From an uncultured Pelagibacteraceae bacterium (GTDB lineage: Bacteria > Pseudomonadota > Alphaproteobacteria > Pelagibacterales > Pelagibacteraceae), in assembly GCA_902595725.1 (NCBI GenBank), contig CACJRJ010000008.1, forward strand, positions 1 to 52,542: a stretch of DNA of 52,542 bases. The letters are read 5' to 3'. The notes under the pieces are model-generated. The model searched no databases, was not told where the DNA came from, and saw only the letters and a list, made by a program, of their open reading frames with translations. Within the stretch, counting starts at the first letter, position 1; the number at the start of each line of letters is the position of its first letter. Positions 1 through 52,542 of this stretch are shown here, piece after piece. The position numbers and the translations under genes were made by a program.

Positions 1-126
1 TTTGATAAAAAAATAGATCAACTTAACAAAGATAATAAATGGAAAGAAATAGAATTTTTTAAATCAAACTATATTGCTAGTAAAGATGTTAACGCATGGT
101 TAGGCCTTTACGAGGTTATAAAATAA
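1..126 (+). CDS. C-terminal end of an unidentified protein (partial)
   Basis: The window opens inside a reading frame that gives 41 residues ending in WLGLYEVIK and stops at TAA 124-126. The stop overlaps the ATG of the Rieske gene by one base, the same coupling seen between later genes, so it is probably the upstream member of this operon. The tail is hydrophilic and lysine-rich, with no motif I recognise. Function cannot be assigned from this fragment. Confidence 0.7.
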   Translation, partial: FDKKIDQLNKDNKWKEIEFFKSNYIASKDVNAWLGLYEVIK

Positions 127-1301
127 TGTCTGAAATTTATAATATTGTTGATAAAAAAAAATTAGATGTAGTCAAAAAACCTATTAGCAAAGCACACGGC
201 CTTCCAAATGAATGTTATACAAGCAAAGAGTATACATTAATTGAAAGAAAAAAACTTTTTGAAGACAAGTGGGTTGTAATAGGTGTTGCAAGCTCCATAC
301 CTAATATTGGTGACATTAAACCTTTTGATCTTTTAGGAATTCCTTTATTGTTGGTAAGAAACAAAAAGAATCAAATTAAAGTATTTCATAACATATGTAG
401 TCACAGAGGATCTAAACTTGTAACAGAATTATGTAAAAAAAAAAATATTATAAGATGTCCTTATCATTCTTGGGCATATAATTTAGATGGTGATTTAATA
501 GCCACTCCACATATTGGTGGTATGAATAAGCATAAGAGCCCAGGGTTTAAAAACTCTAAAAGTAATTTGAAAGAAATCAGATCATGCATATGGCTAGACT
601 TAATCATGATAAATATTAATAACAATGAGATACCTTTTGATAAATATATAAAACCACTTGATGATAGATGGTCAAAATTTTGGCCCAACAAAGATAGAAA
701 ATTAATAAGACACGCAAATGATTTTGGATATTTTAAACTAGAAGCCAAATGCAATTGGAAATTTGCAATTGAAAATTATTGTGAAAGTTATCATTTGCCA
801 TGGGTTCATCCAGGGCTAAATTCTTATTCAAAAATAGAAGATCATTATCACATTCAAGGTTTACCCAATCGATTTGCAGGCCAAGGTACTGTAGTTTACA
901 ATCCAAGACTTAAGGGAAAAAATAAATTTCCATGCTTTCCTAACTGGCCAAAAAATAAGGAACATGTAGCAGAGTATGTGGCATTATTTCCAAATGTAAT
1001 GCTAGGAATACACAAAGATCATTATTATGCTTACTGGTTAGAACCAATTAATCATGAGTATACTATAGAACATATGGAATTATATTACGTCGGAGAAGAA
1101 TCAGCTAACTCTAAAAAATTTAAATCACTAAGAAAGCAAAATCATAAATTATGGGAAGATATTCAAAAAGAAGATGTTGATATAATTCAAAGAATGCAGA
1201 TTGGAAGAAACTCACCAGTTTATAATGGTGGAAATTTTTCTCCAATTATGGATAATCCCACTCATCATTTTCATAAATGGGTAGCTAATAACTTGATTTA
1301 A
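126..1301 (+). CDS. Rieske-type ring-hydroxylating/demethylating oxygenase, alpha subunit
   Basis: This 391-residue protein is a Rieske non-heme iron oxygenase. The [2Fe-2S] ligands are Cys91-x-His93 (CSHRG) and Cys111-x-x-His114 (CPYHSW). The catalytic domain carries the mononuclear-iron motif ENYxExYHxxxxH, with His223 and His228, and a later Asp-rich segment (KEDVDII) that can supply the third ligand. Family members hydroxylate aromatics or demethylate quaternary amines (glycine betaine, carnitine, stachydrine). The carnitine-dehydrogenase-like and dimethylglycine-dehydrogenase-like genes downstream favour a betaine-type substrate, but that is inference. A reductase partner is not seen in the window. 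I chose ATG 126, which overlaps the previous stop, over the upstream ATG 96, which lies inside the preceding gene. The SET-domain gene follows after 4 bases. Confidence 0.85.
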   Translation: MSEIYNIVDKKKLDVVKKPISKAHGLPNECYTSKEYTLIERKKLFEDKWVVIGVASSIPNIGDIKPFDLLGIPLLLVRNKKNQIKVFHNICSHRGSKLVTELCKKKNIIRCPYHSWAYNLDGDLIATPHIGGMNKHKSPGFKNSKSNLKEIRSCIWLDLIMININNNEIPFDKYIKPLDDRWSKFWPNKDRKLIRHANDFGYFKLEAKCNWKFAIENYCESYHLPWVHPGLNSYSKIEDHYHIQGLPNRFAGQGTVVYNPRLKGKNKFPCFPNWPKNKEHVAEYVALFPNVMLGIHKDHYYAYWLEPINHEYTIEHMELYYVGEESANSKKFKSLRKQNHKLWEDIQKEDVDIIQRMQIGRNSPVYNGGNFSPIMDNPTHHFHKWVANNLI

Positions 1302-1305
1302 AATT

Positions 1306-1746
1306 ATGTATAGACCTTTACCAGATGAACTAACAATAAAAAACTCGCCAATAGAAGGATTAGGTCTTTTTTCTACCAAAGATATTAAAGCAAATACTTT
1401 TATTGGAGTTACTCATATTAGAGATGAGCAATTTGAAAACAAATATATTAGAACACCCTTGGGAGGGTTTTATAATCATTCAAACGATCCTACAGTTATG
1501 AGAATGGTTTCCAACATGTTGCCAACTTTAAAATTTGGTGATCCAATTGATACAAAAGCTAAAGCAAAAAGGTTTGATGAGAATGATACTAATAGAGAAA
1601 ACATGTATTACAATTTAAGTGAAAAACCCGATGCAAAATATATGTTTATGGTATCGGTCAAAGATATAAAAGCAGGTGAAGAGCTTACAGCTAATTATAA
1701 TTTATATACATACCCAAAAACAGGTGTTGGTATACAAATGCTTTAA
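1306..1746 (+). CDS. SET-domain protein (possible protein lysine methyltransferase)
   Basis: This 146-residue protein is essentially a lone SET domain. An N-terminal segment has IEGLGLFSTKDIKANTFIG at about residues 16-34, the typical opening strand. The SAM/catalytic NHS motif is at 57-59, and the C-terminal GEELTANY is at about 124-131. SET proteins transfer methyl groups from S-adenosylmethionine to lysine side chains. Bacterial copies are sporadic and their substrates are mostly unknown. It sits 4 bases after the Rieske gene and 4 bases before the DddP-like gene, so it should be co-transcribed with them. Whether it modifies one of these enzymes is not known. The post-SET cysteines of eukaryotic enzymes are absent. 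Confidence 0.8.
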   Translation: MYRPLPDELTIKNSPIEGLGLFSTKDIKANTFIGVTHIRDEQFENKYIRTPLGGFYNHSNDPTVMRMVSNMLPTLKFGDPIDTKAKAKRFDENDTNRENMYYNLSEKPDAKYMFMVSVKDIKAGEELTANYNLYTYPKTGVGIQML

Positions 1747-1750
1747 TTGA

Positions 1751-2986
1751 ATGAAATTCAATAGAAAAATTAATCCTAACATAAAACCAAATCAAAATTT
1801 CATCACAAAAAAAAGATTAAGAGAGGATGAAATTAATTTTCAGAAACTTAGATCTTACAGGTTGGACAGAGTAAAAAAAGAATTAGAAAAAAATAATTTA
1901 GAAGCTTGTATATTATTTGATCCCGTTAACATTAGATATGCTTTAGACACTGTAAACATGAGTGTTTATAATATGCATAATCTTACAAGATATTGTTTTG
2001 TGCCAGTAAATGGACCAGTAATTCTCTATGAGTATTTTAATTGTGAAATATTATCTAAAGATTTAAATTTAATTGATGAAATTAGACCAGCAATTACCTG
2101 GGATTATTTTAGTAATGGCGACCAAGCAAGCGTGCAATTAAAAAAATGGATTAGTGAAATAGAAGATTTATCAAGATCATTTTTTAAAAATAAAAAAATA
2201 GCAATTGATGTTATAAATGGACCAGCAGTTACTGCTTTAAATAAAGTTGGTATCGAAGTTGTAGATGCTAAATTTATTCTTGAACAAGCAAGAGTTATTA
2301 AATCTACAGAGGAACTAATATGTATGAAAGCTGCAATAGAAGTTGCTGAAATTGGAGTTACAAAAATGCGTAATGAGTTAAAAGCTGGCATGACCGAAGA
2401 TGAGCTTTGGTCAATTTTGCATAAAACAAATATTGAACATGGGGGAGAATGGATTGAATGCAGAATACTTTCATCTGGTGAAAGAACAAATCCATGGATG
2501 CAAGAAAGTAGCAATAAAGTTATTCAAAGTGGTGAAATAGTTGCATTTGATACTGACATGGTTGGTCCATATGGATATTGCGCTGATATATCGAGAACAT
2601 TTGTGGAGGGTCATAAATTTAATAATGAACAAAAACATTTATATAAAATGGCCACAGATCATATTAATCATAATGCTAGATTAATTAAAAATGGTGTGTC
2701 ATTCAGAGAGTTTACTGAAAAGTCATGGAAACTTCCTGAAGAATACTATGGTAATAGATATTCATGCATGATTCATGGAATTGGTCTTTGCGATGAGTGG
2801 CCACAAATAAAATATCCAACTGATGGGGGTCAAAGAGAAGGTTATTTTGAAAAAAATATGACCATAACTGTTGAGACATATATTGGTAAATTTGGTGGCA
2901 AAGAGGGTGTTAAACTAGAACAACAGTATTTAGTTGGTGAAAATAATCTTGAACTTATGTCACATCATCCTTTAGAAGATATATAA
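1751..2986 (+). CDS. dddP: DddP-like DMSP lyase (M24 metallopeptidase fold)
   Basis: This 411-residue protein has the creatinase/aminopeptidase P (M24) fold. DddP enzymes use it to cleave dimethylsulfoniopropionate to dimethyl sulfide and acrylate. All six metal positions of DddP can be traced: Asp267 and Asp269 (FDTD), Asp279 (CADISR), His342 (MIHGIGLCDEW), Glu375 (TVE) and Glu390 (KLE). Their spacing matches what I recall for characterised DddP (295, 297, 307, 371, 406, 421). The segments FDPVNIRYA, ERTNPWMQE and HGIGLCDEW are also DddP-like rather than generic prolidase. An AcuI-type acrylyl-CoA reductase gene about 13 kb downstream fits this role. The stop overlaps the next start (TAATG). 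The alternative is another M24 hydrolase acting on a small betaine-like compound. Confidence 0.78.
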   Translation: MKFNRKINPNIKPNQNFITKKRLREDEINFQKLRSYRLDRVKKELEKNNLEACILFDPVNIRYALDTVNMSVYNMHNLTRYCFVPVNGPVILYEYFNCEILSKDLNLIDEIRPAITWDYFSNGDQASVQLKKWISEIEDLSRSFFKNKKIAIDVINGPAVTALNKVGIEVVDAKFILEQARVIKSTEELICMKAAIEVAEIGVTKMRNELKAGMTEDELWSILHKTNIEHGGEWIECRILSSGERTNPWMQESSNKVIQSGEIVAFDTDMVGPYGYCADISRTFVEGHKFNNEQKHLYKMATDHINHNARLIKNGVSFREFTEKSWKLPEEYYGNRYSCMIHGIGLCDEWPQIKYPTDGGQREGYFEKNMTITVETYIGKFGGKEGVKLEQQYLVGENNLELMSHHPLEDI

Positions 2987-3393
2987 TGAAAATAATTTTA
3001 GTAATGGGATTACCAGGTGCAGGCAAAACAACCTTAGCAAATGAGTTGGCAAAACTAATTGAATGTAAAAGATTAAATGCAGACGAGGTTAGAAAAGCAG
3101 CAAACGACTGGGATTTTTCAGAAGAAGGAAGAAAAAGACAGGCAAAAAGAATGTCTGACGAGGCACTTAAAATAAAAAAAGAAGGCATTAATGTTATCGC
3201 TGATTTTATTTGTCCAACACCAGGGGCTAGAGAATTGTTTCCAGCAGACTATATTATTTGGGTAGACACTATTAAAGAAGGAAGGTTTGAAGATACAAAT
3301 CAAATGTTTATAAAACCAGATAAATTTAATTTTCATGTTACAACACAAGATGCTAAGCTATGGGCATCCAAAATTCTGGAGGATTTAAAATAA
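2986..3393 (+). CDS. Small P-loop kinase, adenylylsulfate-kinase-like
   Basis: This 135-residue protein has a Walker A motif at residues 8-16 (GLPGAGKTT) followed by LNADEVRKAAND, which resembles the LDGDxxR region of APS kinase. Lys/Arg-rich lid-like segments follow. It is shorter than CysC (about 200 residues) and lacks its C-terminal part. In the family the reaction would be ATP-dependent phosphorylation of adenylylsulfate, but small kinases of this type also phosphorylate other hydroxyl or polyol substrates. Start and stop overlap those of dddP and of the nucleotidyltransferase by one base each, so translation is probably coupled. No ATP sulfurylase is nearby, so a role outside sulfate assimilation is plausible. 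Confidence 0.7.
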   Translation: MKIILVMGLPGAGKTTLANELAKLIECKRLNADEVRKAANDWDFSEEGRKRQAKRMSDEALKIKKEGINVIADFICPTPGARELFPADYIIWVDTIKEGRFEDTNQMFIKPDKFNFHVTTQDAKLWASKILEDLK

Positions 3394-3767
3394 TGTCTTA
3401 TCAATGGGATAATAAAAAACCGACAGCTCAAATGTTAGGAAGATGGCAACCTTTTCATGATGGTCATTATGCCTTATTTGAAGAAATAATAAAAAAGACA
3501 GGTCAAGTTTGCATTCAGATAAGAGATGTTCAAGGAGTAGATGATAATCCTTTTGATTTCGAAACAGTTAAAAAAAAAATAGAAGAAAGATTAAATCGAA
3601 AATATGAAGGTAGATTTAAAGTTATTCTAGTTCCCAACATAACTAATATTTGTTATGGAAGAGGCGTTGGTTACAAGATAGAAGAAATAGTTATGCCCGA
3701 AGAAATACAAAAAATTTCTGCAACAAAAATAAGAGCAAAAATGCGAGAGGACGGAGATCTGAAGTGA
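3393..3767 (+). CDS. HIGH-motif nucleotidyltransferase (cytidylyl/adenylyltransferase-like)
   Basis: This 124-residue protein has GRWQPFHDGH at about residues 16-25, the HxGH-type motif of nucleotidyltransferases, and ISATKIR at about 108-114, the ISxTxxR motif that binds nucleotide phosphates. The N-terminal sequence most resembles NMN adenylyltransferase-type enzymes (GRFQPFHxGH), but the protein is shorter. Such enzymes transfer a nucleotidyl group onto a phosphorylated acceptor. A natural, untested partner is the product of the kinase gene immediately upstream. I use the ATG at 3393, which overlaps the kinase stop, not the in-frame ATG at 3360 inside the kinase gene. The last bases overlap the next gene in a GTGA arrangement. 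Confidence 0.75.
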   Translation: MSYQWDNKKPTAQMLGRWQPFHDGHYALFEEIIKKTGQVCIQIRDVQGVDDNPFDFETVKKKIEERLNRKYEGRFKVILVPNITNICYGRGVGYKIEEIVMPEEIQKISATKIRAKMREDGDLK

Positions 3768-4615
3768 ACGAAAGACTTAAGTCTATAGTAGATTTAGAAA
3801 AATATCCTATTTATGATTTAAATTCTCTAACAATTAAAAATTTGATTAAAAGATGCAAAGAAGAGTTAGATCAGTTTAGTTGTTCCAATATACCAAATTT
3901 TATTTTACCTAAATCATTAAAAATAATGAATTTAGAGTTAGAAAAACAATTAGATGAAGTTTATATGTCTAAAGAAAGTATAAATCCATATTTATACGCT
4001 GAGGATGATTTAAATTTACCTAAACATCATCCAAAAAGAACGTTTATGAATAGATACAATGGTTATTTAAATTCTGATTGTTTTCCAAAAAACTCAGAAA
4101 TGAAATATCTTTATGAAACAGATGAGTTATTAAAATTTATATCATCGTGTTTAGGTATTTCTCCTATTTATAGATGGGCGGACCCTTTAGCATGTCATGC
4201 TTATAATGTGATGAAGCCCAAAGGAATACTTCCTTGGCATTTTGATAGTTGTGAATTTACTTTAAGTATAATGATTCAAAAACCTGAAAAAGGAGGAATA
4301 TTTGAATACGTTCCCAATATAAGAGAACCTGGCAATGAAAATTTTGATGAAGTCAAAAAAGTTTTAAATGGTGATAGGACAAGGGTACGTCAATTAAAGT
4401 TAGAACCGGGTGACCTCCAAATATTTAAAGGAAGATTTACTTTGCATAGAGTAACAGAAATAGAAGGCCAAAAATCTAGATACATGTGTATTCCAGCTTA
4501 TGTTTTAGATCCATGGAGAGTAAATACTCCAGAACATTCAAAAGCAATATATGGAAAAGTATTACCAATTCATATCGAAAGAAATATTGCTAGGTCAGAC
4601 GGTTTAGCAGACTAA
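3764..4615 (+). CDS. 2-oxoglutarate/Fe(II) oxygenase of the HalD/BesD-like family
   Basis: This 283-residue protein starts at GTG 3764, within the TGA of the previous gene (GTGA overlap). The iron facial triad is visible as His159-x-Asp161 (WHFDS) and His228 (TLHRVTEIEG), with Arg239 as likely 2-oxoglutarate anchor. The surrounding GGIFEYVPNIRE and PGDLQIFKGR segments match my recollection of the amino-acid halogenase/hydroxylase family containing BesD and HalD. Those halogenases have Gly in place of the Asp. Here Asp is kept, so hydroxylation or desaturation is expected rather than chlorination. The substrate is unknown. The next gene starts directly after the stop, placing it in the same operon as the carnitine-dehydrogenase-like gene. 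Confidence 0.75.
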   Translation: MNERLKSIVDLEKYPIYDLNSLTIKNLIKRCKEELDQFSCSNIPNFILPKSLKIMNLELEKQLDEVYMSKESINPYLYAEDDLNLPKHHPKRTFMNRYNGYLNSDCFPKNSEMKYLYETDELLKFISSCLGISPIYRWADPLACHAYNVMKPKGILPWHFDSCEFTLSIMIQKPEKGGIFEYVPNIREPGNENFDEVKKVLNGDRTRVRQLKLEPGDLQIFKGRFTLHRVTEIEGQKSRYMCIPAYVLDPWRVNTPEHSKAIYGKVLPIHIERNIARSDGLAD

Positions 4616-5554
4616 ATGATTAAAAAAATTGCTGTTATTGGGACTGGAGTTATAGGAACAGGATGGATCATTAGATGTTTAGCGCATAATAAAAAGGTTA
4701 TTGCTTTTGATAAGGATTTGAAATTAGAAAAAAAATTACTTATTGAAATAAAACGTGCTTGGCCTTTTGTAAAAAAATTATTCAATAAAAAAAAACTTAA
4801 TCTTAAAAATTTTAAATATGTAACCTCTATAGAAGAAGCTGTTAAAAATGCAGATTTTATTCAAGAATGTGTCTCTGAAAATTACAAAGTAAAGACAAAT
4901 TTAATGAAAATTATAAGCAAAATTGCAAAATCTAATGCAATAATTTCATCAAGTTCATCCGGTTTGCTTCCAACTAGAATATACTCTAAATGTAAAAACC
5001 CCACTCGAGCAATGATAGGTCACCCATTTAATCCCGTTTATCTATGTCCTGGAGTTGAGATTGTTGCAGGAAAAAAAACTAAAAAAAATTATTTAAATAA
5101 AGCTAATAAATTTTATAAATCAATTTCCATGAATCCAATTATAGTTAAAAAAGAACTTCCCGGATATTTAGCTGATAGATTACAAGAAGCTTTATGGAGA
5201 GAAGCATTACATATTATTAACGAGGGTTATGCTACTACTAAAGATTTAGATAGAGCAATAGAAGATGGACCAGGACTAAGATGGTCATTGATGGGAACTT
5301 TTTTAACATTTCATTTAGCTGGAGGTAAGGCAGGTATGAAGCATATGTTAAAACAATTTGGTCCTGCGTTAAAATTACCTTGGACTAAACTTAAAGCTCC
5401 CAAACTTTCTAAAAAATTAACAGCAAGTGTTATTAAAGGCACTAAACAGCAAGCAAAAGGTAAATCAGTTGCAAGCATATCTAATATTAGAGACGAATAT
5501 TTAGTTAATCTTCAGAAGTTAAGAAAAAAATATGCAGACAAAATAAGAAAATGA
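4616..5554 (+). CDS. 3-hydroxyacyl-CoA dehydrogenase family, L-carnitine dehydrogenase-like
   Basis: This 312-residue NAD-dependent dehydrogenase has a Rossmann motif at residues 9-16 (GTGVIGTG), a poly-Ser segment at about 111-115 and the HPFNP motif at 136-140 typical of 3-hydroxyacyl-CoA dehydrogenases. The C-terminal part contains DGPGLRWSLMGTF and QFGPALKLPWTKL, which I associate with carnitine 3-dehydrogenases rather than fatty-acid enzymes. That reaction gives 3-dehydrocarnitine, which is then split to glycine betaine. It begins on the base after the previous stop, and the enoyl-CoA hydratase gene follows after 15 bases. A different 3-hydroxy acid substrate, such as one made by the upstream oxygenase, is possible. 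Confidence 0.75.
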   Translation: MIKKIAVIGTGVIGTGWIIRCLAHNKKVIAFDKDLKLEKKLLIEIKRAWPFVKKLFNKKKLNLKNFKYVTSIEEAVKNADFIQECVSENYKVKTNLMKIISKIAKSNAIISSSSSGLLPTRIYSKCKNPTRAMIGHPFNPVYLCPGVEIVAGKKTKKNYLNKANKFYKSISMNPIIVKKELPGYLADRLQEALWREALHIINEGYATTKDLDRAIEDGPGLRWSLMGTFLTFHLAGGKAGMKHMLKQFGPALKLPWTKLKAPKLSKKLTASVIKGTKQQAKGKSVASISNIRDEYLVNLQKLRKKYADKIRK

Positions 5555-5569
5555 TAGTAATAAAATATT

Positions 5570-6343
5570 ATGGTTATTTTGGTCAAAAATTTAGGTAATG
5601 GAATAAAAAAAATAACAATCAATGATCCAAAAACTTATAATTCATTGTCTTTTGCAACTTTAAGATCTCTTTTAAATACTTTCAAAAAACTTGATAAAGA
5701 TAACACTACCAAAGTAATAATCTTAAATGGTGCTGGCAAAGGTTTTAGTGCTGGTCATAATTTAAAAGAAGTAAAAAGTTTAAAAAAAAGATCAAAATAT
5801 CTTAAACTATTTAATCTTTGTTCAAAGGTAATGCTTCAGATAGTAGAAGGAAGAAAGCCAGTTATAGCAAAAGTGCATGGAGCAGCTTATGCAGCAGGAT
5901 GTCAACTAGCAACAAGTTGTGATTTAGCTTACAGCGCTAAAGATGCAACATTTGCAACACCAGGAGTTAATATTGGATTATTTTGTAGCACACCAATGGT
6001 TGCTGTTAGTAGAAAAATTAGCAGAAAAAGAATGATGAAAATGCTTTTAACAGGCGAACCCATTAATGCAAAATATGCAAAAGAAATAGGATTGATTAAT
6101 GATTGTTTTTCAAAATCAAATCTCAATAAAGAAGTTTTAAAGGTTGCAAAAACAATTGCTTCTAAATCAAATTTAACAATAAAAATTGGAAAGCAAGCGT
6201 TTTATAAACAATTAGAAATGCCTTTAAGAAAAGCTTATGCGTATACAAGTAGAATGATGACTTTAAACATGATGTCTATAGATGCTCACGAAGGAATATC
6301 AGCGTTTTTAAACAAGAGAAAACCTAAATGGAAAAATAAATGA
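5570..6343 (+). CDS. Enoyl-CoA hydratase/isomerase family protein
   Basis: This 257-residue crotonase-fold protein carries GFSAGHNLKEV (oxyanion-hole segment, about residues 59-69) and KPVIAKVHGAAYAAGCQLATSCDLAYSA-type sequence (second oxyanion loop, about 99-126). The TFATPGVNIGLF segment follows. The GHNL form resembles the mitochondrial ECHDC3-like branch. It probably hydrates or otherwise converts an acyl-CoA in the pathway encoded by this operon. A hydratase is needed between acrylyl-CoA and 3-hydroxypropionyl-CoA in some DMSP routes, but the substrate cannot be read from the sequence. The stop overlaps the next start by four bases (ATGA). Confidence 0.85.
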   Translation: MVILVKNLGNGIKKITINDPKTYNSLSFATLRSLLNTFKKLDKDNTTKVIILNGAGKGFSAGHNLKEVKSLKKRSKYLKLFNLCSKVMLQIVEGRKPVIAKVHGAAYAAGCQLATSCDLAYSAKDATFATPGVNIGLFCSTPMVAVSRKISRKRMMKMLLTGEPINAKYAKEIGLINDCFSKSNLNKEVLKVAKTIASKSNLTIKIGKQAFYKQLEMPLRKAYAYTSRMMTLNMMSIDAHEGISAFLNKRKPKWKNK

Positions 6344-6807
6344 GCGATGATCAAATAAAAGAAATTCTTAAAAATTCAAAAACAATTGCAATGATTGGCG
6401 TAAGCTCTGAAAAAAAAGGAGAAGATCCTAAAAATTTAAAAAGAAAACCAGCAAATGTTGTTATGAAGTATATGCAGGATTTTGGATATAAAGTAATACC
6501 CGTGAATCCTTTTGCAAAAGGAGAGGTTATCAACGGAGAAACCGTTGTTGAAAGTTTAGATAAAATTTCTGAAAAAATAGATATAGTAGATATATTTCGA
6601 CCATCAAAAGAAACACCTGGTTTTGCAAAAGAAGCTGCAAAGATTGGCGCTAAAACCTTATGGTTACAATATGGTATTCAGCATGAAGAAGCTAAAAAAA
6701 TTTCTGAAGAGGCTAATATAAAATATATAGAGAACAAATGTATTAAGCAAGAGTACCAAAAATTATTCCAAAAATCTAATCCGGTATTCCCACTTCTAAA
6801 GAATTAG
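6340..6807 (+). CDS. CoA-binding domain protein (YccU-like)
   Basis: This 155-residue protein is a single CoA-binding Rossmann-like domain. Visible segments are TIAMIGVSSEKKGEDPKN at about residues 14-31, YKVIPVNPFAKGEVI, VDIVDIFRPS and AKTLWLQYGIQHEEA. The family (YccU, PF13380 type) binds coenzyme A but has no firmly known reaction. Its start lies in the last four bases of the hydratase gene, and its TAG stop overlaps the GTG start of msrA, so it belongs to the operon. Confidence 0.85.
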   Translation: MSDDQIKEILKNSKTIAMIGVSSEKKGEDPKNLKRKPANVVMKYMQDFGYKVIPVNPFAKGEVINGETVVESLDKISEKIDIVDIFRPSKETPGFAKEAAKIGAKTLWLQYGIQHEEAKKISEEANIKYIENKCIKQEYQKLFQKSNPVFPLLKN

Positions 6808-7376
6808 TGAAAAAAATTTTATTTTTCATTTTTTTATTTCAAACATCTTTATTTGCTCAAGATCTAGAAAAAGCATATTTTGCTGGCGGTTGTTTTTGGT
6901 GTATGGAAGAATCTTTTGAAAAGTTTGATGGAGTTTCTAAAGTTATTTCTGGATATTCTGGGGGTTCGACTGAAAATCCAACTTATGAAGAAGTTACTTA
7001 TTCTAACACTGGGCATTTCGAAACTATAGAAATAATTTATGACAAAAACATTACAAGCTTTAATAAAATATTAGATCATTTTTGGATAAACATTGATCCC
7101 TTTGATGCAGTAGGCCAATTTTGTGATAAGGGATATAGCTATAGATCTGTTGCTTTTTTTAAAGATGATGAACAAAGAAAACTAATAAACAAAAGTAAGC
7201 GAAAAATTGAGCAAAAATTTAAGAAAAAAGTAGTAACTTATGTAATAAAATTTGATAAATTCTATGAAGCTGAAAATTATCATCAAGATTATTACAGAAA
7301 AAAATTTTTAAATTATCTTAGATATAAGAAAGCTTGTGGAAGAGAGAAAAAATTAAATAGCATATGGAATAAATGA
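6807..7376 (+). CDS. msrA: Peptide methionine sulfoxide reductase MsrA, probably exported
   Basis: This 189-residue MsrA has the catalytic motif GGCFWC at residues 27-32 (nucleophile Cys29), followed by SGYSGGSTENPTYEEVT and the GHFETIEI segment. It reduces methionine-S-sulfoxide in proteins. The first 17-18 residues (MKKILFFIFLFQTSLFAQ) form a clear signal peptide, so the enzyme is probably periplasmic. The start is GTG 6807, overlapping the preceding stop. Its C-terminal region contains a further Cys (KKACGREK) that could act in resolving the catalytic disulfide. No msrB is in the window. Overlap with the following flavodoxin-fold gene (ATGA) shows translational coupling. Confidence 0.92.
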   Translation: MKKILFFIFLFQTSLFAQDLEKAYFAGGCFWCMEESFEKFDGVSKVISGYSGGSTENPTYEEVTYSNTGHFETIEIIYDKNITSFNKILDHFWINIDPFDAVGQFCDKGYSYRSVAFFKDDEQRKLINKSKRKIEQKFKKKVVTYVIKFDKFYEAENYHQDYYRKKFLNYLRYKKACGREKKLNSIWNK

Positions 7377-7938
7377 CAAAGATTTTTTTAGTATATGGAC
7401 ATTATAATGAAAAATCATTTAATGCAGCAATAAGAGATACTTTTATTAAAACAGCAAATGAAAATGGAAATGAAGTAGATTGTGTTGATTTGTATAAAGA
7501 AAAATTTAATCCAGTATTTGCTGGCGAAGAACCAGATCAAGTTGTAACTGATCATCAAAAAAGAATAGAAAAATCTGATATCATTGTTTTAATTGCGCCG
7601 ATTTGGAATTTTAGAATGCCAGCTATTGTAGAGGGTTGGATAGATAAAGTTTTAGCGCCACCTTGGGCATTTAAATTTAAAAAGTTGTTTGGAAATTACG
7701 GGTATCCAATAGGGAATCTTAAAGGAAAAAGAGCAATTGTCTTTTGTACTTATGGATCGCCACAATTTGCTATAAGAACTTTTTTTTTAAACATGCCTAC
7801 AAAAAGGTTAAGAAGAGGAGTTTTTAATATATGTGGAATTACCGATGTAATTTATAAAAGATATTTTGCGGTACCATTTGTCTCAGCAGAAAAAAGAAAA
7901 AAATTTTTAGAAGATGTTAAAAGTACAGCATCAAATTT

Positions 7939-7942
<4 letters not shown>
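7373..7942 (+). CDS. NAD(P)H dehydrogenase (quinone)-like, flavodoxin fold
   Basis: This 189-residue protein belongs to the Flavodoxin_2 group (NQO1/KefF/MdaB-like). It has KIFLVYGHYNEKSFNAAIRD at the FMN/FAD phosphate loop (residues 3-22), VLIAPIWNFRMPAIVEGWIDKVL (about 72-94), and a glycine-rich GNYGYPIGNLKGKRAIVF region. These enzymes do two-electron reduction of quinones or flavin-linked substrates. It overlaps msrA and the next gene by four bases each. In this position it might supply reducing equivalents or detoxify quinones. The specific substrate is not evident. Confidence 0.83.
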
Positions 7943-10914
<2,972 letters not shown>

Positions 10915-10915
<1 letters not shown>

Positions 10916-11664
10916 TGAAAATATTAGTAGCAGTTAAAAGAGTTATTGATTACAACGTACAAGTAAGAGTTAAAGAGGATGGAACTGGCGTTGTCACAGA
11001 CAATGTCAAAATGTCAACTAATCCTCCAGATGATAATGCAATTGAAGAAGCTGTTAAAATAAAAGAGTCAGGCAAAGCAAAAGAGGTTGTTGCAGTTACA
11101 ATTGGTGAAGATAAAGCACAAGAGACTGTTAGAAAAGCTTTAGCCGTAGGAGCTGACAAAGGAATTCATGTTAAAGTAGATGGAATAATTGAACCGTTAG
11201 CTGTTTCAAAAATTTTACAAAAAATTGTAGAAAAAGAAAAACCAGATTTAGTTTTTATGGGAAAACAAGCAATTGACGATGATTGTAATCAAACTGGTCA
11301 AATGTTAGCTGCGTTACTTAACTGGCCACAAGCAACATTTGCATCAAAAATAGAAATTAAAGATAAATCTTTAGAAGTTACAAGAGAGGTTGATGAAGGT
11401 TTAGAAACTATTCAGACAAACATACCTTCAATAGTGACATGCGATTTAAGATTAAATGAACCAAGATATGCTTCATTACCGAATATAATGAAAGCAAAGA
11501 AAAAACCTTTAGAACAAATTAATGTTTCTGATCTAGGAGTTGATACAAAACCAAGAATAGAACAAATTAAAGTTGAAGAACCACCGAAAAGAAAAGCAGG
11601 AATTAAAGTAGCTAGCGTTGAAGAACTTGTTCAAAAATTAAAAAATGAGGCAAAAGTAATATAA
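10915..11664 (+). CDS. etfB: Electron transfer flavoprotein, beta subunit
   Basis: This 249-residue protein has the usual EtfB length. Typical segments are [19 protein letters not shown] at the N-terminus, [18 protein letters not shown], the AMP-binding area around [15 protein letters not shown], and the recognition-loop region [13 protein letters not shown]. With EtfA it forms the soluble FAD carrier that takes electrons from dehydrogenases such as the upstream DMGDH-type enzyme. Start and stop overlap those of its neighbours by one base each. Confidence 0.96.
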
Positions 11665-12617
11665 TGTCAGTACTACTAATAGCAGAACATAACAACAAAG
11701 AAATTAAACCGTTCACTTTGAATGCTATTACAGCAGCATCACAAATTGATCAAGATTTACACGTTTTAGTAATAGGACATTCTTGTGAAGCAGTAGCAAA
11801 ATCTATATCTGAAATTCCTAATGTAAAAAAAGTAATTCATGTAGATGATGCAGTTTATGAGAATTATTTACCCGAAAATTTTACCCCAGTAGTAATTAAA
11901 AATTCAGAAAACTATTCACATATTATCTGTTCAGCCAATACTTTTGGCAAAAATTTAATGCCAAGAATTGCAGCACTATTAGATACATCTCAAGTGAGTG
12001 ATATTATAAAGGTAATATCAGCTGATACTTTCCTAAGACCAATTTATGCAGGAAATGCATTTGCAACAGTAAAAAGTACAGATGCAAAAAAATGTATAAC
12101 GATACGACCAACATCTTTTGATCCAGCTCCGACAACTGGAGGAACTGCTGAAATTGTAAAAGCTGAAAAAGCTGAGGCTTCAGATTTAACTAAATTTATT
12201 AAAAGGGAAGAAGTAAAATCTGATAGACCTGAACTTGGAACTGCTAGAGTTGTAATTTCTGGTGGTAGAGGAATGGGTAGCGGAGATAATTTTAAATTAA
12301 TTACTGCTATTGCAGATAAACTAAATGCTGCAATTGGAGCATCAAGAGCAGCAGTTGATGCAGGATATATAACTAATGATCATCAAGTGGGACAAACAGG
12401 AAAAGTTGTTGTACCAGATCTATATATTGCTGTTGGAATTTCTGGAGCTATCCAGCATTTAGCAGGAATGAAAGAAAGTAAAATTATTGTCGCTATTAAC
12501 AAAGATGGTGAAGCACCAATTTTTAGTGTTGCTGATTATGGCTTAGAAGCTGATTTGTTCGAAGCTCTACCTCAATTTTTAGAAGAATTGAACAAATTAA
12601 ACACTATACAAAAATAA
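11664..12617 (+). CDS. etfA: Electron transfer flavoprotein, alpha subunit
   Basis: This 317-residue protein has the full length of EtfA. The C-terminal FAD-binding domain is clear: [15 protein letters not shown] (about residues 196-210), [33 protein letters not shown] and [18 protein letters not shown]. It partners with EtfB and delivers electrons to ETF-ubiquinone oxidoreductase, whose gene starts 24 bases downstream. The order dehydrogenase-etfB-etfA-etfQO means the whole route from N-methyl substrate to quinone is encoded together. Confidence 0.96.
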
Positions 12618-12641
12618 CAAATACTGTAAAAAAATAATATT

Positions 12642-14261
12642 ATGTCCAGAGAAGTGATGGAATACGATGTAGTCATCGTAGGTGGAGGACCATCAGGTCT
12701 TTCAACTGCTATTAAGTTAAAGCAGTTAAATCCAGATATTAATGTCTGCCTATTAGAAAAAGCATCTGAAGTAGGTGCGCATATATTATCAGGCAATGTT
12801 TTTGAAACTAAAGCCTTAGATGAATTAATTCCTAACTGGAAAGAATTAAATGCTCCAATTAAAACTAAAGTTACTAAAGAAAAATTTCTTTTTTTAGGTA
12901 AAACAAAATCATTGAGTTGGCCCACTTGGTTACTTCCTAAAGTCCAACAAAATCATAAAAATTATATAATTAGTTTAGCTAATTTATGTAGATGGTTAGC
13001 CGAACAAGCGGAAGCTTTAGGTGTAGAAATATTTCCAGGTTTTCCTGCAAGTGAAATTTTATATAACGATGATGGTTCAGTTAAAGGAGTTGCAACTCAA
13101 GATATGGGTCTTGATAAAGAAGGAAATAAGAAAGACAGTTTTGAACCAGGTATGGAATTACACGCAAAAGTGACTGTATTTGCAGAAGGATGCAGAGGAC
13201 ATTTAGGAAAACAACTGATTAATAAATTTGAATTAAATAAAGGAAAAGATCCTCAACAATATGGAATAGGTTTTAAAGAAATATGGGAAATTAATGAAGA
13301 AAAACACGAAGAAGGGATGGTAATGCATACAGCTGGATGGCCATTAGATAATAATACTTATGGAGGAAGCTTTGTGTATCATGCAGAAAATAAGCAGGTT
13401 TTCTTAGGCTATGTAATTGGTTTAGATTATCAAAATCCACATTTATCACCCTTTGATGAATTTCAAAGATTCAAAACACATCCAGCAATAAAAAAAATAA
13501 TTGAAGGAGGAAAAAGAATTTCTTATGGAGCTCGAGCTCTTATCGAAGGAGGTCTTCAAAGTTTGCCCCAAATGTATATGCCGGGTGCATTGTTAGTGGG
13601 TTGTGATGCGGGCACATTAAATATGCCTAAAATTAAAGGGTCTCACACAGCAATGAAAAGTGGAATGATTGCAGCTGAAACAATTATTGAAAATTTAAAA
13701 GAAAATAAAAGTTTATCTTCTTATGAAGATAAATTTAAAAAAAGCTGGGTGTATAAAGAGCTACATGCAGCAAGAAATGTTAAACCAAGTTTTAGTTGGG
13801 GTTTAGTTTTAGGAATAATCTTTACTGGTATTGATCAAATTTTATTTAGAGGAAAATTACCATTTACTCTAAAACACAAACATGCAGATCATGATTCTTT
13901 AAAACCTGCAAATGAAATGCCTAAGATAGATTACCCAAAACCAGACAATGTAATAACTTTTGATAAAACTAGTTCAGTGTATCTAACAGGAACCAATCAT
14001 GCTGATAATCAACCGGTACATTTAAAACTAAAAGATCATAATCTGCCTATAAATTATACACTTGAAAAATTTGATGAGCCTGCGCAAAGATATTGTCCAG
14101 TAGGAGTTTATGAAATCCAGGAAGAAAATAATTTAAAAAAGTTTATAATAAATTCTCAAAACTGTATTCACTGCAAAACTTGTGATATCAAAGAACCTTC
14201 TCAAAATATTAATTGGGTTACTCCCGAAGGTGGAGGTGGCCCTAAATATGGTAATATGTAA
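12642..14261 (+). CDS. ETF-ubiquinone oxidoreductase
   Basis: This 539-residue flavoprotein has an N-terminal FAD motif (DVVIVGGGPSGLS, about residues 8-20) and the C-terminal single [4Fe-4S] site. The cluster cysteines are in RYCPVGVYE and in CIHCKTCDIKEP near residue 510, followed by the family ending NWVTPEGGGGPKY. The protein is a peripheral inner-membrane enzyme that oxidises reduced ETF and passes electrons to ubiquinone. Length and motifs match complete family members. It ends one base before the convergent DUF2237 gene. Confidence 0.95.
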   Translation: MSREVMEYDVVIVGGGPSGLSTAIKLKQLNPDINVCLLEKASEVGAHILSGNVFETKALDELIPNWKELNAPIKTKVTKEKFLFLGKTKSLSWPTWLLPKVQQNHKNYIISLANLCRWLAEQAEALGVEIFPGFPASEILYNDDGSVKGVATQDMGLDKEGNKKDSFEPGMELHAKVTVFAEGCRGHLGKQLINKFELNKGKDPQQYGIGFKEIWEINEEKHEEGMVMHTAGWPLDNNTYGGSFVYHAENKQVFLGYVIGLDYQNPHLSPFDEFQRFKTHPAIKKIIEGGKRISYGARALIEGGLQSLPQMYMPGALLVGCDAGTLNMPKIKGSHTAMKSGMIAAETIIENLKENKSLSSYEDKFKKSWVYKELHAARNVKPSFSWGLVLGIIFTGIDQILFRGKLPFTLKHKHADHDSLKPANEMPKIDYPKPDNVITFDKTSSVYLTGTNHADNQPVHLKLKDHNLPINYTLEKFDEPAQRYCPVGVYEIQEENNLKKFIINSQNCIHCKTCDIKEPSQNINWVTPEGGGGPKYGNM

Positions 14262-14636
14262 TTAGGAAAGGTCTATAGCTAATTTTTTTAATTTTTCAAT
14301 AGGAACAACACTAAGAGTATTTTCGTGAGTTCTTTTTAAATAAACAGAACAACCTTTCCCCGCTTCAATTGCTCTAGCAACCCATCCAGCACATACACAC
14401 CAATTATCACCATCCTTTAGCCCGGGAAAACCAAATTCAGGATGAGGAGTAATTAAATCATTTCCTGCTTCCTTGCACCATTCTAAAAATTCATTATTAA
14501 CTTTTACACAAACAGTATGCAATCCATGATCTTTTTCATCAGTATTGCAGCAGCCATCTCTAAACCAACCTGTCATAGGATCTTTTGAACATTCTTCTAA
14601 ATCTTCACCTAGAACATTTTTTTGTCTATCTGACAT
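14262..14636 (-). CDS. DUF2237 family protein
   Basis: This 124-residue protein matches the DUF2237 family as I recall it: NVLGEDLEECSKDPMTGWFRDGCCNT near the N-terminus, HTVCVKVNNEFLE, HPEFGFPGLKDGDNWCVCA in the middle and THENTLSVVP near the end. Several cysteines are conserved, including a CC pair and CVC. The family is small and its function is unknown. It is the second gene of a minus-strand pair, and its ATG overlaps the stop of hisI (shared base 14636). Confidence 0.85.
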   Translation of the reverse strand: MSDRQKNVLGEDLEECSKDPMTGWFRDGCCNTDEKDHGLHTVCVKVNNEFLEWCKEAGNDLITPHPEFGFPGLKDGDNWCVCAGWVARAIEAGKGCSVYLKRTHENTLSVVPIEKLKKLAIDLS

Positions 14637-15124
14637 TAAATCTTTGTTGGATTTGGTTCATCTTTATAAACCTTTTTTGGATTAAACTTTTTTTCTTTTT
14701 CTTCAAATTTCATTTCTATTTGTCTAGCATTGTCAATTTTTCCTAAAGGTACGGATCTGTAAAAGCAAGAACGATAACCAACATGACAACTTGCGCCATC
14801 GCCTATATCAACACTTAACCATACAGAATCCTGATCATCATCAATTCTTATTTCTTTTACTTTTTGTACAAATCCACTTGTTTTTCCTTTATGCCAAATT
14901 TGTTTTCTAGATCTGCTCCAATAATGAGCTTCTTTTGTTTCTATTGTTAATTTTAAAGCCTCAACATTCATGTAACCATGCATAAGGATTTCTTTAGTTT
15001 TAAAACAGGTTGTAATTACTGGGATAAGGCCATCATTATCAAATTTAGGCGATAATAAGCTTCCTTCTTCTATATCAGCGACATTTTCTCTCTTTTTAAA
15101 CATATAATATTGTTTATCTAACAT
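14636..15124 (-). CDS. hisI: Phosphoribosyl-AMP cyclohydrolase
   Basis: This 162-residue protein carries the HisI signatures: GLIPVITTCFKTKEILMHGYMN, EAHYWSRSRKQIWHKGKTSG, then DIGDGASCHVGYRSCFYR with the zinc-binding cysteines. It opens the imidazole-precursor ring in the third step of histidine synthesis. It is a stand-alone cyclohydrolase with no HisE domain fused. A roughly 30-residue basic N-terminal extension and a charged C-terminal tail make it longer than the minimal enzyme (about 110-130 residues). No other his genes are in the window. Confidence 0.93.
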   Translation of the reverse strand: MLDKQYYMFKKRENVADIEEGSLLSPKFDNDGLIPVITTCFKTKEILMHGYMNVEALKLTIETKEAHYWSRSRKQIWHKGKTSGFVQKVKEIRIDDDQDSVWLSVDIGDGASCHVGYRSCFYRSVPLGKIDNARQIEMKFEEKEKKFNPKKVYKDEPNPTKI

Positions 15125-15181
15125 ATTAGAGAATATATTAAATATTTTAAAATTAAGGATTTATATATATAAAAGCACGTC

Positions 15182-15784
15182 ATGAAATTAGTAAAAAATG
15201 AAAATCAAAAAAACGTAGAAACTGTCTCAGATAAAGAGGCAGAAGAGGCGTTTATAAAAATTCTAAGATGGATTGGAGAAGATCCAATGCGAGAGGGATT
15301 ACTAGAAACACCAAGAAGAGTCACAAAAGCTTTTAAAGAATACTTTAAAGGTTACTCTGAAGATCCTAAAGATATTTTAAGCAAGACATTTGGAGACGTA
15401 GACGGCTATGACGACATGGTTGTACAAAAAAATATTTCAGTTCAAAGTCACTGCGAACATCATATGGCGCCAATCATAGGTGTAGCTCACGTAGCATATA
15501 TTCCAAAAGAAAGAGTTGTTGGCTTAAGTAAATTAGCAAGAGTTGTTGAAGTGTTTTCTAAAAGACTTCAAACCCAAGAAAGACTTACAATGCAGATTGC
15601 AAAAACAATAATGGAATCATTGGATGCAAAAGGCGTTGCAGTAAGTATAGATTCAACTCACCAGTGTATGACTATGAGAGGAATTAAAAAAGAACAAGCT
15701 ACAACAGTTACCAATTATTATTTAGGCAAATTCAAAGACGATTTAAGCTATCAGAATAGATACTTGCGATTTATTGCAAAATAA
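15182..15784 (+). CDS. folE: GTP cyclohydrolase I
   Basis: This 200-residue protein is a complete type I GTP cyclohydrolase. Motifs are WIGEDPMREGLLETPRRV (about residues 31-48), SHCEHHMAPIIG with zinc ligands Cys and His, VGLSKLARVVEVFSKRLQ, and STHQCMTMRGI with the third zinc cysteine. It makes dihydroneopterin triphosphate for folate. Folate is needed by the T-protein domain of the upstream dehydrogenase and links to the pab genes further along. It is divergent from hisI across a 57-base AT-rich gap that must hold both promoters. Confidence 0.95.
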   Translation: MKLVKNENQKNVETVSDKEAEEAFIKILRWIGEDPMREGLLETPRRVTKAFKEYFKGYSEDPKDILSKTFGDVDGYDDMVVQKNISVQSHCEHHMAPIIGVAHVAYIPKERVVGLSKLARVVEVFSKRLQTQERLTMQIAKTIMESLDAKGVAVSIDSTHQCMTMRGIKKEQATTVTNYYLGKFKDDLSYQNRYLRFIAK

Positions 15785-15799
15785 AGTTTATATTAACCT

Positions 15800-16804
15800 A
15801 TGTCAGATAGTTTCAAGGCTTTGGTTCTCAACCAAGAGGGTGAAAATTATAATAGAGAAATAAAATCTATTGATAAAACTTTTTTAAAACATGGAGATGT
15901 TTTAGTTAAAGTTGAATATTCTGGATTGAATTTTAAAGATGCTTTAATATTAAAAAATGGCGCAAGGCTAGTTAAAGAATTTCCACACATACCAGGAATA
16001 GATTTTTCAGGCACTGTTGAAGAAAGTCAAAACGATAAATTTAAACCAGGTGACGAAATAATATTAACCGGCTGGAGAGTTGGAGAAATTTTTTATGGTG
16101 GATATTCTCAATATGCTAAAGTTAATGGAGATTTTTTAGTAAAAAAGCCAAAAGACTTAACTTCAAAACAAGCAATGATTTTAGGAACTGCTGGACTTAC
16201 AGCTTTATCATGCTCATTCACAACAAAAACTGCAAGGGAAGAACTTTTACTTGGTGAAAAAGTTGAAAATGTAATTGTAACTGGTGCATCAGGAGGAGTT
16301 GGAAGTATAGCTGTAATGATTTTAAATAAATTAGGATGCAATGTAACTGCAGTTACCGGAAAAGAAAGTAATAAAGAATATTTAAAATCAATAGGTGCAA
16401 AAAACATAATAAATACAAGCGAATTAATGAAAGAACCAAGACCTTTAGATAAAGGCTTGTGGGATGGAGCAGTCGATACTGTAGGTGGCCAAGTATTAGC
16501 AAATGTTTTAGCACAAACTAAAGAAACTGGAATTGTTGCAGCATGTGGAAATGCTGCTGATATAAAATTAAATACAACTGTGATGCCTTTTATTATTAGA
16601 GGAGTAAAACTTTGGGGAATTAATTCTGTTAACACATCTATAAAACGAAGAGAATTTTTATGGAGTGAAGGAGCTAAACTAATTGATTTTGATTTATTAA
16701 ATAAGTCAATTAAGGAAATAAGTTTAGATGGTCTTTTAGACGTTTATCCAAAGATGCTTAAAGGCGAAACATCTGGCAGATATATAGTAAACTTAAATAA
16801 ATAA
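15800..16804 (+). CDS. acuI: AcuI/YhdH-type zinc-independent reductase, probable acrylyl-CoA reductase
   Basis: This 334-residue medium-chain dehydrogenase/reductase belongs to the AcuI/YhdH branch. It has YSGLNFKDALILKNG, PHIPGIDFSGTVEE, the GxxGxxG NADPH motif VTGASGGVGSIAV at about residues 160-172, and ACGNAADIKLNTTVMPFIIRGV, a characteristic C-terminal segment. AcuI reduces acrylyl-CoA to propionyl-CoA with NADPH and protects cells that make acrylate from DMSP. The DddP-like gene in the same window supports that role. The LysR gene starts in its last base. Confidence 0.85.
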   Translation: MSDSFKALVLNQEGENYNREIKSIDKTFLKHGDVLVKVEYSGLNFKDALILKNGARLVKEFPHIPGIDFSGTVEESQNDKFKPGDEIILTGWRVGEIFYGGYSQYAKVNGDFLVKKPKDLTSKQAMILGTAGLTALSCSFTTKTAREELLLGEKVENVIVTGASGGVGSIAVMILNKLGCNVTAVTGKESNKEYLKSIGAKNIINTSELMKEPRPLDKGLWDGAVDTVGGQVLANVLAQTKETGIVAACGNAADIKLNTTVMPFIIRGVKLWGINSVNTSIKRREFLWSEGAKLIDFDLLNKSIKEISLDGLLDVYPKMLKGETSGRYIVNLNK

Positions 16805-17694
16805 TGGATTGGGATAAATTAAAAATATTTCATGCTGTTGCTGAAGCGGGAAGTTTTACAAGTGCAACTGTTAACCTAAATTTAAGCCAATCTGCTATAA
16901 GTAGGCAAATACAATCTTTAGAAGAAGACCTTAAGGTAAAATTATTTGAAAGACATGCTAGAGGATTAACTTTAACTCAAAATGGAGAATATGTTTATAA
17001 AACAGCCCATGAAGTTATTAGTAAGCTTAAAGAGGTTGAAACTTCATTGGGAGACCAAAAGGATAAACCTTCGGGAAAAATTACAATTACGACAGTTAGA
17101 AGCTTTGGAACACACTGGCTTACTCCTAGAATCCAAGAATTTATGAAATTAAACCCCGAAGTAGAGGTGGAGTTAATTTTTGATGATAAAGAACTAGATT
17201 TAAGCACTAGACAAGCTGATATAGGTATTTTTATGAGAAGACCTAAAAAATTAAATTATATTCAAAGAAAATTAATAGATATTAATTATCATATTTATGG
17301 ATCCAATAAATATTTAGAAAATTATGGAATGCCAAAGACGTTAAATGATTTAAATAAACATAAATTTATATCTTTTGGTAAAGGAGCACCTTCACCAGTT
17401 TACAATCCAGATTGGGCTTTAAAAGTTGGAATGAAGGATAACACTAAAAGAAAACCTATTATGAAAGTAAATAGTGTTATGGGACTACTTTTAGCTGTTG
17501 AAAGTGGTGTAGGACTAGCGGCATTACCGGATTACTTGGTATTTCAATCAAGAAACTTAATTAAAGTATTACCTAAGGTAGAAGGACCAATTACAGAGGC
17601 CCATTTTGTTTACCCTGAATCATTAAGAAATGTGGCTAGAGTCCAATCATTTAGAAACTTTCTTTATAGCAAAATCTCAGAGTGGGAGTTCTAA
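16804..17694 (+). CDS. LysR family transcriptional regulator
   Basis: This 296-residue protein has the LysR layout. A winged helix-turn-helix spans residues 1-60 (FHAVAEAGSFTSATVNLNLSQSAISRQIQSLEE), then a linker helix and a periplasmic-binding-like effector domain from about residue 90. Overlap with acuI (TAATG) suggests it is co-expressed with, and may sense a metabolite of, acrylate/DMSP or folate-linked metabolism. LysR proteins often control a divergent neighbour, but there is none here. The effector is unknown. Confidence 0.93.
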   Translation: MDWDKLKIFHAVAEAGSFTSATVNLNLSQSAISRQIQSLEEDLKVKLFERHARGLTLTQNGEYVYKTAHEVISKLKEVETSLGDQKDKPSGKITITTVRSFGTHWLTPRIQEFMKLNPEVEVELIFDDKELDLSTRQADIGIFMRRPKKLNYIQRKLIDINYHIYGSNKYLENYGMPKTLNDLNKHKFISFGKGAPSPVYNPDWALKVGMKDNTKRKPIMKVNSVMGLLLAVESGVGLAALPDYLVFQSRNLIKVLPKVEGPITEAHFVYPESLRNVARVQSFRNFLYSKISEWEF

Positions 17695-17720
17695 AATAAC
17701 CTGCGACAATCGGTGCGATT

Positions 17721-17749
17721 GATAACTATTATCATTGATAATAGTTCTC
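17721..17749. promoter_or_regulatory. Fur-like iron operator (near-perfect palindrome)
   Basis: AACTATTATC (17724-17733) and GATAATAGTT (17737-17746) form a perfect 10-base inverted repeat around ATT. Bases 17721-17722 and 17748-17749 extend the symmetry after one mismatch. The GATAAT-type half-sites resemble the classical Fur box. It lies about 45 bases upstream of the iron(III)-binding-protein gene, where a promoter should be. Fur or another iron regulator is the likely ligand. Assignment rests on sequence and position only. Confidence 0.7.
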
Positions 17750-17793
17750 ATTTTCAATAATATATAATTAAAAGTGCGGAGAAAAGGGTAGAA

Positions 17794-18822
17794 ATGAAAA
17801 AAATATCAATTTTAAGTTTAATTCTTTCATTAATTGTATCCACATTTGCAATTGCAAACGAGGTAAATATTTTTAATGCAAGACATTACAAAGCTGATGC
17901 AGAACTTTACGATAAGTTTACAGCAGCGACTGGAATTAAGGTAAATTTAATTAACGGTAAATCAGGAGCTTTAGAAAAAAGAATGATTGAAGAAGGTTCT
18001 GACTCTGCAGCGGACCTTTACATTACAGCTGACGCTGGAAGATGTGGTGCATTTCAAGCAAAAGGTATGACGCAAAGTGGATTAACTTCAGCGACAATTA
18101 AATCATCTGTTCCAAAAAATTTCAGAACATCACACTGGGTTGGAGTAGCTAAAAGAGCAAGAATAATTTACTACTCACCAGAAAGAGTTACTGGTGCTGA
18201 ATTATCTGGAATGACTTATGAAGGTTTAGCTGATCCAAAATGGAAAGGTAGATTAGTAATTAGAAAATCTAGTAACATTTATAACAAATCTCTTGTAGCT
18301 TCATTAATTGCAAATAATGGAAAAAAAGCAACTGCAGAATGGGCAAAAGGAGTTGTTGCAAACATGGCAAGACCTTCTGAAGGAAACGATAGAGCTCAAA
18401 TTATGGCTGTAGCAGCTGGAGAAGCAGACATAGCTGTAGCTAATACATATTATTTAGCTCTTATGCTTTCTGGAAACAAAGGTGCAGAACAACAAGAAGC
18501 TGCTAAAAAAGTTAAAGCATTTTTTCCAAATCAAGACGGTAGAGGAACACACATGAATATTAGTTGTGCTGCTCTAGTTAAAGGTGCTCCAAACAAAGCA
18601 AATGCTATTGCACTTGTTGACTATTTATTGTCACCTTCAGCTCAAGAGCACTTTACTAATAATACTTTTGAGTTTCCAATGATTGCTGATGTTTCACCAA
18701 GTCCATTAGTAGTAAACAATTTAGGATTAGATTTTAAACAAGATCTGAAAACAAAAGTTTCTACATATGGAAAAAATCAAGCTGCTGCGTTAGAAGTAAT
18801 GACAGCTGCTGGATGGAAGTAA
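17794..18822 (+). CDS. Iron(III) ABC transporter, periplasmic binding protein (FutA/FbpA-like)
   Basis: This 342-residue protein has a signal peptide (MKKISILSLILSLIVSTFAIA, residues 1-21) and then the ferric-binding-protein fold. Segments include VNIFNARHYKADAELYDKF, GRLVIRKSSNIYNKSLVAS and MNISCAALVKGAPNKANA. The conserved Tyr residues expected for iron binding are present in the IYNKS and NTYYLA segments. It captures ferric iron in the periplasm for the permease and ATPase encoded downstream. A GGAG Shine-Dalgarno (TGCGGAGAAAAG) and the Fur-like palindrome precede it. Confidence 0.92.
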   Translation: MKKISILSLILSLIVSTFAIANEVNIFNARHYKADAELYDKFTAATGIKVNLINGKSGALEKRMIEEGSDSAADLYITADAGRCGAFQAKGMTQSGLTSATIKSSVPKNFRTSHWVGVAKRARIIYYSPERVTGAELSGMTYEGLADPKWKGRLVIRKSSNIYNKSLVASLIANNGKKATAEWAKGVVANMARPSEGNDRAQIMAVAAGEADIAVANTYYLALMLSGNKGAEQQEAAKKVKAFFPNQDGRGTHMNISCAALVKGAPNKANAIALVDYLLSPSAQEHFTNNTFEFPMIADVSPSPLVVNNLGLDFKQDLKTKVSTYGKNQAAALEVMTAAGWK

Positions 18823-18990
18823 ATGGAAGAAAAAAAATTTATTTCTGATTTCGATTACAATAACGCAGCCGAGGCATGTCCTGCATGTTCTGAGGAGTGT
18901 AAAAAAATTGAAAAAAGAATAAATAAAAGAAACTTATCAGAAATTAATAACGAGGAGGTTCCGCACATCTTAAAGTTATTTAATTTTTAA
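18823..18990 (+). CDS. 55-residue cysteine-containing small protein in the iron-transport operon
   Basis: An ATG lies directly after the binding-protein stop (TAA 18820-18822, ATG 18823) and opens a 55-codon frame ending at TAA 18988-18990. The product is hydrophilic, with an acidic N-terminus and the motif CPACSEEC (Cys-x2-Cys-x3-Cys, residues 19-26), then a basic stretch KKIEKRINKR. There is no signal peptide or membrane segment, so it should be cytoplasmic. The Cys spacing could hold a metal or iron-sulfur cluster. The zero-base junction suggests translation coupled to the binding protein. I do not recognise a family. Its small size leaves some doubt, but frame position and composition look coding. 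Confidence 0.6.
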   Translation: MEEKKFISDFDYNNAAEACPACSEECKKIEKRINKRNLSEINNEEVPHILKLFNF

Positions 18991-19002
18991 TAATTTCTTG
19001 AA

Positions 19003-19056
19003 TTAGTGTCCATGGTTTGGGTCTCATTGTTTAGCCTCCTTTCACATGGACACTAA
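19003..19056 (+). promoter_or_regulatory. Long perfect stem-loop between small gene and permease gene
   Basis: TTAGTGTCCATG (19003-19014) and CATGGACACTAA (19045-19056) are perfect 12-base complements enclosing a 30-base loop. The loop contains TTTAGCCTCCTTTCA, which resembles the anti-Shine-Dalgarno end of 16S rRNA. An AT-rich stretch (AATTTTTATT) follows the stem. It may be a processing or attenuation element that gives more binding protein than permease mRNA, or a regulatory RNA target. The GAGGAGG inside the 55-codon gene could pair with the loop. Confidence 0.65.
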
Positions 19057-19101
19057 ATTTTTATTAGGAAGTTACTTTTCTTTTATAAGGCGGATTATAA
19101 T

Positions 19102-20721
19102 ATGAAATTTAATTTTTGGTATTTAAGCTCTTTAAGTATTTCACTGATCGTTGCAATTCCAATATTAACTGTTTTTACAAGTTTTTTTCAGGATACATCA
19201 AATTATTTTGAAATTCTAAAACAAACTTTTTTTTTCGAATATATATTTAACTCATTAACTCTTTTGATTGGAGTTTTATTTTTAACATTTATTTTAGGAG
19301 TAGGATCAGCATATGTAGTTTCTTTTTATCAGTTTCCTGGTGCTAATTTTTTTAAATGGGCTTTGATACTGTCTTTTGCCGTTCCTCCTTATATCTATGC
19401 CTATTCCTTATTCGCTTTTTTTGAAAATTATGGAACTGCTTTTACAATTTTAAAACATTTATTTGGTGATGGAGATTATAACAAGCATATACCGAAATTT
19501 AGTGGCATGTTTGGGTTGATATTATCAATCTCTTTCTCACTTTATGCATATGTTTATATACTTGCTAGATCATCATTTTTATATCAATCACAAAATCTAA
19601 TAGAACTAGGTAAAAATCTTGGTTTTTCAAAATTTAAATCTTTTCATTCAATAATATTACCAGCCGCACGTCCTGCTATAGTTGCTGGTTTATCATTAGT
19701 AGCAATGGAAACATTGGCGGAGTTTGGTGCAGTAGATTTTTTTTCTGTAAACACTTTAACAACTGGTATTTATAATGCTTGGATAACTTTTGATGATTTG
19801 GCATTTGCAAACAGAATTTCATTTTTTCTGTTGTTATTTATCTTTATATTATTTTTAACAGAAAACTTATCTAGAAAAAAAGCAAGATATCATTTGGAGG
19901 CAAAAGGAGGATTTAAGAAAAAAGAAAAAATTAAACTTAACGGTGCGAAATCTTTTTTTGCATTTGCTTTTTGTTTCACTTTATTTTTTTTAAGTTTTTT
20001 ATTTCCATTGAGTCAAATGTTATACTGGACAATTAAATTCCCAGAAAATTTAACCGGAATACAAATAACTGATCTTTTATTAAATACTTTATATTTAGTT
20101 TCTTTATCAAGTTTAGTTTTATTATTTTTTGCTTTAATATCTAATTATGGAAATAGAGTTTCAAATAAAAAAATTTTAAATGCATTATCTACTTTTTCAA
20201 TTTCTGGTTATGCTATACCAGGAGTAATTCTTGCGATTGCGTTTATAACTTTCGTTGCATGGTTTGATGAAAATTTGATTAAAGCATTAGGATTTTTATC
20301 AATAAAAAAAATATTTATTGGTTCAGTCTTAGGTTTGGTGATAGTTTATTTTGTTAGATTTTATTCTTTAGCATTTAATGGAATAAAATCGGGATATGAA
20401 AAAATGAACATTGCAGTTGATGAAAGTGCCTATCTTCTTGGATACTCTAAAACAAAAACTTTTTTAAATATTCATATTCCTTATTTAAGGAATTCACTTT
20501 TATTTGTTATCATATTAATTTCATTAGAAATAATTAGAGAATTACCAATTACATTAATTTTAAGACCTTTTAATTTTGAGACTTTTGCAACCACTGCATA
20601 TATTTCTGCATCTGAGGATTTATTAGAAGCCGCTGCAGTTCCTTCATTGTGTTTAATAATTATTGCAAGTTTCTTTATTTTACTTACGTCCAAATATATT
20701 TTAAGAGATAACGATGAATAA
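19102..20721 (+). CDS. Iron(III) ABC transporter permease (FutB/FbpB-like, two fused domains)
   Basis: This 539-residue inner-membrane protein has about 12 hydrophobic segments arranged as two BPD-type permease halves. The first EAA-like loop is near ELGKNLGFSKFKSFHSIILPAARPAI (about residues 175-200). A second one lies in DESAYLLGYSKTKTFLNIHIPYLRN (about 445-470). This doubled arrangement is usual for ferric-iron FbpB/FutB permeases. It pairs with the binding protein upstream and the ATPase gene, which overlaps its end by eight bases. A GGCGG site precedes the ATG. Confidence 0.92.
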   Translation: MKFNFWYLSSLSISLIVAIPILTVFTSFFQDTSNYFEILKQTFFFEYIFNSLTLLIGVLFLTFILGVGSAYVVSFYQFPGANFFKWALILSFAVPPYIYAYSLFAFFENYGTAFTILKHLFGDGDYNKHIPKFSGMFGLILSISFSLYAYVYILARSSFLYQSQNLIELGKNLGFSKFKSFHSIILPAARPAIVAGLSLVAMETLAEFGAVDFFSVNTLTTGIYNAWITFDDLAFANRISFFLLLFIFILFLTENLSRKKARYHLEAKGGFKKKEKIKLNGAKSFFAFAFCFTLFFLSFLFPLSQMLYWTIKFPENLTGIQITDLLLNTLYLVSLSSLVLLFFALISNYGNRVSNKKILNALSTFSISGYAIPGVILAIAFITFVAWFDENLIKALGFLSIKKIFIGSVLGLVIVYFVRFYSLAFNGIKSGYEKMNIAVDESAYLLGYSKTKTFLNIHIPYLRNSLLFVIILISLEIIRELPITLILRPFNFETFATTAYISASEDLLEAAAVPSLCLIIIASFFILLTSKYILRDNDE

Positions 20722-21775
20722 AAACTTTTTAGAAATTAAAAATGTTAGTTTTAGAGCTGGTGGAAAAACTAAAGTAAAAAATGTTTCTTTTAATATTGAA
20801 AATAAAGGAGATATAATTTGTCTTCTAGGACCATCTGGAGTTGGTAAAACAACTATCCTTAGAACAATCGCTGGATTAGAAAAAATTAAATCTGGATCAA
20901 TCAGACTTAAAGATAAAATGTTATCCTCTTCAAAAGATCATGTCGAACCAGAAAATCGAAATATATCTTTATCATTTCAAGAAAACAGTTTGTTTCCTCA
21001 TTATACTGTTGAAAAAAATATACATTTAGGTTCCCAAGCAAAAAAGCCAAATGGAAAAAAGAAAATTAGCTCAAATAAAATAATTAAATTATTAAATATA
21101 GAAAAAATATTAAGCAAATATCCTCACCAAATAAGTGCAGGAGAGGCACAAAGAGCGGCTCTCGCCAGATCGTTAGTTACCCAACCTGATCTATTATTAT
21201 TAGATGAGCCATTATCTAACGTTGATCAAAGTTTTAAAGAAGAAATACAAGTTCAACTAAAAAAGCTTTTACACGATTTAAAAATAACAACTATTATAGT
21301 TACTCATGACTCTTATGAAGCATTTTATCTTGGATCAAAATGTGGAGTAATTTTAAATGATCAACTAAAACAATATGATGATCCTTACAATGTTTACCAT
21401 TTTCCAAATTCAGTAGAGGTAGTAAAATTTTTAAATAGAGGAATATTAATTCCTGCAAAAGTAACTGGAGAAAATAGTTTAGAAAATGAAGATCTAGGTA
21501 CTATTAAAGGTAACTTTATTAAACATTATCCAAAGGGATCAAATGTAAAATTATTATTACAGCCTGAAGATCTTGAGCATGATGACAAAAGTAATTTAAA
21601 GTTAGAGGTTGTTGATAGAAAGTTTAGAGGAACAAATTTTATATATACTCTTAAAACAACAACAAATCATTTAATTCCAGTTCTAGTTCATTCTCATCAT
21701 ATCCATCAACATCAAGTGGACGAAAAATTTGGAATTAAAAGACCAATTTACATTGATCATATAGTTTGTTTTTAA
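20714..21775 (+). CDS. Iron(III) ABC transporter ATP-binding protein (FutC/FbpC-like)
   Basis: This 353-residue ATPase has Walker A GPSGVGKTT at about residues 38-46, a Q-loop in LSFQENSLFPHY, signature ISAGEAQRAALARSL, Walker B LLLLDEPLSN and a switch His in VTHD. A C-terminal regulatory (TOBE-like) domain spans about residues 240-353. The signature ISAGEAQ departs slightly from LSGGQ, as is common in this group. The C-terminal domain contains a His-rich stretch (HSHHIHQHQ), possibly metal-sensing. It energises the upstream permease. Confidence 0.93.
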   Translation: MNKNFLEIKNVSFRAGGKTKVKNVSFNIENKGDIICLLGPSGVGKTTILRTIAGLEKIKSGSIRLKDKMLSSSKDHVEPENRNISLSFQENSLFPHYTVEKNIHLGSQAKKPNGKKKISSNKIIKLLNIEKILSKYPHQISAGEAQRAALARSLVTQPDLLLLDEPLSNVDQSFKEEIQVQLKKLLHDLKITTIIVTHDSYEAFYLGSKCGVILNDQLKQYDDPYNVYHFPNSVEVVKFLNRGILIPAKVTGENSLENEDLGTIKGNFIKHYPKGSNVKLLLQPEDLEHDDKSNLKLEVVDRKFRGTNFIYTLKTTTNHLIPVLVHSHHIHQHQVDEKFGIKRPIYIDHIVCF

Positions 21776-21789
21776 TAAAACAAAAATAA

Positions 21790-22476
21790 ATGCTCTCAAA
21801 AAAACAATTATTCACTAGAGGCATGTTGGATGTTTCACCGCATATGCTTTCAGTAATTCCTTTTGGAATTATTTGTGGAGCAATTGGTATTGAGCTTGGC
21901 TTCAATCCATATTTAGTCTATGGAATGTCCATCATCATATTCGGTGGAGCCTCACAAATTGTATTTTTACAATTAATATCAGGTGGCGCCTCTTCTTTAA
22001 TTGCTGCCACATCAGTTGGTGTTATTAATTCAAGACATTTGTTATATGGAGCAGTTTTATCAGAATATTTAGAAAAATTATCTTTTATTAAAAAGTTACT
22101 AATTTCTTATTTGGTTGTAGATCAAGGTTTTGCTGAGTCTAATAAATTTTTTAAAAAAAATAAGACAGAACAATATTTGCATTACCATTTAATTGGTACA
22201 GGTAGTACACTTTGGATTTGTTGGCAAATTTCAACATTAGCAGGAATTATATTAGGTTCATTCGTACCTGAAGAACTTGGTTTAAAATTTGCAATACCGC
22301 TTACCTTTATAGCTATTATTGTCCAAGACTTAAAAAAAATTGATCATGTAATTGTTATGCTTGTTTGCGGTATAAGCTCTTTACTATTCTTTGATGCTCC
22401 ATTTAAATCTTATATAATTATTTCACCAATTGTTGCTTTGATTGTTGCTGCGCTAATATTGAGGTTAAAGGAATGA
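21790..22476 (+). CDS. azlC: AzlC family branched-chain amino acid exporter subunit
   Basis: This 228-residue membrane protein has the AzlC pattern: GMLDVSPHMLSVIPFGIICGAIG near the N-terminus, then MSIIIFGGASQIVFLQLI, NSRHLLYGAVLSEYL, and several membrane helices to the C-terminus. AzlC works with AzlD, encoded by the next gene with a four-base overlap, in export of branched-chain amino acids or analogues. It starts 15 bases after the iron-transport ATPase gene and could be co-transcribed with it by position alone. Confidence 0.9.
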   Translation: MLSKKQLFTRGMLDVSPHMLSVIPFGIICGAIGIELGFNPYLVYGMSIIIFGGASQIVFLQLISGGASSLIAATSVGVINSRHLLYGAVLSEYLEKLSFIKKLLISYLVVDQGFAESNKFFKKNKTEQYLHYHLIGTGSTLWICWQISTLAGIILGSFVPEELGLKFAIPLTFIAIIVQDLKKIDHVIVMLVCGISSLLFFDAPFKSYIIISPIVALIVAALILRLKE

Positions 22477-22787
22477 CTTGGCTATCAATTATTATTGCAG
22501 GTATATTAACTTATTTCACTAGAATGACTATGATTGCTTTAGTTAGCAGAGATATGCTAGGAGATAGAATTAAAGCTGTATTAGCCTACGTTCCATCTGC
22601 AGTATTCCCCGCAATAATATTTCCAGCAATTTTTATTAATGATTATGGAAGCTTTATAGAAATGAATGATCCAAAAATATTTGCAGCTATAGTTGCTATT
22701 ATCGTGGGTTATTTTTCGAGAAATGTTATTGCAACAATTTTATCTGGATTAATTTCTTATTGGATAATTCTATTTTTTTTATTATAA
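22473..22787 (+). CDS. azlD: AzlD family protein, partner of AzlC
   Basis: This 104-residue protein has three to four hydrophobic segments. TYFTRMTMIALVSRDMLGDRIKAVLAYVPSAVFPAIIFPAIF-type sequence at the N-terminal half is typical of AzlD. Together with AzlC it forms a two-component exporter. It overlaps azlC by ATGA. The TPP riboswitch begins about 20 bases downstream. Confidence 0.9.
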   Translation: MTWLSIIIAGILTYFTRMTMIALVSRDMLGDRIKAVLAYVPSAVFPAIIFPAIFINDYGSFIEMNDPKIFAAIVAIIVGYFSRNVIATILSGLISYWIILFFLL

Positions 22788-22804
22788 TTTGTCTTTATTA
22801 AAAA

Positions 22805-22863
22805 AGGGGTGTCGAAAGACTGAGATTAAACCCTAAGAACCTGTCCGGTAATTCAGAAAGGGA
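22805..22863 (+). promoter_or_regulatory. TPP (thiamin pyrophosphate) riboswitch
   Basis: The conserved THI-element blocks occur in order: GGGGTGTC (22805-22812), CTGAGA (22820-22825), AACCC, GAACCTG (22837-22843), CCGGTAAT (22845-22852) and AGAAAGGGA (22855-22863). The 3' strand AAAGGGA is itself the ribosome-binding site of the ATG at 22867. Ligand binding, by closing P1, should therefore hide the Shine-Dalgarno without a separate expression platform. Such compact TPP switches are known in SAR11 upstream of the thiamin-precursor transporter. Confidence 0.93.
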
Positions 22864-22866
22864 ACA

Positions 22867-24297
22867 ATGTTATCAATAAACATCTTAAGCCAAACATCTG
22901 CAATCTTATTAACTTTTATTTTAAGTATTATATTTTTAGCAAGTGGAATTTATTATTCAAGTAAGCACAAAGGATTAAAAAATTATTTAATTGCAAATAA
23001 AAATATTGGAATATTTCCTTTAACAGCTACTTTTATTTCTTCAGCACTAGGTGCTTGGATTTTATTTGGACCAGCATCTGCTGCCACATGGGGTGGAATA
23101 GGTGCAGTAATAGGATATGCTCTTGGAACAGCCTTTCCACTATTTGTATTAATAACAATAGGTTCAAAATTTAGAAACTCTTTTCCAAAAGCAAAAACTT
23201 TAATTGAAGTGATAAGACTAAAATTTGGCAAACAGCTATTTAAATTAATTTTGCTTCTTACTATTTTTTATATGTCAATTTTCTTAATTGCCGAAGTTAC
23301 CGCTGTATCATTATTAGTTAATTATATATCTGGAACAAACCTATGGATTACCGCTTTAATAGTTGTAACTTCTTCATTAGCTTATACTTTATACGGTGGA
23401 TTGAGAGCTTCAATATTTACTGATAGCATTCAATTTATTGTATTTTTAGTATTGTTGGTGATTGCAATAAGTTTTTTAGTGTCTTTTAATTCAACTGAAT
23501 TTAATTTCGAATTTATAAAGTTAAACAAACCACACTTGCTTAGTGTTAAATATTTACCAAATTTTACTGCTGGATTAACTTTTTTTATTGCAGTTGCTGC
23601 TACAAATCTTTTTCATCAAGGAAACTGGCAAAGAGTTTATGCAGCAAAAAATAATTTTATATTAAAAAAAAGTTTACTAATTTCATTTTTTTTAATTATC
23701 CCGATAGTTTTTTTTATGGGCTTTAGTGGTTTAGTTGCTACTTCAATTGATACTAATGTTATCCCAGATCTTGCTTTTTTCTCTTTATTATTCAAAGAAC
23801 AAACAACTATGTTGTCAGTGATAGTTTTAATTTTAGGTATATCACTAACCATAAGTAGCATCGATACTCTTATTAATGCAATATCAAGCCTAATTATAGT
23901 TGATGGAAATAAAATAATTAAATTTAAGGGAAATTATTTTAAACTCTCAAATTTTTTAATTATTTTACTTTCAATTATTGTATTTGTTGTTGCATCTAAA
24001 GGTTTAAGTATTTTATATCTTTTTTTATTAGCCGATCTATTTTGTTGTTCCGCTGTATTAACTATATTTTATAGTTTTTTTACAAAATCAATCAGTGAAA
24101 AAAATGCATACATATCAATTATAATTGGCATAGCCGCTGGTTTGTTGTTATTTCCAAGTCCCGATTTTTCAAAGTCTATTTTAGTTGGTATTTTATTTCC
24201 CATTAATTTTTTTCCTAGTTTTGTTTCACAATCATTGTTGTTTTTGTCTTTTTTAATAGCGACATTTGTTCCGATTTTTACTTGGAAAATTAAATAA
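22867..24297 (+). CDS. thiV: Sodium:solute symporter, ThiV-like (thiamin pyrimidine precursor uptake)
   Basis: This 476-residue inner-membrane protein of the SSS family has about 13 hydrophobic segments. Family segments include TATFISSALGAWILFGPASAATWGG (about residues 54-78) and YTLYGGLRASIFTDSIQFIVF (about 173-193). The TPP riboswitch overlapping its ribosome-binding site ties it to thiamin supply. In SAR11 a riboswitch-controlled SSS protein called ThiV has been proposed to import the pyrimidine precursor (HMP), and this gene fits that description. Substrate is inferred from regulation, not from residues. Confidence 0.85.
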   Translation: MLSINILSQTSAILLTFILSIIFLASGIYYSSKHKGLKNYLIANKNIGIFPLTATFISSALGAWILFGPASAATWGGIGAVIGYALGTAFPLFVLITIGSKFRNSFPKAKTLIEVIRLKFGKQLFKLILLLTIFYMSIFLIAEVTAVSLLVNYISGTNLWITALIVVTSSLAYTLYGGLRASIFTDSIQFIVFLVLLVIAISFLVSFNSTEFNFEFIKLNKPHLLSVKYLPNFTAGLTFFIAVAATNLFHQGNWQRVYAAKNNFILKKSLLISFFLIIPIVFFMGFSGLVATSIDTNVIPDLAFFSLLFKEQTTMLSVIVLILGISLTISSIDTLINAISSLIIVDGNKIIKFKGNYFKLSNFLIILLSIIVFVVASKGLSILYLFLLADLFCCSAVLTIFYSFFTKSISEKNAYISIIIGIAAGLLLFPSPDFSKSILVGILFPINFFPSFVSQSLLFLSFLIATFVPIFTWKIK

Positions 24298-24317
24298 TAT
24301 TAAATATATTAACCCAA

Positions 24318-25427
24318 ATGCTTAATTTTATAATTCCATTTATTGTGTTAATTCTGGTGGTTGTATTTATTCATGAATATGGCCATTACTATTTTGCTAA
24401 GAAATATGGCGTGGGCGTTACTGATTTTTCTATTGGTTTTGGTAAAGAAATATTTGGCTGGAATGATAAATCTGGAACAAGATGGAAAATATGCTGGATA
24501 CCTCTAGGTGGATATGTAAAATTTTTTGGTGACCGAAATGTTTTTAGTCAAGCAGATCAAGAAAAAATAATAAATAAATATTCAATTGAAGATCAAAAAA
24601 AACTGTTTGTATTAAAACCTTTATATCAAAGAGCAATAATTGTAGCTGCTGGTCCATTTGCTAATTTTTTATTAGCAATATTGATATTTCTATCAATCTA
24701 TATGTTTATTGGTAAAGATTTTACTCCAGCAATGATAGATGAAGTTCAAAATGAAAGCCCTGCACAAATCGCTGGACTTAAAAAAAATGATTTAATTTTA
24801 GAAATAGATGGAAACAAAGTTAAAAGTATTCTGGATGTTTCTAAGCTTATTACCATGTCAACTTCTGAATATATAGATTTTAAAGTTGAAAGATTTGAAA
24901 ATGAATTAATATTAAAGGTAAAACCTAATATTGTTGATGCTGAAGACAATATGGGAAATCAAGTTAAAAGGAGAATTGTTGGAATAAAACTAAGCCCATT
25001 TAACAATGAAATTAATCATGTTAAATTAGGTCCTGCAAAAGCTTTATATCATTCAATAAATGAGGTTTATTTTGTATGTATCTCTTCACTAAAATACTTA
25101 GGCTCAATAATTGGTGGATCCGGAGATAGCTCACAATTGGGAGGACCAATTAGAATTGCTAAAATTACTGGCCAAGTAGCAGAAATTGGATTTATACCTT
25201 TTTTGAGTATTATGGCTTACATTTCTATAAGTTTAGGTTTGATTAACTTGTTTCCAATACCCCTTTTAGATGGAGGCCATTTAATGTTTTATGGGTTTGA
25301 AAAAATTTTAGGAAGACCTTTAAGTCAAAAAACCCAAGAAGGTTTTTTTCGAATCGGAATGTTTTTGTTGCTATTTTTAATGTTTTTTGCAACATTCAAT
25401 GATCTTAAAGATTTAGGCTTATTTTAA
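24318..25427 (+). CDS. rseP: RseP-type site-2 zinc metalloprotease
   Basis: This 369-residue membrane protease has the zinc motif HEYGH at residues 19-23 inside the first membrane helix. A single PDZ domain lies at about residues 125-205. The third-ligand region NLFPIPLLDGGHLMF lies in the C-terminal membrane part. It cleaves membrane-embedded anti-sigma factors or signal-peptide remnants. E. coli RseP has two PDZ domains and about 450 residues; this is the shorter one-PDZ form. The gene's last codons form a terminator hairpin. Confidence 0.92.
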   Translation: MLNFIIPFIVLILVVVFIHEYGHYYFAKKYGVGVTDFSIGFGKEIFGWNDKSGTRWKICWIPLGGYVKFFGDRNVFSQADQEKIINKYSIEDQKKLFVLKPLYQRAIIVAAGPFANFLLAILIFLSIYMFIGKDFTPAMIDEVQNESPAQIAGLKKNDLILEIDGNKVKSILDVSKLITMSTSEYIDFKVERFENELILKVKPNIVDAEDNMGNQVKRRIVGIKLSPFNNEINHVKLGPAKALYHSINEVYFVCISSLKYLGSIIGGSGDSSQLGGPIRIAKITGQVAEIGFIPFLSIMAYISISLGLINLFPIPLLDGGHLMFYGFEKILGRPLSQKTQEGFFRIGMFLLLFLMFFATFNDLKDLGLF

Positions 25428-25438
25428 GCCATTTTTTT
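25416..25438 (+). terminator. Rho-independent terminator after rseP
   Basis: GGCTTA (25416-25421), loop TTT, TAAGCC (25425-25430), then A and seven T. The stem overlaps the rseP stop codon (TAA 25425-25427), which is economical for this compact genome. The stem is short but has the expected T-tract. Confidence 0.65.
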
Positions 25439-25473
25439 AATTAAAAAAAATCAATAAAATCAATACTTTTAGA

Positions 25474-25489
25474 CCACAATATATTGTGG
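25474..25489. repeat. Perfect 16-base palindrome upstream of the HU gene
   Basis: CCACAATATATTGTGG reads identically on both strands. It lies 88 bases before the HU ATG in a 150-base intergenic region, between the rseP terminator and the HU start. It may be an operator for a dimeric regulator or a small hairpin. No matching regulator can be named. Confidence 0.6.
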
Positions 25490-25577
25490 GTATAAAAAAA
25501 ATATATACTAAAAAAAAGCTTGAAAAATAAAGGATTATGTTAATTATATTAATTAACCTAATAACCGGAGCTAAAAA

Positions 25578-25853
25578 ATGAACAAAAAACAATTAGTCGC
25601 TAAATTGGCTGGTTCTTTAAACCAAAGCAAAGCTGATGCTGAGCGTACTTTTGATACAATTACCAACACTATTCTAGATGCATTGAAAAATGACGATTCT
25701 GTGAAAATTGCTGGTTTTGGTACATATAAAGTGGCTAAAAGGAAGGCTCGAATTGGACGTAATCCTAGAACAGGAGAACAAATTCAAATCGCTGCTTCTC
25801 AAAAAGTAAAATTTTTGCCTGCGAAAGCACTTAAAGAAGTATTCAATAAGTAA
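25578..25853 (+). CDS. hup: HU family DNA-binding protein
   Basis: This 91-residue protein is a complete HU/IHF-type histone-like protein: MNKKQLVAKLAGSLNQSKADAER helices, then the DNA-arm segment FGTYKVAKRKARIGRNPRTGEQIQIAASQKVKFLPAKALKE. The Arg-Asn-Pro-x-Thr-Gly tip that intercalates in DNA is intact. It bends and compacts the nucleoid. It is monocistronic by context, with its own upstream region and a strong 3' hairpin. A CCGGAGC ribosome site precedes the ATG. Confidence 0.96.
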   Translation: MNKKQLVAKLAGSLNQSKADAERTFDTITNTILDALKNDDSVKIAGFGTYKVAKRKARIGRNPRTGEQIQIAASQKVKFLPAKALKEVFNK

Positions 25854-25863
25854 TTAAAGTTTT

Positions 25864-25897
25864 AACAGCCTTGTTACAAAAATGTAATAAGGCTGTT
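25864..25897 (+). terminator. Strong hairpin after HU gene
   Basis: AACAGCCTTGTTACA (25864-25878) pairs with TGTAATAAGGCTGTT (25883-25897) around a four-A loop, 15 pairs with one G-U. There is no T-tract after it, so it is more a 3'-end stabiliser or factor-assisted terminator than a classical one. A smaller inverted repeat, TATGCA/TGCATA (25902-25918), follows at once. Confidence 0.65.
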
Positions 25898-25991
25898 ACT
25901 ATATGCAAGATCTGCATACCTATTTTTCCATATCAACGATAGTTTTATAAATTTTTAAAAATATAAGAGTCTCATTAACAAAGGGAGATAT

Positions 25992-27293
25992 ATGTCAAAA
26001 TTATATAAAAAATTAATTGGTCCTTTAGTAAGTTTATTTTTTTTACTAAATATGACCAGTGTAGGAAATGCTGAAACAACTGTTTCGGCAGAGGTAGGAT
26101 TTATTTTTAATACATTTCTTTTTTTAGTTTGTGGATTTCTTGTCATGTTCATGGCGGCAGGTTTTGCAATGCTCGAAGCTGGAATGGTTACATCAAAAAG
26201 TGTTTCTGTAATTTGTGCTAAAAACATTGGTTTATTTTCAATTGCTGGAATAATGTTTTGGATGTTTGGATATAACTTAGCTTATGGAATACCAGAAGGC
26301 GGTTATATTGGAAATTTTATACCTTGGTCTGACGCAAGTAAAGTAGATACTGGTTATTCAGATGGGTCTGATTGGTATTTCCAAATGGTTTTCTGTGCAA
26401 CTACAGTGTCAATTGTATCAGGCACAATGGCTGAAAGAATTAAATTATGGCCATTTTTTTTATTTGCAGCAATTTTATCAGGAATTATTTATCCAATTGT
26501 CATGGGATGGCAATGGGGAGGAGGTTGGTTAGCAACAGCTGGTTTTAGTGATTTTGCTGGATCAACTTTGGTACACTCAACTGGCGGAGCAGCAGCTTTA
26601 GCTGGAGCGATTTTACTTGGTCCTAGATTAGGTAGATTTACAAAAACCGGCGAGCCTGCACCAATCAAACCTTTTGCGGCATCTTCAATTCCATTAGTTA
26701 CACTTGGAATATTTATTTTATGGTTAGGTTGGTTTGGTTTTAATGGCGGTTCTCAATTAGCAATGGGTACAGCTGTTGATGCTATTGCAGTATCAACAAT
26801 TTTTATGAACACATTCTTAGCAGGTGCTGGTGGTGTTATGGCAGCTGCTATTGTTACAAGAATTGCTTTTGGAAAAACAGATGTAATTCAAATGTTAAAT
26901 GGATGTATAGGTGGTTTGGTCGCAATAACTGCCGAACCATTAATGCCTTCACCTTTAGCAGCAATTCTAATTGGTGCTGTAGGAGGAATTATAGTTGTGT
27001 ACGGAACTAAGTTTTTATTAGCAATGAAAATTGACGATGTTGTAGGTGCTATTCCAGCTCACTTATTTGCAGGTATCTGGGGAACTTTAGCAGTGCCAAT
27101 TACAAATTCTGGCGCTTCCTTTGCTACACAGTTACTTGGAATAGTTTCAATCAATGCCTTTGTATTTGTAATATCATTTATTATCTGGTTCTTAATGAAA
27201 AACACTTTTGGAATTAGATTAAGTAAAGATGGTGAAACTAAAGGTACAGATGTTACCGAAACTGGAGTTATTGCTTACGCAATAAGAGATTAA
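25992..27293 (+). CDS. amtB: Ammonium transporter AmtB
   Basis: This 433-residue membrane protein has an N-terminal signal-like segment (residues 1-28) followed by 11 membrane helices. Family segments are AAGFAMLEAGMVTSKSV, DWYFQMVFCATTVSIVSGTMAERIK, GWLATAGFSDFAGSTLVHSTGGAAALAGA with the pore His, and GAIPAHLFAGIWGT with the second pore His. It imports ammonium. No glnK/PII gene is adjacent, unlike the usual glnK-amtB pair. The ribosome site GGGAG is seven bases before the ATG. Confidence 0.96.
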   Translation: MSKLYKKLIGPLVSLFFLLNMTSVGNAETTVSAEVGFIFNTFLFLVCGFLVMFMAAGFAMLEAGMVTSKSVSVICAKNIGLFSIAGIMFWMFGYNLAYGIPEGGYIGNFIPWSDASKVDTGYSDGSDWYFQMVFCATTVSIVSGTMAERIKLWPFFLFAAILSGIIYPIVMGWQWGGGWLATAGFSDFAGSTLVHSTGGAAALAGAILLGPRLGRFTKTGEPAPIKPFAASSIPLVTLGIFILWLGWFGFNGGSQLAMGTAVDAIAVSTIFMNTFLAGAGGVMAAAIVTRIAFGKTDVIQMLNGCIGGLVAITAEPLMPSPLAAILIGAVGGIIVVYGTKFLLAMKIDDVVGAIPAHLFAGIWGTLAVPITNSGASFATQLLGIVSINAFVFVISFIIWFLMKNTFGIRLSKDGETKGTDVTETGVIAYAIRD

Positions 27294-27307
27294 GGAATCA
27301 ATTGATA

Positions 27308-27351
27308 AAGGGGTTCTCTACTCCATGTTTTCTACTCATAGAGAGCCCCTT
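27308..27351 (+). terminator. Hairpin downstream of amtB
   Basis: AAGGGGTTCTCTA (27308-27320) pairs with TAGAGAGCCCCTT (27339-27351), 13 pairs with one G-U and an 18-base loop. It is followed by an A-run, not a T-run. It probably protects the 3' end of amtB mRNA. The true terminator lies just beyond. Confidence 0.6.
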
Positions 27352-27378
27352 AAAAAATTCTCAAGTCCTCTAACTTTT

Positions 27379-27410
27379 CCCCCTTTTTTTTAAAAAAAGG
27401 GGGTTTTTTT
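27379..27410 (+). terminator. Rho-independent terminator for amtB
   Basis: CCCCC-T8-A7-GGGGG (27379-27403) forms a hairpin that can extend through its T/A core, followed by T7 (27404-27410). It is a textbook terminator for plus-strand transcription. On the minus strand the tract after the stem is purine-rich, so it would not serve the convergent gene equally well. Confidence 0.8.
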
Positions 27411-28398
27411 ATTCATTTTCATCCCACAATTTTTGATAATCAATAAATGGTGATAAACCATAACTAGAGTTAACATTTGTAAAATGCACCGATAAACTTT
27501 TAAGAGGGGAGATGCAAACTTCATCTTTATAGATTTCATTTATGCATTTTTCAAAAGGATCATGTCTATCAAGGCATGTATTATAAAAATTATCCCAGTA
27601 TTTTTCTAATAATTCCTTACTAGTCATAAATGTGCATAAAGTTTCCTCTACTGTTCTCCAATGTCTTTTATTTCCAATTAAAACATTAGTTTTACTATTA
27701 TTCATATATAAGTAAGGGTAATCTGCAGGGCACATAAAAATATCTTTTTTAATTTGAGATGAAATTCTTTCATAAGAAGCTATCATTTCTTCAAGCATTG
27801 GTTCAAAATGAATATAATCATCTTCAACAAAAAATATTAAATCATCAGCATTTTTTTTGGCAATTTCGTAGCAGGTAAGTAAACTGGCGAGATTAGAATA
27901 AGTTTGTTCGTTTTTTTGTTCTTTTATTATTTGTTTATATTTTTGATGATTAACACTTTCATATTCAATATTAAAATCATTATTCTTTGTTAAGTTTTTT
28001 ATTTTACTTAAATTGATCTCATCAGTATTATCATCTATAATTAAAAGCTTAATTTTAATATCTGGATATTTCTTTTTACAAAAAATAATTGATTTTAAAA
28101 GCGAATTAAGTGATCTTAATGAATATTCGATTTTTGGTAATTCAAATAATCTTTTTTTATTTTGATCCCATATTTCAATATTACTGTTTGTTCTAAATAA
28201 CAGCAATATAGATTTAACTTTTCTTGTTATATTAACCTCACCCAATGGAAGAACTATTGATTTATTATTAAGTATTGATAATTCCTCGTTGAGTTTTTTT
28301 TCGAGAGTCGGTGAAGTAAAATTATTTTGATCGATTATTTCATAACCCATAATTTTACACAGTTTAATAAATAATTTTTTTATGATGCTTTTTTTCAT
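27409..28398 (-). CDS. Glycosyltransferase-like protein (GT-A type)
   Basis: This 329-residue soluble protein has features of a GT-A glycosyltransferase. One region is IKIKLLIIDDNTDE at about residues 114-127. A second is DDLIFFVEDDYIHFEPMLEEMI at about 185-206, with VEDDY as a DxD-like metal/nucleotide motif. A KRHWRTVEETLCTFMTS segment at about 244-260 resembles acceptor-binding regions. Sugar donor and acceptor are unknown. It stands alone on the minus strand, divergent from the rhodanese gene, and its stop lies in the T-tract of the amtB terminator. It could also be a conserved SAR11 protein of different function with this fold. Confidence 0.6.
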   Translation of the reverse strand: MKKSIIKKLFIKLCKIMGYEIIDQNNFTSPTLEKKLNEELSILNNKSIVLPLGEVNITRKVKSILLLFRTNSNIEIWDQNKKRLFELPKIEYSLRSLNSLLKSIIFCKKKYPDIKIKLLIIDDNTDEINLSKIKNLTKNNDFNIEYESVNHQKYKQIIKEQKNEQTYSNLASLLTCYEIAKKNADDLIFFVEDDYIHFEPMLEEMIASYERISSQIKKDIFMCPADYPYLYMNNSKTNVLIGNKRHWRTVEETLCTFMTSKELLEKYWDNFYNTCLDRHDPFEKCINEIYKDEVCISPLKSLSVHFTNVNSSYGLSPFIDYQKLWDENE

Positions 28399-28430
28399 TA
28401 TTTTGATTATGATAATTTATTTATATTATT

Positions 28431-28817
28431 ATGACAATTAAATCACCACAAACTCTTGTTGCAGAAGCTTTAAATGAAGTAAAAACCATTACTCCTGAAC
28501 AAGCAATCATATTAGTTAACGAAAATAAATGTAATTTAATTGATATAAGGGATATGACCGAGCTACAAAAACTTGGTACGGTTGAAAATTCTTTTCATAT
28601 ACCAAGAGGCTTACTGGAATTTTCTATTCACCCCGAAAGCGCCTACGTTCAAAATAATCAAATAGATTTAAATAAAGAAACAGTATTATTTTGTGCGGCT
28701 GGCGGAAGATCCGCATTAGCAGCTAAGACACTTAAAGAGATGGGATTTAAAAATGTATCACATATTGAAGGAGGCTTTGGTTTAATGGTACAAAAAGGTT
28801 TTAAAATTAAAGCTTAA
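28431..28817 (+). CDS. Rhodanese-like domain protein
   Basis: This 128-residue protein is a single rhodanese domain: NLIDIRDMTELQKLGTVENSFHIPRG (about residues 35-60) and the active-site loop CAAGGRSALAA with Cys88. Such proteins carry a persulfide on the cysteine for sulfur transfer or cyanide/thiosulfate detoxification. The active Cys is present, so it is probably catalytic. It ends in a four-base tail-to-tail overlap with the next minus-strand gene. Confidence 0.9.
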   Translation: MTIKSPQTLVAEALNEVKTITPEQAIILVNENKCNLIDIRDMTELQKLGTVENSFHIPRGLLEFSIHPESAYVQNNQIDLNKETVLFCAAGGRSALAAKTLKEMGFKNVSHIEGGFGLMVQKGFKIKA

Positions 28818-29287
28818 TCATAAAGAGATATTCTTTTTGCATAAAAAATTCTTATTAACCAATAAATTAAAATTCCTAAAGGACCAGTAAAATAAGTTAT
28901 AACAAGTGGGATGAAAACAAGAATTTTAGACATAGAAAATTTTCTACTATCGCTGACTATCCATGAACCACAAAATAAATTGATTGTAAGAAAGTGTGTC
29001 CAAAAAATAATTAAAAAAGCTCTTTCACTGAATAATTCACCCAGAGAGTCCAATCCTAAATATAAACCAAAATTTTGACCAAAATCATATCCAGCAACAA
29101 AATAATAATACACTAAATATATATAAATTATACTTAATGTAAAAATTGGAAAAATTGAGCTAACAAAAACACCACAAACTTTTGAGTTTGGAAAAAACAT
29201 TAGAATAAACCAGAATGGAATAACACCAATGTTTAACCATAAATAAATCATATCAATTGTAAAGAATGTAGAAATTTGTTCGGCCAT
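28814..29287 (-). CDS. ABA4-like (DUF4281) membrane protein
   Basis: This 157-residue protein has four membrane segments. The features FWTHFLTINLFCGSWIVSDS (about residues 93-112) and FTGPLGILIYWLIR (about 133-146) resemble the ABA4-like family, named for a plant protein needed for neoxanthin formation. In bacteria the role is unclear, with possible links to carotenoid or membrane processes. It is divergent from recX across 28 bases and has no carotenoid genes beside it in this window. Confidence 0.65.
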   Translation of the reverse strand: MAEQISTFFTIDMIYLWLNIGVIPFWFILMFFPNSKVCGVFVSSIFPIFTLSIIYIYLVYYYFVAGYDFGQNFGLYLGLDSLGELFSERAFLIIFWTHFLTINLFCGSWIVSDSRKFSMSKILVFIPLVITYFTGPLGILIYWLIRIFYAKRISLYD

Positions 29288-29315
29288 AAGAAAATGTATT
29301 ATATTACATCAATTA

Positions 29316-29879
29316 ATGATTCCTATAAAAAATAAAAAAAAAAATTTGGAAGCTACTGTTGAAGAAATGCGCAATTTTGCTTTTGCATATATTGAAAAGT
29401 ATGCTCCATCAAAGCAGCAATTAAAGACTTATTTATTAAAGAAATATCTTAAGACCAAGATACCAAGTGTTAATAAATCAAATATAAACGACTTAATAAA
29501 TGCTGTTTTAGAGGATTTGGAAAAAACAAAGTTTATTAATGATAAATTCTACTCAAATTCTAAAGCTAAAAGTTTACTTCAAAGAGGAAATTCAATTAAT
29601 AAAATTAGAAGTTATTTATTTTCAAAAGGGATTAAGGATAAGTATATAAAAAGTACTTTAGATGAAATTATTGCCAGCAATGAAGATCAAGATTTTTTTT
29701 CAGCTATAAAAGTTTGCAAAAAAAAAAGAATAGGCCCAGCTAGAGATGAAAATAATAGACCATTATTTTATAAAAAAGATATAGGAATTTTAGCAAGATC
29801 TGGATTTGATTTTGATACCTCTAGAAGAATTATGGATTTAAAAAAAGATGAATATTTAAAAATAATTAATTTACTCTAA
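29316..29879 (+). CDS. recX: RecX family regulatory protein
   Basis: This 187-residue protein shows the RecX repeat pattern of three-helix units: a first in AFAYIEKYAPSKQQLKTYLLKK, a second in LEDLEKTKFINDKFYSNSKAKSLLQRGNSINKIRSYLFSKG, and a third around RDENNRPLFYKKDIGILARSGFDFDTSRRIM. RecX binds RecA filaments and limits their activity. Sequence is divergent and Lys-rich, like other genes here. recA is not in the window. Confidence 0.75.
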   Translation: MIPIKNKKKNLEATVEEMRNFAFAYIEKYAPSKQQLKTYLLKKYLKTKIPSVNKSNINDLINAVLEDLEKTKFINDKFYSNSKAKSLLQRGNSINKIRSYLFSKGIKDKYIKSTLDEIIASNEDQDFFSAIKVCKKKRIGPARDENNRPLFYKKDIGILARSGFDFDTSRRIMDLKKDEYLKIINLL

Positions 29880-30011
29880 TTTTTTATTTTTTTTATTAAG
29901 ATAATAATTAATTTTATTTTTAATATAATTTTTTACAAAAACAAAAACTATAAGACCAAAAATTGATACTGATACAATAATTATTAATATTATTCTTAAC
30001 TGTTCACTCAT
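29871..30011 (-). CDS. 46-residue single-pass membrane mini-protein
   Basis: An ATG (30009-30011 on the minus strand) overlaps the cysQ stop by one base and opens a 46-codon frame. It has a hydrophobic helix at about residues 6-26 (LRIILIIIVSVSIFGLIVFVF) followed by a Lys/Asn-rich tail. The coupling geometry (TAATG) is the same as at confirmed gene junctions here, which argues it is real. The 3' end overlaps the recX end by nine bases, tail to tail. Function is unknown. Confidence 0.5.
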   Translation of the reverse strand: MSEQLRIILIIIVSVSIFGLIVFVFVKNYIKNKINYYLNKKNKKLE

Positions 30012-30784
30012 TAAAGTAAATTAGATCTTTTTAAAATTAAACTTGGATTTTTGAAATCTTTTTTTCCATATAAAATTTCTTTGTTTTCAAAATCAGTAAC
30101 TGTACCACCTGCATGTTTTAATATAGCATGACCAGCTGCTATATCCCATTCACATGCTCTAGGTTCTGCAATGTATAGATCATATTCTCCAGATGCAATA
30201 ACACAAAACTTTAATGAACTTTTCATTTTTATATGTTCAGTAACATTAAATTTTTTATGCCAATCTTTAATTTGAGGCTTTAATTCATTTGAATAAGATA
30301 CAGCTTTGATTTCTCCTTTTTTTGATATCTTTTTACAATCTAGTAGCTTTTCTTTCTTATTTGATAATTCAAAGCACTTATCCTGATGGTAGGAGTAGAA
30401 CAGTCTTTTTTTTGCTGGCGCATATATAATTCCGATCTCAGGTCTATTATTTATTATTAATCCTGCATTAATTGTAAATTCATCTTTATTATTAATGTAA
30501 TCATATGTCCCATCTATTGGATCTATTAACCAAAAATTTTTCAAATTTTCATTTGACTTATTTTCTGAGGTTTCTTCTGATACAATTGGAATTTTAGGTG
30601 TTATTTTTGCAATTTCAGCAGTTATTAAATTATTTACCTCAATATCTCCATTAGTGACCGGCGTGTTATCATTTTTTATTTCTTTTTTTAAACCTTTCTT
30701 TCTTAATTCTAAGCAAATACTTCCAGCCTTCTCAAACAAAGGTAATAAATTTTTGGCAATTTCTTTTTTTTGCTCCTCAATCAT
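30011..30784 (-). CDS. cysQ: 3'(2'),5'-bisphosphate nucleotidase CysQ (inositol monophosphatase family)
   Basis: This 257-residue protein is in the IMPase superfamily. It has TPVTNGDIEVN (about residues 41-51), the metal motif SEE (69-71), WLIDPIDGTYDYIN (Asp88, Asp91, Gly, Thr) and the distal Asp in CEWDIAAGHAIL. DGTYDYI resembles the DGTKEFI of CysQ, which hydrolyses PAP to AMP after sulfate activation. An inositol monophosphatase role cannot be excluded. It is the middle gene of a minus-strand trio, with a start overlapping the DUF3553 stop by eight bases. Confidence 0.8.
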   Translation of the reverse strand: MIEEQKKEIAKNLLPLFEKAGSICLELRKKGLKKEIKNDNTPVTNGDIEVNNLITAEIAKITPKIPIVSEETSENKSNENLKNFWLIDPIDGTYDYINNKDEFTINAGLIINNRPEIGIIYAPAKKRLFYSYHQDKCFELSNKKEKLLDCKKISKKGEIKAVSYSNELKPQIKDWHKKFNVTEHIKMKSSLKFCVIASGEYDLYIAEPRACEWDIAAGHAILKHAGGTVTDFENKEILYGKKDFKNPSLILKRSNLL

Positions 30785-30953
30785 TGCTTTTGAATTTTTC
30801 TAGCTTAATATTTTCTGAATTAATTACTTTTTTTCCTACATTTTGAAAATTAACAGTAATTTTATTATTGATAACCGATTGTACTTGGCCTATTCCCCAA
30901 TTTTTATTTAATGGATTAATTACTTTATCTCCTGGTTCAAATTCTAAAATCAT
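30777..30953 (-). CDS. DUF3553 family small protein
   Basis: This 58-residue protein fits the DUF3553 family: [23 protein letters not shown] at residues 5-27, then [15 protein letters not shown] at 31-45. The fold is probably an SH3/Tudor-like barrel similar to the CarD/UvrD-tail type. Alphaproteobacteria commonly carry it and the role is unknown. The ATG at 30953 is 39 bases from the divergent mnmA start. The stop overlaps the cysQ start. Confidence 0.75.
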
Positions 30954-30992
30954 TTTATGTACCTTATAATAGAAATCAGTATAAATATATCA

Positions 30993-32108
30993 ATGAGTAA
31001 TAAAAAAAATTCAATAGGATTAAATAAAGATCCAAAAGATACAACAGTAGTTGTTGCAATGTCAGGAGGTGTTGATTCGTCTACTGTTGCTGGAATTATG
31101 AAAGAGCAAGGCTACAATGTTATTGGCATTACATTAAAATTATATGATGATACTAAAGAGGTTTCAAAATCAAGACAGTGCTGCGCCGGACAAGATATTT
31201 TAGATGCCAAAAGGGTAGCTGATATTTTGGATATCGAACACAAAATTTTATATTTTCAAAATAAATTTAAATCAGGTGTCATAGATAGTTTTGTAGGAAG
31301 TTATTTAAAAGGCGAAACACCAATTCCATGTATTCAATGCAATCAAACTGTAAAATTTAAAGATTTGTTTGAAGTATCAAAAAATTTAAATGCTGATGCA
31401 TTAATTACTGGTCATTATGTAAAAAGTATAACCAAAAACAATGAAACAAATATGTATAAAGCCGTTGATGAAAATAGAGACCAAAGCTATTTTTTATTTA
31501 ATACATCAAGAGAGCAATTAAATTACTTAAGGTTCCCGCTTGGTAGTATGTTGAAAAATGAAACTAGAGAAATTGCTAGAAAATTAGGTTTAAATGTAGC
31601 AGATAAACCAGATAGTCAAGATATATGCTTTGTTCCAAACGGAGACTATTCTTCTGTAATAAAAAAATTTAAACCTGAATCTTTTAATAAAGGAAATATA
31701 AAGAATATAAATGGAAAAGTTGTAGGTGTTCACGATGGGATTATAAATTTTACAATCGGACAAAGACGTGGAATAAAAATTTCAAACAAAGACCCCCTTT
31801 ATGTAATAAAAATAAATGCTGAAAAAAACGAAATTATTGTAGGTCCAAAAAAATATTTAGCTCAAAAAAAAATAAAATTAAAAAATTTAAATATTTTATG
31901 CAAATTAGATGAACTAAAAGAAGAAATATTGGTAAAAGTTAGATCAACAGGAAAATTGTTGAAAGCTAATATAAATTTAAACAAAAATTTAGCCGACATA
32001 GAATTGATGGAAAATGAATATGGAATTTCACCTGGTCAAGCATGCGTATTTTATAAAAAAGACGACAACGGTAGCAAGCTTTTAGGTGGCGGGTGGATTA
32101 CTAATTAG
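30993..32108 (+). CDS. mnmA: tRNA-specific 2-thiouridylase MnmA
   Basis: This 371-residue protein has the ATP pyrophosphatase P-loop [13 protein letters not shown], the catalytic cysteine region [27 protein letters not shown] and [13 protein letters not shown] with the second cysteine, then the C-terminal barrel ([11 protein letters not shown]). It thiolates the wobble uridine of Lys, Glu and Gln tRNAs. I place the start at ATG 30993 (MSNKKN). An in-frame ATG at 30957 would add 12 residues that look like leader DNA and reach up to the divergent DUF3553 start. It overlaps the next minus-strand gene by eight bases at the end. Confidence 0.95.
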
Positions 32109-33141
32109 TTTTTTTCCACATCAAAAAAGATAGAAAGTAAAAAAAAAGTAGCAATAAAAAATAATTCCATTCTAACATGTAATCAATCTTAGAATCTAAA
32201 TTAGATATTAATAAAATTAATAAAATAACCACAGTAGCAATACAAATAAATGAAACAAATAGTAATTTTGAATAAACAATAATTAAATTAAGAAAATTAG
32301 TAATTTTTTCTTTAATAGAAAAAATTTTTTTTATAAGAAAAGCTTGAGCTAAAATTTCAAATAAAATAAAAAAAACAACATAAGACCTTCGCAATTTTGT
32401 TAAAAAGTCACTTTCAAATGTCCATCCAAGAAAAAAAACATGCAAAAATAAAAAGAAAGCTGAAAGTACTCCAAATGAAAAAAAATAATAATTTTTTTTC
32501 GAATTATCTAATTCTTTTAAAATTTTGTTATAGTACACCCAATATAATATCATAAGTATTACGCTCAAATATAAAAGTGGTTTAAAAAAGTAATTTAGTG
32601 GAAATCTTTTAACAATGTTGCTTATAGATGTTTCCCCATAAAAGAAAGGGTTAACTGCTCTACTAACTCCAAGAGTTGTTTTTTTATTAGTTTTTATTTT
32701 ATAAACTGTTTCAAAAAAATAAGGAAAATAATTATATAAAGTTTGACTACTTGAATTAATTATGCACTCTTTATTTAATTTGTCAGTTATCATAAATTGT
32801 GCAAAAAGTTTTTCTTGTGATGATTTTATTTTTTCAAGAGTATAATTTTTTTTTATATTTCCATTTTCCGTAATAATATTATCTTTTATTACTTTTAAAT
32901 TACATTGACCTAAAGTTTTATATTTCTCTATCTCTAGTTTGTCGCAAAAATTATTTTCTTCTTTACATTGAAATCTAACTGTATTTCCTGGAATATTTTC
33001 TTTAAAATTATAATTAAATTCGTATGTAAATTTAAATGTTGCTAAATAATTATTTATTAACAATGAACCAATTAAAGAAACTGCTGGTGTGAGAAATAAC
33101 ATTAAAGCTATTATTCGAAGTCTTCGAATACTATTTATCAT
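32101..33141 (-). CDS. Unknown membrane protein with large extracytoplasmic loop
   Basis: This 346-residue protein has one N-terminal membrane segment (about residues 10-32), a polar region to about 180 with four cysteines ([18 protein letters not shown]) that may lie in the periplasm, then about five membrane segments to the C-terminus. No catalytic motif is recognised. The Lys/Asn/Phe-rich composition is like its neighbours, so there is no sign of transfer. The basic mini-gene just upstream is on the same strand and may share its promoter. Confidence 0.75.
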
Positions 33142-33159
33142 TATAATACAAAAATAAGT

Positions 33160-33243
33160 TTATTTTTTCTTATTTTTTTTTCTAGCTCTTCTTTTTTTTG
33201 AGCCCATTTTTCTACGGCCTCTATGCTTTTTTGGATATCCCAT
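33160..33243 (-). CDS. 27-residue highly basic mini-protein
   Basis: The minus-strand frame from ATG at 33241-33243 to TAA at 33160-33162 encodes 27 residues, of which 18 are Lys, Arg or His: MGYPKKHRGRRKMGSKKRR and then a Lys tail. A good ribosome site (GAGG, about five bases before the ATG) is present. The codons GGC, CGT and GCT are richer in G+C than the flanking DNA, suggesting selection on protein. It resembles small ribosome- or RNA-binding proteins in composition, but I do not recognise a family. It lies 18 bases before the start of the downstream membrane-protein gene. Confidence 0.55.
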   Translation of the reverse strand: MGYPKKHRGRRKMGSKKRRARKKNKKK

Positions 33244-33318
33244 TTTTACCTCAATTTTAAAATTTTATTGACTTATTCGTGGGATATAGCATTGTCATAA
33301 ATACATATCAAATTTTTT

Positions 33319-34494
33319 ATGGATAAATCATTTAAAACTTTTTTGAAGCATACCGCGAAAGATTACTATAACCAGTCTGTAAATCCTCCCGTAGTTAGGG
33401 CTTCAACGATTATCTTTAAGACGATGAATGAGCTCAGAAGAACACAAGCAAAAGGAAAAAAAAACCCTACTGGCGGGCATTTTGATTATGGAAGACAAGG
33501 CACTTCCACAACATATATTTTACAACAAATGCTGAAGAGAATGGAAGAATGCTATCATGTTTTTTTAACCCCAACTGGCTTTGGTTCAGTTTTTTTATCA
33601 ATTTTTAGCATTGTACGTCCTGGCGATGAAATTCTTGTTGCTGATCCAGTTTATTATCCAACGAGGCTTTTAACTGAAGATTTTCTTAAACCATTTAATA
33701 TTAAAACAATCTTTTATAATCCACATGATTTAAATACTTTAAAAAATAGAATTACCAATAAAACAAAATTAATTTATGTTGAAAGTCCAGGCAGTAATTC
33801 TTTTGAATTTCAGGATTTATCTAAAATAGTTTCCATAGCAAAGAAGCATAAATTATTCACAGCTATAGATAATACTTGGGCTACACCATATTTTTTAAAA
33901 CCTATTAAATTAGGATTTGATATGTCTATTGTTTCAGCCACAAAGTATTATTCTGGGCATTCTGATGTTATGGGTGGAAGTTTAGCTGTAAATAAAAGAG
34001 TTTTTAAACATGTTGAGAAAGCAAATAAGATTACTGGTCTTAGGTTGGGACCCGATGATGCATATTTAATAATAAGAGGACTTAGAACTTTAGATGTACG
34101 TTTAGATAAACATCAGGAAAACGCAAAAAAAATTGCAAATTTTTTATCTAAGAATAAAAAAGTGAAACTTTTATACCCATATAAAAAGGGTTCATATAAC
34201 TTTAAGATGTGGAAAAAATATTATTCAGGAGCATCTGGATTAATGGGTTTAAAAATTAAAGCGAAAAGCAAAAAGTCTGTTCTTAAATTTGTAAACTCAT
34301 TAAAACTATTTGGTTATGGATATAGCTGGGGTGGATTTGAAAGTTTAGCTTTACAGCAAGAATTTAGAGAATTAGGTAATAGAAAATATTTAGGTTTAGC
34401 AAAAAATGAACATTTGGTTAGACTTCATATTGGTCTCGAAGATCCTAAAGACTTAATTAATGATTTGAAAAGATCTTTGAGATTTATTAAATGA
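33319..34494 (+). CDS. metC: Cystathionine beta-lyase-type PLP enzyme
   Basis: This 391-residue protein belongs to the Cys/Met metabolism PLP family. It has NPPVVRASTIIFKT, FDYGRQGTSTTYILQQ (Tyr and Arg for PLP phosphate), FLTPTGFGSVFLSI, IDNTWATPYFLKP and the lysine motif SATKYYSGHSDVMGGS. The sequence details and length match cystathionine beta-lyase (MetC), which makes homocysteine from cystathionine; gamma-lyase activity is also possible. The end overlaps the MFS gene by four bases (ATGA). Confidence 0.87.
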   Translation: MDKSFKTFLKHTAKDYYNQSVNPPVVRASTIIFKTMNELRRTQAKGKKNPTGGHFDYGRQGTSTTYILQQMLKRMEECYHVFLTPTGFGSVFLSIFSIVRPGDEILVADPVYYPTRLLTEDFLKPFNIKTIFYNPHDLNTLKNRITNKTKLIYVESPGSNSFEFQDLSKIVSIAKKHKLFTAIDNTWATPYFLKPIKLGFDMSIVSATKYYSGHSDVMGGSLAVNKRVFKHVEKANKITGLRLGPDDAYLIIRGLRTLDVRLDKHQENAKKIANFLSKNKKVKLLYPYKKGSYNFKMWKKYYSGASGLMGLKIKAKSKKSVLKFVNSLKLFGYGYSWGGFESLALQQEFRELGNRKYLGLAKNEHLVRLHIGLEDPKDLINDLKRSLRFIK

Positions 34495-35723
34495 ATTCTG
34501 AAAAATTTATACCAAATAAAACAGCACTAATAACATTAGTAGCTGCATCTTTAGTGGTTATTATTTCATTAGGCATTAGACAGACTTTTGGTCTTTTCTT
34601 TTTTGATTTTGAAATTGATCTTGGTTGTACTCAAACTGAGTTTGGTTTTGCGATGGGTATACAATTATTTTTTTGGGGACTATTTGGACCTCTTTTTGGA
34701 TTAATTACAGATAAATTTAGCGGAAGAGTAGCTATATTTATAGGTTTTTTATTTTATTTAGCTGGTATTTATTTTTTAAATTATGGACCAAATACAGGAT
34801 TTTGGTTTACTTTCGATTTAGGAATTTTAATTGGGATTGGACTTGCGGCAACTGCAATAAGTATTCCAATCTCTATTGTATCTAAACATTTTCCACTAAA
34901 TAAAAGGACTATCGCAATAGGTGTTGTTACTGCAGCTGGTTCTTTTGGATATTTTGTATCTCCTATTTACACAAGATTTTTCCTTTTAGAATTTGGCTGG
35001 AATCCAACGTTACTTATTTTTGGAGCTATGATTTTAGCAGGTTTGTTTATTTCTCTATTTTTAAATACCCCAATGGCAGGATTAAAACAAGAAAACGAAA
35101 ATAATCAAACTGCTATGCAAGCTATAAAGGAAGCATTTTCAAACAAAAGTTACAATTATTTAACTTTAGGATTTTTTGTATGTGGTTGGCATATAGCTCT
35201 TGTTGCAACACATATACCTATGCACATAAGAGATAAAGGACTTGAAGATTGGACAGCAACTGCAATTTTAGCATTAATTGGCTTATTTAATATTTTTGGA
35301 ACTTTGACTAGTGGATATTTGTCCACAAGAATTAGTAAGAAAAAATTATTGAGTACGATTTATTTATTAAGAGGAGTTTCAATTTTATATTTTATACTTA
35401 TGCCAGCAAGTGTGATTAACGCATTAATTTTTGGTGCTACATTCGGTTATTTGTGGTTATCAACTGTTCCACCTACAAGCGGCATAGTAAGTCATATTTT
35501 TGGAACTAAGTATGTGTCTTTATTATATGGTTTTGTTTTTTTAAGTCACCAAGTTGGATCATTTCTAGGCGCCTATCTTGGCGGTTTATTCCATGATTTA
35601 TATGGTTCCCTTGATTATGCATGGTACATTTCTATCGCTTTATCTTTATTTGCTGGCTTGATACATTTACCTATAAAAGAGATAGCAATTGAAAGAAAAC
35701 AGCTCGCAACATCTGAAATTTAA
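34491..35723 (+). CDS. Major facilitator superfamily transporter
   Basis: This 410-residue protein has 12 membrane segments in two halves. It starts with ISLGIRQTFGLFFFDFEIDLG, and the loop GLITDKFSGRVAIFIG between helices 2 and 3 is the MFS motif-A region. Arg in IRQTFG within the first helix resembles monocarboxylate-type carriers, so an organic acid could be a substrate, but this is weak. It is coupled to metC upstream, and the pabB-like start lies within its last 35 bases. Confidence 0.88.
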   Translation: MNSEKFIPNKTALITLVAASLVVIISLGIRQTFGLFFFDFEIDLGCTQTEFGFAMGIQLFFWGLFGPLFGLITDKFSGRVAIFIGFLFYLAGIYFLNYGPNTGFWFTFDLGILIGIGLAATAISIPISIVSKHFPLNKRTIAIGVVTAAGSFGYFVSPIYTRFFLLEFGWNPTLLIFGAMILAGLFISLFLNTPMAGLKQENENNQTAMQAIKEAFSNKSYNYLTLGFFVCGWHIALVATHIPMHIRDKGLEDWTATAILALIGLFNIFGTLTSGYLSTRISKKKLLSTIYLLRGVSILYFILMPASVINALIFGATFGYLWLSTVPPTSGIVSHIFGTKYVSLLYGFVFLSHQVGSFLGAYLGGLFHDLYGSLDYAWYISIALSLFAGLIHLPIKEIAIERKQLATSEI

Positions 35724-36903
35724 TCCTTATTTAGAAAGGCTATATAATTCTAATAAGTCTTTGATAATTTATAAAGTACATGATGGATATAATTTATATA
35801 CTGATTTTTCAAAAAAAATTGTATTAACAAGAAAAAATATAAATAATTTTTTTAATTCATTTAAAAATAAAAAGTATAAAAAAGAGACCGATCTTTTAAT
35901 AGGGTTTTTTGGATATGAAATTCTTTGTAATTTATTAAATATTCAAATAAAAAATCAACAAAAACTTAATTTCTATAAAGGTATTTTTTACAAACCAGAA
36001 ACATTAATAAAGATAAGAAAAGATATAAAAATCATATCTATAGTCAGAAAGCACAAATTCAACAGTTTCTTTAATAAAACTCAGATCTTAAGTCCCTTTA
36101 AAACAAATATTAATTATAAAAAGTATAAAAAAATATTTAATTTATTTTCAAAAAAAATAAGACAAGGAGAGACGTATCAAATTAAAATTTGTACTAAATA
36201 TAAAAATAAATCGACAATTAACCCAGTCAATTTTTTTTGGAAATTAATGAAAATAAATTCATCACCCGAGTCCTTTATGATTAGAGACAAAAACTTTTCC
36301 ATAGTTAGTTGTTCACCCGAGACTCTCATCAATAGAAAAGGAAACAAGATTGTTACCAAACCTATTGCTGGAACTCTTAAAAAAAGTAAAAAAATTAATA
36401 AAATTAGAGCACTAAATTTTTTCAGAAATAATGAGAAAGAAACGAAAGAACACAACATGATTGTTGATATGGAAAGGAGTGACTTATCAAAAATATGCAA
36501 ACCCGGATCAGTAAAAATATTAAAGAAAAAATACGTAGAGGAATACAAGCATCTATTTCATTATGTTACATCAATACAAGGTATATTGAACAAAAATACT
36601 ACTCCAAAAAATATAATTAAATCTATGATGCCAGGTGGGTCAGTTATTGGATGTCCAAAAATTAGAACTCTTCAACTTTTAAATAAACAAGAAACAGAAG
36701 ATAGAAATATATTTACAGGCAGTTTTGGATACATCAAATATAATCAGGATATGAAATTCAATATAATCATAAGGTCAATATTAAATTATAAAAATATTTC
36801 AGAAATTTCAGCAGCTTCTGGTGTTGTTTTAGACAGTTCATCAAAAAAAGAATTTAATGAAAATTTTATAAAAGCAAAATCTTTATTGGAGCTTTATAAA
36901 TGA
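35689..36903 (+). CDS. pabB: Chorismate-binding enzyme, PabB/TrpE family (aminodeoxychorismate synthase component I)
   Basis: This 404-residue protein has the chorismate-binding domain at about residues 140-404: IRQGETYQIKICTKY, SCSPETLINRKGNKIVTKPIAGT (225-229), EHNMIVDMERSDLSKIC, MMPGGSVIGCPKIRTLQLL and GSFGYI. PabB usually has Lys in PIKGT. Here it is PIAGT as in anthranilate synthase, so the motif alone does not settle PabB versus TrpE. The adjacent pabA- and pabC-like genes favour the folate branch. The start is TTG 35689 with a weak AGAG site, overlapping the MFS gene by 35 bases; an internal start is possible. Confidence 0.8.
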   Translation: MKENSSQHLKFNPYLERLYNSNKSLIIYKVHDGYNLYTDFSKKIVLTRKNINNFFNSFKNKKYKKETDLLIGFFGYEILCNLLNIQIKNQQKLNFYKGIFYKPETLIKIRKDIKIISIVRKHKFNSFFNKTQILSPFKTNINYKKYKKIFNLFSKKIRQGETYQIKICTKYKNKSTINPVNFFWKLMKINSSPESFMIRDKNFSIVSCSPETLINRKGNKIVTKPIAGTLKKSKKINKIRALNFFRNNEKETKEHNMIVDMERSDLSKICKPGSVKILKKKYVEEYKHLFHYVTSIQGILNKNTTPKNIIKSMMPGGSVIGCPKIRTLQLLNKQETEDRNIFTGSFGYIKYNQDMKFNIIIRSILNYKNISEISAASGVVLDSSSKKEFNENFIKAKSLLELYK

Positions 36904-37457
36904 TTTATATAATTGATCATCAAGACTCTTTTACTTGGAATGTAGTCCATCAATTTTCTAATTTTGATAAAGTTTATTGTTCTAATTATTTTAACATTAA
37001 TAAAAAAAAATTAGATCAATCTACAACAATTGTTTTGTCACCCGGACCAGGATCACCAAAAGATTATCCGTTAACTTCAAAGATATATAGACAATATAAA
37101 GGAAAAAAGAAAATTATCGGAATTTGTCTTGGATACCAGCAAATTTTATTTAATGAAAAAGGTAAAATAGTGCAGCAAAAAAATATTTTTCATGGTTATC
37201 AATCAAAGGTAAAAGTAACAAATGAAAGTAAATTATTTAAAAAAAATAAAATATTTAAAGTTGGACGTTATCACTCATTAAAATTATATGAACCGTTCAA
37301 GTCAAATAATATAAAAATAACGATGAGATGTGCTAAATCAAATATTCCAATGGCTATTGAAGATGTAAAAAATAGTGTATATGGTTTTCAATTTCATCCA
37401 GAATCTTTTTTAACTGAAAATGGTCAAACTATTATTAAAAAAATCCTATCATCATAA
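36900..37457 (+). CDS. pabA: Glutamine amidotransferase, PabA/TrpG type
   Basis: This 185-residue class I amidotransferase has IIDHQDSFTWNVVHQ at the N-terminus, LSPGPGSP (46-53), the nucleophile Cys76 in GICLGYQQ, and the His166-x-Glu168 dyad in FQFHPESF. It supplies ammonia to the chorismate enzyme. The HGYQSKV segment after the nucleophile is as in PabA/TrpG. It overlaps pabB by four bases (ATGA), and the pabC frame starts within it. Confidence 0.9.
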   Translation: MIYIIDHQDSFTWNVVHQFSNFDKVYCSNYFNINKKKLDQSTTIVLSPGPGSPKDYPLTSKIYRQYKGKKKIIGICLGYQQILFNEKGKIVQQKNIFHGYQSKVKVTNESKLFKKNKIFKVGRYHSLKLYEPFKSNNIKITMRCAKSNIPMAIEDVKNSVYGFQFHPESFLTENGQTIIKKILSS

Positions 37458-38193
37458 AGATTTGAAAGAAATTAAATTTCAAGATCTTTGGAACTCCCAT
37501 GGAGTTTTTACAACAATGAGACTTATAGGAAAGCCAGCTAAGATTTTATTCTTCAATGATCATATGAATAACTTATTCAGATCATTAAAAGATTATAAAA
37601 TTTATTATAAAGATATAAAAAAAAATATTAGAAAATTAATTAAAATAAATATAAAAAATAAAAAAAATTATGACCATTTGTTTAGAGTTGCAGTAAACAA
37701 AAAAATGATTTCGATTTCATTAAGAAAAAGACATAAACCTAAATTGAACTTTAAGCTTAAATTAATTAATTATAAGAGAATTGATCCTGAATATAAAAAT
37801 CTAAAATATAAAAAAATCATAAGTCACTTAAAAAAAATGGATACAACTAAGTCTGATATAGCGCTCTACAAAGATAATAAAATTTTGGAAACTGGGACTT
37901 CTAATCTTTTATTCATTAAAAAGAATAAAATATATTCACCTATAGATAGCTTTTATAAAGGAACGACACTCAGATTTTTTACAAAAAAATTAAAACAAAT
38001 TAAAAGAAAAAACATATCAGTTGAATCACTAAGTATTTATGATGAAATCATCGTTATAGGTTCAGGCAAAGGTGTAGTTTCAGTAAATTCTATTGAAAAA
38101 CCATTTTGGAAAAGAAAAAGTTTAAAAAATTATAGAATTTTATCCAAGATTTATCAAAAAGCTGTTACGAACTGTCCTTCATATAACAGTTGA
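37420..38193 (+). CDS. pabC: Aminotransferase class IV, probable aminodeoxychorismate lyase
   Basis: This 257-residue PLP fold-type IV protein has SHGVFTTMRLIG and FFNDHMNNLFRSLKDY near the N-terminus, the Lys-containing segment ISHLKKMDTTKSDIALY and ILETGTSNLLFI with the Glu and Thr/Ser that contact PLP. With the two upstream genes it would complete p-aminobenzoate synthesis from chorismate for folate. The ATG at 37420 overlaps pabA by 38 bases. A TTG at 37462, just past the pabA stop, is an alternative start giving 243 residues. Homology over the first 14 residues cannot be judged. Confidence 0.78.
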   Translation: MVKLLLKKSYHHKDLKEIKFQDLWNSHGVFTTMRLIGKPAKILFFNDHMNNLFRSLKDYKIYYKDIKKNIRKLIKINIKNKKNYDHLFRVAVNKKMISISLRKRHKPKLNFKLKLINYKRIDPEYKNLKYKKIISHLKKMDTTKSDIALYKDNKILETGTSNLLFIKKNKIYSPIDSFYKGTTLRFFTKKLKQIKRKNISVESLSIYDEIIVIGSGKGVVSVNSIEKPFWKRKSLKNYRILSKIYQKAVTNCPSYNS

Positions 38194-38244
38194 TCTATTT
38201 TGACATCTATACTAAACACTTCCTTCTAAGGGAGAAAAAGCAAT

Positions 38245-39045
38245 ATGATATCAATAAATCCATTTGCAATATTAGCTGAAACTGTATCACCAATATTTAT
38301 GCAGTCTTTTGTTGTTTTAATGGTTATCTTAATTGTTGTTGGCACCCTTGTAGATATTATTCATAAAAAAAATGTTAAGTATTTTTTTGAAAATGCAAAA
38401 AAAGCAAAATTATCTGCTACTAAAACTTTAAGTACAGGTGAAAGAATATCTGTAATTTCTAAAACAATCGTAAGCGATATAGCTACTACTTCTGAACTTG
38501 GGGCTGGCAAAAGAAGAGCAGCTCATTTGCTTGGAATGTATGGAACAATTTTATTCTGGGTAGGATCAGCAATAATGATTTTTTGTTATTCAAGTCCATC
38601 TTCAGATACACCATCTTTCTGGCCTATCATTTGGCACGTAGGTGCTATTATGACAGTAGTCGGAGGAAGTTGGTTTTGGTTTTTCTTGAGAGTAGACGTT
38701 TATTCAGAAGCTCAACCTTGGTATAGAATTATAAAAGCAGATTTATTTGTTCTTGCTCTTGTTGTGTCATCTCTAACTGGTTTAATTTGGTCTTATTTAC
38801 AATCTTTAAATTTAAATGACAGATGGGATGATAAAGTATTTTTAGTATTATTTATTGTATCAAACCTTGTTTTATTTGGAGGAGTATATTGGTCTAAATT
38901 TGCACATATGTTTTATAAACCAGGAGCTGCGATACAGAAAAATTTAGCAGAAGCTGACGGTTCCAGAGACAATTTGCCACCCGAAGCAGATGCCCCAAAG
39001 CAATTTGGATTAGGTATAAGTAGAGAGAATCCAAAACATTATTAA
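38245..39045 (+). CDS. aprM: AprM-type membrane anchor of adenylylsulfate reductase
   Basis: This 266-residue protein has about five membrane segments (residues 18-38, 93-113, 128-150, 168-190 and 203-222) with a cytoplasmic amphipathic region between the first two. It lies directly before aprB and aprA, the position of the AprM anchor known from sulfur oxidisers and SAR11 that links APS reductase to the quinone pool. Histidines in HLLGMYG, IIWHVGA and KFAHMFY could bind heme. A good AAGGGAG site precedes the ATG. Assignment rests on context and topology. Confidence 0.8.
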   Translation: MISINPFAILAETVSPIFMQSFVVLMVILIVVGTLVDIIHKKNVKYFFENAKKAKLSATKTLSTGERISVISKTIVSDIATTSELGAGKRRAAHLLGMYGTILFWVGSAIMIFCYSSPSSDTPSFWPIIWHVGAIMTVVGGSWFWFFLRVDVYSEAQPWYRIIKADLFVLALVVSSLTGLIWSYLQSLNLNDRWDDKVFLVLFIVSNLVLFGGVYWSKFAHMFYKPGAAIQKNLAEADGSRDNLPPEADAPKQFGLGISRENPKHY

Positions 39046-39073
39046 AATGATTTTGAAAGGAATAAAATAAATT

Positions 39074-39544
39074 ATGTCAACTTTTGTATATATGACTCGT
39101 TGTGATGGTTGTGGTCATTGTGTAGATATTTGTCCTTCAGATATTATGCACATAGATGAAACTATAAGACGTGCAAAAAATATTGAACCGAATTTTTGTT
39201 GGGAATGTTATTCATGTGTTAAAGCTTGTCCTAACCATGCAATAGATGTTCGAGGTTATGCTGACTTTGCACCTATGGGACATAGCGTAAGAGTTAGAAG
39301 AGAAGAAGAAAAAGGAACAATCTCTTGGAAAATTAAATTTAGAAATGGGACAGTAAAAGACTTTGTTTCTCCAATAACAACAAAGCCATGGGGAAAATTT
39401 ATTCCAAAACTTGCAGATGGTGACAAACCAAACCAAGGAGAAATAAATTCGCAAATTCTTTATTCAGAACCTGAAGGTTTAAATACAAAAAAAGAATTAC
39501 CTAAAGTAGAAAAAAGTGCATTTAAAAAAGGTGTTTATTATTAA
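39074..39544 (+). CDS. aprB: Adenylylsulfate reductase beta subunit
   Basis: This 156-residue protein carries two [4Fe-4S] motifs: Cys10-x2-Cys13-x2-Cys16-x3-Cys20 and Cys42-x2-Cys45-x2-Cys48-x3-Cys52. AprB-type FAPMGHSVRVRREEEKGTISWKIKFRNG follows. It wires electrons from the FAD of AprA. Running in the oxidative direction, the complex turns sulfite plus AMP into adenylylsulfate. Its stop (TAA) overlaps the aprA start by one base. Confidence 0.93.
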   Translation: MSTFVYMTRCDGCGHCVDICPSDIMHIDETIRRAKNIEPNFCWECYSCVKACPNHAIDVRGYADFAPMGHSVRVRREEEKGTISWKIKFRNGTVKDFVSPITTKPWGKFIPKLADGDKPNQGEINSQILYSEPEGLNTKKELPKVEKSAFKKGVYY

Positions 39545-41400
39545 TGGCTAGAAAAACTATAGTTGAAGATTGTGATATTCTTGTTGTAGGCGGGGGTATG
39601 GCTGGTACTGGTGCCACTTTTGAAGCTAGACACTGGGGCAGAGACTTAAAAATTATTTGCGTAGAAAAAGCGAATATCGACAGAAGTGGAGCTGTAGCTC
39701 AAGGTCTATATGCAATCAACTGCTATATGGGAATGCAATGGGGAGAAAATCAACCAGAAGATCATGTTCGTTATGCTCGAAATGATCTAATGGGTCTAGT
39801 TAGAGAAGATCTTGGATATGATATGGCTCGTCACGTAGACTCAACAGTACACATGTTTGATGAGTGGGGCTTGCCAATGATGAAGAATAAAGAAACTGGC
39901 CGTTACCAACGTGAAGGTAAATGGCAAATAATGATTCATGGAGAAAGTTATAAGCCAATAGTAGCTGAAGCAGCAAAAAAATCTGCAGATAAAATTTATA
40001 ATAGGATCATGATTACTCATCTATTAATGGATGAATCAAAAGAAAATAGAGTAGGTGGAGCTGTTGGATTTAACATGAGAACTGGAGACTATTATGTGTT
40101 CAGAGCAAAAACTGTAATAGTTGCTGCAGGTGGAGCTTCTCATATTTTTAAACCAAGAGCTGTTGGTGAAGGAATGGGAAGAACTTGGTATGCACCTTGG
40201 AGTAATGGATCTGCATATGCTCTTCCGATTGAAGCTGGAGCTAAAATGACACAAATGGAAAATAGAATTGTGTTATGTAGATTTAAAGATGGTTATGGTC
40301 CTGTAGGAGCTTATTTTTTACATTTAAAAACTTATACTCAGAATGCCAATGGAGAGAATTATGAGAAGAAATGGTACGATAAAACTAAAGAGTTAGTTGG
40401 TGAATATATTGACCATCATCCAACTCCAACCTGTTTACGTAATCATGCTTTTATACAAGAAGTCATGGCAGGAGGCGGTCCAATTCACATGGTTACTAAA
40501 GAGGCTTTCCAAGATCCACATTTAGAAACAGTTGGGTGGGAGAATTTCTTAGGTATGACAGTTGGACAAGCAGTTGTTTGGGCATCACAAAATATTGATC
40601 CAAAATACACAAATCCTGAATTAACCACTTCTGAACCTTATGTAATGGGTTCACATGCTACTTGTTCAGGTGCCTGGGTTAGTGGTCCTGAAGATATTGC
40701 CCCTCCAGAATATTTTTGGGGATATAATAGAATGACAACTGTAGAAGGTTTATTTGGTGCGGGTGATACAGTAGGTGGAAGTGCACACAAATTCTCATCA
40801 GGGTCATTTACAGAGGGAAGATTGGCAGCAAAAGCAGCTGTTAAGTATATTGAAGAAGAAAAGGCAAAAGATATAAATGTAAGTGACAAACAATGTGAAA
40901 ATTTTAAAGATATTATATTTAAACCATTGGAAAACTATACTGTTGGAAGAAACGAAATTACAGGTGGAACAGTTTCTCCAAGCTATATATCACCAATTCA
41001 AGGTCTTCAACGTCTACAGAAAATTATGGACGAGTACGTTGGAGGAATATCTTATAACTATATGACTAATGAAAATACTCTTAAAAAAGGTCTAGAATTA
41101 TTAGATTGGTTACAAGAAGACCTTGAAAAAGTAGGTGCTGAAGATTATCACCAGTTAATGAGGGCTTGGGAGTTAAAACATAGAACTCTTACATCTCAGT
41201 GCGTAACTGAACATACTCTTTTTAGACAAGAGACACGTTGGCCAGGCTATTATTACAGAGGTGACTACATGAAGCTAGATGATGAAAATTGGCATTGTTT
41301 AACCCTATCCAGAAGAGATCCTAAGACTGGCAAATTCACTATGGAGAAGGCTCCAGTTTATCATATAGTTGATGAAAAAGAGAAGAAGGAAGCTTCATAA
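39544..41400 (+). CDS. aprA: Adenylylsulfate reductase alpha subunit
   Basis: This 618-residue FAD enzyme has the N-terminal dinucleotide motif CDILVVGGGMAGTGATFEA (about residues 9-27), RSGAVAQGLYAINCY, a central region with GRTWYAPWSNGSAYALPIEAGAKM, and the C-terminal helical part LKHRTLTSQCVTEHTLFRQETRWPGYYYR. These segments match AprA. In SAR11 it is taken to oxidise sulfite from organosulfur breakdown rather than to respire sulfate. No ATP sulfurylase gene is in the window, so the fate of APS depends on genes elsewhere. Confidence 0.95.
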   Translation: MARKTIVEDCDILVVGGGMAGTGATFEARHWGRDLKIICVEKANIDRSGAVAQGLYAINCYMGMQWGENQPEDHVRYARNDLMGLVREDLGYDMARHVDSTVHMFDEWGLPMMKNKETGRYQREGKWQIMIHGESYKPIVAEAAKKSADKIYNRIMITHLLMDESKENRVGGAVGFNMRTGDYYVFRAKTVIVAAGGASHIFKPRAVGEGMGRTWYAPWSNGSAYALPIEAGAKMTQMENRIVLCRFKDGYGPVGAYFLHLKTYTQNANGENYEKKWYDKTKELVGEYIDHHPTPTCLRNHAFIQEVMAGGGPIHMVTKEAFQDPHLETVGWENFLGMTVGQAVVWASQNIDPKYTNPELTTSEPYVMGSHATCSGAWVSGPEDIAPPEYFWGYNRMTTVEGLFGAGDTVGGSAHKFSSGSFTEGRLAAKAAVKYIEEEKAKDINVSDKQCENFKDIIFKPLENYTVGRNEITGGTVSPSYISPIQGLQRLQKIMDEYVGGISYNYMTNENTLKKGLELLDWLQEDLEKVGAEDYHQLMRAWELKHRTLTSQCVTEHTLFRQETRWPGYYYRGDYMKLDDENWHCLTLSRRDPKTGKFTMEKAPVYHIVDEKEKKEAS

Positions 41401-41408
41401 TTATATTA

Positions 41409-41759
41409 ATGAGTCTTCTAGACAAATCTGAGGAAGAAATAATCAAAATTGCTGAGCCCATTTGGGCTAACTTAGTCAAGTCATCAAACATTAAAGACTA
41501 TGGAGGATTTACTAAAGATTTCTCATCACAGATGCTCTACGGAGCTAATGAAGTGGAACTTGGAAAGCAATGGGCAAGTAATGACCTTATATCTTCACTG
41601 TCAGAAGGCTGTAAAGCGTTTGGCTGCCTTAAGAGAGGTCAGCATGTTAGTATTTTATACAAACAGACTAGCACAAAGATCCCAGGAGAGTTTTTAGGAC
41701 GTCTTGTCTTAGGAGAAGAGGGTGATCAGATTAAAGTTTTTGGAGCTACAATCTTTTAA
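41409..41759 (+). CDS. Conserved-looking small protein downstream of aprA
   Basis: This 116-residue soluble protein starts eight bases after aprA and is therefore part of the apr operon. It is predicted as mixed helix and strand, ending IPGEFLGRLVLGEEGDQIKVFGATIF, which is reminiscent of NTF2/SnoaL-like sheets. CKAFGCLKR contains two cysteines. I do not recognise a family. Position suggests a role with APS reductase, such as assembly, or with sulfite handling. Confidence 0.7.
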   Translation: MSLLDKSEEEIIKIAEPIWANLVKSSNIKDYGGFTKDFSSQMLYGANEVELGKQWASNDLISSLSEGCKAFGCLKRGQHVSILYKQTSTKIPGEFLGRLVLGEEGDQIKVFGATIF

Positions 41760-41823
41760 ATATTTTTTAGATTTTTTTTAAAAATTACTTGCAAAATTTT
41801 AAAACCAGGTGTAATTCCTAATT

Positions 41824-41970
41824 ATGCTTAACAATTTTATTAAAAATATTAAATACTCCGTTAAGCAACTTCCAAATCTTCAATCATTTATCAGTGCAAA
41901 ATCGGCTATATATTTTGGTTTAGCTGCATACTGGGGACTAATTCTTTTTGGAACTTTTTTTAATATTTAA
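41824..41970 (+). CDS. 48-residue single-pass membrane mini-protein between apr genes and sulfite exporter
   Basis: ATG 41824 to TAA 41968-41970 encodes 48 residues: a basic N-terminus (NNFIKNIKYSVKQ) and one hydrophobic helix at about 29-46 (AIYFGLAAYWGLILFGTFF). Spacing to the TauE-like gene is 43 bases. The surrounding 254-base gap would otherwise be unusually long for this genome, which supports a real gene. Function is unknown; it could be a small subunit of the AprM or TauE membrane proteins. Confidence 0.5.
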   Translation: MLNNFIKNIKYSVKQLPNLQSFISAKSAIYFGLAAYWGLILFGTFFNI

Positions 41971-42000
41971 TCAAATAGTTGACTTTAATATTTTAGGAGA

Positions 42001-42015
42001 ATAGTTAGTAACTAT
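42001..42015 (+). repeat. Palindrome over the start codon of the sulfite-exporter gene
   Basis: ATAGTTA-G-TAACTAT (42001-42015) is a perfect inverted repeat with one central base that includes the A and T of the ATG at 42014. The ribosome site TTAGGAGA lies just before it. The loop is too tight for a simple RNA hairpin at full length, so a protein site, partial hairpin or chance are all possible. Confidence 0.45.
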
Positions 42016-43099
42016 GGAGTATTTTCTTCCAATAGCAGAAGTTTATGTAAATCTTCCTTTAATATTTATTCTTAGTTTAGTTGTTGGAGTTCTTTCAGGT
42101 TTGTTTGGTGTTGGAGGAGGTTTTTTAATGACTCCATTTTTAATTTTTTTAGGTGTGCCACCAACTTATGCAGTGCCAAACGAGGCAAACAATATTTTAG
42201 GTACATCAATCTCAGGTTCAACTACTCATTATCTTAAAGGAACTTTGGATTATAAAATGGGATTTATGATTGTCATAGGTGGTGCAGCTGGGACCATCTT
42301 AGGTATTATAACTTTTTCTTATTTCCAAGACATTGGAAAAATTAATATAGTTATTTCATTATCATATATGTACATCTTGGCAATTATTGGAACAATAATG
42401 CTTGTTCAAGGAGTCACAGAAATCGATAGAGCAAGAAGAAAAATTGTTGTTAGAAAAAAACTTCACTATCATTATTGGATACATGGTTTGCCGTTTAGAA
42501 TGAGATTTAAAAAATCTAAGTTATATGAAAGTGCCTTCACACCGATTATTATTGGCCTTGTTGTTGGATTTATAGCTGCAATAATGGGTGTTGGTGGTGC
42601 ATTTATTTTAGTACCTGCAATGATTTATATAATTGGTATGCCAACCAAACTTATTCCAGGAACTTCTTTGTTTGTAACGATTTTTGTTAGCGCAATTGTT
42701 ACTGTTCTTCATGCTTTTAATTATGGTTCAATTGATCTTTTGCTCGTAATGATCTTAATTTGTGGCTCTATATTAGGCGTTCAGGTAGGACAAAAAGTTG
42801 GTGAGAGAGTTGATAGCTCTCAATTTAAAACTATTTTAGCAGTTCTATTATTGCTAGTTGGTATAGCAATTGCTTATGATGCATTTTTTACAGAGAAAAC
42901 TTTAGAAGTTGTAAGTAATAATGGTGCTAAAACTTTAAGTCCTTTTGCAAAATTTATAAAAGATATATCTGTAAATGTTCCTGTTCTTTATGGAATGTTG
43001 TCAATACTTCTAGCACTTATTTTGGGTGTTGGTGCAGCTATATTAAGAAGATTTTTTTCTAACCTAAGAAAAAATATGAAAGTAGTTAAAAGTAAATAG
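42014..43099 (+). CDS. TauE/SafE family sulfite/anion exporter
   Basis: This 361-residue membrane protein shows the two-fold TauE/SafE repeat: LSGLFGVGGGFLMTPFLIFLGVPP with NEANNILGTSISGS in the first half, and AAIMGVGGAFILVPAMIYIIGMP with GTSLFVTIFVSAIV in the second. A soluble insert lies at about residues 138-170. Members export sulfite, sulfoacetate or related anions. Its place between aprBA and suyAB-xsc makes sulfite the likely cargo, as overflow when sulfonate desulfonation outpaces oxidation. Confidence 0.88.
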   Translation: MEYFLPIAEVYVNLPLIFILSLVVGVLSGLFGVGGGFLMTPFLIFLGVPPTYAVPNEANNILGTSISGSTTHYLKGTLDYKMGFMIVIGGAAGTILGIITFSYFQDIGKINIVISLSYMYILAIIGTIMLVQGVTEIDRARRKIVVRKKLHYHYWIHGLPFRMRFKKSKLYESAFTPIIIGLVVGFIAAIMGVGGAFILVPAMIYIIGMPTKLIPGTSLFVTIFVSAIVTVLHAFNYGSIDLLLVMILICGSILGVQVGQKVGERVDSSQFKTILAVLLLLVGIAIAYDAFFTEKTLEVVSNNGAKTLSPFAKFIKDISVNVPVLYGMLSILLALILGVGAAILRRFFSNLRKNMKVVKSK

Positions 43100-43107
43100 T
43101 TAATTTT

Positions 43108-44274
43108 CTAAGCACTTCTAAATAATTTAGTCATAATAAATTCTTTATGACCTAGTACTTCTGCACAAGTTAAACGACCACTAGCAGCTCTGATAGTTGT
43201 TTTTATAAGTTCATCGCCAGCTTGATCCATATTCATTTCTCTTTTTAAAATTTTTGAAACATCTAAATCAATATGTTCTTTCATATTAACCGCAGTACTT
43301 GGGTTTCCTGTTAATTTAACCACAGGTTCAATTGCATTTCCAATAATATTTCCTTGTCCAGTTGGAAATAAATGAATATTAAAACCAGCCGCAGCTTGTA
43401 AAGTTAAACATTCACCAGCAGCAGAAGATGTATCCATAAAATACAATCCTGGACCTTTTTTAGGCTCTTCAGCTGGAGTTAGTACATCAATAAATTTTCT
43501 TGATCCAATTTTTTGAAAATTCCCAAAAGCTTTTTCTTCAATTGTAGTTAAGCCACCAGCTATATTTCCAGCTGTAGGTTGGCTTTCCGAAAGATCATTT
43601 GTAGCTTCTTTCAGAATGAAATCATTATAGTCACTCCAAGTTTTCATGAATTTTTTTTGCGCTTCAGGTGTTGAACCTCTAGTTGCGCAAACTTTTTCAG
43701 CACCAGTTAATTCTGAAGTTTCGCCAAAGCAAAGATGAACTCCTAATGGTTCTAATTTATCCATTAAATTTCCAACTGCAGGATTAGCTGCCATTCCTGA
43801 TGTTGTATCAGATTCCCCACATTTAACTGATATCCATAAATCACTTAAAGGACATTCTTCTCTTTGTTTTTCAGATGCCCACTGAGAAAATTCTTGAGCT
43901 TTTTTAGAAGCAGTCATTATTGTTTTAATATCTCCCGCTCCTTCAATACTAAAACCTTCAACAGGTTTTCCAGTTGTAGCTATTGCATCAACAATTCTTT
44001 TAGTCCATTTAGGCTCAATACCTATAACAACACATGCTGCAACATTTGGGTTTTTTCCAGTTCCAATCATTGTGTCAAAAAATAATTCTAAGTCAGCGCC
44101 AAATTGTAATCTTCCATAAGCATGAGGTATAGCAAAAGTACCTTTTATATTATTAGCAACAGCTTCGGCACAAGCATTTGAAATATCATCAACTGGCAGA
44201 ATTACAACATGGTTTCTAGTACCAACTCTCCCATTTTCTCTTTTATAACCTAAAAAACTTTTTGGAATTTCCAT
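43108..44274 (-). CDS. suyB: (2R)-sulfolactate sulfo-lyase subunit beta
   Basis: This 388-residue protein belongs to the UxaA/altronate-dehydratase superfamily: [22 protein letters not shown] at the N-terminus, [46 protein letters not shown] and [23 protein letters not shown]. The form without fused SAF domain next to a separate 95-residue SAF protein, beside xsc and apr, is that of SuyB. With SuyA it splits 3-sulfolactate to pyruvate and sulfite. An altronate or galactarate dehydratase is less likely given the neighbours. Confidence 0.87.
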
Positions 44275-44278
44275 GTTA

Positions 44279-44566
44279 TTACCACTTCTTAGTTTTTACA
44301 TTGTGAACATGTACATGCTCACCTTTTTTAATATCTTTAACAACCTTCCCAATATCATGACCATATTTTAAAATTGTATCTCCTTCTTTAAAATCTATCA
44401 TTGCAATTTTATGTCCTAGAGGGATCTCATTTTTAGATTGAATTTTAACAGATTTATCATTTTCCATAATCCAGCAATTACATTCTTGATTAGGGGTTAT
44501 TTTTTCAATAACTACAACGCCTACATTGTCTTTTTCATCATGAATAATTATATCTGTATTAGCCAT
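44279..44566 (-). CDS. suyA: (2R)-sulfolactate sulfo-lyase subunit alpha
   Basis: This 95-residue protein is a single SAF-type domain: [22 protein letters not shown], then [47 protein letters not shown]. The PLGHKIA and HVHVHN segments are the family signature seen at the N-terminus of fused UxaA proteins. It is the small subunit of sulfolactate sulfo-lyase. It lies four bases upstream of suyB. It diverges from xsc across 89 bases that must hold both promoters. Confidence 0.87.
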
Positions 44567-44655
44567 AGCGACGATTTCTTTATTTGAAATTTCTTTGATC
44601 TTATATATTAATCATGTCGTTAAACAAATAAAAATTTTATATAGAAAGATTTTAT

Positions 44656-46440
44656 ATGACCAAAATGAATACAGAAGAGGCATTTATCAAAGTTCTTCAA
44701 ATGCATGGAATAGAACATGCATTTGGAATAATTGGTTCAGCATTTATGCCTATCTCTGATTTATTTCCTAAAGCAGGTATAACTTTTTGGGATGTTGCTC
44801 ATGAAACCAATGGAGGTTTAATTGCTGATGGATACACTAGGGCAACTGGAAAAATGTCTATGGTTATTGCTCAAAATGGTCCAGGCATAACAGGTCTTGT
44901 TACACCTATAAAAACAGCTTATTGGAATCATACGCCACTGCTTTTAGTTACTCCTCAAGCAGCAAATAAAACTATGGGGCAAGGTGGATTTCAAGAAGTC
45001 GAACAAATGAATTTATTTAAAGATATGGTTTGCTATCAAGAAGAAGTTAGAGACCCTTCTAGAATAGCAGAAGTATTAAATAGAGTAATTGAAAAAGCAA
45101 TTAGAGGATCTGCACCAGCACAAATCAATGTTCCAAGAGATTATTGGACTCAAGTTATTGATATTGAGCTTCCACCAATTGTAAGATTAGAAAGACAAGG
45201 TGGAGGAGAAGATGCAATAACTAAAGCTGCAAAATTACTATCCGAAGCTAAATTTCCAGTGATTTTATCTGGAGCAGGGGTAGTTATCGGTGGAGCTATA
45301 GAAGATTGTAAAAAACTTGCAGAAAAATTAGACTCTCCTGTTTGTAGTGGATATCAACACAACGATAGTTTTCCTGGAAGTCATTATCTAGCAGTTGGCC
45401 CATTAGGATACAACGGTTCAAAAGCAGCAATGCAATTAATTTCAAAGGCAGATGTTGTACTTGCACTTGGTACAAGACTAAATCCATTTTCTACATTGCC
45501 TGGATATGGTTTGGATTACTGGCCCAAAGACGCAAAAATTATTCAAGTAGATATGAACTCAGATAGAATAGGATTAACAAAAAAAGTTACAATTGGAATT
45601 TGTGGAGATGCCAAGCTTGTTTCTCAACAAATTTTAGAAAAATTATCTTCAAATGCGGGTGACAAAGGAAGAGAAGAAAGAAAAAATTTAATACATCAAA
45701 CGAAATCAGCCTGGTTACAAACACTAACAAGTTTAGATCATGAAGATGATGATCCAGGAACAGTTTGGAATAAAGAAGCAAGAGAAAGAGATAGCGATAG
45801 AATGTCCCCAAGACAAGCTTGGAGAGCGATACAAGCCGGCATGCCAGAGGATGTAATTATTTCTTCTGATATAGGTAATAACTGTGCAATAGGAAATGCT
45901 TATCCTACATTTGAAAAAGGAAGAAAATATTTAGCACCAGGTTTATTTGGTCCATGTGGTTATGGTTTTCCTTCAATATTAGGTGCAAAAATTGGATGTC
46001 CAGATACACCAGTAATTGGTTTTGCAGGTGACGGGGCTTTTGGAATAAGCATGAATGAAATGAGTTCATGTGCAAGAAAAGAATGGCCAAAAATAACGAT
46101 GGTTATTTTTAGAAATTATCAATGGGGCGCAGAAAAAAGAAACTCAATACTTTGGTTTGATGATAATTTTGTTGGAACGGAACTAGATCCAGAATTAAGC
46201 TATGCAAAAGTTGCTAACGCATGTGGATTAAAAGGAGTTACTGTTAAAACAATGGAAGAAACAACTAAAGCTATCAAAGAATCATGTGAAGATCAAAAAA
46301 AAGGAATAACAACATTTATTGAAGTTATTCTTAATCAAGAACTAGGTGAGCCTTTTAGAAGAGATGCTATGAAAAAACCAGTTGAGGTTGCTGGCATAAA
46401 TAAAAATGATATGAAGCCACAAAAATCAGCAATAAATTAA
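44656..46440 (+). CDS. xsc: Sulfoacetaldehyde acetyltransferase
   Basis: This 594-residue thiamin-diphosphate enzyme opens with HAFGIIGSAFMPISDLFPKAGI and FWDVAHETNGGLIADGYTRATGK with the catalytic Glu. It has RDYWTQVIDIELP in the middle and the ThDP motif GDGAFGISMNEMSSCARKEWPKITMVIFRN-type near residues 458-488. The GSAFMPISD and HETNGG segments set Xsc apart from acetolactate synthase. It turns sulfoacetaldehyde and phosphate into acetyl phosphate and sulfite. The need for ThDP ties it to the riboswitch-controlled transporter in the same window. Confidence 0.93.
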   Translation: MTKMNTEEAFIKVLQMHGIEHAFGIIGSAFMPISDLFPKAGITFWDVAHETNGGLIADGYTRATGKMSMVIAQNGPGITGLVTPIKTAYWNHTPLLLVTPQAANKTMGQGGFQEVEQMNLFKDMVCYQEEVRDPSRIAEVLNRVIEKAIRGSAPAQINVPRDYWTQVIDIELPPIVRLERQGGGEDAITKAAKLLSEAKFPVILSGAGVVIGGAIEDCKKLAEKLDSPVCSGYQHNDSFPGSHYLAVGPLGYNGSKAAMQLISKADVVLALGTRLNPFSTLPGYGLDYWPKDAKIIQVDMNSDRIGLTKKVTIGICGDAKLVSQQILEKLSSNAGDKGREERKNLIHQTKSAWLQTLTSLDHEDDDPGTVWNKEARERDSDRMSPRQAWRAIQAGMPEDVIISSDIGNNCAIGNAYPTFEKGRKYLAPGLFGPCGYGFPSILGAKIGCPDTPVIGFAGDGAFGISMNEMSSCARKEWPKITMVIFRNYQWGAEKRNSILWFDDNFVGTELDPELSYAKVANACGLKGVTVKTMEETTKAIKESCEDQKKGITTFIEVILNQELGEPFRRDAMKKPVEVAGINKNDMKPQKSAIN

Positions 46441-46452
46441 ATTATCTATATT

Positions 46453-46479
46453 GAATTAAGTTCAGTATAATCTTAATTC
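46453..46479 (+). repeat. Inverted repeat abutting the start of the flavoprotein gene
   Basis: GAATTAAG (46453-46460) and CTTAATTC (46472-46479) are perfect complements with an 11-base loop, ending one base before the ATG at 46481. No Shine-Dalgarno is visible before this ATG. The hairpin may act in translation control, mark the 3' end of xsc, or be a protein site. Confidence 0.5.
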
Positions 46480-46480
46480 T

Positions 46481-47785
46481 ATGAAAATTCTTAATGATAA
46501 TTCGTGTGGATGGCTAACTAATTTGCAACCACGAAAAAACTTTAAAATATTAAATAAAAATCAAAAATGTGATTATCTAATAGTTGGAGCTGGTTACACA
46601 GGTTTATCGGCTGCTAGAAAACTATCAGAAATTAGTTCAAGTAAAAAAATTATTATTGTTGATGCTCAATTAGCAGGAGAAGGTTCAAGCTCTCGTAATT
46701 CTGGATATTTGGTTGATACAACTTTAAATGATGGTTTTACTTCAAATAAAGATATTAAAAATTATAAAACAAAAGTTAAAATATATAATTTAGGAATTAC
46801 AGCTGTAAAAAATTTTATAAAACAACATCAAGTCGACTGTGATTGGAATGAATGTGGCAAATACTTTGCATCTTCAAATATCAAAGATGCTTCAATAGCT
46901 AAAAAATTTAGCGAACTTTTATCAACATTAAATTTTAAAAACAAAATTTTAAATCAACACGATTTAGAAAGCAAATTAGGTACTAGCTTTTACAGAACTG
47001 CAGTTTTTACTGAAGGTGGAATATTGATTAACCCTGCTAAACTAGTATGTTCAATGATAGATGTATTACCAAGAAATGTAGAATTATATGAAAATAGTCC
47101 ATTAATTAAATGGAATAAAAATAATAATTTTATTGATTGTCAATTTGAAAAAAATTCAATTCAAACAAACAAGATTATTTTTTGTACTAATGGTTTTTTA
47201 AAATTGCTAAATATTAAAAAAAATTTTAATTTTCCACTAACTCTCACAGCAAGCATGACAAGACCTTTGGATGATGAAGAATTTAAATCTATTGGTGAGC
47301 CAAAGGAGTGGGGTGTTTTACCGATAAGACCAATGGGCGCCACAATTCGTTTTACTAAAGATAGAAGATTATTAATAAGAAATACAGCCGAAATGAGAAA
47401 TCCTAAATCAATGTCTAAATACGAATTATCGAAAAGAAAACTTATACATTTAAAAGGTTTAATCAAAAGATTTCCAACTTTAAAAAATAACTTAATAGAA
47501 GATAGTTGGTCTGGAATTGTCTCTAGAAGTAGAAATAGTTCTCAAATTTTTGAAATGATTGATAAAAATATATATGTTGCTGGATGTTATAACGGCTCTG
47601 GAATTGGTGTTGGCACATTATTTGGTGAACAAATAGCCATAATGGCTTCTGATCAACAATCTAATGAAATTGAAATAATAAATAATAGAGTTAAACCAAA
47701 TTGGTTACCACCAAGTCCTATTTTAAATTTAGGTGTTCAAACAAGATTATTTTTTGAAAGATTAAGAGCAAAGTCAGAAATTTAA
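46481..47785 (+). CDS. FAD-dependent oxidoreductase (DAO family), candidate amine/taurine dehydrogenase
   Basis: This 434-residue protein is a DAO-type flavoenzyme: DYLIVGAGYTGLSAARKLSE (about residues 31-50), DAQLAGEGSSSRNSGYL, and a C-terminal YVAGCYNGSGIGVGTLFGEQIA FAD segment. An N-terminal CGWLTNLQPR extension is like gamma-glutamylputrescine-oxidase relatives. It sits 40 bases after xsc on the same strand. A reasonable inference is oxidation of an amine such as taurine to the aldehyde used by Xsc, as TauXY does elsewhere. There is no small TauX-like subunit here, so this remains a candidate role. Confidence 0.7.
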   Translation: MKILNDNSCGWLTNLQPRKNFKILNKNQKCDYLIVGAGYTGLSAARKLSEISSSKKIIIVDAQLAGEGSSSRNSGYLVDTTLNDGFTSNKDIKNYKTKVKIYNLGITAVKNFIKQHQVDCDWNECGKYFASSNIKDASIAKKFSELLSTLNFKNKILNQHDLESKLGTSFYRTAVFTEGGILINPAKLVCSMIDVLPRNVELYENSPLIKWNKNNNFIDCQFEKNSIQTNKIIFCTNGFLKLLNIKKNFNFPLTLTASMTRPLDDEEFKSIGEPKEWGVLPIRPMGATIRFTKDRRLLIRNTAEMRNPKSMSKYELSKRKLIHLKGLIKRFPTLKNNLIEDSWSGIVSRSRNSSQIFEMIDKNIYVAGCYNGSGIGVGTLFGEQIAIMASDQQSNEIEIINNRVKPNWLPPSPILNLGVQTRLFFERLRAKSEI

Positions 47786-48961
47786 CTAAATACTTTCAAT
47801 ACACATTGAAATGCCCATACCTCCACCAATGCACAGTGTTGCTAAACCTCTTTTATTTTTTCTTTTTTGCATTTCATTTACTAGGGTTACTAATATTCTT
47901 GCACCTGAAGCACCAATTGGATGTCCTAGAGCAATTGCGCCACCGTTAACATTTACTATATCTTCCTTAAGTCCAAGTTCTTTTACTACAGCAATAGACT
48001 GAGCAGCAAAGGCTTCATTTGATTCAACTAAATCCAAATCATTTATACTCCATCCAGCTTTTTTTAATGCTAGTTTAGAAGCAGGTATTGGACCTGTTCC
48101 CATCAATTTTGGATCAACACCGCTTTGTGCCCATGAAATAATTTTAGCAATTGGTTTTAAACCTTTATCTTTTGAAGTTTTATAATTCATTAAAGTTAAA
48201 GCTGCAGCACCATCATTTAAACCAGAAGCATTTCCAGCTGTTACAGTTCCATTTTTTTTAAAAACTGTTTTTAAGTTTGATAATTTTTCTAAATTTGTAT
48301 CCAATCTTGGATATTCATCTTTATCAAATATCTTTTGATCTTTTAATTTTATTGGAATTATTTCTTCTTTAAATCTATTTTCGCTAATAGCTTTTATTGC
48401 TTTTTTTTGTGAGTTTAATGCAAAATTATCCTGATCATTTCTAGTTATTTGATATTTTTCTGCAACATTTTCAGCAGTTACTCCCATATGATAATCATCG
48501 TATGCATCTATTAATCCATCAATAAGCATTGAATCTTTTAATTTTTCTTCGCTTAAATTTTTTTCCATTCTGTAATTTAAATAGTGTGGAGAATTAGTCA
48601 TACTTTCTTGACCTCCTGCAATAACAATATTTGTGTCACTTAGTTTTAAAGAATTAAAACCCAACGTAACTGCAGCCAAACCAGAGCCACATACTTGATT
48701 AATTGTTGTTGCAGTTTTATCTTTATCTATGCCTGAATTAATTGCTACTTGTCTAGCTGGATTTTGACCACATCCAGTTTGCAATACTTGTCCTAAAATT
48801 ACTGTATCCACTTCTGAACTTTTTAGCTTGGAATGTTCCATGCATTTTTTAATTACAACAGTTCCAAGTTCTGTTGCTTTATGATTTTTTAAACTTCCTT
48901 GAAACGAACCTATAGGAGTTCTAAAAGCTGACGTTATTACAATATCTTCATCTTTGTTCAT
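47786..48961 (-). CDS. Acetyl-CoA acetyltransferase (thiolase)
   Basis: This 391-residue thiolase has Cys91 in [50 protein letters not shown] with the active His, and the final [11 protein letters not shown] with the second Cys. Length and motifs match the biosynthetic acetoacetyl-CoA thiolase type (PhaA/AtoB). It interconverts acetyl-CoA and acetoacetyl-CoA. It could link acetyl units from Xsc, or from carnitine breakdown, to central metabolism. It converges with the flavoprotein gene with no gap. Confidence 0.93.
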
Positions 48962-49011
48962 AATTATTCAATACACAATTAATATTATATAATATAGATT
49001 TAAATTTTAAG

Positions 49012-49215
49012 ATGAATAAAAAACTATTAAATTACATAATATTTATAATTATAGCTGTAATTTTATTATATTTTGCAAGACACAATTATAGAGATTTTAA
49101 TATTAATAAAGCAATTTCTGCATGTGTTTTAGCTCAAAAACAAACCTCTGCTAATTTTGATAAAGATGCAGTTAAGAAAAAATGCGAAGATAAAATTAAC
49201 AAATCACTTAAATAA
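49012..49215 (+). CDS. Small membrane-anchored protein
   Basis: This 67-residue protein has an N-terminal hydrophobic anchor (residues 8-21, YIIFIIIAVILLYF) and a charged domain after it with two cysteines (SACVLAQ and KKCEDK) that could pair if periplasmic. An AT-rich TATAAT box at 48988-48993 lies about 20 bases upstream, so it may have its own promoter. It is divergent from the thiolase gene. No family recognised. Confidence 0.65.
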   Translation: MNKKLLNYIIFIIIAVILLYFARHNYRDFNINKAISACVLAQKQTSANFDKDAVKKKCEDKINKSLK

Positions 49216-49236
49216 TCAAAAAAATTTGATCATTTT
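49215..49236 (+). terminator. Weak terminator-like hairpin after the small anchored protein
   Basis: ATCAAA (49215-49220), four A, TTTGAT (49225-49230), then CATTTTT. The stem is six A/T-rich pairs with a short T-tract. It lies at the stop codon of the small gene and before a roughly 100-base gap leading to the DUF4956 gene, in which I see nothing else. Confidence 0.4.
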
Positions 49237-49334
49237 TATAGTTTATTAATTTTAATTAGAGAAAAAATTATTTCAAATTCATTTTTTATCTGCTAACTTG
49301 GAATCCTTAAATAACTAATTTAATTTTATTTTAA

Positions 49335-50024
49335 ATGGATCAAAAATCATTATCATTTAGCGATATAATTTCATCAAGTGCTATAAATTTAAGTTCTGGA
49401 TCATCCATTACTGTAGTTGATATTTTTATTGCATTATTAGCAAGTTTAATATGTGCTGGGATTATTTCTTATACATACAAGTACTCATATCAAGGTGTAC
49501 TTTATCAAAAAAGTTTTAATTTATCATTGATACTTATATCATTAATAACAACAGCTGTTATCATGGTTATAAGTGGTAATTTGGTTTTATCTCTTGGTAT
49601 GGTAGGAGCATTATCAATTATAAGATTTAGATCTGCTGTAAAAGATCCAATTGATATTGTTTTTATGTTTTGGGCAGTTTCTATAGGTATAGCAAATGGT
49701 GTGGCTGCTTTTAAAGTTTCATTTGTAACATCAATAATAATTTCTGTTGTAATAATTTTGATTAAAAAACTACCTCTATCTTCAAAACCATTTATTTTAA
49801 TTATTAAAACAAATTTAGGAAATGAAAAAGTTCTAAATAAAATAGTATCAGCTGAAACCAAGCAATATTTTTTGAAAAGTAAAAATATAAATGGAAATCA
49901 GCAGGAACTGATTTTTGAAATTAGAATAAAAAATGATTTACAAATTACTAAGAAAATTTCTCAGATAAGCGGTGTAAAAGATGTAAATTTAATATCATCT
50001 AGTAATAATGTTCTCGACAACTAA
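49335..50024 (+). CDS. DUF4956 family membrane protein
   Basis: This 229-residue protein has about four membrane segments in residues 28-145. GNLVLSLGMVGALSIIRFRSAVKDPIDIVFMFWAVSIGIANG is the strongest DUF4956 signature. A cytoplasmic C-terminal domain of about 80 residues follows, of ferredoxin-like ACT-type pattern. In many bacteria DUF4956 genes neighbour CotH-like and VTC-type polyphosphate-polymerase genes. The CotH-like gene is present here (overlap of 17 bases), but no VTC gene is seen in the window. Function is unknown. Confidence 0.82.
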   Translation: MDQKSLSFSDIISSSAINLSSGSSITVVDIFIALLASLICAGIISYTYKYSYQGVLYQKSFNLSLILISLITTAVIMVISGNLVLSLGMVGALSIIRFRSAVKDPIDIVFMFWAVSIGIANGVAAFKVSFVTSIIISVVIILIKKLPLSSKPFILIIKTNLGNEKVLNKIVSAETKQYFLKSKNINGNQQELIFEIRIKNDLQITKKISQISGVKDVNLISSSNNVLDN

Positions 50025-52542
50025 AAAAAGAAAAAAAAGTAATTATCTACTAACCTCTATTGTAATATTATTTGTACTTTCCATTTCATCCATAGCTTAT
50101 TTTTCATACAAGTATCATAATTATGAATCTTATAAGAAAATTTTAGAAATAAATAATTCGTTAAATAGAGAAAATATTTCAGGGAAATTATATTATTTAG
50201 CCTTTAAGATAATAAGAAAGGTATCTGATGAATTAAATATAAATAGAGTTTATAAAAAAATTAAGTACCAGAATCAGTCAAAAAACATAAATCTGCAAAT
50301 GAGTGGAGCAGATGTAAGTTTTATTCAAGAGCAGATTGAAGTTTTTAAAAATAAAGGTTTTATAAAAGATGAGCTTAATTTTTGGCGAAAAGCAAAATTA
50401 AAGTTAGGTGAAAAAGAATACTTAGTTGATTTTAAATTTCACGGAACATCAATAACTCCTCTTAGACACGATCACTTTAGTTTACGGATAAAATACAAAA
50501 AAGGACAAAAAACTAACCAAATAAGAGAATTTAATCTAATAAAAATTTTTTATGGTAGTGATGAAAATATTCCTACAGTAATTTTTAATAATCTAGCTAA
50601 AAATTTTGGTTTATTATCACCATCTGGAGAAACTATAATTTTAAAAATCAATGGAGTTAATGTTGGTTTTTATTATTTGCAAGAAAGACATAGTAAAGAA
50701 TGGTTTGAAAAAAATGAAATCACAAATTATTCTATTCTAAAAAATAATGATGATTGGGATAAAAAAAATGAAGCAGGACATTATTCTGATCATGATCTAG
50801 ATGAAAAAAATATTGAAATATCTGGAAATGGTTCCGATCCAGCCATAGCTTATGGCGCTATAAAGAATCTTTTTGATTCAGTAAAAGAAAGAAATTTAGA
50901 AAATATATTTAAATTAATAGACAGAGATTACTTTGCTAAATATTTAGCAGTTTTGTCAATAATAAATGATAATCACAATATTACAGGAGACAATGTAAAA
51001 TATATATACGATTTTACTAATGGAAAATTTAAAATTCTTTTTAGACAAGAATCTGGTGGTGTTATACCTATAAATTCGTTAGTTGAAAATTTTAACAGAT
51101 CTTTATTTGAAAACAATGTCTGGAACGAGCCGTACTCTACGCTTACTCAAGATTTATTTAAACTAATTATCTCAGATAAAAATTTTAGATTTCAAAAAGA
51201 TTTATATTTAAAAAAAATTTTGAATAATAAAGAAAGTATAATTTCTGAAGCAGAAAATGCTTATGATGAGGCATTTAAAAATTTGATTTTTAGCGATGTT
51301 AAACTTCGACATCAACAATATCTTAAAATAAAATTTTTTAATGATTTAAATCATAACTTTGAAAAAACAGATAAATATTTAAATTATTCTAAAGTTTATG
51401 CCTCGATAGAAAGAAAAAATAATCTTAATATATTATCTGTTACAAATGATAGTTTTTCACCAATTAAAATAAAGGCATTTTTTTTTGATGACGAAAATAA
51501 AAAAGTAGTAAATTCTGACGAATACATTGTACCAGCAATAGATTACATTTTTGACCTTAAAAAAGAGAATATTTCAAATAGAAGTTTAATAATACCTGGA
51601 GAAAAATTTTACTATACTAACTATAAAATAAATATTTTCTCAAATTCAAAAATTAATAAAATAGAATTTCAAAATTTAGTTACACAAAAAAAAATTCCTG
51701 AAGAACATGTATATTTGAATGAAATAAAAAATTTTGATTTATCAAATAAAAAATCTTTAATAATTTCTCTTAAAAATAACGGTTTAAAATATGATTTAAA
51801 TGACACAAATCTTTTAATAAAAAAAGGTGACTATATAATTTCAGAAAATTTAATAATTCCTTCTGGAATTGATACTACTATAGAAAAAGGAACAAATATT
51901 TTTATAAAAAAAAATATATCAGTACTTTTTAAGGGTGATTTATTAGCAAAAGGAAGTGAAAATGAAAAAATTAAAGTTAAAAATTATGATAAAAATTTTC
52001 CTTTTGGTACATTTGCAACCGTTTCTCAAAATAAAAAAAGTAACGTCATTTTAGAGAATTTTGAAATCGAAGGCGGAAGTGAAGCAATAGTTGAAGGAAT
52101 GGTTTTCTTGGGTCAATTGTCAGTTCATAATTCCAATGTAAAAATATTAAAATCGAAAATTAGTAATAGTATTTCGGATGATGGAGCCAACATAAGAAAT
52201 AGTAATATTGAAATATTAAATACAGTTTTCTATACTAATAAATTTGATCAATTAGATTTAGATTTTTGCAATGGAATTTTAAAAAATAATTTATTTATTG
52301 CAAAAAAAAACAGTAATAAGCTAATAGATAGAAATGAATTAAACTTAAATGGTGATGGAATTGATTTAAGTGGCTCTAAAGTAATAATTAATAATAATTC
52401 AATTATAAGCTCTAGTGATAAAGCTATTAGTGTAGGTGAAAAATCTGTTGCAATAATTAAAAATAATTTTTTTGAACAAAATAATATTGCAATTGCTATA
52501 AAAGATGAATCAAAAACTTACATATTTGATAATGAGTTTAAT
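50008..52542 (+). CDS. CotH-like protein with C-terminal parallel beta-helix (partial, runs off window)
   Basis: An open frame of 845 codons begins at ATG 50008 and has no stop before the window end. An N-terminal membrane anchor (about residues 13-33) follows a basic KKRKKS. Residues about 140-360 resemble the CotH kinase-like domain: VDFKFHGTS, LRIKYKKG, NGVNVGFYYLQERHSKEWF, and IINDNHNITGDNVKYIYDF followed by FKILFRQESGG. The last 200 or so residues are repeats of short beta strands with Asn ladders (NSNVKILKSK, NSNIEILNT, KVIINNNSI, VAIIKNNFF), a right-handed parallel beta-helix. It overlaps DUF4956 by 17 bases. It is probably anchored outside the membrane; whether it phosphorylates protein is unknown. 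Confidence 0.75.
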   Translation, partial: MFSTTKKRKKSNYLLTSIVILFVLSISSIAYFSYKYHNYESYKKILEINNSLNRENISGKLYYLAFKIIRKVSDELNINRVYKKIKYQNQSKNINLQMSGADVSFIQEQIEVFKNKGFIKDELNFWRKAKLKLGEKEYLVDFKFHGTSITPLRHDHFSLRIKYKKGQKTNQIREFNLIKIFYGSDENIPTVIFNNLAKNFGLLSPSGETIILKINGVNVGFYYLQERHSKEWFEKNEITNYSILKNNDDWDKKNEAGHYSDHDLDEKNIEISGNGSDPAIAYGAIKNLFDSVKERNLENIFKLIDRDYFAKYLAVLSIINDNHNITGDNVKYIYDFTNGKFKILFRQESGGVIPINSLVENFNRSLFENNVWNEPYSTLTQDLFKLIISDKNFRFQKDLYLKKILNNKESIISEAENAYDEAFKNLIFSDVKLRHQQYLKIKFFNDLNHNFEKTDKYLNYSKVYASIERKNNLNILSVTNDSFSPIKIKAFFFDDENKKVVNSDEYIVPAIDYIFDLKKENISNRSLIIPGEKFYYTNYKINIFSNSKINKIEFQNLVTQKKIPEEHVYLNEIKNFDLSNKKSLIISLKNNGLKYDLNDTNLLIKKGDYIISENLIIPSGIDTTIEKGTNIFIKKNISVLFKGDLLAKGSENEKIKVKNYDKNFPFGTFATVSQNKKSNVILENFEIEGGSEAIVEGMVFLGQLSVHNSNVKILKSKISNSISDDGANIRNSNIEILNTVFYTNKFDQLDLDFCNGILKNNLFIAKKNSNKLIDRNELNLNGDGIDLSGSKVIINNNSIISSSDKAISVGEKSVAIIKNNFFEQNNIAIAIKDESKTYIFDNEFN

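Follow-up and report, generated by a model that had tools for sequence, protein, structure and literature searches.

Two genes of a poorly understood DUF4956-CotH-VTC module at a contig edge in an uncultured Pelagibacteraceae genome

The window, by which we mean the whole 52,542-nucleotide stretch of contig CACJRJ010000008.1 analysed here, holds at its right end two of the three genes of a bacterial module that is already known, if barely understood. Its end most likely lies inside an operon encoding a DUF4956 protein, a CotH-like/β-helix protein and VTC, in that order, with the third gene on a separate contig (C38) of the same assembly. Judged by its sequence, the surface protein is a member of a distinct branch of CotH-like proteins without the usual kinase residues. 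A polymer-linked surface role, raised as a possibility in the first-pass annotation, is the best-supported reading; in the specific form that we tentatively favor, at a little under an even chance, the operon would encode a membrane module that couples polyphosphate synthesis in the cytosol with an envelope glycan.

Gene layout and the contig edge

Both open reading frames proposed in the first-pass annotation are real, as is their overlap, which agrees to the base (Table 1). The annotation also had no VTC gene in view. This is true of the window, but the genome (1.08 Mb, a size consistent with SAR11, and 84% complete) has one, the only VTC match that a profile search of the assembly gave (C38:11-598; PF09359, 89 bits against a cut-off of 23). 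It is missing from the window because of a contig edge: C8, the window's contig, is 52542 bases in length and stops where the window stops. By comparison with the nearest relative, locus L075 (see below), the 3' end of the CotH-like gene that is cut by the contig end lacks about 53 codons, while the VTC gene is truncated at the start of C38. Since there are two cut genes, a lone VTC match in the assembly and a nearest relative common to them, we infer that they join across a gap of about 235 bases. The ends of C8 and C38 do not overlap and, compared over 400 bases, share no k-mer of length 15 or above, the synteny comparison found the same C8/C38 flanks in no relative, and the homologues of a protease-like gene on C38 (in L172-L177 and L182) have no adjoining window gene by which the cassette could be placed. 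Named from ORF reading, the genes closest upstream in the window encode a thiolase, an FAD oxidoreductase-like protein and a TPP enzyme.

Table 1. Coordinates of the two genes at the window end and of the predicted domains of the second
Feature	Position	Strand	Basis
DUF4956 gene	49335..50024	+	229 aa ORF
CotH-like/β-helix gene	50008..52542	+	845 aa ORF, open at window end
DUF4956/CotH-like overlap	50008..50024	+	17 bases, from ORF coordinates (distance -17)
N-terminal anchor helix, residues ~5-35	50020..50112	+	Hydropathy maximum 2.31 at residues 14-32; model helix 5-35
CotH kinase-fold domain, residues ~90-460	50275..51387	+	5jd9 fold match, family profile, alignment columns
Right-handed β-helix, residues ~587-845	51766..52542	+	PF13229 27.2 bits (cut-off 25.9); fold

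Distribution and origin of the operon

The common clustering of DUF4956, CotH and VTC genes, on which the annotation had drawn, takes the form of a recurrent operon in the window's family. The order DUF4956-CotH-VTC was found at 23 of the 31 places read there, three of them with one gene in between, and the other eight are cut by contig ends. Among 147 sampled family genomes DUF4956 is present in 25 and VTC in 24, with 22 genomes common to both against an expected 4.1 (p 7e-21, without correction for relatedness); hence the view that such a surface protein is unusual in this family does not stand. One genome of only about 1.2 Mb (G105) has three different cassettes. The family's VTC profile matches VTC4 at 2.7e-14, and its 25 sequences have 17 invariant columns, of which 12 are charged.

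Across 80 named DUF4956 loci, 71 have VTC and at least 48 have CotH; the CotH figure is a minimum, since its profile was built from sequences of the window's family and many of the contigs are short. Such a ratio would suit a device for polyphosphate storage or phosphate homeostasis to which the surface protein is incidental. We consider this improbable, given that CotH is present at every one of the 23 family places not truncated at a contig end.

The nearest relative found for all three proteins is a single locus (L075) of Olavius sp. associated proteobacterium Delta 1, with identities of 48% for DUF4956, 39% for the CotH-like protein and 44% for VTC. It shares the His/Gln replacements described below, differs from the family order in being arranged as CotH-VTC-DUF4956, and adjoins what appears from its sequence to be a polysaccharide flippase gene. 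As all three genes are closest to this one deltaproteobacterial locus, the cassette was acquired separately and is of other origin than the cassettes of its family relatives. The same affinity, along with the position of both pieces at contig ends, could also be read as a binning or assembly artefact that brought in a cassette from another organism. That is highly improbable: the GC content of the two genes (0.25 and 0.23, with third positions at 0.12) matches or falls below that of the two neighbours measured, proteins of seven family genomes align with 46-67% identity to part of the product of the second gene downstream of VTC on C38, and the bin contamination is 0.04. Among viral contigs, 222 pattern matches included none related to the CotH pair of the window and L075.

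The DUF4956 membrane protein

The DUF4956 protein passes the Pfam cut-off for PF16316 (43.5 against 30.6 bits). Its model (pLDDT 87.2) has an N-terminal helix, five more helices (27-145) and a C-terminal ACT/ferredoxin-like domain at about 150-223. The fold comparison, which covered the ACT part only, gave Z scores of about 10 to many ferredoxin-like domains, including the C-terminal domain of MgtC (2lqj). The MgtC/SapB profile (PF02308) has no match in the genome and a search of PDB sequences with the DUF4956 profile returned nothing convincing (best E 0.31). In profile-profile comparison with hhalign, one DUF4956 alignment (A6) matched MgtC at 86.5% (E 4.6e-6, 153 columns) with a template of 8 out of 28 sequences chosen by motif, and two others gave 61.9 and 71.7%. 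A long-type set reached 0.1%, 30 column shuffles at most 2.4% and the reversed control 0.8%. We describe DUF4956 as a membrane protein of probable MgtC-like plan.

Domains and folds of the CotH-like/β-helix protein

The anchored N-terminus, the CotH-like identity and the long β-helix named in the annotation all hold up. The anchor is a hydrophobic stretch within a predicted helix (Table 1). Structure prediction, chosen beforehand as the test that might overturn the assignment, returned both a CotH core and a solenoid. A profile of 28 family proteins matches the B. cereus CotH structure (5jd9/5jda) with E 6.9e-17, and the kinase part of the model superimposes on 5jd9 over residues 90-460 (Z 30.0, rmsd 3.1, 329 aligned; Foldseek 1.2e-12), a match not independent of the predictor's input alignment, which included CotH kinases. 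This identity emerges despite the lack of a match to the CotH profile PF08757 at E<=1 for the window protein and at E<=0.001 for the genome; the same profile matches 5 of the 28 aligned family proteins at E<=0.1. Plain PF08757 membership of the window protein, which lies below the Pfam gathering cut-off, is ruled out. NCBIfam gave no match at E<=0.01 for six proteins.

The β-helix likewise has fold matches at Z 19-23, and those listed include alginate epimerases and lyases, tailspikes and NosD among others, many of them glycan-acting proteins. Conservation is concentrated in this part: the β-helix (581-845) has 14 near-invariant positions (>=90%) among 265, the kinase part has 6 among 371, and those of the β-helix are D, K, E, S and G residues between 725 and 833.

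Replaced kinase residues in a CotH branch

Alignment with the B. cereus chain, whose two Asp residues are 23 apart like positions 228 and 251 of B. subtilis CotH, places His323 and Gln347 of the window protein at the two essential aspartates. According to the accessible part of PMC7821199, both are needed in B. subtilis CotH, the D228Q and D251A mutants being inactive. The β-helix-type CotH proteins form one branch in the tree (support 100/98), and the column of the first essential Asp is occupied by His in 30 of the 32 placed proteins of this type, whereas 42 of 44 others have Asp there. Of 28 family proteins, 26 retain Asp in the second column, and N215 and E226 are invariant. Two qualifications attach to this split. 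In the window protein and L075 an aspartate, D321, stands two residues before His323 and might substitute for the replaced Asp; and the protein at L069 has the His without a β-helix in an otherwise kept cassette, such that His and β-helix do not always go together.

Because it has His and Gln at both essential places, the window CotH-like protein probably does not act as an ordinary ATP-dependent kinase. A module built on an ordinary extracytoplasmic Ser/Thr kinase of CotH type and regulating an envelope polysaccharide, of the kind proposed for streptococcal Pel loci, would fit the CotH fold and the occurrence of the same three families in SIR_1592-1594 and among Pel accessory genes (PMC12345266 and PMC7112168, in their accessible parts). 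We nonetheless rate it as decidedly unlikely in light of the replaced residues and the B. subtilis mutants; moreover PelG (PF16933), the sole pel gene searched for, was detected neither in the window's genome, which is 84% complete, nor in any of the 147 family genomes.

A different reading takes the CotH domain to be a dead kinase acting as a scaffold, with the β-helix doing the work as a glycan lyase, epimerase or binder, and with VTC and DUF4956 regulating or powering a surface-glycan pathway in which no phosphate is transferred outside the cell. The change of both essential Asp positions in the window protein, the share of near-invariant positions that falls in the β-helix and the glycan-active enzymes among many of its nearest folds are all in keeping with this. 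We see it as a real but doubtful possibility: a mere scaffold would have no need of invariant N215 and E226 or of a second Asp column so widely kept, L069 has dispensed with the β-helix while keeping the cassette, and the apparently secreted pyrophosphatases of three cassettes speak for extracellular phosphate chemistry.

Pyrophosphatases and other neighbours

These pyrophosphatase-family proteins occur in 3 of the 31 family cassettes. At L065 the domain is fused after the β-helix, while free versions lie between CotH and VTC at L057 and directly after VTC at L050 (PF00719, 100.9 and 100.6 bits). Both free proteins and the L065 protein begin with apparent signal peptides, as read from the sequence, a hint that phosphate is handled extracellularly. 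The small L050 and L057 genes cluster with CotH by way of the fused L065 domain; they are not pieces of the β-helix, as they match neither the β-helix nor the kinase-core profile.

Of 163 eligible flanking proteins, we scanned the 86 from L045-L060; 11 belong to the sugar epimerase/dehydratase family and two to GT2. The idea that the cassette always resides in sugar loci is weakened by the majority of these 86 not being sugar enzymes, and the L047 and L057 cassettes adjoin ilvC/ilvN-type genes.

A candidate link between polyphosphate and envelope glycan

In the module that we tentatively favor, VTC would make polyphosphate from ATP at the inner membrane face, the family having kept the charged positions of VTC4. 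The MgtC-like DUF4956 protein would hold or gate VTC by means of its ACT-like domain in the cytosol, and might also allow the chain through. Outside, the anchored CotH-like protein would bind an envelope glycan by its β-helix, and its kinase-fold domain, rather than acting as a normal ATP-dependent Ser kinase, would position, sense or transfer phosphate on that glycan. In favor of this module we counted the operon order, the co-occurrence, the VTC, CotH and β-helix matches, the MgtC-like plan, the His-for-Asp replacement, the Streptococcus intermedius deletions as far as the accessible report gives them (see below), the pyrophosphatase cassettes and the 11 of 86 sugar epimerase/dehydratase neighbours. 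On the other side we counted the upstream thiolase, FAD oxidoreductase-like and TPP genes, which are not polysaccharide genes, the ilvC/ilvN-type neighbours, the preponderance of flanking proteins that are not sugar enzymes, D321, the L069 protein, the inferred C8-C38 join and the polymerase-deletion result from the same report.

A bolder version, which we deem unlikely, would have VTC-made polyphosphate exported through DUF4956 to serve as the donor for a His-type CotH-fold phosphotransferase acting on a β-helix-held envelope glycan. ATP is thought to be lacking outside the inner membrane; the conserved His would be a base or phospho-carrier, and the apparently secreted pyrophosphatases would clear short phosphate products. 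The chance of this version is raised by the small genes being pyrophosphatases with signal-peptide-like starts. Were it true, the CotH β-helix branch would constitute a new class of transferases that work outside the cytoplasm and are driven by polyphosphate.

The presence of the module in 25 of 147 sampled genomes of a streamlined family, together with the three cassettes of G105, suggests an envelope device of general use that has been acquired repeatedly. With the Asp/His split of the CotH branches it can be tested directly whether CotH proteins at the surface are kinases in the first place, and the apparently secreted pyrophosphatases make the link between polyphosphate and envelope testable.

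Relation to known systems

Our literature searches found no worked-out function for the trio of VTC, MgtC-like and CotH-fold proteins, no DUF4956 work with SAR11 in its title and none on SAR11 with polyphosphate and CYTH; the matches for CotH with SAR11 and for CotH with β-helix were unrelated, judged by title. CotH and the VTC domain are named together in the accessible text of PMC2879425, and the trio is described as accessory to Pel biofilm loci in those of PMC12345266 and PMC7112168.

Like the yeast VTC complex with its VTC4 catalytic domain, the present system combines a VTC domain, conserved charged positions and a membrane partner, but here that partner is MgtC-like by plan. To our knowledge, yeast has nothing that corresponds to the outer kinase-fold protein. 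With the Bacillus CotH kinase (5jd9/5jda) the window protein has the fold in common over residues 90-460, while differing in its extra anchor, linker and β-helix and in the His/Gln that replace the essential Asp residues.

The Gram-positive Pel accessory genes comprise cotH, PPP, DUF4956 and DUF4832 (PMC7112168, accessible part), a set from other lineages that shares three gene families with the operon described here. The closest parallel is SIR_1592-SIR_1593-SIR_1594 of S. intermedius, an accessory trio of the pel locus; the following is drawn from the accessible part of PMC12345266. There, deletion of the CotH gene lowered and deletion of the MgtC/ACT gene raised Pel, both cutting aggregation, whereas for deletion of the polyphosphate polymerase that part tells of no comparable change. 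The VTC arm may therefore be dispensable for the glycan effect. The same text states that the three-gene synteny was not found outside the Pel locus, which does not hold for the more distant homologues found here. Both systems bring together an MgtC/ACT membrane protein, a polyphosphate polymerase domain and a secreted CotH-domain protein. In S. intermedius, however, the CotH protein has an FN3 domain where the window protein has a β-helix, and the window protein is further set apart by His/Gln at the kinase positions and by its family's DUF4956-CotH-VTC order.

A recurrent DUF4956-CotH-VTC operon

The genes for DUF4956, a CotH-like protein and VTC (a polyphosphate polymerase) form a recurrent operon. 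Among the 147 sampled genomes of the window's own family, matches to DUF4956 are found in 25 and to VTC in 24, and the two occur together in 22 as against 4.1 expected. Five genomes have only one of the two, which contig ends explain in G052, G119, G122 and G124. The DUF4956 match of genome G146 is weak and degenerate with four internal stops, and is probably a decaying copy. The order DUF4956-CotH-VTC is seen in 23 of the 31 places read (the window included), which bears out the clustering proposed in the first-pass annotation; a single gene intervenes in three of these (loci L045, L046 and L057), and the remaining eight are broken by contig ends, one of them (L049) having VTC ahead of CotH. 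Two additional CotH-VTC pieces (L212 and L213) are likewise broken by contig ends. The 80 named loci that were retrieved via DUF4956, being the best 80 of at least 589 by similarity to the window protein and thus biased to its type, carry VTC in 71 cases and a CotH-like gene in 48.

One branch of the cassettes has a protein of ~340 residues between DUF4956 and the CotH-like gene; its L045 copy has no match in Pfam or NCBIfam. The same type of protein stands before CotH at the cut end of L052.

Features of the cassettes, with coordinates
Feature	Location	Remarks
67-aa ORF	window 49012-49215	just upstream of operon
DUF4956 gene	window 49335-50024	Pfam cut-off passed
CotH-like gene	window, start within DUF4956 gene	open past contig end, 845 codons seen
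VTC gene	C38:11-598	cut by contig start; 89 bits
Degenerate DUF4956 match	G146, C1:244798-245091
~340-aa protein	L045:7013-8041
~340-aa protein	L046:5822-6844
CotH-like protein, 507 aa	L069:7567-9090 (G104)	in cassette
Protein with inorganic pyrophosphatase domain PF00719	L065:6122-9106 (G068)	fused behind beta-helix; 106.3 bits
Free pyrophosphatase	L057:4012-4620 (G078)	between CotH and VTC; PF00719, 100.9 bits
Free pyrophosphatase	L050:10018-10647 (G110)	directly after VTC; PF00719, 100.6 bits

Organization and origin of the window's cassette

In the window, which is all 52542 bases of contig C8, the ORF coordinates confirm the proposed 17-base overlap of the DUF4956 and CotH-like genes. The anchored CotH-like protein with a beta-helix is likewise upheld: its N-terminal helix is hydrophobic, and fold comparison of the predicted model assigns residues ~90-460 to a CotH kinase fold and ~587-845 to a right-handed beta-helix. 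The Pfam CotH model does not match the window protein; a profile of 28 family proteins matches the B. cereus CotH structure (6.9e-17). The AlphaFold model has a mean pLDDT of 74.9, mostly ~90 or above in the beta-helix with a dip at 768-779, and its kinase part depends on the choice of input since 11 of the 16 input sequences were CotH kinases. In the DUF4956 model (pLDDT 87.2), a helix at the N-terminus and five helices of membrane type accompany an ACT-like domain, which resembles the C-terminal domain of MgtC among many other ACT/ferredoxin-like domains. Profile comparison with MgtC (62-87%, varying with the alignment used) is suggestive of a relationship, which has already been published for the streptococcal homologue (PMC12345266). 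The small ORF upstream of the operon has a membrane-type helix and two cysteines, with no Pfam match above its cut-off.

It had been noted that no VTC gene was in view; the assembly does carry one, its single match, on another contig, C38. When it is compared with the VTC proteins encoded at the family loci and at the 80 named loci, the closest is that of L075, a deltaproteobacterial locus from Olavius sp. associated proteobacterium Delta 1 (44%, 174 bits; runner-up 132 bits). With L075 as reference, the CotH-like gene lacks ~53 codons and the VTC gene 27, and arithmetic from its lengths puts the gap at ~235 bases; an overlap between the ends of C8 and C38 was sought and none found. We infer that the two contigs join. 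The VTC proteins match VTC4; 17 of their columns are invariant, and 12 of these hold charged residues.

L075 also holds the nearest relative found for the window's DUF4956 (48%, 221 bits), and the CotH-like proteins of the two are 39% identical. Ranked by likeness to the window's DUF4956, all 77 named-locus proteins come first and the best own-family protein is 78th of 105; as the named loci were selected for such likeness, a tree tests the point better. The one built from 50 DUF4956 proteins (26 family, 23 named and the window) joins the window to L075 at 100/96, away from the family proteins, which fall into sets of 15, 8 and 3; the CotH-like tree is concordant (100/100). Judging from these trees, the window's cassette is of separate origin from those of its family relatives. 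Its genes look host-adapted, given their low GC (0.25 and 0.23; third positions 0.12). Genome G105 (~1.2 Mb) encodes three distinct cassettes from different branches (L054, L055 and L056).

Two types of CotH-like protein

HMMER aligns columns 323 and 347 of the window protein with two aspartates of the B. cereus chain, 23 residues apart, matching the spacing of D228 and D251 in B. subtilis; a change at either inactivates B. subtilis CotH, as reported in PMC7821199. A beta-helix is present in 34 of 80 CotH-like proteins. Placement at column 323 succeeded for 32 of them, with His in 30, Gln in one and Glu in one, and for 44 of the 46 lacking the beta-helix, with Asp in 42, Ser in one and one fragment. 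The other two without the beta-helix carry His: L062, which is cut by a contig end, and L069. Of these, L069 truly breaks the pairing of His with beta-helix, since it keeps the one and lacks the other. In a 67-row tree a branch at 100/98 separates the beta-helix type from the rest, so the difference reflects a single historical split rather than many independent changes; the split coincides with host groups, mostly Gram-negative versus mostly Bacillota. Column 347 keeps Asp in 26 of 28 family proteins and is Gln in the window and L075, within a common RQE. In both, D321, two residues ahead of His323, could serve as a substitute. Of the 21 positions at least 90% conserved in the family alignment, 14 lie in the beta-helix region.

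Pyrophosphatases linked to the cassettes

Three of the 31 places include a pyrophosphatase, with none in the window, whose operon is cut. The L065 fusion is the sole PF00719 match in its genome. Searching with a profile built from these three proteins gave no further match among the family loci and one more ORF among the named loci, in L145 on the opposite strand. All three share the acidic positions of the GDGDxLD and DxxxxDxK motifs, which we take to be catalytic in this family. The proteins start with a putative signal peptide, as read from sequence, which hints that pyrophosphate or polyphosphate may be handled outside the inner membrane.

Comparison with the Pel system

In S. intermedius, the consulted part of PMC12345266 reports that deletion of the MgtC/ACT gene raises Pel and deletion of the CotH gene lowers it, with aggregation reduced by both; it tells of no comparable effect for the polymerase gene. 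The authors looked for the trio outside Pel loci and did not find it. PelG is absent from all 147 family genomes searched. In the beta-helix branch, the module's outer arm is unlikely to act as an ordinary kinase, and we conjecture that the inner arm might be coupled directly to it. The S. intermedius trio consists of Pel-locus genes, whereas that of the family occurs without PelG; because of this occurrence and the deletion effects, we read the module as a general envelope-glycan accessory with an inner arm making polyphosphate.
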